From positions 1-39,005 of the IMG/VR virus record IMGVR_UViG_3300035670_000577: a stretch of DNA of 39,005 bases. The stretch is one strand, 5' to 3'. Shown here piece by piece: positions 1 to 39,005 of this stretch (within the stretch, counting starts at the first letter, position 1; each line of letters opens with the position of its first letter). Origin of the DNA: a virus. Made by a program: the position numbers and the translations under genes. A model generated the notes under the pieces. That model did no database searches. It was not told the DNA's origin and saw nothing but the letters and a program-made list of their open reading frames with translations.

Positions 1-91
1 CCCGTAAGAAGTTGGGGTTGGGCGGTCACCTTACACGTCACGAAGAGAACTGGGCTGGTGCTTTTCGTACCGAAATCAAAGCAGGCTTACA
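1..91. repeat. Exact 91-bp terminal direct repeat, left copy
   Basis: Bases 1-91 are identical to 38915-39005. A coding frame continues uninterrupted across the join (38731 to the end, then 1-281), which is what a circular assembly opened at a random point looks like. Such an overlap usually equals an assembler k-mer length, so it should not be read as a biological terminal repeat. The non-redundant length is 38,914 bp. Confidence 0.95.
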
Positions 92-281
92 GGTCGGTCC
101 GATTGCTACCCGTTTCAACTCCGCTAAGGCCCAGTCTGATGCGGCGAAGGCGTTGGGCGACATTCGCCCGTTCGTGATGGTCGCCATGCCTGACGGTACG
201 AGCGAGGGTATCTGTCTTATGACCTTGACCGAGTTCAGTGAACTGGCTGCGCTGCTGTCGGCTAGGGTGGAGGGCAACTGA
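1..281 (+). CDS. C-terminal part of the junction-spanning gene: possible Holliday-junction-resolvase-like nuclease
   Basis: This is the 3' end of the gene that starts at 38731; across the circular join the protein is 154 aa. The part here carries a basic stretch leading to a HEEN...TEIK segment (E76/E77 and E86-x-K88 in full-length numbering). That resembles the E-x-K half of a PD-(D/E)XK nuclease core. The rest contains a GDIRPFV segment and a DGTSEGICLMTL segment like those of small actinophage proteins annotated as resolvases. Position just after the exonuclease and annealing-protein genes fits a recombination role. The nuclease assignment is inference. The next gene's ATG overlaps this stop by one base. 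Confidence 0.5.
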   Translation, partial: RKKLGLGGHLTRHEENWAGAFRTEIKAGLQVGPIATRFNSAKAQSDAAKALGDIRPFVMVAMPDGTSEGICLMTLTEFSELAALLSARVEGN

Positions 282-811
282 TGGACTGGATTGTCCGCTT
301 GTTTGCGGGCGTTACCGCCACCCTCGTTTTCGTAGGGCTTTGGGGGGTAGACCAGCCGACCCCTCCCACACCTACCCCCACCCCTCAAACGGCGCTCATA
401 ACGCTTCCTGACGCGTCTCAGACCACCTCTACGACCAGTCTCCCCCAGCCCCCCGCTACTGCCCGCTGCCCGCAGTGGTGGGGGCTGGCACGGGAAGCAG
501 GCTGGACAGACGACCTCCTCCCCACCCTCGACTACGTGATGTGGCGGGAATCCCGCTGCGACCCCACCCAGCACAACACCGAACTCAACGCCGATGGTTC
601 CACCGATGTCGGGTTGACGCAGATAAATGACAGGAGTTGGTGCCTACCCACACGTTGGTATTCGAAGGGATACTTGCAAACCATCGGCGTTCTATCTACT
701 GTTGGATGCGAACAACTGTTCGACCCCCACCTCAACCTCCTCGCCGCGAAAGCCATCCATGACTACGCCCAAGAAACCAACGGCAACGGCTGGCAACCGT
801 GGCGGCTCTAA
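281..811 (+). CDS. Membrane-anchored lytic-transglycosylase-like (SLT/lysozyme fold) protein
   Basis: A 176-aa protein. Residues about 5-23 are a hydrophobic segment (signal or anchor), followed by a Pro/Thr-rich linker (residues 26-58) that would span part of the cell wall. The catalytic-type domain follows: the WRESRCDP motif gives a candidate catalytic Glu90, and DGSTDVGLTQIN matches the conserved Gly-Leu-x-Gln-Ile-Asn part of SLT-type transglycosylases. Four cysteines could form disulphides outside the cell. It would cleave peptidoglycan glycan strands. It lies outside the main lysis cluster (33570-35058) and next to early-type genes, so it might act in entry, spread or lysis; the sequence does not say which. 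It starts on the last base of the previous stop codon. Confidence 0.75.
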   Translation: MDWIVRLFAGVTATLVFVGLWGVDQPTPPTPTPTPQTALITLPDASQTTSTTSLPQPPATARCPQWWGLAREAGWTDDLLPTLDYVMWRESRCDPTQHNTELNADGSTDVGLTQINDRSWCLPTRWYSKGYLQTIGVLSTVGCEQLFDPHLNLLAAKAIHDYAQETNGNGWQPWRL

Positions 812-1091
812 GTACACCTACATGGAACTCCTCTCCGAATGGCGTCTCATCGACACCTACCAAGAATGGAAAGAAGACGCAGCCTGCCTCGGCACCGACT
901 ACGACACCTTCTTCCCCAACGTCGGCTACAACCAACACAACCTTGAAGCCAAACAAATCTGCGCCACCTGCCCCGTCAAGAAACAATGCCTCATGTTCGC
1001 CGTGAACAACCGCATCAACTACGGAATCTGGGGCGGACTCACACCCATCCAACGCAGAAACATACGACCAACCAAACGGGAGACACCATGA
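759..1091 (+). CDS. WhiB-like iron-sulphur transcription regulator
   Basis: A 110-aa protein from the ATG at 759. Four cysteines at 43, 68, 71 and 77 have the C-x24-C-x2-C-x5-C spacing of WhiB proteins, which ligate a 4Fe-4S cluster. The GIWGG turn (residues 89-93) and the basic tail after it (TPIQRRN...KR) match the family's sigma-factor and DNA-contacting end. WhiB proteins are confined to Actinobacteria and their phages, so this is the best host indicator in the window. Phage copies (for example WhiBTM4) are known to alter host septation or transcription. The start is uncertain: ATG 759 overlaps the previous gene by 53 bases, while ATG 822 would give 89 aa with a 10-base gap. All family features are kept either way. 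Confidence 0.9.
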   Translation: MTTPKKPTATAGNRGGSKYTYMELLSEWRLIDTYQEWKEDAACLGTDYDTFFPNVGYNQHNLEAKQICATCPVKKQCLMFAVNNRINYGIWGGLTPIQRRNIRPTKRETP

Positions 1092-1264
1092 GCGACAACC
1101 AATCCATCTTCTACGAAGCGTGGATAACCGACCTACAACGAGATTTGGACTCGCTACGCGAGGACAAAAGAGAACTGCTACGAAAAGTTGCCATGTTGGA
1201 ACAACTCGTGGCAGAGTATGGAAACAAAATGAACAACCTAATACACAACAGAGGAGATGAATAA
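1088..1264 (+). CDS. Small coiled-coil protein
   Basis: A 58-aa protein whose ATG overlaps the WhiB stop codon (ATGA), so translation is probably coupled. Residues about 10-45 (ITDLQRDLDSLREDKRELLR and the following KVAMLEQLV) form a charged heptad pattern typical of a short coiled coil. No enzymatic motif is visible. It may dimerise or bind a host protein; no function is assigned. Confidence 0.7.
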   Translation: MSDNQSIFYEAWITDLQRDLDSLREDKRELLRKVAMLEQLVAEYGNKMNNLIHNRGDE

Positions 1265-1488
1265 TGGAATCAGCAACATGGTACCGACTGAAAGACGAAT
1301 CGTGGGGCGTCAAAGTCCGCTACGACGGACAAGAAGGCGACCAAGTAACCGTCACCAACAAGAAGGGTGAAGAGAAAACGGTGTGGCTCGCCAAGCGTGT
1401 CGCCAAGTTCGACGACGCCCAACTCTGGTCGGTCAGCGACGACAAGCCAATCACCCGCAGGGAAACACAGGACGAAGAGCCGTTCTGA
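1264..1488 (+). CDS. Small hypothetical phage protein
   Basis: A 74-aa protein starting on the last base of the previous TAA stop (TAATG). It has alternating hydrophobic and charged residues (ESWGVKVRYDG, QVTVTNKKGE, KTVWLAKRVAKFDDAQLWSV) that suggest a small beta-barrel-like fold, and an acidic C-terminus ending in EEPF. Such an acidic tail ending in Phe is reminiscent of SSB C-termini that recruit partners, but no OB-fold signature can be shown by eye. The family is not recognised. Confidence 0.65.
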   Translation: MESATWYRLKDESWGVKVRYDGQEGDQVTVTNKKGEEKTVWLAKRVAKFDDAQLWSVSDDKPITRRETQDEEPF

Positions 1489-1492
1489 ATCC

Positions 1493-1735
1493 ATGCACAA
1501 AGGGAAGTACTGCTATCCGACCGTGAAACTTTTGGAAGAGTTCGGCAACCGACCCTCGTCGGAACTCGCTGAACTGTTCGGTGTTTCACGCGACACCATC
1601 CACCGTTGGGCTAAACCAGACTCGACCATCAACCAGTGGGATGCCGACCGCTACGCGGTGAAGACAGGCAGACACCCTGGGGAAATCTGGGAGAACTGGT
1701 TCGACATCGGAAAGAAAGACCACGTTGGGGTGTGA
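1493..1735 (+). CDS. Helix-turn-helix DNA-binding protein
   Basis: An 80-aa protein from ATG 1493. Residues 22-42 (SSELAELFGVSRDTIHRWAK) are a clear helix-turn-helix with the ELAELFGVSRDTIHRW pattern seen in phage regulators and excisionase-like proteins. The C-terminal half (DRYAVKTGRHPGEIWENWF) resembles the part of phage HTH proteins that follows the recognition helix. It probably binds DNA as a small transcription regulator. It sits in the WhiB gene run, suggesting a regulatory cassette. The target is unknown. Confidence 0.75.
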   Translation: MHKGKYCYPTVKLLEEFGNRPSSELAELFGVSRDTIHRWAKPDSTINQWDADRYAVKTGRHPGEIWENWFDIGKKDHVGV

Positions 1736-1907
1736 GCATTGCGGTACGGTGGAACGGGCGTTGGCGAAATGGTCGAAAGAAATCTGCGACACATGCCCAT
1801 GCCCGTGCCACCCGTACCGTGCAGGCAAACTGACCGCGAGTGACGAACGATGGCAGAAGAAACCAAACAAACGAAAGTCCGCTGCCTCAAATGCGGTGAA
1901 GTCGTAA
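1725..1907 (+). CDS. Possible small Cys-rich protein (TTG start)
   Basis: A 60-aa frame that can only start with TTG at 1725, overlapping the previous gene by 11 bases and the next by 58. It reads GCEHCG, then CDTCPCPCHPYRAG, giving CxxC and CxxCxCxC clusters typical of zinc-binding phage micro-proteins. After about residue 32 it is simply basic. The cysteine clusters argue for a real gene; the weak start and the long downstream overlap argue against. Confidence 0.45.
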   Translation: MGCEHCGTVERALAKWSKEICDTCPCPCHPYRAGKLTASDERWQKKPNKRKSAASNAVKS

Positions 1908-2032
1908 GACACAACCCGCGCCAGATACAGGGATGCAACTGCGACCCCGACGCACCAACGTGGGTGTACATCGAACTCGACGGAAGAATCAAAGGCTTCT
2001 CACAAGCCGAATGGGAACGAGTCGACACGTGA
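1850..2032 (+). CDS. Small zinc-ribbon protein, DUF7695-like
   Basis: A 60-aa protein from ATG 1850. VRCLKCGEVVRHNPRQ followed by GCNCDP gives a CxxC...CxC knuckle. The order of residues (RCLKCG, then a short charged loop, then a second Cys pair, then a beta segment) matches small phage and bacterial zinc-ribbon proteins of the DUF7695 type. Its stop overlaps the next gene's GTG start (GTGA). The role is unknown; zinc ribbons of this size usually bind nucleic acid or proteins. Confidence 0.7.
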   Translation: MAEETKQTKVRCLKCGEVVRHNPRQIQGCNCDPDAPTWVYIELDGRIKGFSQAEWERVDT

Positions 2033-2427
2033 ACGACTTCGACCCAGTAAGTTTCAGCCTACTGAAGAACGCTTTGACCGCGCTCGAACAGGAAGGGATA
2101 CTCGAAGTCGTCGGCATCGACGACAACGGGGAAGAGATGTACCAGATAACAGAGAAAGGAATCGCGTACTATATGAGCAACCAGATGGACTTCGATACTT
2201 GGGCACGCATCGGCTACGAATCGGGGTGGTGTTCACCGCCCATGTGCTACACGCACGACGGTCTTGCTGTGACAGCGGGCGAAGACGAAGACCTGAACGA
2301 AGGCAACGACCCGTGTATCCACATCGTGCGCCTCTATGAGTCAGTCGAACAGAAGAAGAGTTGCGAAGCGATGAACCCTGCTGCCGTGTGGCGGGCAACT
2401 AATCAAGGTTGGGAAGACAGCGAGTAG
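2029..2427 (+). CDS. Winged-helix-like N-terminus joined to a conserved Cys/His phage domain
   Basis: A 132-aa protein starting at GTG 2029. Residues about 6-52 (SFSLLKNALTALEQEGILEV, ITEKGIAYYM) read as a winged-helix: helices, then a beta wing ending in TEKG. Residues 60-105 contain GWCSPPMCYTHDG and NDPCIHIVRLYE, a block I associate with actinophage proteins of unknown function. The Cys and His residues there (C64, C69, H72, C96, H98) could bind metal. It is the last gene of the rightward run and is followed by a hairpin and an intrinsic terminator. A regulatory role is likely but unproven. Confidence 0.7.
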   Translation: MNDFDPVSFSLLKNALTALEQEGILEVVGIDDNGEEMYQITEKGIAYYMSNQMDFDTWARIGYESGWCSPPMCYTHDGLAVTAGEDEDLNEGNDPCIHIVRLYESVEQKKSCEAMNPAAVWRATNQGWEDSE

Positions 2428-2473
2428 AGTTCCCCACCCCTCGGAGAAAGGTGAACGAGAGGCGGGGAGACTC
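2427..2473. terminator. Long hairpin between convergent operons
   Basis: GAGT-TCCCC-CCTC at 2427-2442 can pair with GAGG-GGGGA-ACTC at 2459-2473, giving an imperfect stem just after the last rightward stop codon and just beyond the last leftward one. There is no U-run on the minus strand. It may act as an RNA-stabilising or bidirectional termination structure. Confidence 0.5.
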
Positions 2474-2478
2474 CACTG

Positions 2479-2757
2479 CTAACGCCAGCGGTTGTGGTTG
2501 TACCGCTTTTTCTTTGGGCGTTTCACAGAACTATCAAACTCTACCTCGACGGGGCGCACGTTCGCAAATCCCCGCCACTGAATCGCAGCACGGCACGCAG
2601 CCTCACTGCCCCACAGGTAGATGAACCGTTCATCGTGGGTGAATGTCCGACCCTGCCACAGGTATTCCCCAGCCCAACATTTCCCGTCGGCTCGTTCTGC
2701 TCGCCATACGGTGCGTCTGGGGGTGGGCTTGGGTCGGAATCGTCTAAGCCAACTCAT
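2479..2757 (-). CDS. Small basic hypothetical protein
   Basis: A 92-aa protein starting at the ATG complementary to 2755-2757 and overlapping the previous gene by 14 bases. It has a basic N-terminus (SWLRRFRPKPTPRRTVW), a central aromatic segment (GEYLWQGRTFTHDERFIYLW) and a very basic C-terminus (KRPKKKRYNHNRWR). The pattern suggests a nucleic-acid-binding or structural micro-protein. It is the last gene of the leftward early operon. The family is not recognised. Confidence 0.65.
   Translation of the reverse strand: MSWLRRFRPKPTPRRTVWRAERADGKCWAGEYLWQGRTFTHDERFIYLWGSEAACRAAIQWRGFANVRPVEVEFDSSVKRPKKKRYNHNRWR
2487..2515 (+). terminator. Intrinsic terminator of the rightward operon
   Basis: AGCGGT (2487-2492), a 9-base loop, ACCGCT (2502-2507), then a run TTTTTCTTT. 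This is a textbook rho-independent terminator for the plus strand. It lies inside the 3' coding end of the convergent gene at 2479-2757, so that protein's tail residues are dictated by terminator sequence. Confidence 0.85.
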
Positions 2758-3220
2758 CGAGAGCCTTGACGATGCCAGCGATACGCTGCCCGTCAAACCC
2801 CGATGTCAGCCCGTCACGGCACGCTGCCACCAACTCTTCCAACCTGACCCGCCTCTGCCCAGCCTTCGTCGTCTTGGGTGAGTCGTGTACCTCTGCGTCG
2901 GTGTAGAACGCACGATACTTGGCGTGTATGTACGGGTGGCTTCGGTTGCTTCGCTTCCTCAGCATGAACACCGCCCCTGCTTGGTGAAGGTTCGATAGCG
3001 CGCCTGAGACTTGCCCGTGATGAAGGCTGAGTGCTTGTCCTGTGGTTGCCCATGTCGCACCGCCAGCACCTGTCTTGTCTAGGTAGTCCAAGATGAGGGC
3101 TTGTCTGTCTGCGAGTGTGCCGTCTTCGGCTTCCGTCTCTGCTCTGAGTCGGCTTGCCTCTGAGCCTGCGTGACCGCCTGTTCCGTCGTACGGTGTGAAC
3201 GGGAGTTCGGGGTGCGTCAT
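2744..3220 (-). CDS. Winged-helix DNA-binding protein
   Basis: A 158-aa protein. Residues about 35-105 read as a winged helix of the MarR/replication-protein type: LADRQALILDYLDKTG (helix), ATWATTGQALSLHHGQVSGALSNLHQAG (recognition helix), then AVFMLRKRSNRSHPYIHAKY (wing). The N-terminus (HPELPFTPYDGTGGHAGSEA) is shared with other actinophage HTH proteins. It probably regulates early transcription or binds an origin. It is ATGA-coupled to the preceding gene. The assignment rests on motif shape. Confidence 0.75.
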   Translation of the reverse strand: MTHPELPFTPYDGTGGHAGSEASRLRAETEAEDGTLADRQALILDYLDKTGAGGATWATTGQALSLHHGQVSGALSNLHQAGAVFMLRKRSNRSHPYIHAKYRAFYTDAEVHDSPKTTKAGQRRVRLEELVAACRDGLTSGFDGQRIAGIVKALDELA

Positions 3221-3531
3221 ACCGCCACCTCAAAGTCATCGACCTTGATTTCCCAACTGTCGCCGTCGTCGTACGGTATCTCGGTTACGAAGTAGCCGAT
3301 ACGGTTCACGAACGAGTAGCCGTTCACGATGTAGGTTCCGTCGTCGCCGTCGACCCATGTCCAGACTTGGCGTTTGAGGTTGTGGTCGCACACGAACTCG
3401 TGTTCCTCGCCAGACGTGGAGAACATTATCCCTACCCCGTCGAGGTCTTGCCATGATGGTTCGTCGCTGATGGTGTTGGGTACGGGTCGGAAGAACGCTT
3501 CCCACTGTTCGACTGTTGCCGTGCGTGTCAT
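3217..3531 (-). CDS. Acidic hypothetical protein
   Basis: A 104-aa protein from the ATG complementary to 3529-3531, chosen because it overlaps the upstream stop in ATGA form. It is rich in aromatic and acidic residues (VDGDDGTYIVNGYSFVNRIGY, EIPYDDGDSWEIKVDDFEV) and looks like an all-beta acidic protein. Small acidic early phage proteins are often DNA mimics or host inhibitors, but nothing specific supports that here. Confidence 0.7.
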   Translation of the reverse strand: MTRTATVEQWEAFFRPVPNTISDEPSWQDLDGVGIMFSTSGEEHEFVCDHNLKRQVWTWVDGDDGTYIVNGYSFVNRIGYFVTEIPYDDGDSWEIKVDDFEVAV

Positions 3532-3782
3532 CGTGCCACCTCGTAGTACTCGACCGAGAGCACTTGGAAGTCTTGACCCCAGTCGGTCATAAGGTCGGGC
3601 AACTCTTCTGGCGAAGTGTAGAAGAACACGAGGTCGTCTCGGTGTCCGAGCGAGTCGTACACCATGTCCTTGTCCTCGTCGTATTCTCCGAAGGAGAAGA
3701 ACACGGGCGAGAGTGTGTTGTCTTCGTCGTGGTACTTGATGGTGCACCACGCCCCCGTTGCGTTTGCTGGTATCGGCTTCAC
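3528..3782 (-). CDS. Acidic hypothetical protein
   Basis: An 84-aa protein, ATGA-coupled on both sides. It is strongly acidic and aromatic (YHDEDNTLSPVFFSFGEYDE, SPEELPDLMTDWGQDFQVLS). No family is recognised. It follows the same acidic theme as its downstream neighbour at 3217-3531, and the two may work together. Confidence 0.7.
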   Translation of the reverse strand: MKPIPANATGAWCTIKYHDEDNTLSPVFFSFGEYDEDKDMVYDSLGHRDDLVFFYTSPEELPDLMTDWGQDFQVLSVEYYEVAR

Positions 3783-3946
3783 GCTTCCATCTCCTTCCAG
3801 TGCCAGTCCACTTCGTAGCCCGCACGGGTGAACCCGTCCACCGTGTCTCCGATGGAGAGGGTTTGGGGCAGTGTGGCGAGCACTCTGCCTGTGGTCTTGT
3901 CGAAGATGACGAATCCCGCCACCAACTTTCTTGTTTCTGTGGTCAT
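3779..3946 (-). CDS. Small hypothetical protein with strong ribosome-binding site
   Basis: A 55-aa protein (starts MTTETRKLVAGFVIFDK). The start at 3946 is fixed by an AGAGAAAGGGAAC ribosome-binding leader just upstream and by the TAATG overlap with the small gene before it. Predicted mixed alpha/beta with an acidic C-terminus (WHWKEMEA). Function unknown. Confidence 0.7.
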   Translation of the reverse strand: MTTETRKLVAGFVIFDKTTGRVLATLPQTLSIGDTVDGFTRAGYEVDWHWKEMEA

Positions 3947-4116
3947 TACTTGTTCCCTTTCTCTGTTTGTTTGGTTATTGGTATTAGTTGTATGAACTTC
4001 TCCGCCCGAGCAGAACCACCGCACCTATGGCGAGGCGGTTCAGACGGCGTGACGTGAAGAGTGATGCGACACCCGCAAGCATCGCACCCCCACTCGCTAC
4101 GCCGAGGCATCATCAT
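3946..4116 (-). CDS. 56-aa zinc-knuckle micro-protein
   Basis: A short frame that fills the gap between 3946 and 4113. It starts ATGATGATG (first ATG complementary to 4114-4116) in ATGA overlap with the upstream stop, and ends in TAATG overlap with the next gene. It encodes EWGCDACGCRITLHV, then a turn, then PRHRCGG: a C-x2-C-x-C...H-x-C zinc-binding pattern. The last ~15 residues are encoded by the AGAGAAAGG leader of the next gene, so the original C-terminus may have been shorter. Nucleic-acid or protein binding is likely. Confidence 0.6.
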   Translation of the reverse strand: MMMPRRSEWGCDACGCRITLHVTPSEPPRHRCGGSARAEKFIQLIPITKQTEKGNK

Positions 4117-4478
4117 TCCATGACTGAGGCAAACGCCTCAACTAGGCAGAACGAATCCCAAGCGTTGGTTGGTGCGTCACCGTGCGACATGCCACCCGTA
4201 ACGACAAACTTGCGTTCGCTAGTCTTGCCGTAATCAACATAGAACCGAGTGGTATCTCGCCTGCCTGAGTGGTAGACGACCTTGACGGCTTTCCGCAAGT
4301 CCGCTTTTATCCGTTCGACAAGTTCGGGAGTGAACTCCTCGTCCTCGTAACGCCAGACACCGATGTCCGTGAGGTTGGATAAGTCGGCTTCGGTAATCGC
4401 CAACTCGTCAACCTTTCGGAGTGCTGTTTCCTCGTTGTGTTTGATTTCTATTGCGCTAATCATCAGGTCTGCGCCCAT
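4113..4478 (-). CDS. Hypothetical early protein
   Basis: A 121-aa protein with its own AGAGAAAGG leader just upstream. The N-terminal half is helical and acidic (EETALRKVDELAITEADLSN, TPELVERIKADLRKAVKVVY); the C-terminal half is mixed (RFYVDYGKTSERKFVVTGGM, then NAWDSFCLVEAFASVME). The closing TNAWDSFCLVEAF segment looks like a conserved amphipathic helix. I do not recognise the family. Confidence 0.65.
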   Translation of the reverse strand: MGADLMISAIEIKHNEETALRKVDELAITEADLSNLTDIGVWRYEDEEFTPELVERIKADLRKAVKVVYHSGRRDTTRFYVDYGKTSERKFVVTGGMSHGDAPTNAWDSFCLVEAFASVME

Positions 4479-4578
4479 GATTTAGTTGTCCTTTCTCTGT
4501 TGGTTGTTTGGTATTCGGTATCGCTACCTTGCGGGTGGGGGAGGCTCGCACTCCCCAGCCTGCTAGTCACCCTGCCAG
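4479..4578 (-). promoter_or_regulatory. 5' leader with hairpin and start-associated repeat
   Basis: This 100-base gap reads, on the minus strand, a GGGGAG...CTCCCC hairpin, then TACCGAATACC, then AACAGAGAAAGG, then the ATG at 4478. TACCGAATA and AGAGAAAGG recur in the leaders of the genes starting at 6728 and 7220. No clear -35/-10 pair was found, so the gene probably depends on the promoter at 4878-4906. Confidence 0.55.
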
Positions 4579-4833
4579 TTACATTTCGTAACGCAACGCA
4601 CAGCGGGAGTACCAGTCTCCTAGTACCGCCACTAAGTTTTGGCAGATTCTTTCTCTCTTTTCTCTTGCTTTCTTGTCATACTCCGTATTGCTGTGCTTCA
4701 CTTCTTCCATCGCTCGGAGTATGTCTTGGTAGTACCTGAACACTGCCATCATCACTTCTTCTTTTGTTTCTCGTGACATGGTGATGTTCAGAGTTACCTG
4801 CTCATCTTCTTGTAGGGTGTCCACTTTGTTCAC
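4579..4833 (-). CDS. Small helical early protein, first gene behind a consensus promoter
   Basis: An 84-aa protein with a GTG start (MNKVDTLQEDEQVTLNITMS). Residues 25-75 are one long charged helical region (MMAVFRYYQDILRAMEEVKH, DKKAREKRERICQNLVAVLG). The segment NITMSRETKEEVMMAVF resembles the dimerising or hook region of small phage DNA-binding proteins, but no HTH or ribbon can be pinned down. The leader holds GAGAGAAAGGAGAGGGG, an unusually purine-rich ribosome-binding site. It is the first gene of a transcript from 4878-4906, so probably highly expressed. Confidence 0.7.
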   Translation of the reverse strand: MNKVDTLQEDEQVTLNITMSRETKEEVMMAVFRYYQDILRAMEEVKHSNTEYDKKAREKRERICQNLVAVLGDWYSRCALRYEM

Positions 4834-4853
4834 CCCCTCTCCTTTCTCTCGTG

Positions 4854-4870
4854 TCGGGCGACCAGCCCGA
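4854..4870 (-). promoter_or_regulatory. Hairpin at the 5' end of the early transcript
   Basis: TCGGGC and GCCCGA (six base pairs, five-base loop) lie where the RNA from the 4878-4906 promoter should begin, before the ribosome-binding site. 5'-terminal stem-loops of this kind protect phage mRNA from decay. The second Crp-type promoter (7860-7888) has the equivalent structure at 7834-7852. Confidence 0.6.
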
Positions 4871-4877
4871 CGAAACC

Positions 4878-4906
4878 ATCATAGCACACTTTCGGCAGTT
4901 TGTCAA
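4878..4906 (-). promoter_or_regulatory. Consensus sigma70-like early promoter (leftward)
   Basis: On the minus strand: TTGACA (4901-4906), 17-base spacer, TATGAT (4878-4883), with a TGC extension giving TGCTATGAT. This is a near-perfect housekeeping promoter. It drives 4579-4833 and probably all leftward genes beyond it. A perfect 18-bp palindrome begins one base upstream of the -35. Confidence 0.9.
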
Positions 4907-4924
4907 GTGTGACTCTTGTCACAC
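4907..4924. promoter_or_regulatory. Perfect Crp/Fnr-type palindrome (TGTGA-N6-TCACA) next to the -35
   Basis: GTGTGACTCTTGTCACAC is an 18-bp perfect inverted repeat around a 4-base centre. Its inner part fits the consensus TGTGA-N6-TCACA of CRP-family regulators (E. coli CRP, mycobacterial Crp, corynebacterial GlxR). The centre lies about -44 from the predicted start. Since the promoter is already near-consensus, the protein could be an activator or a repressor. A phage-encoded binder is equally possible. Confidence 0.75.
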
Positions 4925-4939
4925 TACGAAACGGCGTGG

Positions 4940-5137
4940 TCATTGACCCCACCCCCGAACACCTGTTCGACGAACACCTGTTCGCCACACCTGCCACACC
5001 TTCACCCCAAGATGAAAAAACGGATACACCGCCAACCCGACAAGCGTCATCGTCACCACCGAGCCAGACAGAAACCCGACAGTCAGCATCACAACCCAAG
5101 TATGCCCGAGCGCATACCCCACTATCGGCGGTCTCAT
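4940..5137 (-). CDS. Small membrane protein with a duplicated RTGVR tail
   Basis: A 65-aa protein. The start at 5137 is chosen over a longer frame because GAGAGG lies at the right distance and its ATG overlaps the upstream stop (ATGA). Residues 14-40 (VVMLTVGFLSGSVVTMTLVG and LAVYPFF) form one long or two short membrane segments. The C-terminus reads WRTGVRRTGVRGWGQ, encoded by a 15-bp tandem duplication that also creates two SOS-like boxes. With the preceding 41-aa membrane gene it forms a coupled pair; exclusion or host-membrane modification is possible but unsupported. Confidence 0.65.
   Translation of the reverse strand: MRPPIVGYALGHTWVVMLTVGFLSGSVVTMTLVGLAVYPFFHLGVKVWQVWRTGVRRTGVRGWGQ
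4956..4984. promoter_or_regulatory. Two tandem SOS-box-like palindromes
   Basis: CGAACACCTGTTCG occurs at 4956-4969 and again at 4971-4984. Each fits CGAAC-N4-GTTCG, the LexA half-site spacing of actinobacteria and Bacillus. They lie in the 3' end of the coding region at 4940-5137 and about 50 bases upstream of the leftward -35 at 4901-4906. They are part of a 15-bp tandem coding repeat, so they might be coincidence; a second tandem pair at 8114-8147 argues against that. Confidence 0.45.
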
Positions 5138-5259
5138 AGCAACCTCTCTTTCAGCCAACGCCCGAACGACTGACGGCGACCCTGCGAATCCCAAAACGCT
5201 AGACACGTCAACAGAATCGGGGTGAAGCAAGCGAGGTTCACGACGACCGCCCAGAACAT
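5134..5259 (-). CDS. 41-aa single-span membrane micro-protein
   Basis: A short frame filling the gap before the 65-aa membrane gene. It reads MFWAVVVNLACFTPILLTCL, then AFWDSQGRRQSFGRWLKERLL: one N-terminal membrane helix (residues 2-23) and a basic, amphipathic cytoplasmic tail. Its stop overlaps the next start (ATGA). The ribosome-binding site is weak, so it may be coupled to the preceding gene that ends 4 bases away. Small basic-tailed membrane peptides are typical of phage lysis or exclusion accessories. Confidence 0.6.
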   Translation of the reverse strand: MFWAVVVNLACFTPILLTCLAFWDSQGRRQSFGRWLKERLL

Positions 5260-5263
5260 GAAC

Positions 5264-5422
5264 CTAATCATCGTCGCCTACCGTCAGGTCAGCGTCTAGG
5301 TATTCCCAGAACGGCAACCCCTCACAGCACTCAGGGCACAGCCTCTCGCCCTTGTAGTAGTGCCCGTGCCCGTCGGGGGTTTCAGCCCCGCACCTGTCGC
5401 AGTCGTATTCGGCGTGCCTCAT
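5264..5422 (-). CDS. 52-aa zinc-ribbon micro-protein
   Basis: Starts at 5422 (ATGA overlap with the upstream stop); the longer frame upstream overlaps the neighbour fully. It encodes YDCDRCGAETPDG, a short beta turn, then RLCPECCEG: two CxxC knuckles 20 or so residues apart, a minimal zinc ribbon. The C-terminus is acidic (YLDADLTVGDDD). Likely a protein- or nucleic-acid-binding early factor. Confidence 0.75.
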   Translation of the reverse strand: MRHAEYDCDRCGAETPDGHGHYYKGERLCPECCEGLPFWEYLDADLTVGDDD

Positions 5423-5691
5423 ACGGTCACCACCTCGGCGTGTCGCCCGCAGTCGGGACACACTTCGACAGAGGTGCGCGGGTCGCCCATCACTTCCCAA
5501 GCGACACGAACCCACCCGCCAAGCGGATAATGCCAGAGGCACGCGGGACACTCGGCTAGTTCTTCCACGACAACATCGTCGTACCCGTCATCGCGCCACG
5601 ATTCCGCTATCGTCTCAGCCTCAAACGCGCCGAGGTAGTGGTCGTTCACTTCGCAACCGCCGACCCACACGGTGAACACTGTCGCGCTCAT
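5419..5691 (-). CDS. Small protein with a C-terminal zinc ribbon
   Basis: A 90-aa protein starting at 5691 in ATGA overlap. The first half is an alpha/beta segment (VFTVWVGGCEVNDHYLGAFE, AESWRDDGYDDVVVEEL) similar to small phage proteins that track a hydrophobic strand with an acidic helix. The second half has CPACLWH and CPDCGRH, two CxxC knuckles about 33 residues apart. It sits in a run of Cys-rich early genes. Function unknown. Confidence 0.7.
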   Translation of the reverse strand: MSATVFTVWVGGCEVNDHYLGAFEAETIAESWRDDGYDDVVVEELAECPACLWHYPLGGWVRVAWEVMGDPRTSVEVCPDCGRHAEVVTV

Positions 5692-6059
5692 TCCGCGTCT
5701 CCTTCGTAGCACTTGTAGCAGGTGTAACCTTCCTCTTTCAGGTCATCTTCCAACCCGTCACAGTCACACACCTCAGCCAACTTCCCGCGCATAAGTTCTG
5801 TCGTGCGCTCTAAGTAAGCCCCGAGCCAATAGCCTTCGTAGTCTGCCAACTCGCCCCACGACCACCCTTCGGTGTTCAGGTCGCTCGGCATGAAGTCATC
5901 GAACGGCGAAGGCAGAACGTAATCGTGTAGTGTGCCTGCCTCGGCGGTGCGTATCCATTCCCGAGCGTGCTCGGGTTCTGCGGGGTCGGTTACCCAATAG
6001 TTTTCGGCTGCGTCTCGCCCGTGACGGGTCGCTAGTGCGTAGAGTTCGTCGTGCGTCAC
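5688..6059 (-). CDS. Acidic hypothetical protein with C-terminal Cys pairs
   Basis: A 123-aa protein with a GTG start in GTGA overlap and an AGAGAAGG ribosome-binding site. It is acidic and rich in Trp/Tyr (ENYWVTDPAEPEHAREW, EGWSWGELADYEGYWLGAYL). The C-terminus has CDCDG and CYKCY, a possible metal site. No family is recognised. Confidence 0.7.
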   Translation of the reverse strand: MTHDELYALATRHGRDAAENYWVTDPAEPEHAREWIRTAEAGTLHDYVLPSPFDDFMPSDLNTEGWSWGELADYEGYWLGAYLERTTELMRGKLAEVCDCDGLEDDLKEEGYTCYKCYEGDAE

Positions 6060-6208
6060 TTGCTCACCTTCTCTTTCTTGTCGGCTTCTTGTTGCTCTAT
6101 CTCGTCAAGGCAAGCCCCGCACACTGTCTCGTGTTCGGCGTACCCTTCCATGCGATACCCGCAGATGTCGCACGCGCTCGTGTAGTTATCCCACTTCGGC
6201 ACGGTCAC
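6056..6208 (-). CDS. 50-aa zinc-finger micro-protein
   Basis: A short frame with a GTG start (complement of 6206-6208) in GTGA overlap with the previous gene, ending in GTGA overlap with the next. It encodes SACDICGYRMEGYAEHETVC, then GACLDE, giving two CxxC knuckles, then a charged helix (EQQEADKKEKVSK). The pattern matches the C4 zinc knuckle of small phage proteins. It explains an otherwise empty 145-base gap. Confidence 0.75.
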   Translation of the reverse strand: MTVPKWDNYTSACDICGYRMEGYAEHETVCGACLDEIEQQEADKKEKVSK

Positions 6209-6429
6209 GCACCCCACTTCTGATTCCACTCGCGCTCGGCACGCACTTTCGCCCGCGTATTATCGGCGATTCGGCGCAACATTTCCGCTATCTTCTCAGC
6301 ACCCTCGGCACTGAGGCGTAGCGTCTGCGGGGTTCGGTGCCCGAGGTGGGTATCCAACCCGACCGCACGCAGGCACAAGTTTATTGTGCGTAGCGCCTCG
6401 TCTAGTTTCTCTTGCTCGGTCACGGTCAC
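6205..6429 (-). CDS. Small helical protein
   Basis: A 74-aa protein with a GTG start at 6429 (a second GTG two codons later is possible). It is almost all helix (EQEKLDEALRTINLCLRAVG, EGAEKIAEMLRRIADNTRAK) with a basic C-terminal segment. No known motif. GTGA overlaps at both ends place it within one translational unit with its neighbours. Confidence 0.65.
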   Translation of the reverse strand: MTVTEQEKLDEALRTINLCLRAVGLDTHLGHRTPQTLRLSAEGAEKIAEMLRRIADNTRAKVRAEREWNQKWGA

Positions 6430-6728
6430 ACCCCCTCGGCGAGTAGTTGCTTCACCGCTGACACCGCTTGCGCCCTCGTCGCGTACGCTTGGAAGTCGCC
6501 CACCGTGTCTATGTTTCCACCTGCTAGGGCTATGCGAATCGTGTACGCCTTCGCCCCGTTGCCGTAGTGGTCTTGCTCGCTCGTAATGAAGTAGCGACCC
6601 CCGTAGACAGTCGGTAGAACCCGACTGCCGAAGAATCGCATCGTGTCGGCATCGAAGAAATGCGAGCCTGCTCGCTTCGCCTCGTACCGTATCTCGTTAA
6701 TACTTGTGTACCAATAATCCGTTTTCAC
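6426..6728 (-). CDS. Conserved phage protein, DUF7447-like
   Basis: A 100-aa protein with a GTG start behind AGAGAAAGG. The sequence HFFDADTMRFFGSRVLPTVY, GGRYFITSE, YTIRIA...GDFQAYATRAQA matches a family of phage and plasmid proteins with the same order (a 'MRFF.SR' block, 'YFITSE', then 'FQ.Y.T..QA'), which I associate with DUF7447. The function is unknown in the family. First gene after a promoter (6789-6817), so a transcription unit starts here. Confidence 0.75.
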   Translation of the reverse strand: MKTDYWYTSINEIRYEAKRAGSHFFDADTMRFFGSRVLPTVYGGRYFITSEQDHYGNGAKAYTIRIALAGGNIDTVGDFQAYATRAQAVSAVKQLLAEGV

Positions 6729-6788
6729 TTGTGTTGCCTTTCTCTGTTGTTATTCGGTCACCAAGCACCACGCTTAGTGTTACCTTGT

Positions 6789-6817
6789 ACCCTAGCGAGG
6801 TCGTGAGCCTCACGCAA
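6789..6817 (-). promoter_or_regulatory. Leftward promoter A with ACCCTAG/CTAGGGT inverted repeat
   Basis: On the minus strand: TTGCGT (6812-6817), 17 bases, TAGGGT (6789-6794). The -10 lies inside CTAGGGT, whose inverse (CGACCCTAG) sits at 6829-6837. The transcript would begin with an imperfect hairpin (CACTAAGC...GCTTGGTG) before the leader at 6728. It shares CTAGGGTACAAGGTA with promoter B at 7279-7307. Confidence 0.7.
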
Positions 6818-6845
6818 GCATTACCTGTCTAGGGTCGCAACCTTG

Positions 6846-7220
6846 CTAGAACACCACCTCTACACACTTGGATTCGGTGCCGTTCCAGACGACCCCGAAC
6901 CCGTGCCGTAGGAATGTTTCCACCACAACCCGCCCCGCCTCGGTGCGCTCGCCAGAATCGGCGACTAGCCCCGAATGATTCAGGAAGATAGACGCTATCG
7001 GTTCTTCGTCTTGGTAGGTGGGCGTGTAGGTGTAGACGGGCTTATCGTTCCGCCAAGTGAACGCGTTTCCCTGTCCGCCGTAGTGCCAGACGAGTGGCTT
7101 ATCGTGGGGCAGGTCGTACGCTACGCACGAACGACAACAGCCCTGAACATTTCGTTTCGCGGTGATTCCGTTCTTGCGTAGTTCACGCATTGCGGAATCG
7201 AACGCCTGTTTTCTGGTCAT
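6846..7220 (-). CDS. Conserved protein of unknown function (DUF6891-like features)
   Basis: A 124-aa protein with a leader containing TACCGAATA and GAGAAAGG. An N-terminal helix (TRKQAFDSAMRELRKNG) is followed by NVQGCCRSCVAYDLPHDKP, an aromatic strand region (YTYTPTYQDEEPIASIFLNH) and GFGVVWNGTESKCVEV. The CC..C motif and the closing 'GF.V.WNG' strand resemble DUF6891-type bacterial proteins, often found near effectors. Function unknown. Served by promoter B (7279-7307). Confidence 0.65.
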   Translation of the reverse strand: MTRKQAFDSAMRELRKNGITAKRNVQGCCRSCVAYDLPHDKPLVWHYGGQGNAFTWRNDKPVYTYTPTYQDEEPIASIFLNHSGLVADSGERTEAGRVVVETFLRHGFGVVWNGTESKCVEVVF

Positions 7221-7278
7221 TCTGTTTTGCCTTTCTCGTATTCGGTAGCGTACTCACCACGAGCACGCTCTACCTTGT

Positions 7279-7307
7279 ACCCTAGTCGCCTATCGCGGGC
7301 GAGTCAA
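7279..7307 (-). promoter_or_regulatory. Leftward promoter B with ACCCTAG/CTAGGGT inverted repeat
   Basis: On the minus strand: TTGACT (7302-7307), 17 bases, TAGGGT (7279-7284). CTAGGGT overlaps the -10 and its inverse lies at 7320-7328, 34 bases away, against 33 in promoter A. The identical arrangement and the shared CTAGGGTACAAGGTA suggest a common regulator. Confidence 0.75.
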
Positions 7308-7335
7308 GTCTAAACTTGGCTAGGGTCGTATTGCC

Positions 7336-7566
7336 TCAGACGGTGACGGGGCGCGACTCCTCTACGCGCTTCACTGCCCGAAGGATAGCCCACCCGACTC
7401 GGTAAGCCGAAGTAAAACGCTCTCGGTCGAACCTCGGATTAGTGACCGCGAAGTAGTCCGCGAGTTTCTCGGCTACTTGGTCGGTCGCTGTTCGGTGTTC
7501 TTGGGATTCCGCGCCTACTACCGCGAGTAGTTTCGCTATGGCTTGGTAGTCCTTTCTCGTAATCAT
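7336..7566 (-). CDS. Small helical early protein
   Basis: A 76-aa protein starting at 7566 behind GAGAGAAAGG. It is helical (ITRKDYQAIAKLLAVVGAES, DQVAEKLADYFAVTNPRFDR, RVGWAILRAVKRVEES). The order 'I.r.dy..iA..la', 'va..la.yfa..NprFdr.rF' recurs in small actinophage early proteins of unknown function. No catalytic motif. Confidence 0.7.
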   Translation of the reverse strand: MITRKDYQAIAKLLAVVGAESQEHRTATDQVAEKLADYFAVTNPRFDRERFTSAYRVGWAILRAVKRVEESRPVTV

Positions 7567-7643
7567 GTCTTACCTTTCTCTCAGGGTTCTGCCCTCATCA
7601 GTGGCGGAGAAACCGCCAGACGCCTCACGGCGTTTCGGGCTAC
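7567..7643 (-). promoter_or_regulatory. Structured intergenic leader
   Basis: On the minus strand this 77-base gap holds ACGCC-GTGA-GGCGT (a GNRA-type loop), then TGGCGG-TTTCT-CCGCCA, then an AGGG...CCCT pairing, then GAGAGAAAGG and the ATG at 7566. No promoter is visible, so it is probably an mRNA processing or stability element between the first two genes. Confidence 0.45.
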
Positions 7644-7811
7644 CTAGATACGCTCTAGGTTCGTTTCCGCCACCGATAGCACGGTGTCGTAGCCGATGAG
7701 AGACACGCTAAGGTGTCCTTCCGTCTCGCTCGCCCCGATGACCTCAACGGTCGCGCCATCGAAGGCGGTTCCCGTCTTGGTCACCCTTGCGAGTGTCTGT
7801 TGCTTGTTCAC
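7644..7811 (-). CDS. 55-aa first gene of the leftward early operon
   Basis: GTG start complementary to 7809-7811, with AGAGAAAGGG at a normal distance; the frame ends with TAG at 7644-7646. It encodes MNKQQTLARVTKTGTAFDGA, then strands TVEVIGASETEGHLSVSLIG and TVLSVAETNLERI: a small all-beta protein. It lies immediately behind the strongest promoter of the region, so it should be among the first phage proteins made. Function unknown. Confidence 0.7.
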   Translation of the reverse strand: MNKQQTLARVTKTGTAFDGATVEVIGASETEGHLSVSLIGYDTVLSVAETNLERI

Positions 7812-7833
7812 TTGTGTACCCTTTCTCTAGGTA

Positions 7834-7852
7834 TCGGGGGGCTTTCCCCCGA
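7834..7852 (-). promoter_or_regulatory. Hairpin at the 5' end of the first early transcript
   Basis: TCGGGGG and CCCCCGA (seven base pairs, five-base loop) begin at the predicted transcription start of the 7860-7888 promoter. It has no U-run, so it is unlikely to be a terminator and more likely protects the RNA 5' end, as at 4854-4870. Confidence 0.6.
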
Positions 7853-7859
7853 TGAGTAC

Positions 7860-7888
7860 ACCATAGCGAACCCGTCGCCACTTGTCAA
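7860..7888 (-). promoter_or_regulatory. Consensus sigma70-like leftward early promoter
   Basis: On the minus strand: TTGACA (7883-7888), 17-base spacer, TATGGT (7860-7865). It faces the leftward early operon from the divergent control region. A Crp-type palindrome lies 10 bases upstream of the -35. Confidence 0.9.
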
Positions 7889-7898
7889 CTTTTTCCAC

Positions 7899-7914
7899 TG
7901 TGACTTTCGTCACA
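7899..7914. promoter_or_regulatory. Second perfect Crp/Fnr-type palindrome
   Basis: TGTGACTTTCGTCACA fits TGTGA-N6-TCACA exactly, with TGTGAC/GTCACA arms around TTTC. Its centre is about -53 from the predicted start. It differs from the site at 4907-4924 only in the central bases and in distance to the -35. Two perfect copies, each at a consensus promoter, make chance unlikely. Confidence 0.75.
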
Positions 7915-7949
7915 ATAGCGAACTGTAACACAACCGCAACAAACCCCCA

Positions 7950-8012
7950 AACCTGTAAGGCAACCCTAACAACCCGTAAGGGTCACCTAACAACTTGTAA
8001 GGCTCACCTAAC
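7950..8012. repeat. Three tandem 21-bp iteron-like repeats
   Basis: Units at 7950-7970, 7971-7991 and 7992-8012 abut with no spacer. Each has the frame AAC-YY-GTAAGG-...-ACC-TAAC (the second half is CACCTAAC in units 2 and 3, AACCCTAAC in unit 1). Head-to-tail repeats in a non-coding region next to the main divergent promoter suggest an initiator or repressor binding array. Confidence 0.8.
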
Positions 8013-8021
8013 AGTAGGCGG

Positions 8022-8066
8022 ACTTCCTCGGAAGTTACCGACGGGTAACTTACTGACGGGTAACTT
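8022..8066. repeat. Cluster of inverted and direct repeats
   Basis: ACTTCC-TC-GGAAGT (8022-8035) overlaps GTTACC-GACG-GGTAAC (8034-8049). The 12-mer GACGGGTAACTT occurs at 8040-8051 and 8055-8066. The block directly follows the iteron-like repeats, and the two together form the most repeat-dense non-coding stretch of the genome. Confidence 0.75.
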
Positions 8067-8113
8067 GGTGGGGGTGGGGGGTTGTGGTGGGTTGACTGCG
8101 GAGAGTGAGCAGG

Positions 8114-8147
8114 CGAACGTGTGTTTGGTGGGGCGAACGTGTGTTCG
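8114..8147. promoter_or_regulatory. Tandem SOS-box-like sites in the control region
   Basis: CGAACGTGTGTTTG (8114-8127) and CGAACGTGTGTTCG (8134-8147) are direct repeats 20 bases apart. The second fits CGAAC-N4-GTTCG perfectly; the first has one change. A TTGACT at 8092-8097 lies 17 bases before the first box, so a plus-strand promoter covered by the boxes is conceivable, although its -10 would be poor. Confidence 0.5.
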
Positions 8148-8630
8148 CACGACGGGGCGACGGGTCACGGGGGGTCTGCCGAGCCACCCCCCTCTATGTG
8201 TATGTATAAGCGTCGGTCTGTGTGGTCATTTTTGTTGGTGGCAGGTTTGTGACCCAGGGAGGCAGGGAGGGGGGGGTAGGGTTTGTGTGGTTGTGCAGGT
8301 TTCGGGTGTTTGCTTCTAGAGCATCGAGGCTCAGAGGGTCGGAGGTTGGTGGTTGTGCGTAAGCACTCCCTCTTCTGGTGGTTGGCGGCTAGAGGCGACG
8401 GGCTACAGGTTTATAAGCCCCCCCAAGTTCTGTTTTACGCCTGAACCCGTCTGTTCTTTATACCGAAAGAAGGCGACCACCATCGGTCCCCTTTTCAGGC
8501 CATGTGTCCGTGCGGTCTAACCATGCTGCCCCAACCGATGATTGTGGTTGGGAGGAATGTAACCGTTTAGGGTCCGTATTCTTTTGGTGTTGCCTTGGAT
8601 GGTAGCAGAAAGGTGTGCGTTGACGCAACA
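8148..8630. other. Non-coding stretch upstream of the late operon
   Basis: About 480 bases without a convincing gene on either strand. It contains G-runs (8256-8275), short GT-rich tracts and the sequence TGTATAAG near 8203, but no full promoter, tRNA or terminator that I can support. It probably holds late-promoter or replication signals. A long minus-strand frame across its right end and into the next gene (8458-9024) is a shadow with Pro/Ala/His composition. Confidence 0.5.
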
Positions 8631-8639
8631 TGCTATGTT
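8631..8639 (+). promoter_or_regulatory. Extended -10 element TGCTATGTT before the first late gene
   Basis: TGC followed by TATGTT, ending 11 bases before ATG 8651. No -35 at 17 bases and no ribosome-binding site lie upstream of that ATG, which fits a promoter giving a nearly leaderless transcript. Similar elements are at 11349, 22109, 23719, 30407 and 33930. Confidence 0.5.
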
Positions 8640-8650
8640 TGTTTGCACTG

Positions 8651-9370
8651 ATGGCGAAGCGTACGCAGCGTAAGGATGTGGGGGCGTGGCTTGGCGGTAA
8701 TCGTGGGACGGTGCAATCAAGGATGCCTCGGTCTAATGCGTCGGATACTGAGGCGAAGGCTGATGCTGGTGGTGGGCAGATGGAGCAGGTTCGTGCGGAG
8801 TTGGGGTTGGGTGCGTATGCGGCTGGGGTTGGTGCTGCTGGTGCTATTGGTGCTGGTGTTGCGGCGGTGAAGTCTGGTGCTGCGGCCCGCGGGATAAATA
8901 GGTTGCGGGGTGAGGTTGTTGGTTTGCACGGTTCTCCCGTGGGTGGCCTAAAAAACATTGAACCAAGAACACCAATCAGGGGACCCAAAAAAGGGGAAGG
9001 TGCCAAAGTGTACGTTTTTCGCACTGACCAGTCTCCCGTGAGGAATCAGAATCTTGCAAATGTCGGAAAATCGAACACGGATTTAGCGGACAGCATTGAG
9101 TTGTCTAGGAAGTATGCGACTGGTGAAATGGGTTGGCTCAAACCGCAAACTCCTTCTGGTCAGGGGTCTGTTTATGTTGTGCGGACGCCGAAGAGGGCTA
9201 CTGATTTGTCTCAGGATTCTTTGAATCGTGGCATTTTGGCGACCTCATCTTCTTCCCGAGCGAAAGTTGTTTCGGAAATAAAGTTGGCTGATAAATCGCC
9301 TGAGCAGGTTTTTTCTGAAGTTGCAAAAAAGTTGAAGCGTGCTGGCGTAAAAGTTCCTAAGAAGAAGTAA
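8651..9370 (+). CDS. HGS-motif protein, possibly ADP-ribosyltransferase-like, first gene of the late operon
   Basis: A 239-aa protein from ATG 8651 (ATG 8630 is possible but overlaps the -10). Residues 1-90 are basic then Gly/Ala/Val-rich (GAYAAGVGAAGAIGAGVAAV), possibly membrane-active. From residue ~93, GLHGSPVGGLKNIEP is followed by GAKVYVFRTD and, further on, GSVYVVRTPKRA. The 'HGS...GL..I.P' plus 'VYV' layout resembles the NAD-binding start of ADP-ribosyltransferase-like phage proteins, but no catalytic Glu can be placed with confidence. Codon use turns A-rich at about 8945, suggesting a mosaic gene. It ends in TAATG overlap with the terminase. An internal or capsid-carried role is possible. 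Confidence 0.5.
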   Translation: MAKRTQRKDVGAWLGGNRGTVQSRMPRSNASDTEAKADAGGGQMEQVRAELGLGAYAAGVGAAGAIGAGVAAVKSGAAARGINRLRGEVVGLHGSPVGGLKNIEPRTPIRGPKKGEGAKVYVFRTDQSPVRNQNLANVGKSNTDLADSIELSRKYATGEMGWLKPQTPSGQGSVYVVRTPKRATDLSQDSLNRGILATSSSSRAKVVSEIKLADKSPEQVFSEVAKKLKRAGVKVPKKK

Positions 9371-11346
9371 TGCCAGCAGGTAGGTCGGGGAGGCGGCAGA
9401 TACCGCCGCAGGATGTCGCACGCTACTGGCAGTCGCGTGCTGCTGGGATGTCGATTCAGGACGCATCGAAGATTGCTGGGGTGCACGTCAATACGGCGTC
9501 GAAGTGGGAGGCGAAGAAGCGGAAAGCGGCTGCGGAGATTCAGTTGGCTGAGGTTGAGGTCGGTCAGGTGCGTAAGAAGCAGGGTGGTGTGCAGGCGGAG
9601 CAGTGGAAGGCGGCGATGGATGTCGCCGATTTGCCGCCCGTCATCCCCTACGAGCGGTTGAGCCCTGAGGCGCAGAGGGGTTGGGATGATTTCGACTACT
9701 TCAGACGCCGATACTTAGGCCGAGTACCTAGCCCGTGGCAGGTGGATGCTGCGTACAAGATTGTGAAGATGCTGGAATCTCCTGAGAAGGAGTTCATTCT
9801 CATCAACTGTCCGCCTGGTGCTGGTAAGTCGACGTTGTTTCACGATTTTGCGTGTTGGATGATTGTGCGTAACCGCAAGATTCGTGTGCTAATCGGTTCA
9901 GCGACACAAACCTTGGCGAAGATGTACAGCCGTCGTATCCGTGAGACGTTGGAACGCCCGTTTCCTTTGCATCCTGACCCGATTTTGGTGGAGAAAGGGT
10001 TGGCTATCAACGCCGAGGGCTGTCTGTCTATTGACTATGGGCGGTTCAAACCGTCATCGAGTGGCGCGTTGTGGCGTGCTGAGGAGTTCATCGTCGAACA
10101 AGAAGACCTCTCAGGTCTCGACAACAAAGAACCGACCGTTTCTTCGTACGGTATTGACTCAGAGTTCATCGGTCATCGTGCCGACCTCTGTTTGTTCGAT
10201 GACGTGGCAACCCCAGAGAACGCAAAAGAGTCCGTCGCCAGAGACAAACTTTTGGAACGGTGGGATACCGTCGCTGAGGCACGCGTCGACCCAGGCGGCT
10301 TGTTGGCTGTTATCGGTCAGCGTTTGGGACCAGGTGACCTCTACGCCCATTGTCTCGCCAAAGTGACTTACGAGGAAGACCCTGACGCGTACGACGGGTC
10401 CGACGTCACCGACGTTTCCAACGTCCAAGAACCAGAGAAAAAATCCAAGTACACGCATTTCATTTACAAGGCTTACTACGAGGAACTGGACACGGGGCGC
10501 GAATCGAAGAAAACTACTGCACCACCCTGGCCCAACGGACCGCTGTTGGACCCGTACAGGTTGTCGTGGAAAGACCTCTCATACCTGAAGCACTCGACGC
10601 CTGCGAAGTTCCAGGTCATCTATCAGCAGGAGGACATGGCGCAAGGCAACTATTTGATTGAACGCGTCTGGGCAACGGGCGGCATGGGCAACGATGGCGT
10701 GTTGTATCCAGGGTGTATCGACAATGACCGTAGGCCTGGGTACATTCCGTCGAATCTGGAGCCGCCGATTATTTCGATTGCTTCAGTGGACCCTTCGCCG
10801 ACGAACTTTTGGGCTATCCAATGGTGGCTCTACCAACCCAAAACAAACCTGCGCTATTTGATTGACTGTGAGCGGGTGAAACTAACGGCGGAGGAACTAC
10901 TTGGTTTCGATACGTCGAGCCGCGAGTACGGCGGCATAATGGAGATTTGGCAGAACAGGTCGTTCGAGATGGGCTACCCCATCTCCCATTGGATTGTTGA
11001 GGTCAACGCCGCCCAACGGTTCCTCCTCGCCCACGATTTCGTTCGCAAGTGGCAAGCCCTTCACGGGGTCAACGTCATCCCTCATACAACCTCCAGGAAC
11101 AAACTAGACGAAAACCTGGGTGTGGAGGCGTTGCTGCCGAACTTGTTTAGGACGGGTCAGGTTCGCCTGCCGACGATGCGGGAAAACTGGAAGACGTTGG
11201 CGTTCGTCGAGGAGTTGTCGTCGTGGACGCCGAACAAGAAGAACGGGACTGACCTCGTGATGTCGTGCTGGTTTGCCATGTTGCATCTGCCTGAGTTGGG
11301 GCCGTTGAAGGTTCCGCCTCGCCTGTGGCGCCCTTCCTGGATTTGA
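9370..11346 (+). CDS. terL: Terminase large subunit with N-terminal helix-turn-helix
   Basis: A 658-aa DNA-packaging motor. Residues 1-55 contain an HTH (RAAGMSIQDASKIAGVHVNT) like that of small terminase subunits. The ATPase has Walker A PPGAGKST at residues 148-155, an arginine-rich coupling region and Walker B LCLFDD ending near residue 278. The nuclease domain shows the RNase-H-like order: SIASVDPSP (first Asp), WIVEVNAAQRF (second acid), and TDLVMSCWFA (third Asp). It cuts concatemers and translocates DNA through the portal. No separate small terminase gene is found upstream, so the N-terminal HTH may take over DNA recognition. Confidence 0.95.
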   Translation: MPAGRSGRRQIPPQDVARYWQSRAAGMSIQDASKIAGVHVNTASKWEAKKRKAAAEIQLAEVEVGQVRKKQGGVQAEQWKAAMDVADLPPVIPYERLSPEAQRGWDDFDYFRRRYLGRVPSPWQVDAAYKIVKMLESPEKEFILINCPPGAGKSTLFHDFACWMIVRNRKIRVLIGSATQTLAKMYSRRIRETLERPFPLHPDPILVEKGLAINAEGCLSIDYGRFKPSSSGALWRAEEFIVEQEDLSGLDNKEPTVSSYGIDSEFIGHRADLCLFDDVATPENAKESVARDKLLERWDTVAEARVDPGGLLAVIGQRLGPGDLYAHCLAKVTYEEDPDAYDGSDVTDVSNVQEPEKKSKYTHFIYKAYYEELDTGRESKKTTAPPWPNGPLLDPYRLSWKDLSYLKHSTPAKFQVIYQQEDMAQGNYLIERVWATGGMGNDGVLYPGCIDNDRRPGYIPSNLEPPIISIASVDPSPTNFWAIQWWLYQPKTNLRYLIDCERVKLTAEELLGFDTSSREYGGIMEIWQNRSFEMGYPISHWIVEVNAAQRFLLAHDFVRKWQALHGVNVIPHTTSRNKLDENLGVEALLPNLFRTGQVRLPTMRENWKTLAFVEELSSWTPNKKNGTDLVMSCWFAMLHLPELGPLKVPPRLWRPSWI

Positions 11347-11348
11347 TT

Positions 11349-11357
11349 TGCTATCGT
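11349..11357 (+). promoter_or_regulatory. Extended -10 element TGCTATCGT before the portal gene
   Basis: TGC-TATCGT lies in the 21-base gap between terminase and portal, ending 10 bases before GTG 11368. With a start 6-7 bases downstream, the transcript would have a leader of only about 3-4 bases. Confidence 0.45.
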
Positions 11358-11367
11358 ATTGGAGACT

Positions 11368-13122
11368 GTGCGCTCACTAGACGAAATCGTTGAACTGTAC
11401 CACCAGCGCCGACTCGCTGCTGGACCTGTTCATGAGCAGATGCGCCGTGTCCGCGACCTTGCCAACGGCGACGTCGTTGTTCCACTCAATGAGTTGGACC
11501 GCAACGCCAAAACCAACGTAGCAAACCTGCTCGTACAAGGGCTTGAACAGATGTCGATGCGCGTCTCATCCACGATGCCGAATCCGTATTTCCCGCCTGT
11601 GAAGGAGGGTTCGGAGAACTCGAAGAAGTTGGCGCGTATGCGTAAGAAGGCGATGCTCGGTTTCTGGGATGAGAACCGTATGCAGATGAAGTTGCGTCGC
11701 CGCGCACGACACCTGCTCGCGTATTCGTCTTCGCCAGTTTTCTTGAAGCCTGATTTCTCGACGTTGACCCCGAAGTGGCAGGTGCGTAACCCGTTGGACA
11801 CGTTCGCCGCGCCGATGGATGACGACGATGTGGTTCCAGAGAACTGCATCTTCACTTCGCGTGTCACCGCGTCATGGTTGTTGAAGAACTATGGGGAGTT
11901 GGTGTCGGGTCAGTTGCGTTTCGGTCGCGTCGACTCAGATTCGCGTTACACGCTGCTGGAGTATGTGTGTGATGATTCGATGCAACTCATCGTGTTGGGT
12001 GCTGAGGATAATCCTGAGTTGTCGCAGTCTGAGCGTGCGGGTTTGCAGGCAATCCTTTTGGAGGCAATCCCGAACCGTACTGGTATGCCGCTCGCTGTCG
12101 TCCCGCAGCGAATCACCCTCGATAAGCCGCGTGGTCAGTTTGATGGCGTGTTGGGGATGTATTACACGCGTGCACGTTTGCAGGCGTTGACGGAGATTGC
12201 GATTGAGCGCGGCATCTTCCCCGAAGAATACTTGGTTGCCCGCCCTGGCGAAAACCCAGAAATCCTGCAACTTGCTGACGGCAAGTCAGGCATCCTCGGT
12301 GTCGTCAAAGGTGGCGACATCCAGCAGTTGCAACTAAATCCTGGTTACAAAACCGACACAGCCCTCGACCGTCTGGAACGCCAAGAGCGTCTTGAAGGCG
12401 CGATACCCGCAGAGTTCGGCGGCGAGTCCGCAACCAACATCCGAACTGGTAGACGCGGCGAGGCCGTGCTTTCAGCGACGGTGGATTACCGTGTACAAGA
12501 AGCACAAGAAATCTTTGCCAACTCGATACTCCACGAGGATAAAATCGCAATCGCATTAGAGAAAGCCTATTGGGGTGGGCAGCCCAAAACGTTCTTCATG
12601 TCTGGTCGTATGACACAAGGGCAGGAGACGTACACGCCGAACAAGGTGTGGCAGACGGACTACCACTTCGTTTCGTATTCGGCTGCTGGCACCGACGTCA
12701 ACAACCTCATCATCGGATTAGGTCAGCGTCTCGGTGTCGGTTTGATGTCGAAAGAATCGGCTCGCGAAGCAGACCCGCTGATTTCCGACCCCGACTTCGA
12801 ACACGACCGCATCATCGCCGAAGGCGTTGAGGATGCGCTGTTGGCGTCGATTCAGCAGCAGGCTGCGAACCCGCAAGGCCCGTACCAGCCCGAGGATTTG
12901 GCGTACCTCACCCGTCTCGTCGTCGAACAAGACGTCCCACTATTCGAAGCGGTCGCCAAAACCGATGAGCGTGCACGTCAACGTCAAGCCGAAGCCATGC
13001 CGCAGGGTTCACCCGAGACGATGCCAGGGTTGGCGATGCCAGGTATGGGTGCCGAGGCGCCTGCTGCTGGTCCTGTGGGTGAGCCGTCGCTCGAAGAACT
13101 TCTCGCACAACTCGGGGGATAA
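11368..13122 (+). CDS. Portal protein
   Basis: A 584-aa protein directly after the terminase. The N-terminal block RSLDEIVELYHQRRLAAGPV followed by HEQMRRVRDLANGDVVVPL is typical of portal proteins of this phage group. A mid-protein DTFAAPMDD segment, a long helical stem and a Gln/Pro/Gly-rich C-terminus (residues ~540-584) also fit. It forms the dodecameric ring at the capsid vertex through which DNA passes and on which the tail is built. The GTG at 11368 is preferred over TTG 11359: relatives begin at this residue, and an extended -10 lies just upstream. Confidence 0.85.
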   Translation: MRSLDEIVELYHQRRLAAGPVHEQMRRVRDLANGDVVVPLNELDRNAKTNVANLLVQGLEQMSMRVSSTMPNPYFPPVKEGSENSKKLARMRKKAMLGFWDENRMQMKLRRRARHLLAYSSSPVFLKPDFSTLTPKWQVRNPLDTFAAPMDDDDVVPENCIFTSRVTASWLLKNYGELVSGQLRFGRVDSDSRYTLLEYVCDDSMQLIVLGAEDNPELSQSERAGLQAILLEAIPNRTGMPLAVVPQRITLDKPRGQFDGVLGMYYTRARLQALTEIAIERGIFPEEYLVARPGENPEILQLADGKSGILGVVKGGDIQQLQLNPGYKTDTALDRLERQERLEGAIPAEFGGESATNIRTGRRGEAVLSATVDYRVQEAQEIFANSILHEDKIAIALEKAYWGGQPKTFFMSGRMTQGQETYTPNKVWQTDYHFVSYSAAGTDVNNLIIGLGQRLGVGLMSKESAREADPLISDPDFEHDRIIAEGVEDALLASIQQQAANPQGPYQPEDLAYLTRLVVEQDVPLFEAVAKTDERARQRQAEAMPQGSPETMPGLAMPGMGAEAPAAGPVGEPSLEELLAQLGG

Positions 13123-13473
13123 ATGGTTCAGCCACAGTTCAAAGGTCAGACGTACGGTGAGGGTGCTGCGCAGGAGCGTCGCGTTCAGGCGGTGCCGACT
13201 GGTCGGGCGCCAGCAGAGCAGCGTGCACAACAGGCCGCCCGCCGCGCTGTTCCAGCGGCACCAGGTTCGCTTACCGCGCCTACTGCTCGTCCGATGGAAC
13301 CTATTACCGAGGGCGCACCGTTCGGTCCTGGTGGCGGTCCCGCTGCCGCAGGCATCCCGATGATGCAACCCGCTGGCGACAACGTGGTCGAGGAGTTGAA
13401 GGCGATTTACCAGCGGTTCCCGAACGACGATTTGGCTGACCTTCTGGATTCGTTTCTCCGTGAAGGATACTGA
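13123..13473 (+). CDS. Small Pro/Ala-rich virion-associated protein
   Basis: A 116-aa protein starting directly after the portal stop. Residues 1-85 are disordered-looking (QAVPTGRAPAEQRAQQAARR, PAAPGSLTAPTARPMEP). The C-terminal ~30 residues form a helix (VVEELKAIYQRFPNDDLADL, LDSFLREGY). The arrangement suggests a tether with a docking helix, perhaps a portal- or scaffold-associated factor. Its stop overlaps the next ATG by one base (TGATG). Confidence 0.7.
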   Translation: MVQPQFKGQTYGEGAAQERRVQAVPTGRAPAEQRAQQAARRAVPAAPGSLTAPTARPMEPITEGAPFGPGGGPAAAGIPMMQPAGDNVVEELKAIYQRFPNDDLADLLDSFLREGY

Positions 13474-16400
13474 TGTCCTACGGGGTGCTGCCAGAAAAGG
13501 CTGACGAAGACGACATCCTCGACGGGATTGAGGCGAAGAACAAGTTCCGTCAAAACGTTGCGGCTACCGCGACACCAGAGTTGTCTGCCCGTATCGGCGA
13601 GATTTATCGTGCGAACCCGTGGATGAAACCTGGCGAGATTCTCGCGTTGGCGAAAGCGGGCGCTTCGGACCAGTTGGTGAAAGCGGCATCGGAACAGTCT
13701 GGGAAACAGTTGCCGACCCGTCTCGACCCGACGACACCACAGAAAAAGAACTGGTTCGAACGTAACGTCGGCGACCCAATCAAGGCGTTGTCGCGTTACA
13801 CGTTCGCCACCCTGAACCTCGCACCCGAGTTGGTGCAAAACGTTTCTTCGCAACTGTTGAACAAGAACAATCCTGCTGGGTTTGACGGCTGGTTCAAATC
13901 GACTTCGTTGGGGACGATGATTGCCGCATCGAAGGGTGAGGTTGACCCTGTGACTGGTCAGGCGATTACTTCTGGTGAGGGTTTCTTTTTGGGTGGTACG
14001 GCTGCGGAGAAGCAGTCCGAGCGTGCGCGTCGTGTGCGCGGGACCATCAACGGTTCGGCGTGGACGTTGGGTCGCGGTGCGGCTGATGTGGTGTTCGCGC
14101 CAGGTTCGAAGCCGTACGCGTTTCTTTCTGGTTTGGTTGATGCGTCGGTGGCGGTGTTCGCGGACCCGACGCTGTACGGCGGCAAGGCGTTGAAGGCTGC
14201 GCGTGCTGGTAGGGCTGCTGTTCCGAAAGTTCAGACCGCCGATGAGATTGCTGCGTTCGCCAAGGTAGCCGCCCAAGGTGAACTTGCTGCTGCTGGTTTG
14301 TCGCAAGCCGAGACGGTGGCGTGGAACGCATCCAAGTTCCGCAACTGGGCAGAGACGAACGGGAAAGCACAACGTCTCATCAACACGCTCGTGGAAAAAG
14401 ATGACGCTTACGACATTTTTTCGAACGTGTTTAAAGGGAAGATTGACGTCGCGGAAGCGAACCGTTTGGCGAAAGCAAAAAGCCGAGAAGAAGTTCTTGC
14501 CATCATCGGCGAACAAACCAACCGCCTCGACGCAGAACTCTCAGGCCTGTTCCCAACGGACATCCGCCAAATCGTCAAAGCCCGTGAACGCATCCCTGGA
14601 TACAACTGGCTACGCAACAGCAAACTGCTCACCAAGATGCCAGAAATGGTCATCAAGACTGGCAGCGCACGCGACTCGGTGAACGCCGTCAACTCCTACG
14701 GCAACTACCTGAAGTCCATCGGACTCAAACTCACCGACGGTGAAGGCAAAGAGTTCATGAAGGAAGTCATGGACGTGTTCGCCGACCCGAACGCGGCAGG
14801 CTCAGGTCGGGTCAACGAACTGTTCGAAAAAATCGTGAAGAAAACGGTGAGCGACGAACTCACCAAAGGTGTCGGCGCATTGGCGAAGGAGGATGCCGAT
14901 GCGGTTGCCGACGAACTGTTCCGCCGCGTCGCCAAAACCAAGGAAGAACTCCGCCTCTACCTCGTCGACGAAGCAGGAGAAATCGACGACTTCGGGCTAC
15001 TCCAATCATTGAGAGACTCAGGACAACTCGTCGTCGACGGCGACTTGAACCCTGCGACCCTCGCAGACCTACGGCTCGCTGGACCAGGTTCGCTCGCCGA
15101 ACTTGCAGACAAAGTGCAGGTCCTCCCAGACCTTCGCGCCGTACGTCGCGTCACAGCCAACCCGTTCATCCGCCGCGCGCTCTCTAAACAAGCCAAGTTC
15201 GCCGACGTCCCATCCGAAGCCGCGCTGCTTCGCGGCATACCCGCCGAGGAAGCCCCACGCGAACTCATCCGCGGCGCAGGAAAATCACGTTCCGCCATTG
15301 CCGTCGCCGACTACCTGCAAAACGAGGTGTGGAAACCGCTCGCCCTGATGACTGGCGGATACATCTTCCGCAACATGTTCGACGCCCAAATCCGCATGGC
15401 GACCGTCGGCAAAGCAGGATTCTTCAGCCACCCGTTCAAGTACATGCAAATCGTGTTGGGTAAAGCGTTGCCAGAAAGTTTCGTCGGACGCACCTTCGAC
15501 GACATCGACTACAACAACATGGTCGGCAAATGGGATGAATACACCGATGACTACGAGGAGGCGTTGTCGTTCGGGTTGCGTCGCAACATCGACGACCCAG
15601 AAACCGCGTACAAGCGTGCACTGCGCAGCGATTCGATGGTCACCGTCGCCAAGGTCAGCAACAAACCCCAATACCTGAAAGGTTTGTACGAGGAACTACG
15701 CCGACTGTCGTTGGACCAGATAAACAACGCCGTAGCCAAGGGGATACCGACCGAGGAAATCGTCAACTGGTTGCGCAACAACCAGGACCCGAAAGCGGTC
15801 AAGGCGTTGGAAAGGCTTCGCCGCTACCTGGAGGGCGGTCTTGACGCATACGACCCTGGCACCAAACGGATGCACACCGTCCGCGTCTCCAGCGGCAAGG
15901 TTGATGACGACATTCTGTCGCGTTGGATAAACCGTCTCGGCAACCCGCGAATCGACCTGACCACGGGCGGGGACGAGACGCTGCGTTTCGCCGTTGCCCA
16001 CCGCCGTCTTCCCCTCGCTGCATCGGAAACAATCGACCCGCGCAACCTTGCGGACGCCGATTTCGTCGGCGGCACCCTGCGTCGCGGTGTCGGCTCAGAG
16101 GTGCGTCTCGGCATCGAGGACGGCAGGGAGATTCGCGGTGTGGTTACCGCAGTCAACGGCGACACGTCGTGGACCGTACGCCGACTGTCCGACAACGACG
16201 TGTGGGACACCGCAGCAGGTCGCAAAGAGTTGCAGGACTACATCCTGCAAGTGTACGAGACACGTGGCAACAACCTGCCGCGCCGCGTCAAGTACGCCCC
16301 AGAACTCGGCGAAGCAGAAGCATTGGGCATCACCGAGAAACAGAAGCAGGCCCTCCAGTTGTGGAACCGTGGCGTCAACTTCTTCTTCGACAACGCGTAC

Positions 16401-18155
16401 GGCAGGCTCAGCCGCAAGTTCGAACGCTCACCGATTTACCGCCAGTTCTACTATGAGCAGTTCATCGACAACGCAGACCTGTTGACGCGTGAGCAGGCGC
16501 AACTGTTCAAGTCATCCATCGAAGGTCGCGCATCGTCGCTCAACATCAGCAAAGAGGCGCTGTTCGGCGGCAAAGACCAGTACGACTCACTCATCGCCAA
16601 ACTCGACTCTGCGAACGGTACGGGAACCGTGAAACAGTTGGAAGACTACGCAGGACTTCGCGCCCTTCAATCAACCAAGGAAACTTTGTTCAATGCGGTT
16701 GAACGGAACAATCTGGAGGACATCCTGCGCATCATCGTCCCGTTCGGTCCAGCGTGGCGCGAAGTGTTGAAGCGGTACGGAAGTTTCCTGTATGAGGACC
16801 CGACCCGTATCCGCCGCGCCCAACTCGTTGTAAATGGTGCCGTCAACTTCGACCCCGACGCCGACGGACAAGGATTCTTTTACAAGGACCCGATTACTGG
16901 GCAGAACACGTTCAACATCCCGTTCTCTGGCGACCTCGCCAAACTCATCACTGGTGTCAACGCGCCGTTGCAGGCGCCAGTCAAAGGCTTGTCGATGGGT
17001 TTGCAAGTCATCCCATCTATCGGACCTGTTGCGCAGATAGCCGCATCGGAACTCATTCCAGATACCCCGTCGACGGACAGCATCGTGGAGATTCTGCTGC
17101 CTTACGGCAGGAAGAAAGGTGGCGCCCTCATCCCAGGGTATGTGACGAAGGCGTATTCGGCGTTGCGTGACAACCCAGGCAAAACGGAATCCATCTACGC
17201 GAACACGTACACCGAAACCGTTCGCGCCCTATCCGCCACGGGCGACTACAACCTTGATGACCCAGCCGAAAAGGAACGTCTCCTCAACGACGCCAAGTGG
17301 CGTGCACGTGTCCTCACAGGGTTCCGTGCACTGTCACAGTTCCTCGGACCAACCTCGGGCGTACCCGAGGCAATCGTAGAAACCGACAAGGGCGACATCT
17401 ACGCCTCGTATCTCCTGAAGGCGTTCCAGGATTTGCAGACCGAGAACTATGACACGGCGGTCAAACGGTTCCTCGACATCTACGGCGACGACGCCCTCCT
17501 GTACGTCTCCTCAAAAACGGAAGCCCAGCAGCCAGGGTTGGCGGCAACCGAACAGTTCGGTCAATGGGAACGCAAAAACGGTCAACTGTTGGAAGCCTTC
17601 CCGCTGGTCGCCGCCTACTTCGCACCAGGGGGAGACGACTTTTCGTTCTCCGTGTGGGACCGCCAGATTCGCACAGGGAAACGTGAACGTCTCACCGCAG
17701 CCGAGATGATTGACTTGGCACAGTTGCGAGTCGGCAACGCCATCTACCGCGACCTGAAACGTCAGGCGGGCAAGTATCCGCCCGCAGAGGTGAAGGAATG
17801 GTTGACGCGTCAACGCGAGAAAATCAACAAGAAACTTCCTGGCTTCCCAGTCAAACCCGTGTTTACGGTCGGCGAGTTCGACCGCAGCATCAGGGAAATG
17901 AAACGTGCGGTTGCCGACCCGAGGCTTGCGGACAACGAGATTGCTGGCGCAGCCCGCGAATACCTCAACTATCGTGACCAGGCCATCGCACAATACGTGC
18001 AGGCTGGTGGCAAGGAAGGCGGGTTCGCTACGGCGAAACAGGCAGCCGATTTGCGGCAGTGGCTGTTCAACATCGGCACCGCGCTCGCGGATGCGGTACC
18101 AGATTTCCAGCGTGTGTGGGACCGTGAACTAGCATCAGAGGTCGACGAACTATGA
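13473..18155 (+). CDS. Giant internal virion / ejection protein (1560 aa)
   Basis: The largest gene, 12% of the genome. No enzymatic domain is certain. Residues ~105-250 contain Gly/Ala-rich segments that could be membrane-active (ADVVFAPGSKPYAFLSGLVD, ASVAVFADPTLYGGKALKAA). Residues ~300-800 are helical and charged. Residues ~625-650 hold LALMTGGYIFRNMFDAQIRM. Residues ~1070-1200 hold a conserved-looking IIVPFGPAWREVLKRYGSFL block and a TFNIPFSGDLAKLITGVNAP block, followed by hydrophobic stretches. Large proteins between portal and scaffold are typical of podoviral inner-core or ejection proteins that enter the cell with the DNA. That role is inferred from size and position. Confidence 0.7.
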   Translation: MSYGVLPEKADEDDILDGIEAKNKFRQNVAATATPELSARIGEIYRANPWMKPGEILALAKAGASDQLVKAASEQSGKQLPTRLDPTTPQKKNWFERNVGDPIKALSRYTFATLNLAPELVQNVSSQLLNKNNPAGFDGWFKSTSLGTMIAASKGEVDPVTGQAITSGEGFFLGGTAAEKQSERARRVRGTINGSAWTLGRGAADVVFAPGSKPYAFLSGLVDASVAVFADPTLYGGKALKAARAGRAAVPKVQTADEIAAFAKVAAQGELAAAGLSQAETVAWNASKFRNWAETNGKAQRLINTLVEKDDAYDIFSNVFKGKIDVAEANRLAKAKSREEVLAIIGEQTNRLDAELSGLFPTDIRQIVKARERIPGYNWLRNSKLLTKMPEMVIKTGSARDSVNAVNSYGNYLKSIGLKLTDGEGKEFMKEVMDVFADPNAAGSGRVNELFEKIVKKTVSDELTKGVGALAKEDADAVADELFRRVAKTKEELRLYLVDEAGEIDDFGLLQSLRDSGQLVVDGDLNPATLADLRLAGPGSLAELADKVQVLPDLRAVRRVTANPFIRRALSKQAKFADVPSEAALLRGIPAEEAPRELIRGAGKSRSAIAVADYLQNEVWKPLALMTGGYIFRNMFDAQIRMATVGKAGFFSHPFKYMQIVLGKALPESFVGRTFDDIDYNNMVGKWDEYTDDYEEALSFGLRRNIDDPETAYKRALRSDSMVTVAKVSNKPQYLKGLYEELRRLSLDQINNAVAKGIPTEEIVNWLRNNQDPKAVKALERLRRYLEGGLDAYDPGTKRMHTVRVSSGKVDDDILSRWINRLGNPRIDLTTGGDETLRFAVAHRRLPLAASETIDPRNLADADFVGGTLRRGVGSEVRLGIEDGREIRGVVTAVNGDTSWTVRRLSDNDVWDTAAGRKELQDYILQVYETRGNNLPRRVKYAPELGEAEALGITEKQKQALQLWNRGVNFFFDNAYGRLSRKFERSPIYRQFYYEQFIDNADLLTREQAQLFKSSIEGRASSLNISKEALFGGKDQYDSLIAKLDSANGTGTVKQLEDYAGLRALQSTKETLFNAVERNNLEDILRIIVPFGPAWREVLKRYGSFLYEDPTRIRRAQLVVNGAVNFDPDADGQGFFYKDPITGQNTFNIPFSGDLAKLITGVNAPLQAPVKGLSMGLQVIPSIGPVAQIAASELIPDTPSTDSIVEILLPYGRKKGGALIPGYVTKAYSALRDNPGKTESIYANTYTETVRALSATGDYNLDDPAEKERLLNDAKWRARVLTGFRALSQFLGPTSGVPEAIVETDKGDIYASYLLKAFQDLQTENYDTAVKRFLDIYGDDALLYVSSKTEAQQPGLAATEQFGQWERKNGQLLEAFPLVAAYFAPGGDDFSFSVWDRQIRTGKRERLTAAEMIDLAQLRVGNAIYRDLKRQAGKYPPAEVKEWLTRQREKINKKLPGFPVKPVFTVGEFDRSIREMKRAVADPRLADNEIAGAAREYLNYRDQAIAQYVQAGGKEGGFATAKQAADLRQWLFNIGTALADAVPDFQRVWDRELASEVDEL

Positions 18156-18952
18156 GCAATGGAACGAAACCTGTTGACGACACCATTGTCGACATCGAGC
18201 CGATGCCCACGGTCATCCCGCGGACGACAGGCGTGCCGAGGTATTCGCTCGGCGCAGATTTCCAGTTCACTGAACGCCCAGTCACCCAAGGTGCTTTGGC
18301 GTTGGTCGGCACACAGGACTATTACGGGCAGCAGTATTTCACGCAACGCGGAAACAAAACCTATTACAAAGGCCCAGGACTGGTTGACGGTAACGGTGTC
18401 ATCAAACGCGCCCCGTACGACCCGTACAACCTTGACACGGAGGCGTACCGTTTCCTTGCTGGGAAGGGTCGCGGTGAACGTATCGCGTTTCTGAACACGC
18501 TCGCAGACTACGGACTGTATGAGGGTGGGAAGCCTTCGGTGACGACGTTCGACGGGAAGGATTTGGAGGCGACGTCGAAGTATTTGATGGAGTTGAATCG
18601 TTGGGGTGTCACCGAGGACATCGGGTTGGCGTATTTGAAGAACGAATACCCTGGCGGACAAGTGAAGACGGGTCGCACGATTCGTGTCACCGCGAAAGAG
18701 GACATCCAGACGGTGTTGCGTGAGGAGTCTTTCCGCCAGTTGGGTCGCACGATGACACCGAAAGAGGTTCGTGACGCGGTGCAGTTCATCCAGTCGCGTG
18801 AACGTCAGGCGCAGATGGGTGGCCCTGAGCAGGCGCCAGCGTTGAGCACGCTCGCTACGCAGGCCGTTGGTCGCGGCAGGGAACAAGAGGTGCAGTTGGA
18901 AGGTTTCCGTACGTTGGCTGATTTGATTGAACGCACGTTCGGAGGTGCGTGA
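18152..18952 (+). CDS. Probable internal virion protein
   Basis: A 266-aa protein, ATGA-coupled to the giant gene. The N-terminus is extended (SNGTKPVDDTIVDIEPMPTV). A central Tyr-rich part (QDYYGQQYFTQRGNKTYYKG) follows, then helices that include RKERIAFLNTLADYGLYEGG-like sequence (residues ~105-130) and REESFRQLGRTMTPKEVRDA. The latter resembles segments found in other virion proteins that pack against the giant protein. No family is recognised. By position it belongs to the ejection complex. Confidence 0.6.
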   Translation: MSNGTKPVDDTIVDIEPMPTVIPRTTGVPRYSLGADFQFTERPVTQGALALVGTQDYYGQQYFTQRGNKTYYKGPGLVDGNGVIKRAPYDPYNLDTEAYRFLAGKGRGERIAFLNTLADYGLYEGGKPSVTTFDGKDLEATSKYLMELNRWGVTEDIGLAYLKNEYPGGQVKTGRTIRVTAKEDIQTVLREESFRQLGRTMTPKEVRDAVQFIQSRERQAQMGGPEQAPALSTLATQAVGRGREQEVQLEGFRTLADLIERTFGGA

Positions 18953-20739
18953 TGAATCCGTGGGATAAGGACGCGCCGTGGATAAACGCGCTACGCATCA
19001 GCAAGGAAGCAAAGCAGGCGCTGTGGACCCAAGTCAAGGCTGGGAACGTCACGGAGAACGAAGCCGAGTCCTACAACTGGGGTGTTTTCACCGACATTGC
19101 GAACTTCATGCGTTGGGTCAAGGCTGGTCGTGTAGAGGGGACACCAGTTGGCGATTTGCAGAAGGCGCAAACCGACATCGAAACGATTCGCAAACGTATC
19201 GACACCACCGATGCAACAATCACCTCCTACGAAGAGGCGCTGGTTGCCAGCAAAACCGACAACATCAAAATCGGCAAACGGACCCTGAAGCGAGACAAGG
19301 CAACCGCAGACCTTGAGAAACTTCGGGACAACCGCAAGTTCCTCTCCGAATCGCTTGACGACATCGTGAAGAAGGTGAACATTACGAACCGCGAGTTGTT
19401 CGACAGGCAACAGTACGCCGATTCGTGGTGGCAAAGGTACGAACGTACGAAGAACGTGGAGGATTTCAAACAGTGGCAGATTGCGAGCGCCGCCGTAGGT
19501 GCGCAGGCCGTGTCCGCCGTCAACATTCCTGGACCCAACGTTCGTGTCGGATTCGGTGAAACTGGCACGGTTCGCCAGCCGCCGATTAGTGCCCGCACGG
19601 ATGCAATGGGTAGAACTGGTTTTGGTGCAGGCCCTTCAACTGCGGGCGTTACCACACCGCCAGTAACAACCACTACCTCAACCACTGGTGCCGCAGCAGC
19701 ACCGAAGCCAGTTACCCGCAAAGACGTTACGGCTGGACTTGCGGCAGCGGGTTTGGCTGATACCCCAGAGAACCGTGCGACTGTACGCGCCGACCTGGAA
19801 GCCAAACAGACAGGGAAACCCACCGCACCAACGGCATCGTGGGAAGAACTCGTCGCCCAACAAGCAGGCGAATACGCATACCTCCTCGACCCGAAGTACG
19901 AGGGTGTCCCCGACTTGCTGCGCAAAGCAGTCCAACAGGGATGGTTCAAGTCGCAGGAAGGTTTGGCGCAGTTCGTACAGGAACTGAAGAAGACACCGTA
20001 CGGGTTGAACACGACCAAGGCGCAGCAGGCGTTCGACCTGAAAACACCAGCCGAAAAACAGTTGGCTGTCCAGAAACAGATTGACGCGATTCGCGCCGAG
20101 TACGGCGAAATCCAGTTTGACCAATCCACCCTTGAAGAAGTCGCAGGCGTGGCAGCCCGTAACGGTTCAACGGGCGTAGATTTGGGGCGTCTCGTTTATC
20201 GTGCGGCGTTCAAACGTGGTGCAGCGGCGCCCACGTTCACCGCGCCGACGGCAGCCAAGACTGCGTTGGGTGGTGCCGATGCGGACCGTATCCGCGCCAT
20301 CTACCGCGCCTACGCGCAACGCCCAGACGACGAACAGATTGCCCGTATCCTCGCACAAGACGTTGACCCTGCGAGCGGTGTCGTGATGACCGAGGACATG
20401 CTGCGTAACAATCTGCGTGATTTGGCGAAGGTTTCGTACAAGCCGTTCGCGGATTTGTTGGACCGCGGCGTGTCGGTGCAAACGATTTTCTCGCCGTATC
20501 AACAGATTGCGGCAAGCGTTTTGGAGCAGGCGCCAGACCAGGTTGCGTTGATTGATGACCGCGGCGTCCCGACGAAGTTCGCCACCGCACTCATGGGTAA
20601 GGAACCGATGTCGTTGACGGATTGGATTACTACGTTGAAGTCGGATGACAAGTATGGTTGGCAGTTCACGAACGAAGCGAAACAGCAGGCAAGTAATCTG
20701 GTGATGAAGTTGGAGAAGGATTTCGGGTTCCGCGCATGA
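18952..20739 (+). CDS. Coiled-coil internal virion protein
   Basis: A 595-aa protein from ATG 18952 (TGATG overlap). Residues ~60-150 form a long charged coiled coil (DIETIRKRIDTTDATITSYE, then KADLEKLRDNRKFLSESLDD-type heptads). Residues ~215-250 are a Thr/Pro/Ala linker (GVTTPPVTTTTSTTGAAAAP). The C-terminal part has two helical repeats built around PEEQ..IARILAQDVDP and related segments. This modular coil-linker-domain layout suits a rod-like core protein. No catalytic motif is seen. Confidence 0.6.
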   Translation: MNPWDKDAPWINALRISKEAKQALWTQVKAGNVTENEAESYNWGVFTDIANFMRWVKAGRVEGTPVGDLQKAQTDIETIRKRIDTTDATITSYEEALVASKTDNIKIGKRTLKRDKATADLEKLRDNRKFLSESLDDIVKKVNITNRELFDRQQYADSWWQRYERTKNVEDFKQWQIASAAVGAQAVSAVNIPGPNVRVGFGETGTVRQPPISARTDAMGRTGFGAGPSTAGVTTPPVTTTTSTTGAAAAPKPVTRKDVTAGLAAAGLADTPENRATVRADLEAKQTGKPTAPTASWEELVAQQAGEYAYLLDPKYEGVPDLLRKAVQQGWFKSQEGLAQFVQELKKTPYGLNTTKAQQAFDLKTPAEKQLAVQKQIDAIRAEYGEIQFDQSTLEEVAGVAARNGSTGVDLGRLVYRAAFKRGAAAPTFTAPTAAKTALGGADADRIRAIYRAYAQRPDDEQIARILAQDVDPASGVVMTEDMLRNNLRDLAKVSYKPFADLLDRGVSVQTIFSPYQQIAASVLEQAPDQVALIDDRGVPTKFATALMGKEPMSLTDWITTLKSDDKYGWQFTNEAKQQASNLVMKLEKDFGFRA

Positions 20740-22082
20740 GCATGGCATTTCTTCCAGAAGAAGATGTTGCAACGATTCCTCCTGATTTGCGTCAGGAGTT
20801 GGTGGCTCGTGGTGCTCTTTCGCCGAATCAGCCTGGGTTGACGGCACCATACACTCCGCAAGAGGATGGCGGTACTGGCGGTGGCACTGGTGGTGGCGGT
20901 ACTGGTGGGGAAACTGGTGGTGGCGGTGCTGGTGGTGGCGGCACGGGTGGGGAAACTGGTGGCGGCACGGGTGGTGGCACGGGTGGGGAAACTGGTGGCG
21001 GCACTGGTGGCGGCACTGGTGGCGGCACGGGTGGTGGCACGGGTGGGGAAACTGGTGGCGGCACTGGTGGCGGCACTGGTGGCGGCACTGGTGGCGGCAC
21101 TGGTGGTGGCACGGGTGGGGAAACTGGTGGGGAAACTGGTGGGGAAACTGAAACCGAACGAATCGCCCGCCTTGACCGCGAACAACGCGCAGCACAGTTC
21201 GCCGCACAACAAGCCGCCGAAGCCGCGGCAGCAGCCTCACGCCGAGAAAACGCTTTCGGGGTAATCAACTCCTTCCTCGGTCGCGCAGGACTACGGGGCC
21301 TAGAATCACAAATCCGCGCCCTGCTTGCCCAAGGCATCGAGGACTCCGACGCCATCCTGTTCCAGTTGCGAGACACCGAACAGTTCCGTACCCGTTTCAA
21401 AGCGAACGCAGCCCGCGCATCCAAAGGGCTACCCGAACTTGACCCCGCCACCTACATCGGATTGGAACAGCAATACCGTTCAGTGCTCGTAGCCAACCGT
21501 CTACCAGCCGAGTTCTACGACTCCCCAGACGACTTTGCCCGCCTCATCGAAGGCGACGTCTCCCCCTCGGAGTTTCAAGCCCGCATCAACCAAGGGTACG
21601 CCAAGGTCCGCAATGCCGACCCGCAAGTCTTGAACACCCTCCGCCAGTTCTACCCCGAGGTGGGCAACGACGAGAACGCTCTTGCCGCCTATTTCATTGA
21701 CCCAGACCGCGCATTGACGAGCCTGCAACGCCAGGTTGAGGCTGCCCGTATCGGTGCCCGCGGCAGGGAACAGGCAGGCTTCCAGTTCGGTGCGGGAACC
21801 GCAGAAGAACTGGTCCGCCGCGGCTACACCGCAGAAGGAACCCAAGCGGCGTTCCAACGTGCAGGACAGTTGGCTGGCTTGTATCAAGAGATGGGCGGGG
21901 AAGAAGGGCTGACGGAAGAACAGAAGGTTGGCGCCGCCCTCGGATTCGATGTTCAGGCAGAGCAGGCGTTGTTGCGTCGCCAGCGTCAACGTCTCGCAGA
22001 GTTCCAAGGTGGCGGCGGATTCGCCCGCACCTCTGGCGCAACCTCTGGCACAGTTGAAACTGGTGTCGGAACCGCCCAGTAG
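20736..22082 (+). CDS. Virion protein with a Gly-Thr repeat linker
   Basis: A 448-aa protein. Residues 1-43 form a short N-terminal domain (EEDVATIPPDLRQELVARGA). Residues 44-138 are a pure GGT/GGG/GGET repeat, an extended flexible tether. Residues 139-448 are helical: REQRAAQFAAQQAAEAAAAA, a TEQFRTRFKANAARASKGLP block, YIGLEQQYRSVL and LPAEFYDSPDDFARLIEGDV SPSE-type helices. This last set resembles helical segments repeated in other phage internal or tail proteins. It is the last of the four large genes before the scaffold. ATGA overlap at the start. Confidence 0.65.
   Translation: MSMAFLPEEDVATIPPDLRQELVARGALSPNQPGLTAPYTPQEDGGTGGGTGGGGTGGETGGGGAGGGGTGGETGGGTGGGTGGETGGGTGGGTGGGTGGGTGGETGGGTGGGTGGGTGGGTGGGTGGETGGETGGETETERIARLDREQRAAQFAAQQAAEAAAAASRRENAFGVINSFLGRAGLRGLESQIRALLAQGIEDSDAILFQLRDTEQFRTRFKANAARASKGLPELDPATYIGLEQQYRSVLVANRLPAEFYDSPDDFARLIEGDVSPSEFQARINQGYAKVRNADPQVLNTLRQFYPEVGNDENALAAYFIDPDRALTSLQRQVEAARIGARGREQAGFQFGAGTAEELVRRGYTAEGTQAAFQRAGQLAGLYQEMGGEEGLTEEQKVGAALGFDVQAEQALLRRQRQRLAEFQGGGGFARTSGATSGTVETGVGTAQ
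20866..21150 (+). repeat. In-frame Gly-Thr minisatellite
   Basis: About 285 bases of near-identical 12-15-base units built from GGTGGCGGCACT, GGTGGTGGCACG and GGTGGGGAAACT. They encode (GGT)n with regular GGET punctuation. Near-identity at the DNA level shows recent slippage or expansion, so copy number may vary and could be collapsed in assembly. Confidence 0.95.
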
Positions 22083-22087
22083 GGTAC

Positions 22088-22117
22088 TTGACACCGAAGT
22101 AGTCATACTGCTACTTT
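22088..22117 (+). promoter_or_regulatory. Promoter of the scaffold-capsid unit
   Basis: TTGACA (22088-22093), 18-base spacer, TACTTT (22112-22117) preceded by TGC. The spacer and -10 hold an inverted repeat GAAGTAG...CTACTTTC that could be an operator. It is the only consensus -35 in the late region and would boost expression of the two most abundant virion proteins. Confidence 0.75.
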
Positions 22118-22142
22118 CGTAGTCGTCACATAAGACAACAGC

Positions 22143-22165
22143 CACCAGGAACCTCCAACCTGGTG
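22143..22165 (+). promoter_or_regulatory. 5' leader hairpin of the scaffold-capsid mRNA
   Basis: CACCAGG and CCTGGTG (seven base pairs, nine-base loop) lie between the promoter and a strong AAAGGAG ribosome-binding site. It repeats the promoter/hairpin/RBS design seen at the leftward early promoters. Confidence 0.6.
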
Positions 22166-22184
22166 TGGGTAAAGGAGTGAGCCA

Positions 22185-22637
22185 ATGTCAAACGTCCACG
22201 ATTTCGAAGACGATTCTGTTGACGAGGCACCGAAAGACCCCGTGCGTGCACGGATGCGTCTGCTGGAAAAGGAAGCCGCTGAACTAAAGAAACAGTTAGC
22301 GGAAGCCGAATCAGTCAAACGCGAAATGGCTTTTATCAAGGCTGGAGTCCCGATGGACAACCCAGTCTCGAAGTATTTCGTGAAAGGCTACGACGGCGAA
22401 GTCACCCCAGAAGCCATCCGCCAAGCAGCGGAGGAAGCGAATCTCATTGCGAAGGCTGCGGAGAACGCGCAAGCGAAATCCGAGGCTGATGCGTGGAGCC
22501 GTATTACGAAGGCCCAGCGTGCAGGTGAGACGAGCGAACCGATGGTCGATTGGTCAACCAAAATCAACCAGGCTCGTAACCAGGATGAAGTGATGCAGAT
22601 ACTGGCTCAAGCAAGGCAAGAAGCAGAAAACATCTAG
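22185..22637 (+). CDS. Capsid scaffolding protein
   Basis: A 150-aa acidic helical protein directly before the major capsid gene. Residues 20-50 form a coiled coil (RMRLLEKEAAELKKQLAEAE). A middle segment (AGVPMDNPVSKYFVKGYDGE) is typical of phage scaffolds that follow the pattern 'Gvp...p..kyf...Y.G'. The C-terminal helix (DEVMQILAQARQEAENI) would contact the capsid protein. It shapes the procapsid and is lost on maturation. Strong RBS AAAGGAGTGAGCC. Confidence 0.85.
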   Translation: MSNVHDFEDDSVDEAPKDPVRARMRLLEKEAAELKKQLAEAESVKREMAFIKAGVPMDNPVSKYFVKGYDGEVTPEAIRQAAEEANLIAKAAENAQAKSEADAWSRITKAQRAGETSEPMVDWSTKINQARNQDEVMQILAQARQEAENI

Positions 22638-22680
22638 CCCGCAGGTCCCCGTGCCTGTCGGGGGAAAGCAATAACAGGTA
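22638..22680 (+). promoter_or_regulatory. Scaffold-capsid intergenic hairpin
   Basis: CCCCG-TGCCTGT-CGGGG lies between the scaffold stop and the capsid ATG at 22681. There is no U-run, and the capsid gene lacks a good ribosome-binding site at the normal distance. The hairpin may bring the upstream GGGGGAAAG nearer or shield the capsid mRNA. Confidence 0.4.
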
Positions 22681-23643
22681 ATGACCAAGACACAACAGAG
22701 CGACCTGCTCACAGACCAGGTTGCATTTGACAGGATTGCGTACTTCGCACTCCGCAGCGAACTTCTGTTCGACGCGGTTGCAGACGTGATGCCCGTCGCA
22801 CAAGCAATGCCAGGCTCATCGGTGAAGTTCACCATCTTCAACGACCTGAGCGAAAAGACCAGCACCCTCACCGAGGACACCGACGTCACCCCAGTGGTGA
22901 TGGGCGACAGCCAGGTTGAAGTGACGCTGAACGAGTACGGCAACGCTGTCAACACCACCGCCAAGTTGCGTGGAACTTCGTTCCTTGACGTGGATGCGGC
23001 AGCCGCCAACCTGGTCGGCTACAACGCTGGTATCAGCATCGACGGCGTTATCCGTGACGTCCTCGCCGCTGGCACGAACGTCGTCTACGGTGGCGGCGGA
23101 AGCACCACCCCGACGGCCCGCACCGAAATCGAGGCGACCGACATCATCGAAGCGAACGACGTCCGCAAGGTTGTCGCCGCTCTCCGCAAGGCCAACGCCG
23201 TTTCGTTCAACGGCATGTACATGGGTTACATTCACCCCGACGTGTCATACGACCTCCGCAAGGAGACTGGTGTGGCTTCGTGGCGTGACCCGCACGTGTA
23301 CAGCGACCCAGCGAACATCTACAACGGCGAAGTCGGAGCCTTCGAAGGCGTGCGTTTCATTGAGACGCCGCGTGCGAAGATTTTCGAGAACGCCTCGAAC
23401 GGCTCAGGCTCGACTGGCACCGTGGATGCGTACTGCACGCACATCGCGGGTCGTCAGGCCCTCGCCAAGGCACACTCAATCGTGGATGGCAACGGCGCGT
23501 TCCCACGCGTTGTCCGCGGTCCAGTGGTTGACGTGCTCCAGCGTTTCCAGCCTGTCGGCTGGTACTGGCTCGGCGGCTACGCACGATTCCGTGAGGCTTC
23601 GCTGCGTCGCATCGAGTCGGCTTCGTCGCTCGGCGCAAACTGA
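22681..23643 (+). CDS. Major capsid protein, N4-gp56 family (HK97 fold)
   Basis: A 320-aa protein. It has the N4-gp56-type order: an N-terminal helix (DQVAFDRIAYFALRSELLFD), SVKFTIFNDLSE, a TLTEDTDVTPVVM strand, VTLNEYGNAVNTTAKLRGTS, a long helix with DVRKVVAALRKANA, a YIHPDVSYDLRKETG block, and the diagnostic GAFEGVRFIETPRAKIF. It closes with GWYWLGGYARFREASLRRIE. It builds the icosahedral shell. It is preceded by the scaffold and followed by a strong terminator, so scaffold and capsid form a high-output unit. Confidence 0.92.
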   Translation: MTKTQQSDLLTDQVAFDRIAYFALRSELLFDAVADVMPVAQAMPGSSVKFTIFNDLSEKTSTLTEDTDVTPVVMGDSQVEVTLNEYGNAVNTTAKLRGTSFLDVDAAAANLVGYNAGISIDGVIRDVLAAGTNVVYGGGGSTTPTARTEIEATDIIEANDVRKVVAALRKANAVSFNGMYMGYIHPDVSYDLRKETGVASWRDPHVYSDPANIYNGEVGAFEGVRFIETPRAKIFENASNGSGSTGTVDAYCTHIAGRQALAKAHSIVDGNGAFPRVVRGPVVDVLQRFQPVGWYWLGGYARFREASLRRIESASSLGAN

Positions 23644-23660
23644 ACTAGATAACTAGTTCA
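23641..23660 (+). promoter_or_regulatory. Perfect hairpin containing the capsid stop codon
   Basis: TGAACTAG-ATAA-CTAGTTCA: eight base pairs with a four-base loop, beginning on the TGA stop. It probably blocks 3' exonucleases or helps release. It lies just upstream of the terminator. Confidence 0.7.
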
Positions 23661-23661
23661 A

Positions 23662-23717
23662 CAGAATCGGTGGGGGGCGGGGTTTCCTCCCCTGCCCCGC
23701 TCCCCCACTTCTGTTTT
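23662..23717 (+). terminator. Strong intrinsic terminator after the capsid gene
   Basis: GTGGGGG(G)-GCGGGG and CCCCGC-TCCCCCAC pair over about 13 bases, flanked by CAGAA and TTCTG that extend the stem, then TTTTCTG. It would stop much of the capsid transcript and so lower expression of downstream tail genes. Confidence 0.85.
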
Positions 23718-23718
23718 C

Positions 23719-23727
23719 TGCTATCAT
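23719..23727 (+). promoter_or_regulatory. Extended -10 element TGCTATCAT
   Basis: It lies directly after the terminator, 17 bases before ATG 23745, whose own RBS is GCGAGG. No -35 is found at 17 bases. It restarts transcription for the tail genes and matches the motif seen at the other late gaps. Confidence 0.5.
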
Positions 23728-23744
23728 CTCAGGCGAGGTAACTG

Positions 23745-24107
23745 ATGTCGATTTCTAACTACGCAGAAAACAAACTGCTCGATACCCTTCGCGCTCAATC
23801 GTTTTCGGTGAGCAACGTCTACGTGAAGTTGCACACTGGTGACCCTGGTGAGGCTGGCACGAGCAACGCAGCCACAGAGACAACCCGTGAAGAAGTCACG
23901 TTCTCTGCCGCATCCAGCGGTTCGATGGCGTCATCTGCGACAGTTGAATGGACGAACGTTTCTACCACGGAAACCTATTCGCATTTCTCGCTGTGGGACA
24001 ACTCGACTGCGGGCAACTGTCTGTGGACTGGTGCGTTGTCTTCGTCTGCTTCGGTCACCGCTGGCGACACTTTCCAAATCACTTCGCTGACGCTGACCCT
24101 CGATTGA
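23745..24107 (+). CDS. Small virion protein of the 'phage tail fiber protein' family
   Basis: A 120-aa all-beta protein. The order SNYAENKLLDTL, VYVKLHTGDPGEAG, REEVTFSAASSGS, WTNVSTTETYSHFSLWD and a closing GDTFQITSLTLTLD matches a widespread family of small phage proteins usually annotated as tail fibre or decoration proteins. Its place next to the capsid gene favours a capsid-decorating role; this is inference. Confidence 0.75.
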   Translation: MSISNYAENKLLDTLRAQSFSVSNVYVKLHTGDPGEAGTSNAATETTREEVTFSAASSGSMASSATVEWTNVSTTETYSHFSLWDNSTAGNCLWTGALSSSASVTAGDTFQITSLTLTLD

Positions 24108-24121
24108 GGTGAGGTAGCCGC

Positions 24122-25204
24122 ATGGCTACTGGCGTCACCGACTTCACGTTCGGATTCACCGACACTCCTGGCTTTCGGGAGTTCGAGGAAGTACCGAACT
24201 ACGCGTACCGCAAGGTCGTCTATTTTGCGTCACCGTACAAGACGACGCAGGGTTTCTATCGCGGTCTAGTCGTCGTTGAGCGCACTGCTTCAGCAGCAGG
24301 TACAGGGTCGTCAACTGCGCAACGTCTAGTTCTATCGCTGCGTACTGCGACAGGTTCAGGGTCAGGGTCATCATCGACCACTACTGTGCTGGTGGCGAAG
24401 CGCACGGCACTCGCCGCTGGTACGGGTACGCAGACCGCTGAGGGTGAGCGTGTCGTTCCACGGTCCGCCACTGCGAGTGGTCAAGGCACCACTGGGGGTG
24501 GTGCGACTGGTTTGCACATCGCACCCCGTACCGCAACAGGTTCGGGCACGGGCGCTTCCAGCGCACAGCGCAACGTGGTTCGTGCGTACACAGGCTCAGG
24601 GTCTGGCACAGGCACCCAGACGGCGACAGGGCTGCGTATCGTGCCCCGCACCGCCACAGCATCAGGCACAGGCACACAGACAGCCGACGGCGAAGTCACC
24701 CGTGCACGCACCGCCACAGCATCGGGGGCAGGTGCGTCGAGCGTCAGCCAACTGCACATCGCACCGCGCACCGCCACGGGCACGGGCGCAGGGTCGTCGG
24801 TTGTCGTCAAAGTCATTACCCGTTTCCGTACCGCTACCGCATCGGGTACGGGTGGCAGGGAGATTGTTTCGGCTCGCGTCGCCCAACGCAGCGCCTCCGC
24901 ATCTGGCACGGGCACGAGCAGCAACAGCATCATCAAACTGCTGCTGTTCCGCCCACCAGCAACCACCGAGATTGCCGCCGCCGACCGTGACGACATGTCG
25001 ATTGCGGGTCGCCTGTTCCGCTACGCGCAACCCACCTACGCTGGCAGCAACGTCTACAAGTTGACCGACGGAACCTACACTACGGTAGAGCAGCGGGACT
25101 ACACGCTCATTGCCAAGATTTACTACGGCGGCTCCCAGAACTTTGTGACACAGGAAGAAAAGGATGACTTGATTGCGGCAGGCTACGGTAGTTACGTCTC
25201 ATGA
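24122..25204 (+). CDS. Fibre-like protein with eleven 20-residue repeats
   Basis: A 360-aa protein. Residues 1-50 form an N-terminal attachment part (FGFTDTPGFREFEEVPNYAY). Residues ~54-272 are eleven copies of a repeat close to 20 aa, each beginning R(T/S)AxA/G-S-G-x-G (for example RTATASGTG, RTATGSGSG, RSASASGTG) and ending in hydrophobic strand residues such as LHIAP. A regular 20-residue beta repeat fits a fibrous beta-structure. Residues 273-360 form a C-terminal domain (NVYKLTDGTYTTVEQRDYT, then YYGGSQNFVTQEEKDDLIAA) closely related to the whole C-terminal half of the next gene. Likely a virion fibre or spike. Confidence 0.7.
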   Translation: MATGVTDFTFGFTDTPGFREFEEVPNYAYRKVVYFASPYKTTQGFYRGLVVVERTASAAGTGSSTAQRLVLSLRTATGSGSGSSSTTTVLVAKRTALAAGTGTQTAEGERVVPRSATASGQGTTGGGATGLHIAPRTATGSGTGASSAQRNVVRAYTGSGSGTGTQTATGLRIVPRTATASGTGTQTADGEVTRARTATASGAGASSVSQLHIAPRTATGTGAGSSVVVKVITRFRTATASGTGGREIVSARVAQRSASASGTGTSSNSIIKLLLFRPPATTEIAAADRDDMSIAGRLFRYAQPTYAGSNVYKLTDGTYTTVEQRDYTLIAKIYYGGSQNFVTQEEKDDLIAAGYGSYVS

Positions 25205-25485
25205 GCACCTTTAGACCGCCAACCGACGACTTCATGGTGTTGGGTATCCCACCGAAGGAGTTCGATTCTCAGGAGGTTCGGTTGGCGTATTCGCTGTTCA
25301 AACATTTCGATGCCGAACCTCGCGGCAGGAACGTCTTCCTGTTGACGAACGGCACCTACACGGAGAACGAACCAAACGACATCACCACCATCTCCAAGGT
25401 GTATTGGGGTGGCACCGACAATCAGGTGACGGCTGATGAGGTTGCTAGTCTTACTGCGGCAGGTTACGGCGCATACATCTCGTAG
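25201..25485 (+). CDS. Stand-alone paralogue of the preceding fibre's C-terminal domain
   Basis: A 94-aa protein, ATGA-coupled to the fibre gene. NVFLLTNGTYTENEPNDITT, then VYWGGTDNQVTADEV and LTAAGYGAYIS, aligns with the last ~55 residues of the gene before it; both end in AAGYG(A/S)Y(I/V)S. It is therefore a duplicated cap or assembly domain. It may sit on the same site of the particle or act as a chaperone for the fibre. Confidence 0.7.
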   Translation: MSTFRPPTDDFMVLGIPPKEFDSQEVRLAYSLFKHFDAEPRGRNVFLLTNGTYTENEPNDITTISKVYWGGTDNQVTADEVASLTAAGYGAYIS

Positions 25486-25491
25486 GGGAAA

Positions 25492-25725
25492 ATGAAACAC
25501 GCAGAGACGCATCCTGATTTAGATACACCTGGCTGTTTTGCTTGCCGTATCAGCCATGTGCGGATGTCTGGTTCTGCGATGCCGACCCGCAAAAACGTGC
25601 AGCAGTTGAACGCCAAAGAGAAACAGTTGGACAAAGACTTGGATGCCTACAAGCGGATACGTCGCACGGGTGGGCAGCCAATGAAGATTGACGGGTCAGC
25701 GAAACTGGAGAAGACCGCGGATTGA
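25492..25725 (+). CDS. Small conserved phage protein with HxD...CxxC motif
   Basis: A 77-aa protein. HPDLDTPGCFACRISHVRM gives a His/Asp plus C-x2-C putative metal site. The second half (AMPTRKNVQQLNAKEKQLDK, DLDAYKRIRRTGGQPMKIDG, SAKLEKTAD) is a charged helix ending in a conserved 'DGSA.LE' block that I have seen in structural-gene neighbourhoods of actinobacterial phages. Function unknown. Confidence 0.7.
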   Translation: MKHAETHPDLDTPGCFACRISHVRMSGSAMPTRKNVQQLNAKEKQLDKDLDAYKRIRRTGGQPMKIDGSAKLEKTAD

Positions 25726-26825
25726 ACTACCAGTCTTGGCGTGGTTTCCCCGACCCCAAATACGGGTACGGGTCAATGCTCAAAGGGTTCGTTGACAACG
25801 CACCCACCGACGTAACCCTGCACGACCACGCCGACGTGATGGTGTTTATGATGCAGCCGTTCCAAATCAAACACTTTTACGCAGGTCAACACAAGACGTG
25901 TTTTACGATGTGGGAGTCAGACACCCTGCCCGAGCGTTTCATTGACTGGCTACCCGCATACGACCAGGTAATCGTTCCCTGCACCCACAACCTTGAACTG
26001 TTCTCGAAGCATCATCGAGACGTGAAACTTGTTCCGTTGGGGGTGGATGTGGAACGGTGGAAACCGAAGAAAAGGGCCGCGAACCACAGATTCAGGTTTC
26101 ATGCTGGCGGGTCACAGTGGCTGCGCAAAGGTTTGGACATCGTGTTGAAGGCGTTCATCATGGCTGACCTCGACGCCGAGTTGCACCTGAAACCGAACCC
26201 TGAAGCGTTCGGGGTACCCGAACTGGACCTGCCAGATAACGTGTTTTTGCACCGCGGCTGGTTCACCGACGACCAAACCCTCGACTTTTTCCGTAGCGCA
26301 GACTGCTGGATAGCGGCAACCAGGGGCGAAGGTTTCGGCTTGATGCCGTTGCAGGCGATGGCGTGCGGGGTGCCGACGATTATGAACGCGGCATCAGGGC
26401 AAGGCGACTTTGCGCATCTCGCCCCCATCGTCATCTCCCACAAGCCAGCCGAATCGCATTACGGCGGGATGTGGGATGAATCCGACCCGCGGGAACTAGC
26501 CGAGGCGATGCGCGAAATGTACACAAACCACGACAAACACCTTGGTTGGGCTAAGGCTACGGTACCGAAACTGGCTGACTGGTCGTGGGCTTCGGCAGCC
26601 CGAAAACTCACAGACACCCTTCCCGTAGGGTCGTTGATTGCCGACCCCGTGTTCAAACATGCGACCGTCTGGTATCGGGTCACCCTTGACCGCAACCTTC
26701 AATGCGACATCGCAGACAAAACCTACAGGTTCACGAAGGGTGTTCCGATGCGTGTGTCGGAAGGGGTGCTTGACGTGGTGCGTGCAGCAGGATACGTTGA
26801 TTCGTACACTATGGAGGTCACATGA
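25722..26825 (+). CDS. Glycosyltransferase, GT-B fold (GT4-like)
   Basis: A 367-aa protein with a TTG start (ATTGA overlap). An N-terminal half with cytidine/uridine-type alpha/beta segments leads to PLGVDVERWKPK, then FRFHAGGSQWLRKGLDIVLK (the start of the nucleotide-sugar domain). Next come NVFLHRGWFTDDQTLDFFRS and the signature ATRGEGFGLMPLQAMACGVP, with the E-x7-E-like element beginning at E203. A ~75-residue C-terminal extension follows (from about DPVFKHATVWYRV). It transfers a sugar, either to virion proteins or to a cell-surface or DNA target. A place inside the structural operon favours virion glycosylation. Confidence 0.85.
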   Translation: MNYQSWRGFPDPKYGYGSMLKGFVDNAPTDVTLHDHADVMVFMMQPFQIKHFYAGQHKTCFTMWESDTLPERFIDWLPAYDQVIVPCTHNLELFSKHHRDVKLVPLGVDVERWKPKKRAANHRFRFHAGGSQWLRKGLDIVLKAFIMADLDAELHLKPNPEAFGVPELDLPDNVFLHRGWFTDDQTLDFFRSADCWIAATRGEGFGLMPLQAMACGVPTIMNAASGQGDFAHLAPIVISHKPAESHYGGMWDESDPRELAEAMREMYTNHDKHLGWAKATVPKLADWSWASAARKLTDTLPVGSLIADPVFKHATVWYRVTLDRNLQCDIADKTYRFTKGVPMRVSEGVLDVVRAAGYVDSYTMEVT

Positions 26826-26962
26826 AGAAAGACAAAATGAAGAAAGTTATGGGAGAGTACAAGCGCGGCACCCTGAAGTCTTCTTCAGGCAAGAAGGTCA
26901 AGTCGCGCAAGCAGGCAATCGCCATCGGAATGTCGGAGGCCCGCCGTGCAAAAAAGAAGTAA
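26822..26962 (+). CDS. 46-aa basic protein, DUF6496-like
   Basis: ATGA-coupled to the glycosyltransferase. KMKKVMGEYKRGTLKSSSGK followed by KVKSRKQAIAIGMSEARRAK is the DUF6496 signature: a short helix, a KxSGKKVxxRKQAIAIxxSEA core and a poly-lysine end. About one third Lys/Arg. First of five consecutive tiny basic proteins, probably nucleic-acid-associated. Confidence 0.8.
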   Translation: MKKDKMKKVMGEYKRGTLKSSSGKKVKSRKQAIAIGMSEARRAKKK

Positions 26963-27107
26963 GAAGGCGTTCTGGGACAAAAAGAACCCGAACAAAAAGT
27001 CGAAGCCTCTCGGCCCCAAGCAGAAGGCTGCCGCCAAGCGGCGTGCCGCTGACGCTGGGCGCCCGTACCCGAACCTCGTGGACAACGCTTGGGCGAAACG
27101 CCAATGA
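26946..27107 (+). CDS. 53-aa basic protein
   Basis: A GTG-started frame overlapping the end of the previous gene by 17 bases and the start of the next by four. It reads KRSKKAFWDKKNPNKKSKPL, then GPKQKAAAKRRAADAGRPYP and NLVDNAWAKRQ. The 'KKAFWDKKNPNKKSK..P.QKAAAKRRA...GRPYPNLVDN' pattern is one I associate with actinophage structural regions. Strongly basic. Function unknown. Confidence 0.7.
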   Translation: MQKRSKKAFWDKKNPNKKSKPLGPKQKAAAKRRAADAGRPYPNLVDNAWAKRQ

Positions 27108-27358
27108 GCATCAACTATCGCGGTGAACGATTCGCTGGCTACAACAAGCCAAAAGCCACCCCGAGCCACCCGAAGAAATCCCATGCCGTGCTCGCCAAAT
27201 CGGGCGACCAGGTGAAGTTGATTCGCTTCGGGCAGAAGGGCGTCAAGGGTTCCCCCGAGGGCACTGCCCGCAACAGGGCTTTCAAGGCTCGTCACGCGAA
27301 GAACATTGCCAAGGGCAAGATGTCGGCAGCGTATTGGGCTGACCGCGTGAAGTGGTAG
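27104..27358 (+). CDS. 84-aa conserved basic phage protein
   Basis: Starts at ATG 27104 (ATGA overlap). It matches a conserved phage protein seen in marine and freshwater viruses: FAGYNKPKATPSHPKKSHAV, LAKSGDQVKLIRFGQKGVKG, then FKARHAKNIAKGKMSAAYWA and DRVKW. Basic, mixed alpha/beta. Usually found beside structural genes. The biochemical role is unknown; a packaged DNA-binding or capsid-internal protein is plausible. Confidence 0.8.
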   Translation: MSINYRGERFAGYNKPKATPSHPKKSHAVLAKSGDQVKLIRFGQKGVKGSPEGTARNRAFKARHAKNIAKGKMSAAYWADRVKW

Positions 27359-27380
27359 TCTTTCAGCAGAGGTGCCCACT

Positions 27381-27491
27381 ATGAGCAAGTACAAGACCAA
27401 GAAAGCCAAGATGCGTCACGAGAAGTCTGAGTCCAAGAAGGAACAGATGATGGAGTACGGTCGCGTCAAGCGCAAAGGGAAGAAGAAGTAA
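27381..27491 (+). CDS. 36-aa lysine-rich micro-protein
   Basis: ATG 27381 lies 7-10 bases downstream of AGAGG. It encodes SKYKTKKAKMRHEKSESKKE then QMMEYGRVKRKGKKK: a highly charged helix, almost half Lys/Arg, ending in TAATG overlap with the next gene. It lies in a cassette of like proteins, which raises the odds that it is expressed. Confidence 0.6.
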   Translation: MSKYKTKKAKMRHEKSESKKEQMMEYGRVKRKGKKK

Positions 27492-27661
27492 TGCCTCTCC
27501 CGAAGATGAAGAAGGGTGACGTCAACGCGCCGATGCGCGGCAAGAAGTCACCGAAGATGCGTGCAGCGACACCGAAAGCCAAGAAGGGTAAGCGTACCCG
27601 CAAGACCTCGGCGAAAGCACAGGCAGGTTCGTTCCCAGGATACGGGAGTTACACCTACTAG
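27491..27661 (+). CDS. 56-aa histone-tail-like basic protein
   Basis: Starts in TAATG overlap. PLPKMKKGDVNAPMRGKKSP, then KMRAATPKAKKGKRTRKTSA and KAQAGSFPGYGSYTY: a Lys/Pro/Ala-rich segment like the tail of histone H1 or bacterial HU-linker proteins, then a Gly/Tyr end. Probably DNA-binding. The next gene starts on the base after its stop. Confidence 0.6.
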   Translation: MPLPKMKKGDVNAPMRGKKSPKMRAATPKAKKGKRTRKTSAKAQAGSFPGYGSYTY

Positions 27662-28546
27662 ATGACGACGGTTGCGACGGTCCTGAACAGGGCTTCGCGT
27701 CAGATGTTGGCAGGGGTCGTTGAAGAACGCAACAAGTTGGCGTCAAGCCTCGATAGCAGCACGACAAGTGTTGTTCTGTCTTATGACCTCGGCGGCTTTC
27801 GTGCTGGTTCTGTATTCGAGATTGAGTCAGAACTCTTTTATGTTTGGGAAGCGAACACCGCGACTAAGACGCTCACGGTGGAACGAGGGTTCAACGGAAC
27901 GACAGCTGCGGCTCACTCAGCCAACGTACTTGCTACGCTCTCTCCGCGTTTCCCGCGGGCGCAAATGTTCGATGCGGTCAACGCCGAACTAGACGACCTC
28001 TCCTCAACGATGAACGGGTTGTTCCGTGTCGTCACCACCGATTTGACGTACAACGGTTCGGACCGACAAATCGACATCACCTCATCTGGAACGATTATCG
28101 AACTCCTTGATGCGCGTCTGCGCTATCTGGCAGACGACCATCCTGTGCTCGGCTATGTGCGCCTGCAAACTGGTTTGCCGACCACCGATTTCGCGTCGGG
28201 TAACACGCTCGTGTTCGATGAGCCTGTGATGGCTGGTACGGTCCGCGTCCGCTACAAGGCCCCGTTCACTCGCGCCACCTCAGAATCCTCGGACCTGACC
28301 ACGAACTGTTTCCTGCCAACCACTTGCGATGACATCGTGGAAACTGGCGTGATTCTGCGGATGATGAACGGGCGTGAAATCAAACGGAACTTCACGGAAT
28401 CACAGTCGGATACCCGTCGGGCGAACGAGGTCCCACCTGGGGCGGTGCGTGATTCGATGCAGAATCTTGCCCGTTTGCGTCGCGAGCGCATCATTGCCGA
28501 AGCCGCACGATTGAAGGCGCAGTACCCAATCAAGTTTAGGAAGTAG
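27662..28546 (+). CDS. Probable head-tail connector (adaptor) protein
   Basis: A 294-aa protein. An N-terminal helix (TTVATVLNRASRQMLAGVVE) is followed by a beta domain with FEIESELFYVWEANTATKTL and TVERGFNGTTAAAHSANVLA, then helices with RFPRAQMFDAVNAELDDLSS, then a second beta region (DRQIDITSSGTIIELLDARL, LVFDEPVMAGTVRVRYKAPF) and a basic C-terminal helix. This order is seen in phage adaptor proteins encoded just before the tail nozzle. It would bind below the portal. Family inferred by layout. Confidence 0.65.
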   Translation: MTTVATVLNRASRQMLAGVVEERNKLASSLDSSTTSVVLSYDLGGFRAGSVFEIESELFYVWEANTATKTLTVERGFNGTTAAAHSANVLATLSPRFPRAQMFDAVNAELDDLSSTMNGLFRVVTTDLTYNGSDRQIDITSSGTIIELLDARLRYLADDHPVLGYVRLQTGLPTTDFASGNTLVFDEPVMAGTVRVRYKAPFTRATSESSDLTTNCFLPTTCDDIVETGVILRMMNGREIKRNFTESQSDTRRANEVPPGAVRDSMQNLARLRRERIIAEAARLKAQYPIKFRK

Positions 28547-28549
28547 CCG

Positions 28550-30406
28550 ATGGCTACGCTTACGCGTTTCAAGGACGCGTTCAAACCAGCGACCGCGTTC
28601 TACACGGGCACTGGTGCGACGCAACTCGTACCCGATGTTTTCCCTGTCGCCATCAACGGGCGACCGTACATGATTGACACTGCGGCGAACTCTTTCACGC
28701 GACAGTACGACGCCCGTGTCCGCGATTCGGTGGACCAGTCAACTGAGCCTGGCGAGTCGGCGTTGAACCCGCAGGGGTTGTGGCGTCGTTCGCAGTCGTC
28801 GTGGCACTATGGGGCTGGGCAGCAGTATTCGGATACGGCTGACGCTGAGGCGTACAGGTTCTATTCGAGCAAGGGTGTTGACCCGTGGACTAAGGGCCGC
28901 TTGTCGTTGTTGAAGGATACGACGAACGTGTATTCGACTTCGGGTACGAATCTGTATGCGACGACTGCTGGCAGCCGCCTGTATGGGACCGATGGGCAGG
29001 CGGTGAAGTACACGACGGATTTTGTGACGGTTACTACGGTGACTGGTACGGCGGCGTCGAATCTGTATTCGATTACGTCGGATGGTTACAACGTGTTTTA
29101 TTCGTATGCGAATGGTGACATCGACCAGACGACCGCAGGCATCTCCACTTCGTCGGCGTACATCACTGGTATTGAGGCGGGGAAACTTGCGTACGTCAGG
29201 GGCCGTCTGATGGTTGCTGGTCAGGGTTCGGACAAGCACAAGATTTGGAACATCACCACCACACCAACTTCTAGCGCAAACAACCCGTCGCCTCTCTACA
29301 CGCATCCGAACACGAACTTCACGTGGGTCGGGTTCGCTGGCGGACAATCCCACATCTACTGTGCGGGTCATTCGGGGAACTTCTCGCTTATCTACAAGAC
29401 ACAAATCAAGGCAGATGGCACAGCCCTTGACATTCCGACGGTGGCTGGTGAACTCCCGCAAGGAGAAATAGTCCAAGCAATCTACGGGTATCTCGGCTAC
29501 ATCATCATCGGCACGAACACAGGATTCAGGTTCTGCTCGGCTGATGACGCAGGGAACCTCGTCATCGGTCCGCTCGTCACCATTGGTGGTGCGGTTGGCG
29601 CGTTCGCTGGCATCGGCAAATACATCTACTTCTCGTGGACCAACTTCGATTCCACCTCGACTGGCATCGGACGCATGGACATCAGCGTGTTCATCTCCCC
29701 GAACCAGCCTGCGTACGCCTCCGACCTGATGGCTACCGCCCAGGGTACGGTGTTGGATGTCCACGAGTTCAACGACGCGCCGATGTTCACCGTGTCTGGG
29801 CATGGCGTCTATACGCCACACGCCACCAACCTCGTCGCCTCTGGCTACCTGCGGTCAGGTATCTACCGTTGGGGTGTACCAGACCCGAAGATTGTCGCCA
29901 AACTCGACCTGCGTGCCCTACCTCTCGACGGTTCGGTGACCCTAGCCATCTCGAACGATGGCGCAGATTTCCACGAGTTCACCGCCTGGACCGCCTCCGA
30001 CCAGAAAGAAGCAACGGTCGAAGGGCTGGAGGACAAAGCGTTTGAGGCCGAGATAAAGGTGACGTTGGAGAGGAACTCGACGAACTCGGCTTTGGGTCCG
30101 ATTCTGACCCGCTGGATGGCGAGGGCGTTCGTCGCTTCGCTACGCAGCCAGATTTTCACCGTACCCCTACTCATGCACCACAAACTTCAGATTGGCGGCA
30201 GGGAGTATTGGCAGGACGTGAACAACGAGATGCGGCTACTGCGCGACCTGGTGGACACCCCGAAGGTCATCGTCTATCAGGAGAACGAGGAGACGTTCCC
30301 CGTGGTCATTGAGAACGTTCAATGGCAGGCTTTGAATCGGTCCTCGGCTCAGGCGAACTGGGATTGGGAGGGTACGGCTATTGTGGTCATGCGGTCCATC
30401 CGCTAG
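28550..30406 (+). CDS. Probable tail nozzle / beta-propeller tail protein
   Basis: A 618-aa all-beta protein. Residues ~100-450 contain repeated short strands with SLLKDTTNVYSTSGTNLYAT, VTGTAASNLYSITSDGYNVF and YIIIGTNTGFRFCSADDAGN, a propeller-like pattern similar to nozzle proteins of podoviruses. The C-terminal ~130 residues (GREYWQDVNNEMRLLRDLVD, then VVIENVQWQALNRSS and WDWEGTAIVVM) resemble a distal-tail-type beta domain. It would form the tail end that docks on the cell. Confidence 0.65.
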   Translation: MATLTRFKDAFKPATAFYTGTGATQLVPDVFPVAINGRPYMIDTAANSFTRQYDARVRDSVDQSTEPGESALNPQGLWRRSQSSWHYGAGQQYSDTADAEAYRFYSSKGVDPWTKGRLSLLKDTTNVYSTSGTNLYATTAGSRLYGTDGQAVKYTTDFVTVTTVTGTAASNLYSITSDGYNVFYSYANGDIDQTTAGISTSSAYITGIEAGKLAYVRGRLMVAGQGSDKHKIWNITTTPTSSANNPSPLYTHPNTNFTWVGFAGGQSHIYCAGHSGNFSLIYKTQIKADGTALDIPTVAGELPQGEIVQAIYGYLGYIIIGTNTGFRFCSADDAGNLVIGPLVTIGGAVGAFAGIGKYIYFSWTNFDSTSTGIGRMDISVFISPNQPAYASDLMATAQGTVLDVHEFNDAPMFTVSGHGVYTPHATNLVASGYLRSGIYRWGVPDPKIVAKLDLRALPLDGSVTLAISNDGADFHEFTAWTASDQKEATVEGLEDKAFEAEIKVTLERNSTNSALGPILTRWMARAFVASLRSQIFTVPLLMHHKLQIGGREYWQDVNNEMRLLRDLVDTPKVIVYQENEETFPVVIENVQWQALNRSSAQANWDWEGTAIVVMRSIR

Positions 30407-30415
30407 TGCTATGAT
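30407..30415 (+). promoter_or_regulatory. Extended -10 element TGCTATGAT before the fibre genes
   Basis: It overlaps the end of the nozzle gene's stop region and ends nine bases before ATG 30425, with GAGGA as RBS in between. It is identical to the -10 of the leftward promoter at 4878-4886. No -35 at 17 bases. Confidence 0.5.
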
Positions 30416-30424
30416 GAGGAACCA

Positions 30425-30910
30425 ATGGCAGCAGTAACTCGCAGACAGTACAAGGGCGCAGCCGCGCAGACGACCATTACCAACGCGCTTGCGTCTGGTG
30501 ACACGTCGATTACGATTGCGGCGACGACGGGTTGGCCTTCGTCTGCTGGTGTGCCGTTCTATGTGGTCATCAGTCCTGGGACTGCTGCTGAGGAGAAGTG
30601 CACGGCAACCATCTCGGGTTCCACCCTGACCCTTACCCGTGCGCAGGATGACACGACCGCCCAGAGCCATGCTTCGGGTGCGACCATCTACCCCGTGTTC
30701 AGTGCGGATGATGCTGATGAGGCGAACTTTTTGGCTTCTCGTTGGACTACGAAGGGTGACCTTGTTTCGTTCAATGGTACGGATGTTGCCCGTCTTGGGG
30801 TCGGTACGAACGATTATGTGTTGACGGCTGATTCGGCTGAGACGACGGGGTTGAAGTGGGCTGCGATTCCTGCTTCGGTTGACATTCTCCAAATACAAGT
30901 CTTCAGTTAG
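30425..30910 (+). CDS. Tail fibre base or linker protein
   Basis: A 161-aa protein. An N-terminal part with beta hairpins (TTITNALASGDTSITIAATT, GWPSSAGVPFYVVISPGTAA) and a TRAQDDTTAQSHASGATIYP block leads to DLVSFNGTDVARLGVGTNDY, then VLTADSAETTGLKWA. The block 'GDL...G....L.vG.....L..DS....GlkW' is common at the attachment end of phage tail fibres. First gene of the fibre cluster. Confidence 0.75.
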   Translation: MAAVTRRQYKGAAAQTTITNALASGDTSITIAATTGWPSSAGVPFYVVISPGTAAEEKCTATISGSTLTLTRAQDDTTAQSHASGATIYPVFSADDADEANFLASRWTTKGDLVSFNGTDVARLGVGTNDYVLTADSAETTGLKWAAIPASVDILQIQVFS

Positions 30911-30921
30911 GATAGGAGAAC

Positions 30922-31284
30922 ATGGCTACATTCACGAAAAAGAAACTGTCTGGTTCAACGGATGGTAAAGCAATCAAGGTGACGGGTACGTCTACGTCTG
31001 CGACGGTGACGGTGCATACTGCTGTTGCTGGTACGACTGTGGGTACGTTTGATGAGATTTGGTTGTATGCGAACAATACGTCGGCGTCGAGTGTGAAGTT
31101 GACGATTGAGTGGGGTACTGCTACTGCGGCTGATGGGAACATTGAGTTGACGGTGTTGCCTGAGGCTGGTTTGGTGACGGTGATTCCTGGTTTGGTTTTG
31201 CAGAATGGGATGGTTGTGAAGGCGTTTGCTGCGACGGCTGACGTTATTTTGTTGACTGGGTTTGTCAACGCGATTGCGGCGTAA
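30922..31284 (+). CDS. Conserved all-beta virion protein
   Basis: A 120-aa protein. ATFTKKKLSGSTDGKAIKVT, then a WLYANNTSASSVKLTIEWGT block and TVIPGLVLQNGMVVKAFAAT, then ILLTGFVNAI: a beta-sandwich protein that recurs in phage fibre neighbourhoods (pattern 'KLSGSTDGKAIKV', 'IP GL.LQNG..VKAFA'). Probably a decoration or fibre-base subunit. Confidence 0.7.
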   Translation: MATFTKKKLSGSTDGKAIKVTGTSTSATVTVHTAVAGTTVGTFDEIWLYANNTSASSVKLTIEWGTATAADGNIELTVLPEAGLVTVIPGLVLQNGMVVKAFAATADVILLTGFVNAIAA

Positions 31285-31287
31285 CTG

Positions 31288-32106
31288 ATGGCTACGGCTC
31301 GCCGTCAACTTGGGTATGTGTCGTCGCAGTCGTCTCAGGCTGTGTTTGCTTCGCAGACTCTTGCTGTCGATTTTTTGCTTGTCGGCGGCGGCGGTGGTGG
31401 CAGTCGCGGCAACACGAGCCTCCCAGGTGCAGGCGGCGGTGGCGGCGGTTTCGTCACGGGTTCAGGGATTATCGGTAAGACGACTTACACGGTGAAGGTT
31501 GGCGCGGCAGGCGCGGGAAGTACTAGCACTCTTGTTTCTGGGCGAAATGGTACGGCGTCCGCGTTTATCAACTCCGCGAACGGTGGTGGTGGCGCAGGTT
31601 CAACCACGGAGAATGTGGGCAACTCTGGGCAAATCGGTGGTTCTGGCGGCGGTGGTTGCCGTGACCAGGCTGGCGGCACGGGCATCAGTGGCGAAGGCAA
31701 CAATGGTGCAGCAGGCGCGGGTGAAGGCACGGCTGGCGGCGGCGGCGGTGCTGGTGGCGCAGGTTCGGGCACTACAGGCGGCGCAGCATCAACGAACTCA
31801 TACACGGGCACGAGCATTAGTTATTCGGGTGGTGGCGGTGCGGGCGCTAGTGGTACGGCGGGTACCAATGCTGGCGCGGGTGGTTCACCAGGTGGTGCTG
31901 GTACTGCAAACCGTGGTGGCGGAGGTGGCGGTGGTGCCACGTCACAGAACGGTGGCAACGGTGGTTCAGGTCGTGTCGTAGTGCGTTGGCTCACCGCCGA
32001 TGGCGCCAACTTCACCATCACATCAACAGGTTCACCGACCACAGGCACAGACGGTTCGTACACCTACTATGCGTGGGATTCCACGGGAAGTTTGACATTG
32101 GCGTAA
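31288..32106 (+). CDS. Glycine-rich receptor-binding fibre protein 1
   Basis: A 272-aa protein. The N-terminus ARRQLGYVSSQSSQAVFASQ is shared with the second fibre (YLGYVSSQTTD), giving a common attachment segment. Residues ~30-240 are Gly-rich (about half Gly/Ala/Ser/Thr) with poly-Gly runs separated by variable loops (TSLPGAGGGGGGFVTGSG, GTSISYSGGGGAG). This matches the glycine-rich fold of tip adhesins such as phage S16 gp38. The C-terminus reads SYTYYAWDSTGSLTLA. It probably recognises the host surface. Confidence 0.75.
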   Translation: MATARRQLGYVSSQSSQAVFASQTLAVDFLLVGGGGGGSRGNTSLPGAGGGGGGFVTGSGIIGKTTYTVKVGAAGAGSTSTLVSGRNGTASAFINSANGGGGAGSTTENVGNSGQIGGSGGGGCRDQAGGTGISGEGNNGAAGAGEGTAGGGGGAGGAGSGTTGGAASTNSYTGTSISYSGGGGAGASGTAGTNAGAGGSPGGAGTANRGGGGGGGATSQNGGNGGSGRVVVRWLTADGANFTITSTGSPTTGTDGSYTYYAWDSTGSLTLA

Positions 32107-32107
32107 C

Positions 32108-32344
32108 ATGGCACACTTCGCAAAGGTCGAGAACGGTATCGTGCGTGAAGTCATCGTCGTCGGCAACGCCGACGCACCAACCGAGGCCGCAGGCAAAGCG
32201 TTTATCGCTGCTTGTGGTATTGCTGGTGAGTGGGTGCAAACGTCGTACAACAGCAACTTTCGTGGGAAGTTCGCTGGTATTGGCGACACCTACGATGTCG
32301 AGAATGATGTGTTCGTTTCACCGACTGTTGAGGTAGCGGGATGA
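32108..32344 (+). CDS. Small conserved fibre-associated protein 1
   Basis: A 78-aa protein. AHFAKVENGIVREVIVVGNA, then AAGKAFIAACGIAGEWVQTS and FRGKFAGIGDTYDVENDVFV belong to a small protein family that is frequent in phages of marine and freshwater bacteria ('MAHFA.id.n.V..Vivv.n...GqaFi....l.G.W.QTSyn...R..fAGiG..yd...d.F'). It follows the Gly-rich fibre and may be its chaperone or a fibre subunit. Confidence 0.75.
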   Translation: MAHFAKVENGIVREVIVVGNADAPTEAAGKAFIAACGIAGEWVQTSYNSNFRGKFAGIGDTYDVENDVFVSPTVEVAG

Positions 32345-33177
32345 GTCGTTCGTATTTGGGTTATGTGTCGTCGCAGACGACTGACACGGTGAACATCATG
32401 GAGTACGGTGTGGCGACGGGTGGCTCGTCGTCGTCTATTACGGTGGGTGGTGTGAACTACACGCTTCTCACCTTCACATCTAGTTCTACTTTGACGGTGA
32501 CGAAGGCTGGACTGTTTGATGTGCTGGTCGTTGGCGGCGGTGGGTCAGGTTCAGATAACGGCGGTTCTTTTGATAAAGGTCAAGGCGGCGGCGGTGGTGG
32601 CGGTGTTTGCGAAGGCACTCTTTATTTGACGGCCAACGCACAAGTAATCGTTGGTGCTGGTGGTGCGCTGTATCGCAATAATGGCAACACATCTGTTGTG
32701 CAAGAAATGTGCGGTGTCGGTGGCGGTTACGGCGGCTATGACGGTGCTGGTGGTCAAGGCGGTAGTGGCGGCGGTTCAACGACTGCCGTATCATCTGCTG
32801 GTACTACAAACATCGGCAACGCTGGCGGTCAAGGTGTTACAGGTATTGACAACGGCGGCGGTGGTGGCGGCGGTGCTGGCGCAACAGGCGGCAATGCCAG
32901 CAGTACTACGGGTGGCGCAGGTGGCGCAGGGCAAGACATTTCGGCGTTTCTAGGTGAAACTGCTGGCACGACCTACAAAGGCGGTGGTGGTGGTGGTGGC
33001 GGTAATACGGCGGCGGCAGGCGGCACAGGTGGCGGCGGTAATGGCGCACGCAAGAGCGTTTCTAATGCTGTTGCTGGCACGGCAAACTCAGGCGGTGGCG
33101 GTGGTGGCGGTGCGTTCGGTATGGGCGGCACACCGAACGGCGGCTCAGGCATCGTCTATGTAAGGTTCAAGGTCTGA
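32341..33177 (+). CDS. Glycine-rich receptor-binding fibre protein 2
   Basis: A 278-aa protein, ATGA-coupled to the small protein before it. Same layout as fibre 1: SYLGYVSSQTTDTVNIMEYG attachment part, a TLLTFTSSSTLTVTKAGLFD strand region and FDVLVVGGGGSG, then long poly-Gly tracts with loops (GGQGVTGIDNGGGGGGG, ETAGTTYKGGGGGGGG), ending GIVYVRFKV. Poly-Gly runs at DNA level (GGCGGTGGT units) could change by slippage. Likely a second receptor specificity. Confidence 0.75.
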   Translation: MSRSYLGYVSSQTTDTVNIMEYGVATGGSSSSITVGGVNYTLLTFTSSSTLTVTKAGLFDVLVVGGGGSGSDNGGSFDKGQGGGGGGGVCEGTLYLTANAQVIVGAGGALYRNNGNTSVVQEMCGVGGGYGGYDGAGGQGGSGGGSTTAVSSAGTTNIGNAGGQGVTGIDNGGGGGGGAGATGGNASSTTGGAGGAGQDISAFLGETAGTTYKGGGGGGGGNTAAAGGTGGGGNGARKSVSNAVAGTANSGGGGGGGAFGMGGTPNGGSGIVYVRFKV

Positions 33178-33179
33178 CA

Positions 33180-33437
33180 ATGGCTCACTTCGCACGCATA
33201 GAAGGCAACACCGTTCAACAGGTAATTGTCATCGCCAACGACGACTGTGGCGGCGGCGACTTCCCTGCGTCAGAAGCCGCAGGTCAAGCGTTTATCGCCA
33301 ACACACTCAAACTCGCAGGCGAATGGAAACAAACAAGTTATTCGGGAAGTTTCCGTGCCAAGTACGCTGGTATCGGTGACCGCTACGACGCAGAACTAGA
33401 CGAGTTCGTCACACCAGCCGTCGAACCGACGGAATAA
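33180..33437 (+). CDS. Small conserved fibre-associated protein 2 (paralogue)
   Basis: An 85-aa protein starting two bases after the fibre-2 stop. AHFARIEGNTVQQVIVIAND, then AAGQAFIANTLKLAGEWKQT, FRAKYAGIGDRYDAELDEFV is clearly paralogous to the product of 32108-32344. The pair of paralogous pairs shows that a fibre plus small-protein unit was duplicated. Confidence 0.75.
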   Translation: MAHFARIEGNTVQQVIVIANDDCGGGDFPASEAAGQAFIANTLKLAGEWKQTSYSGSFRAKYAGIGDRYDAELDEFVTPAVEPTE

Positions 33438-33563
33438 CTAATCCAACGGCGTCTCGTCGTCACCCCACAACGACAACACCCACAACAACAACGCAATCGG
33501 CACAAACAACACCAACCCCACCCCAACCAAAAAAACTAGAAACAAATCACGCACACCTAACAT
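33438..33563 (-). CDS. Possible 41-aa antisense membrane micro-protein
   Basis: The only minus-strand candidate in the late region. From the ATG complementary to 33561-33563 it reads LGVRDLFLVFLVGVGLVLFV, PIALLLWVLSLWGDDETPLD: one long membrane helix and an acidic tail. GAGGAGGG lies about 13 bases upstream, somewhat far. The plus strand here is CAACAACA-rich with no start codon. Because the complement of such a repeat is bound to read as Leu/Val, this could be chance. Confidence 0.4.
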   Translation of the reverse strand: MLGVRDLFLVFLVGVGLVLFVPIALLLWVLSLWGDDETPLD

Positions 33564-33569
33564 CGTAGT

Positions 33570-33809
33570 GTGCTCACCCTCCTCGCAATCATCCTACCCC
33601 TCACCCCAGTCCACTGCCACACCACAGGCGAACGCTGGGAAGACCCCCGCAGCACGGAGGAACTACTAGAAATAGGGGCAGTAGAACTCTGCAACGGCGG
33701 AGGCATACGACAAGGCTCAAAAATCACCGACGAACAACGCCAAGTCGTCAACACCATCATCGTCGTAACAGTCGTAGCCGCCGCAACGACTAGTATCAGA
33801 CGCAAATGA
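33570..33809 (+). CDS. Small membrane or secreted protein of the lysis cluster
   Basis: A 79-aa frame with GTG start. Residues 1-14 (LTLLAIILPLTPVHC) look like a signal or lipoprotein-type segment with a Cys at 16. The C-terminus has a membrane helix (VVNTIIVVTVVAAATTSI). It ends in ATGA overlap with the next gene. No ribosome-binding site is seen, so the start is unsure. Confidence 0.55.
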   Translation: MLTLLAIILPLTPVHCHTTGERWEDPRSTEELLEIGAVELCNGGGIRQGSKITDEQRQVVNTIIVVTVVAAATTSIRRK

Positions 33810-33973
33810 AACGCCTCCTCGACTACGTGAAAGAAAACTCGTGGACCGTCGCAGGCATCGGCTTGGTCCTCATCACCCTCTCAGGCCCCACCCTCAAACA
33901 AGCCCTATGGATAAGCGGCGTAGCACTGGTGCTACACTCGGTCCTAACGTTCACAGGGGGCAAGGATGAATGA
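33806..33973 (+). CDS. 55-aa two-span membrane protein, holin-like
   Basis: Starts in ATGA overlap. KRLLDYVKENSWTVAGIGLV, LITLSGPTLKQALWISGVAL, VLHSVLTFTGGKDE: two hydrophobic segments (residues 13-27 and 32-50) with a short polar turn, a basic N-terminus and a charged C-terminus. This is the size and layout of a small class II holin or antiholin. It lies immediately before a second holin candidate. Not in any family I can name. Confidence 0.55.
   Translation: MKRLLDYVKENSWTVAGIGLVLITLSGPTLKQALWISGVALVLHSVLTFTGGKDE
33930..33938 (+). promoter_or_regulatory. Extended -10 element TGCTACACT before the holin-like gene
   Basis: TGC-TACACT lies 27 bases before ATG 33966, inside the coding end of the preceding small membrane gene. 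Without a -35 it is only a candidate, listed because the motif recurs at late gene starts. Confidence 0.35.
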
Positions 33974-34220
33974 AGTCATGTTGAAAGCAAACGCAACCGT
34001 AGCCAAGTTCCTCGACCTCGGACAACGCCTGTTCTCCCTGTTCCTCGCCAACGCCCTACCCGCCGTCACAGGTGGCGCGGTCATCGGCGTGTCGGTCGCC
34101 AAGTCCGCTCTCCTCGCAGGATTCATGGCGGTGGTACAGGTCATCCAGAAACTTGCCGCCGCATCCACTGACGGCGAGTTGACAAAGGAAGAAATCCAAG
34201 AAGCGTTCGGGAAGAAGTAA
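33966..34220 (+). CDS. Holin-like membrane protein
   Basis: An 84-aa protein. KFLDLGQRLFSLFLANALPA and VTGGAVIGVSVAKSALLAGF MAVV give two weakly hydrophobic Gly/Ala-rich segments, then VQVIQKLAAA and an acidic tail (TDGELTKEEIQEAFGKK). 'DlgqR....fl.a.lpa.tGga.......k.all.Gf.a....l..la' is a pattern shared with actinophage and Gram-positive holins of the r1t type. It lies one base before the endolysin gene (TAATG). It would permeabilise the membrane to release the endolysin. Confidence 0.7.
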   Translation: MNEVMLKANATVAKFLDLGQRLFSLFLANALPAVTGGAVIGVSVAKSALLAGFMAVVQVIQKLAAASTDGELTKEEIQEAFGKK

Positions 34221-34771
34221 TGCCCGACAAATACCCCGTCGTCAAAGTCACCCTATGCACCCACCTGAAAGGGGTAAAACCTGGTGAACTCGCTCCCGAA
34301 CTTCTTCGCGGCATTGAAGGCAAAGGCAAACTCCATCATTGTGCGGCTGACGCATACGAAGCAATGGACGCAGCAGCCAACGCCGAAGGAATCGACCTCT
34401 CCCCAACCAGCCAAGCCGACACGTACCGTTCGCTCGAAACCCAAGAGTACGGCTTCTACCAAAGGCACACGGACAAACCAGGCAAGAAACTCCTCAAGCA
34501 AACGCCGCGCATCTACAAAGGGAAAGTCTGGTACCTCAAAAAAGGGTTAGCGCCAATGGCGGTTCCAGGCACCAGCAACCACAACCTCGGCATCGCCATC
34601 GACATCGCCCACGCCTCAGGCAAACGCTTGGAGTGGCTGCTCAAACACGCACAGTCATTCGGCTTCTCATGGGAAGTCCAGTCCGAGCCGTGGCATCTGC
34701 GTTACGTCACGGGCGACAACGTGCCCACCCGCGTCAAAGAGTGGCTCGCGAACAAGCCGACTGAGGCATAA
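34220..34771 (+). CDS. Endolysin, M15 family peptidase (VanY/carboxypeptidase-like)
   Basis: A 183-aa protein. SNHNLGIAIDIAHASGKRLE contains the H121-x6-D128 zinc site, and VQSEPWHLRYVTG supplies Glu156 and His159, the catalytic and third zinc ligands of D-Ala-D-Ala/L-Ala-D-Glu-type M15 peptidases. There is no export signal, so it depends on a holin. The N-terminal ~100 residues include PTSQADTYRSLETQEYGFYQ, which precedes the M15 core in other endolysins. It cuts peptide cross-links of the cell wall and pairs with the transglycosylase-like protein at 281-811. Confidence 0.88.
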   Translation: MPDKYPVVKVTLCTHLKGVKPGELAPELLRGIEGKGKLHHCAADAYEAMDAAANAEGIDLSPTSQADTYRSLETQEYGFYQRHTDKPGKKLLKQTPRIYKGKVWYLKKGLAPMAVPGTSNHNLGIAIDIAHASGKRLEWLLKHAQSFGFSWEVQSEPWHLRYVTGDNVPTRVKEWLANKPTEA

Positions 34772-35058
34772 TGGATGGGGGCTGGGCGCTCGTCTTGGCT
34801 GCCGTAGTCACGGCAGTCGGAGGTGTAATCGTCGGAGTCCTCCAGCAGTTCAAGAGAGAAAACCACGACGACCACGCCTACGTCCGCGGGGTCCTCACGA
34901 TGCTGTACAAGTCCCAGAACCGTATCGAAACGAAGGTGGACCGAGTTGACGAACGGCTCACCCGTCATCTAGATTCTCATGCCTCGGAGGGGATGCTTGA
35001 CAATGGGCGAACAGTTCACCAAAATGGAGTTGAAAGCACTAAGCAGGTTTCTTCGTAA
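34771..35058 (+). CDS. Small membrane-anchored coiled-coil protein, DUF2746/Rz-like
   Basis: A 95-aa protein with TAATG overlap. One N-terminal membrane segment (LVLAAVVTAVGGVIVGVLQQ) is followed by a charged helix (NRIETKVDRVDERLTRHLDS). Membrane segment plus coil after the endolysin is typical of DUF2746 proteins in actinophages and of spanin or second-holin genes. Since actinobacterial cell envelopes differ, its exact lysis role is open. Confidence 0.65.
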   Translation: MDGGWALVLAAVVTAVGGVIVGVLQQFKRENHDDHAYVRGVLTMLYKSQNRIETKVDRVDERLTRHLDSHASEGMLDNGRTVHQNGVESTKQVSS

Positions 35059-35182
35059 GGTCTACCCAGGGGTGACCGAGCAAGACGACTTGTGGAATCT
35101 GATAGCCAAAGTCGAACAACTCGCAAAGGGGAAACATGCACGACCCGACCGCAGGCGCGGAGATTCTTCTCCGAGCGCATGA
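35003..35182 (+). CDS. 59-aa helical protein
   Basis: Starts at ATG 35003 with GGAGGGG ten bases upstream; it overlaps the previous gene by 56 bases. GEQFTKMELKALSRFLRKVY, then PGVTEQDDLWNLIAKVEQLA: helical and charged, with a basic Arg-rich C-terminus (ARPDRRRGDSSPSA). Function unknown. Confidence 0.55.
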   Translation: MGEQFTKMELKALSRFLRKVYPGVTEQDDLWNLIAKVEQLAKGKHARPDRRRGDSSPSA

Positions 35183-35486
35183 ACTGATTACACGCGACAG
35201 GCAGAACGCCTACTCGCATCCGCTCGAAGACTATTCGCGCACAGTCTCCATCTACAACGCACTCAAAGGCGACGATGTGATGACCGCCGAAGACGGCATC
35301 CTGTTCATGGTGTGCGTCAAACTGTCGCGGCTGATGAACGAACTTGACAACCATCTCGACATCCCCGACAACATCATCGACCTCGCAGGATACGTCGGCT
35401 GCCTCCAGATGGTACGCGAAGCATCAAGTCGTACGACAGCAGAACTCGCCCGCATGTTCAAGACTGGCGAGACGTACGCCGAGTGA
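35136..35486 (+). CDS. DUF6378-like protein
   Basis: A 116-aa helical protein starting behind AAAGGGGAAAC. AGAEILLRAHELITRDRQNA YSHP, then MTAEDGILFMVCVKLSRLMN and DNIIDLAGYVGCLQMVRE match the DUF6378 pattern ('DR...Yg.p...f', 'D....mv.lKlaRl', 'D...DlaGYa'). The D-x3-D-like Asp/Glu placing on helices is reminiscent of all-alpha NTP pyrophosphatases (MazG-type), so a nucleotide-related role is possible. Overlaps the next GTG start. Confidence 0.8.
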   Translation: MHDPTAGAEILLRAHELITRDRQNAYSHPLEDYSRTVSIYNALKGDDVMTAEDGILFMVCVKLSRLMNELDNHLDIPDNIIDLAGYVGCLQMVREASSRTTAELARMFKTGETYAE

Positions 35487-35914
35487 AGAACAGCGCCTGG
35501 GACATCAAGTCCAACACCTTCAACTTCGCGGAGGATTTGAAGTACGGGCAGATGGGCGAGAAACGAATCCGCAACATGCTGGAAAACCTCGTCGAAGGTT
35601 CGTTCGAAGTGAAAGCAGACCGCTACCGCAACGGGAACATGGCAATCGAGATGCGCCAAAACCCGCGACGCTCAGGCAAATGGGTACGCTCAGGGCTACA
35701 AGTCACCAAGGCACAGTGGTGGGTGTACATCTTCTCGATGGATGGCGGCTTCATCATCGTCGCCGTCGACCGCCTGAAACGTTTCATCGACGCGAACAAG
35801 GACACGTTGGAAACCCGCGACTTCGCCCGCCGTTCGGACAACCCCGCGTGGGGCTACCTGTTGAAACCCGCCGACGTCTGCGCTTTACTGTATGACCAGA
35901 GGTACGACGCATGA
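35483..35914 (+). CDS. PD-(D/E)XK-type nuclease
   Basis: A 143-aa protein with a GTG start (GTGA overlap). GEKRIRNMLENL (Glu26), SFEVKADRYRNGNMAIEMRQ (Glu42-x-Lys44, Asp46, Glu56) and SGLQVTKAQWWVYIF (Lys76) reproduce the order of phage PD-(D/E)XK enzymes related to resolvases ('GE....L', 'EvK.D....tGN..iE', 'SGl..TkA.ywv'). Likely cuts DNA, as a structure-specific endonuclease, during recombination or packaging. It is the clearer nuclease of the two candidates in the genome. Confidence 0.75.
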   Translation: MKNSAWDIKSNTFNFAEDLKYGQMGEKRIRNMLENLVEGSFEVKADRYRNGNMAIEMRQNPRRSGKWVRSGLQVTKAQWWVYIFSMDGGFIIVAVDRLKRFIDANKDTLETRDFARRSDNPAWGYLLKPADVCALLYDQRYDA

Positions 35915-36189
35915 CCCCGAAAGCCTGCCCGTGGTCGCTGGTGGCTATCCACTGGACTGACGCGTTCGACTCCAGCAACGGCTGGATAGACATGAAGGAC
36001 TACAAACCGAAACCCTGCGAAGTGGTATCGGTCGGCTGGCTATGGCCCGACATCCTTGAAGGCTACGTTTCCATCACTGGCTCTTACATGCCCGACGAAC
36101 TCCCCGAAATGGACACTATCGGCATGGTCACCCACATCCCCCTCGGCATGGTCAACAAGGTCGTAGTGCTCGGCACCCCCGAATTGTAA
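35911..36189 (+). CDS. Conserved phage protein of unknown function
   Basis: A 92-aa protein, ATGA-coupled. VAIHWTDAFDSSNGWIDMKD and VVSVGWLWPDILEGYVSITG, then PDELPEMDTIGMVTHIPLGM VNKV make a recognisable block ('HW.DAFDS.NGWi', 'svG.lw.d..egYv.i..sy.pd', 'HIP.gMv..v') seen in many phages next to nucleases. Small all-beta protein. Confidence 0.75.
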   Translation: MTPKACPWSLVAIHWTDAFDSSNGWIDMKDYKPKPCEVVSVGWLWPDILEGYVSITGSYMPDELPEMDTIGMVTHIPLGMVNKVVVLGTPEL

Positions 36190-36734
36190 TGAAGTACTGC
36201 CCCAAGTGCCACACCACTAAACCCAAGACGGAGTTCCGTTCAGACAAATCACGCCATGACGCGCTGGCCAGGATGTGTAGGCCTTGTCACAAAAAACACG
36301 ATAAAGCAAAGTATCAAAAAAATCGGGCGGCCAGAATTGCGGCTCAACGGCGATTTCGAAACAGCCATCTTCCACGTCTCCGAGCGGAAGCGCGAGCGCG
36401 CTATTGGAACAATCGTGAGCGCAATGTTTCCTATCAACGGGACAGATACAAAAGTCAACGCGAGCAAAGGATTAGAGACCAAGTACAATACGTACAGAGA
36501 CGAAGAGCCAAAAAACTTCAGGCTGGCGTTTTCAAAGTAACAGCAAAAGAACTTAGGCGAATACGCAACAGCCCCTGCTACATGTGCGGTGGCCGATTTG
36601 AGCACATAGACCACATCATTCCCCTTTCCAGGGGTGGCCGACATTCAATAGGCAATCTTGCCCCTGCCTGCGCCGCCTGCAACCTCAAAAAAGGCTATAA
36701 GTACCTTGTCGAAATGAGAAACTTGACAATGTGA
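36189..36734 (+). CDS. HNH endonuclease with N-terminal zinc ribbon
   Basis: A 181-aa protein. Cys4, Cys7, Cys30 and Cys33 make a zinc ribbon of the type found at the N-terminus of phage HNH enzymes. A very basic linker (RAARIAAQRRFRNSHLPRLR and following) leads to the nuclease: CYMC (130-133), then EHIDHIIPLSRGG with Asp141-His142, Asn156, and CAACN (161-165). It nicks or cuts DNA. The gene is visibly more A-rich than its neighbours (AAAAA runs, rare codons), suggesting a recent arrival, perhaps a free-standing homing endonuclease. Confidence 0.88.
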   Translation: MKYCPKCHTTKPKTEFRSDKSRHDALARMCRPCHKKHDKAKYQKNRAARIAAQRRFRNSHLPRLRAEARARYWNNRERNVSYQRDRYKSQREQRIRDQVQYVQRRRAKKLQAGVFKVTAKELRRIRNSPCYMCGGRFEHIDHIIPLSRGGRHSIGNLAPACAACNLKKGYKYLVEMRNLTM

Positions 36735-36751
36735 CTCCCCTCCTGTACGGT
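36723..36751 (+). promoter_or_regulatory. Consensus promoter of the recombination operon
   Basis: TTGACA (36723-36728), 17-base spacer, TACGGT (36746-36751). The -35 lies in the last codons of the HNH gene. CTGTAC (36744-36749) and GTACAG (36755-36760) form an inverted repeat over the -10. An AGAGAAAGG leader follows before ATG 36790, as in the leftward early genes. It probably drives rightward early expression through the join to 2427. Confidence 0.85.
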
Positions 36752-36789
36752 GAAGTACAGAACATCACAACTAAGAGAAAGGCACGGTA

Positions 36790-37737
36790 ATGATTACCCG
36801 AATCGCTAAACCTGCGCACGGTTCGCAGGAATGGTTGAACATCCGCTGGAGGAACGAGAACGGTGAAGCCCGTATCGCAGCGTCGGCGTGCGCCGCGGTG
36901 CACGGACAGCACGCGTTCGTCACACCAGCCGACCTCGCCACCGAACTCCTCGCGGAGAACCCGCCGCAACCGAAGGCGCCGAACTCGGCGATGCTTCGCG
37001 GCACCACACTCGAAGCACCCATCCGCGAATGGGCAGGCACCCTGCTCGGTCACCCCCTGACCGAGCCAGATGTCCTGTTCGCATACGACGAACCAGGAGT
37101 ACGGCTCATCGCCACCATCGACTCCATGTCCGAAGACGGCAGGGTGTTCGAACAGAAAACGACGAACAAGATTTGGCGCGGCAAACTCCCCGACTACTGG
37201 TATTGGCAGGGCGTACAGCAAGCCATCTGCACGGGCGTCTCGGAGATTACGTGGGTCGTCTTCGACTCGACCCTCGACCTTCACTTCCATGTGCAGGGCG
37301 TGTCAAGCGACGAGAAACAAACCCACATCGACAGGTGCCGCACGTTCCTCGCGGCTATCGACATGGGCATAATGCCAGACAACGCCGTCGTCGAATACCG
37401 TCACATTCAGGAAAGATTCCCCGAAGGCAAAGGCGGCGCAGACGCAGCAGTCGACCTCCCGCAGGACGCGCTCGCGCTCATCGAACGCTACCTACTCGCC
37501 AAAGAACAGAAGGCTCAGGCTGAACAGTCCGAGGATTTGGCGAAGGCACAACTGTGCGAGATGCTCGGCGACTCCGAGTACGGTCTGATGCAAGACCAGT
37601 TGCTCGTCACATGGAAGACGGCGACACGCACATCGTTCGACGCCAAGAAGTTCGAAGCGGAGCATCCTGCTCTTGCTGCGAAGTACAAGAAACAATCAAC
37701 GTACCGCACGTTCCGTGTGGTCGGAAAGGAAAAATAA
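36790..37737 (+). CDS. YqaJ/lambda-type exonuclease
   Basis: A 315-aa protein. The N-terminus GSQEWLNIRWRNENGEARIA matches the 'S.eWl..R....tgS.a' start of YqaJ exonucleases. RGTTLEAPIREWAG places the E in helix one, and RLIATIDSMSEDGRVFEQKT gives Asp111 and Glu121-x-Lys123, the PD-(D/E)XK centre. YWYWQGVQQAICTGVSEITW fits the Q-containing helix that follows. It resects double-stranded DNA ends to give single strands for annealing; partner is the next gene. Confidence 0.88.
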   Translation: MITRIAKPAHGSQEWLNIRWRNENGEARIAASACAAVHGQHAFVTPADLATELLAENPPQPKAPNSAMLRGTTLEAPIREWAGTLLGHPLTEPDVLFAYDEPGVRLIATIDSMSEDGRVFEQKTTNKIWRGKLPDYWYWQGVQQAICTGVSEITWVVFDSTLDLHFHVQGVSSDEKQTHIDRCRTFLAAIDMGIMPDNAVVEYRHIQERFPEGKGGADAAVDLPQDALALIERYLLAKEQKAQAEQSEDLAKAQLCEMLGDSEYGLMQDQLLVTWKTATRTSFDAKKFEAEHPALAAKYKKQSTYRTFRVVGKEK

Positions 37738-37740
37738 GCC

Positions 37741-38541
37741 ATGCGATTCAACCTTGACAACTACGAGACAGTGGAGACACGGCTCGCAAAGTTCTGGGCA
37801 CAGTTCCCGAACGGGCAAGTCTTCACCGCCATCCACCACTACGACGACAACAAAGTCGTGTTCCGTGCAGAAATCTACAAGGACATCTCCGACCCGCGCC
37901 CCGTCGCAACGGGGTACGCCGAAGAGGTACGCGACCTGTCACCCGTCAACAAAACATCCCACGTAGAAAACGCCGAGACCTCCGCAATCGGCAGGGCTTT
38001 GGCGAACTACGTGTTCCAATCCAAGACGGCGCCACGCCCGTCACGTGAGGAGATGCAGAAGGTCGCAAGACAGGACACACCGAAGCCTGCGCCCGCTGTG
38101 GACATGTTGACGAAGTTCCGTGAGGCGTGCGCGAAGAACGCGCTCGACCCCGAGCAGGTCGCAACCGAGGCGGGCGTCAACCTTGCCACGCTCAGCGATG
38201 CGGACATGCCGAAGTTGCGTGACAAGTTCAACCAACTGAAGCAGGCACCCACCGCGAAGGATGTCGCCGACGCCGAGACGTTGATTGAACAAATCCGTGA
38301 AGCGTTCCCATCCGCGGAACAGATTGCCGACACCCCACAAATCAAAGACCCAGACGCCGAGGCGACGAAGGCACAAATCGGAAAGATTCGCGCCATGCTC
38401 TCAGCCAAAGGCGTCGGCTCGTACACCGACAAGATTGAAAAGGTGAAGGACTTGTTGAACAAGCCGCACCTCAACAGGTTGGAACAGTTGACCAAGGGTG
38501 AGGCGAACAAAGCCATCCTGATTATCGAGGGAATGAAGTGA
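37741..38541 (+). CDS. Putative single-strand-annealing (recombination) protein
   Basis: A 266-aa protein three bases after the exonuclease. Residues 1-105 (MRFNLDNYETVETRLAKFWA, QVFTAIHHYDDNKVVFRAEI, ATGYAEEVRDLSPVNKTSHV, ENAETSAIGRALANYVF) show the fold order and the closing 'E.aETSAIGRALA' block of ERF/RAD52-like annealing proteins. The rest is helical, with KIGKIRAMLSAKGVGSYTDK-like C-terminal segment. Together with the exonuclease it would make a Red-type system for recombination-dependent replication or repair. Confidence 0.8.
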   Translation: MRFNLDNYETVETRLAKFWAQFPNGQVFTAIHHYDDNKVVFRAEIYKDISDPRPVATGYAEEVRDLSPVNKTSHVENAETSAIGRALANYVFQSKTAPRPSREEMQKVARQDTPKPAPAVDMLTKFREACAKNALDPEQVATEAGVNLATLSDADMPKLRDKFNQLKQAPTAKDVADAETLIEQIREAFPSAEQIADTPQIKDPDAEATKAQIGKIRAMLSAKGVGSYTDKIEKVKDLLNKPHLNRLEQLTKGEANKAILIIEGMK

Positions 38542-38741
38542 CCACAACCGCAGATTTTCTTGTAAGTCTTCCGACACTCGGCGGCGTTCGCGCACGACTC
38601 GGGCTGTTCGCCAGTCGAACTGAACGCGGAGAACTCAACACGTTACTGAACGACGCATACAACGAAATGGGTTTGCTGTATGCCGAGATTGCCAGACTGC
38701 AAACAGCACTCGCAGAGAAAGACAAAGGCAATGACCGATGA
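38538..38741 (+). CDS. Small helical protein of the recombination operon
   Basis: A 67-aa protein with a GTG start (GTGA overlap). TADFLVSLPTLGGVRARLGL, then NTLLNDAYNEMGLLYAEIAR and LQTALAEKDKGNDR: helical, with a coiled-coil end. It may be a small accessory of the annealing or resolvase step; no family is recognised. Confidence 0.6.
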   Translation: MTTTADFLVSLPTLGGVRARLGLFASRTERGELNTLLNDAYNEMGLLYAEIARLQTALAEKDKGNDR

Positions 38742-39005
38742 ACGCAAAGGGGAATGTCAAGGCAACAAGGACAAATGTTCCTTGGACAACTGCCCGCTGT
38801 TTGGCACTCTGGGAAGACCCGACCGACGTGGCGTACGAAGAGTTAGAGGGTGTTCCGACCCTGCCGCTCGCGGTCGCCGAAATCGGACTAAAGGGGATGC
38901 GAAGGCGCGTCGTGCCCGTAAGAAGTTGGGGTTGGGCGGTCACCTTACACGTCACGAAGAGAACTGGGCTGGTGCTTTTCGTACCGAAATCAAAGCAGGC
39001 TTACA
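38731..39005 (+). CDS. N-terminal part of the junction-spanning gene: zinc-motif, possible resolvase-like nuclease
   Basis: The 5' end of a 154-aa gene that continues at base 1 and stops at 281. It starts at ATG 38731, eleven bases inside the previous gene. ERKGECQGNKDKCSLDNCPL gives Cys9, Cys16 and Cys21, with Cys41 later, a likely zinc site. A very basic part follows (RRGVRRVRG...RGRRNRTKGDAKARRARKK), then the HEEN...EIK core described at 1-281. Basic, metal-binding and following exonuclease plus annealing protein, it suits a Holliday-junction resolvase-like enzyme. Confidence 0.6.
   Translation, partial: MTDERKGECQGNKDKCSLDNCPLFGTLGRPDRRGVRRVRGCSDPAARGRRNRTKGDAKARRARKKLGLGGHLTRHEENWAGAFRTEIKAGL
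38915..39005. repeat. Exact 91-bp terminal direct repeat, right copy
   Basis: Identical to 1-91. It lies within a coding frame that continues at the left end, so the repeat shows circular closure of the assembly. Confidence 0.95.

Follow-up and report, generated by a model that had tools for sequence, protein, structure and literature searches.

The window analysed here, a stretch of 39,005 nucleotides from a viral IMG/VR record (IMGVR_UViG_3300035670_000577), has identical ends of 91 bp (positions 1-91 and 38915-39005), and this terminal redundancy makes it probable that the map is circular and complete. Its gene content includes a terminase, a portal protein, a RecE-like exonuclease and a WhiB protein. 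A block of small genes is read leftward from 7.8 to 4.9 kb from a promoter that we call P2, and the next block along, from 4.8 to 2.8 kb, is read in the same direction from P1; both are presumably composed of early genes. The positions of the main features are given in the table.

Features of the P1 and P2 regions and the terminase of the window (positions are those of the window)
Feature	Position	Strand	Remarks
First ORF downstream of P1	4579..4833	minus	84 aa, without a clear family
P1 leader hairpin	4853..4871	minus	begins at the predicted transcript start
P1 promoter TTGACA-17-TATGAT	4878..4906	minus	TG precedes the -10; gap to the palindrome, 1 bp
P1 CRP-type palindrome TGTGAC-N4-GTCACA	4908..4923		16-bp core
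Two LexA-like boxes CGAAC-N4-GTTCG	4956..4984		upstream of P1
Small early gene, MTRKDY family	7336..7566	minus	in 7/11 motif-bearing and 0/9 motif-free genomes
First ORF downstream of P2	7644..7811	minus	about 55 aa, GTG start, read by eye
P2 leader hairpin	7833..7853	minus	begins at the predicted transcript start
P2 promoter TTGACA-17-TATGGT	7860..7888	minus	palindrome 10 bp upstream
P2 CRP-type palindrome TGTGAC-N4-GTCACA	7899..7914		TGTGACTTTCGTCACA
Three tandem GTTAGG-N4-CCTTAC boxes	7955..8012	minus	21-bp period, upstream of P2; 0/100 shuffles had as many
Two LexA-like boxes	8114..8147		CGAACGTGTGTTTG and CGAACGTGTGTTCG; upstream of P2
Terminase	9370..11346

WhiB points to an actinobacterial host and no further, so that a mycobacterial host is not supported. 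Phage isolates of Planktophila, about 39 kb in size, likewise encode WhiB (PMC10202952). The comparison of the window with isolated phages revealed no DNA match, only distant matches for TerL, and a single match in the consensus promoter scan, which is the level expected by chance. When TerL was used to search for a host, one of 396 Actinomycetota genomes (G120) was matched; contig 2 of this genome carries two terminases of the phage family of the window (L384 and L385), which are possible prophages and a possible lead to the host.

At P1, a palindrome and a TTGACA-17-TATGAT promoter on the minus strand had been annotated together, and we observed that both are present as described, at a frequency far above chance; the inner 16 bases are indeed a perfect TGTGA-N6-TCACA of the CRP type. 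The distance of one base to the -35 is correct for this 16-bp core, whereas the 18-mer GTGTGACTCTTGTCACAC (4907-4924) directly abuts the -35. Around the core, a 20-bp inverted repeat with perfect 8-bp arms extends from 4906 to 4925. The second perfect copy, located at P2, had been missed in the initial annotation. The leader of P1 is predicted to fold with -14.4 kcal/mol (z -1.5), a value that is weak by itself, and that of P2 with -17.5 kcal/mol (z -3.5). The P2 leaders of relatives also fold as a hairpin with a differing sequence, perhaps as a result of compensatory change.

To evaluate these sites against chance, 100 dinucleotide shuffles of the window were used as the null model for perfect palindromes. 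Two TGTGA-N6-TCACA sites were observed and 0.09 expected, and none of the shuffles gave two; for TGTGAC-N4-GTCACA the values were 2 and 0.01. P1 and P2 are also the only TTGACA-N16..18-TATNNT promoters of the window (0.06 expected), both with a perfect palindrome and a 17-bp spacer. Relaxed CRP sites (two mismatches or fewer) were not enriched in the window (7 observed, 20 expected), so that the enrichment signal resides in the two perfect sites only.

The same arrangement was found in many other viruses. A scan of viral contigs for the exact palindrome-promoter composite yielded 103 stretches, as compared with 3 when the palindrome was replaced by a scrambled version of the same composition, and the cellular collection yielded 31 matches with more scattered gaps. 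After removal of near-copies, the gap between the palindrome and the -35 was exactly 10 bp in 57 of 72 cases, and the spacer was 17 bp in 59 of the 72. The motif loci contained 118 TTGACA-N17-TANNNT promoters, for which the palindrome showed at most two mismatches in 83, three in none, and four or more in 35; given that these loci had been selected for one perfect site, the 60 perfect copies are partly circular, but the 20 copies with one mismatch are not. A profile of 53 copies revealed A/T at gap positions 5-6 (96-98%), a C preceding the -35 (87%) and a TG-like extended -10. Read from the palindrome onwards, the conserved composite has a 10-bp gap whose middle is A/T-rich, the -35 TTGACA, a 17-bp spacer, in many cases a TG, and the -10 TANNNT. 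The number of motif copies per phage record ranges from 1 to 5, and many phages have 2-4. Immediately below the motif promoters of L009, L018 and L041, parS-like palindromes are present (TTTCACGTGAAA, TTCCACGTGGAA).

Among the matches listed, both the C6/G11 and the T6/A11 versions of the palindrome occur in this promoter arrangement, and for TGTGAT-N4-ATCACA the gap peaks at 10 (15/42) and at 20-22 (12/42). In addition, tandem palindromes 21 bp apart were found in three loci. Contact with RNA polymerase is favoured by the two gap peaks and the 21-bp tandems, which indicate helical phasing. Direct observation covers the sequences, the extent to which they are conserved and the fixed phasing; together, bimodal, helically phased and conserved palindromes point to a real operator that touches RNA polymerase.

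Other boxes accompany the palindromes. The GTTAGG-N4-CCTTAC boxes upstream of P2 resemble DtxR/IdeR sites. Between these and the LexA-like boxes, at 8032-8070, lies a GTTACC-GACG-GGTAAC inverted repeat followed by the direct repeat GACGGGTAACTT. Further LexA-like CGAAC-N4-GTTCG boxes are present at 709-722 and 22758-22771, and the boxes with one mismatch or fewer outnumber those in each of 100 shuffles of the window. LexA of S. venezuelae recognises tCGAAC-N4-GNNCGa, as in its lexA box TCGAACGTGTGTTT (PMC9380542), and the putative boxes of the window match this actinobacterial consensus by sequence. Around 79 motif promoters, 34 GAAC-N4-GTTC boxes were counted and 5.3 expected, all of them upstream; the upstream enrichment at motif promoters was 13-fold for CGAACA-N2-TGTTCG and 14-fold for GTTAGG-N4-CCTAAC. 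This clustering of LexA-like and DtxR-like boxes would also be in line with the palindrome acting as a decoy and drawing a host regulator off host genes, with any effect on the promoter being secondary. We consider this very improbable, as a phage record has so few sites and the constant spacing to the -35 would serve no purpose in a decoy.

The conservation of the unit was evaluated among relatives. In the four distinct P2 orthologues, 11 of the 12 half-site columns are invariant, as compared with 1 of 4 in the N4 core and 9 of 40 in each flank. Retention of the promoter with loss of the palindrome, which the initial annotation had named as evidence against an operator, was mostly not seen: the P2 orthologues retain both elements, and in most of the palindrome-free relatives inspected the consensus promoter is also missing at the corresponding place, the one possible exception being L305, where a consensus promoter is accompanied by a different inverted repeat. 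Upstream sequence of 6 kb or more was available for 50 terminase relatives, and of these only L236 and L255 retain both elements. For 26 relatives, the majority 33-41 kb long, the search of whole records detected no perfect TGTGA-N6-TCACA; L255 belongs to this set, as its site has one mismatch.

In the terminase tree, the motif appears in one deep clade, whose 30 rows had all been sampled for carrying it, and in the small subclade of the window, which is nested among motif-free relatives. Small early-gene families are restricted to motif-bearing genomes (7/11 vs 0/9, and 5/11 vs 0/9), and since they co-occur only with the motif, the comparison suggests that the promoter and the early genes were transferred together as one unit. 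On sequence comparison the palindrome-promoter unit is mosaic, near-complete relatives being without the palindrome. A mosaic early module could also be expected if the palindrome were a product of chance or a recombination landmark to which no protein binds; this idea is contradicted by the shuffle tests, the bimodality, the gap specificity and the conservation of the half-sites, and we find it hardly credible.

Regarding the protein that may bind the palindrome, the initial annotation had considered a regulator of the host or of the phage. We did not find a Crp-type HTH (PF13545) in 44 motif-bearing phage records; a phage-encoded Crp was rejected on this basis, and for the same reason a host regulator of the CRP/FNR family becomes the best reading. 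The two perfect sites of the window have the TGTGA-N6-TCACA palindrome of CRP/FNR-type sites, and they agree with GTG(N)6GNCAC, the consensus published for Crp of S. coelicolor. In 296 Actinomycetota genomes, 67 perfect sites were counted (summed by hand), whereas the reversed control gave 8; of 20 sites inspected, about half were intergenic, and none had the gap-10 promoter of the phages. From these comparisons, we give an even chance to the proposal that a dimeric host regulator of the CRP/FNR family, of the actinobacterial cAMP-Crp/GlxR type, binds the palindrome. A literature search with a limited choice of terms found no report tying actinophage promoters to Crp or GlxR.

A regulator encoded by the phage could instead bind the palindrome and time the early promoters of the phage itself, by autoregulation or as an early-to-late switch. 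In favour of this, viral contigs often carry the exact composite and cellular genomes rarely do, several copies are present in many phages, and an HTH protein (1367-1735) is encoded by 7 of 11 motif-bearing and 2 of 9 motif-free genomes. However, no family is both universal in the motif-bearing genomes and missing from the motif-free ones, and the same operator is maintained throughout divergent phages. The HTH protein, which was the best phage candidate, was rejected because its recognition helix is not conserved although the operators match. For these reasons a phage regulator is possible but rather unlikely. WhiB was not retained as a specific partner, since its signatures are also present in 7 of 9 motif-free relatives; the pattern used is indicative only, as it missed the WhiB of the window. 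Rex, whose operator consensus is TTGTGAA-N4-TTCACAA (PMC2883068), shares the 6-4-6 palindrome geometry, but it has A/T and an upstream T where the phage sites have C6/G11 and an upstream G (74%). A6/T11 occurred in only 2 of the 25 relaxed gap-10 cases listed and the flank base is also wrong; thus, Rex was discarded.

Assuming that the transcript starts 7 nt below the -10, the predicted centres of the sites are -53.5 for a gap of 10 and -44.5 for a gap of 1. As in CRP, GlxR and FNR promoters, TGTGA-N6-TCACA lies above a sigma-70-type promoter, and the dependence on helical phase that is typical of CRP class I and II promoters can be recognised in the sequences. In contrast, the class positions are -61.5 (or -71.5) and -41.5, and with the inferred start the phage sites fall at about -53.5 and -44.5, so that simple canonical CRP activation is not supported. 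The phage module also differs from those promoters in its fully consensus -35 and its location in phage early regions. The site is, as judged from its bases, CRP-like by sequence and not by standard position. The centres off the canonical positions argue against the host-CRP reading, and E. coli CRP is reported to activate only weakly from near -50 at ordinary class I and class II promoters (PMC2859248). Two other observations argue in the same direction: strong matches to a Crp-type HTH are scarce among small actinobacterial genomes (12 of 30 were above the family cut-off, several of these with short matches), and host genomes rarely show the promoter arrangement of the phages.

It is also not evident why P1 and P2, which already look strong, would need an activator. 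A core promoter so near the consensus would suit a bound protein that represses or restrains the polymerase, in which case the palindrome would switch the promoter off instead of activating it. The P1 palindrome lies directly against the -35, and a fixed phasing is equally suitable for repressors that touch the polymerase; nevertheless, most copies lie wholly upstream of the -35 with a gap of 10, unlike the sites of steric repressors, and this possibility seems to us quite unlikely.

Returning to the host regulator, a sequence of events can be proposed. Upon phage entry, the host sigma-A polymerase would recognise the -35 and -10, both of consensus type. The regulator, always bound to the same side of the helix, could touch either the alpha C-terminal domain or region 4 of sigma, a contact that would strengthen the initiation of the leftward, presumably early, P1 and P2 operons. 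In this scheme we infer the identity of the regulator, the activating sign, the timing and any response to cAMP or nutrients.

Partial precedents exist for this arrangement. The late promoters of phage P2 are activated by Ogr or P4 Delta through a dyad element near -55; they share with the sites described here a dyad at this distance upstream of phage promoters, and differ in the sequence, in the phage-encoded zinc-finger activator and in a poor -35. At the E. coli aer promoter, CRP is centred at -49.5, also between the class I and II positions; this promoter uses sigma-28, whereas the -35 and -10 of the phages are of the sigma-70 type (PMC2859248). In phage T1, host CRP is reported to let the regulatory gene pir read the metabolic state, as is proposed here; T1 differs in being a temperate enterobacterial phage and in having a phage regulator gene as the target rather than a repeated early-promoter module (PMC6737242).

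In its most complete form, the proposal is that a host CRP-family activator works from a seldom described position (about -53.5, with further sites one and two turns upstream) and together with LexA-like and DtxR-like boxes in a mosaic early module shared by uncultured actinophages, so that an infection would read the carbon, DNA-damage and iron state together; this extended version is speculative, and we judge it unlikely as a whole. As far as the host regulator itself is concerned, the phages that share the motif probably wire their first genes to a regulator such as cAMP-Crp. The composite provides a precise and testable promoter signature for many uncultured phages, raises the mechanistic question of how CRP-family proteins act from a site intermediate between those of class I and class II, and represents a possible route by which lytic phages may adjust early expression to the physiology of the host.
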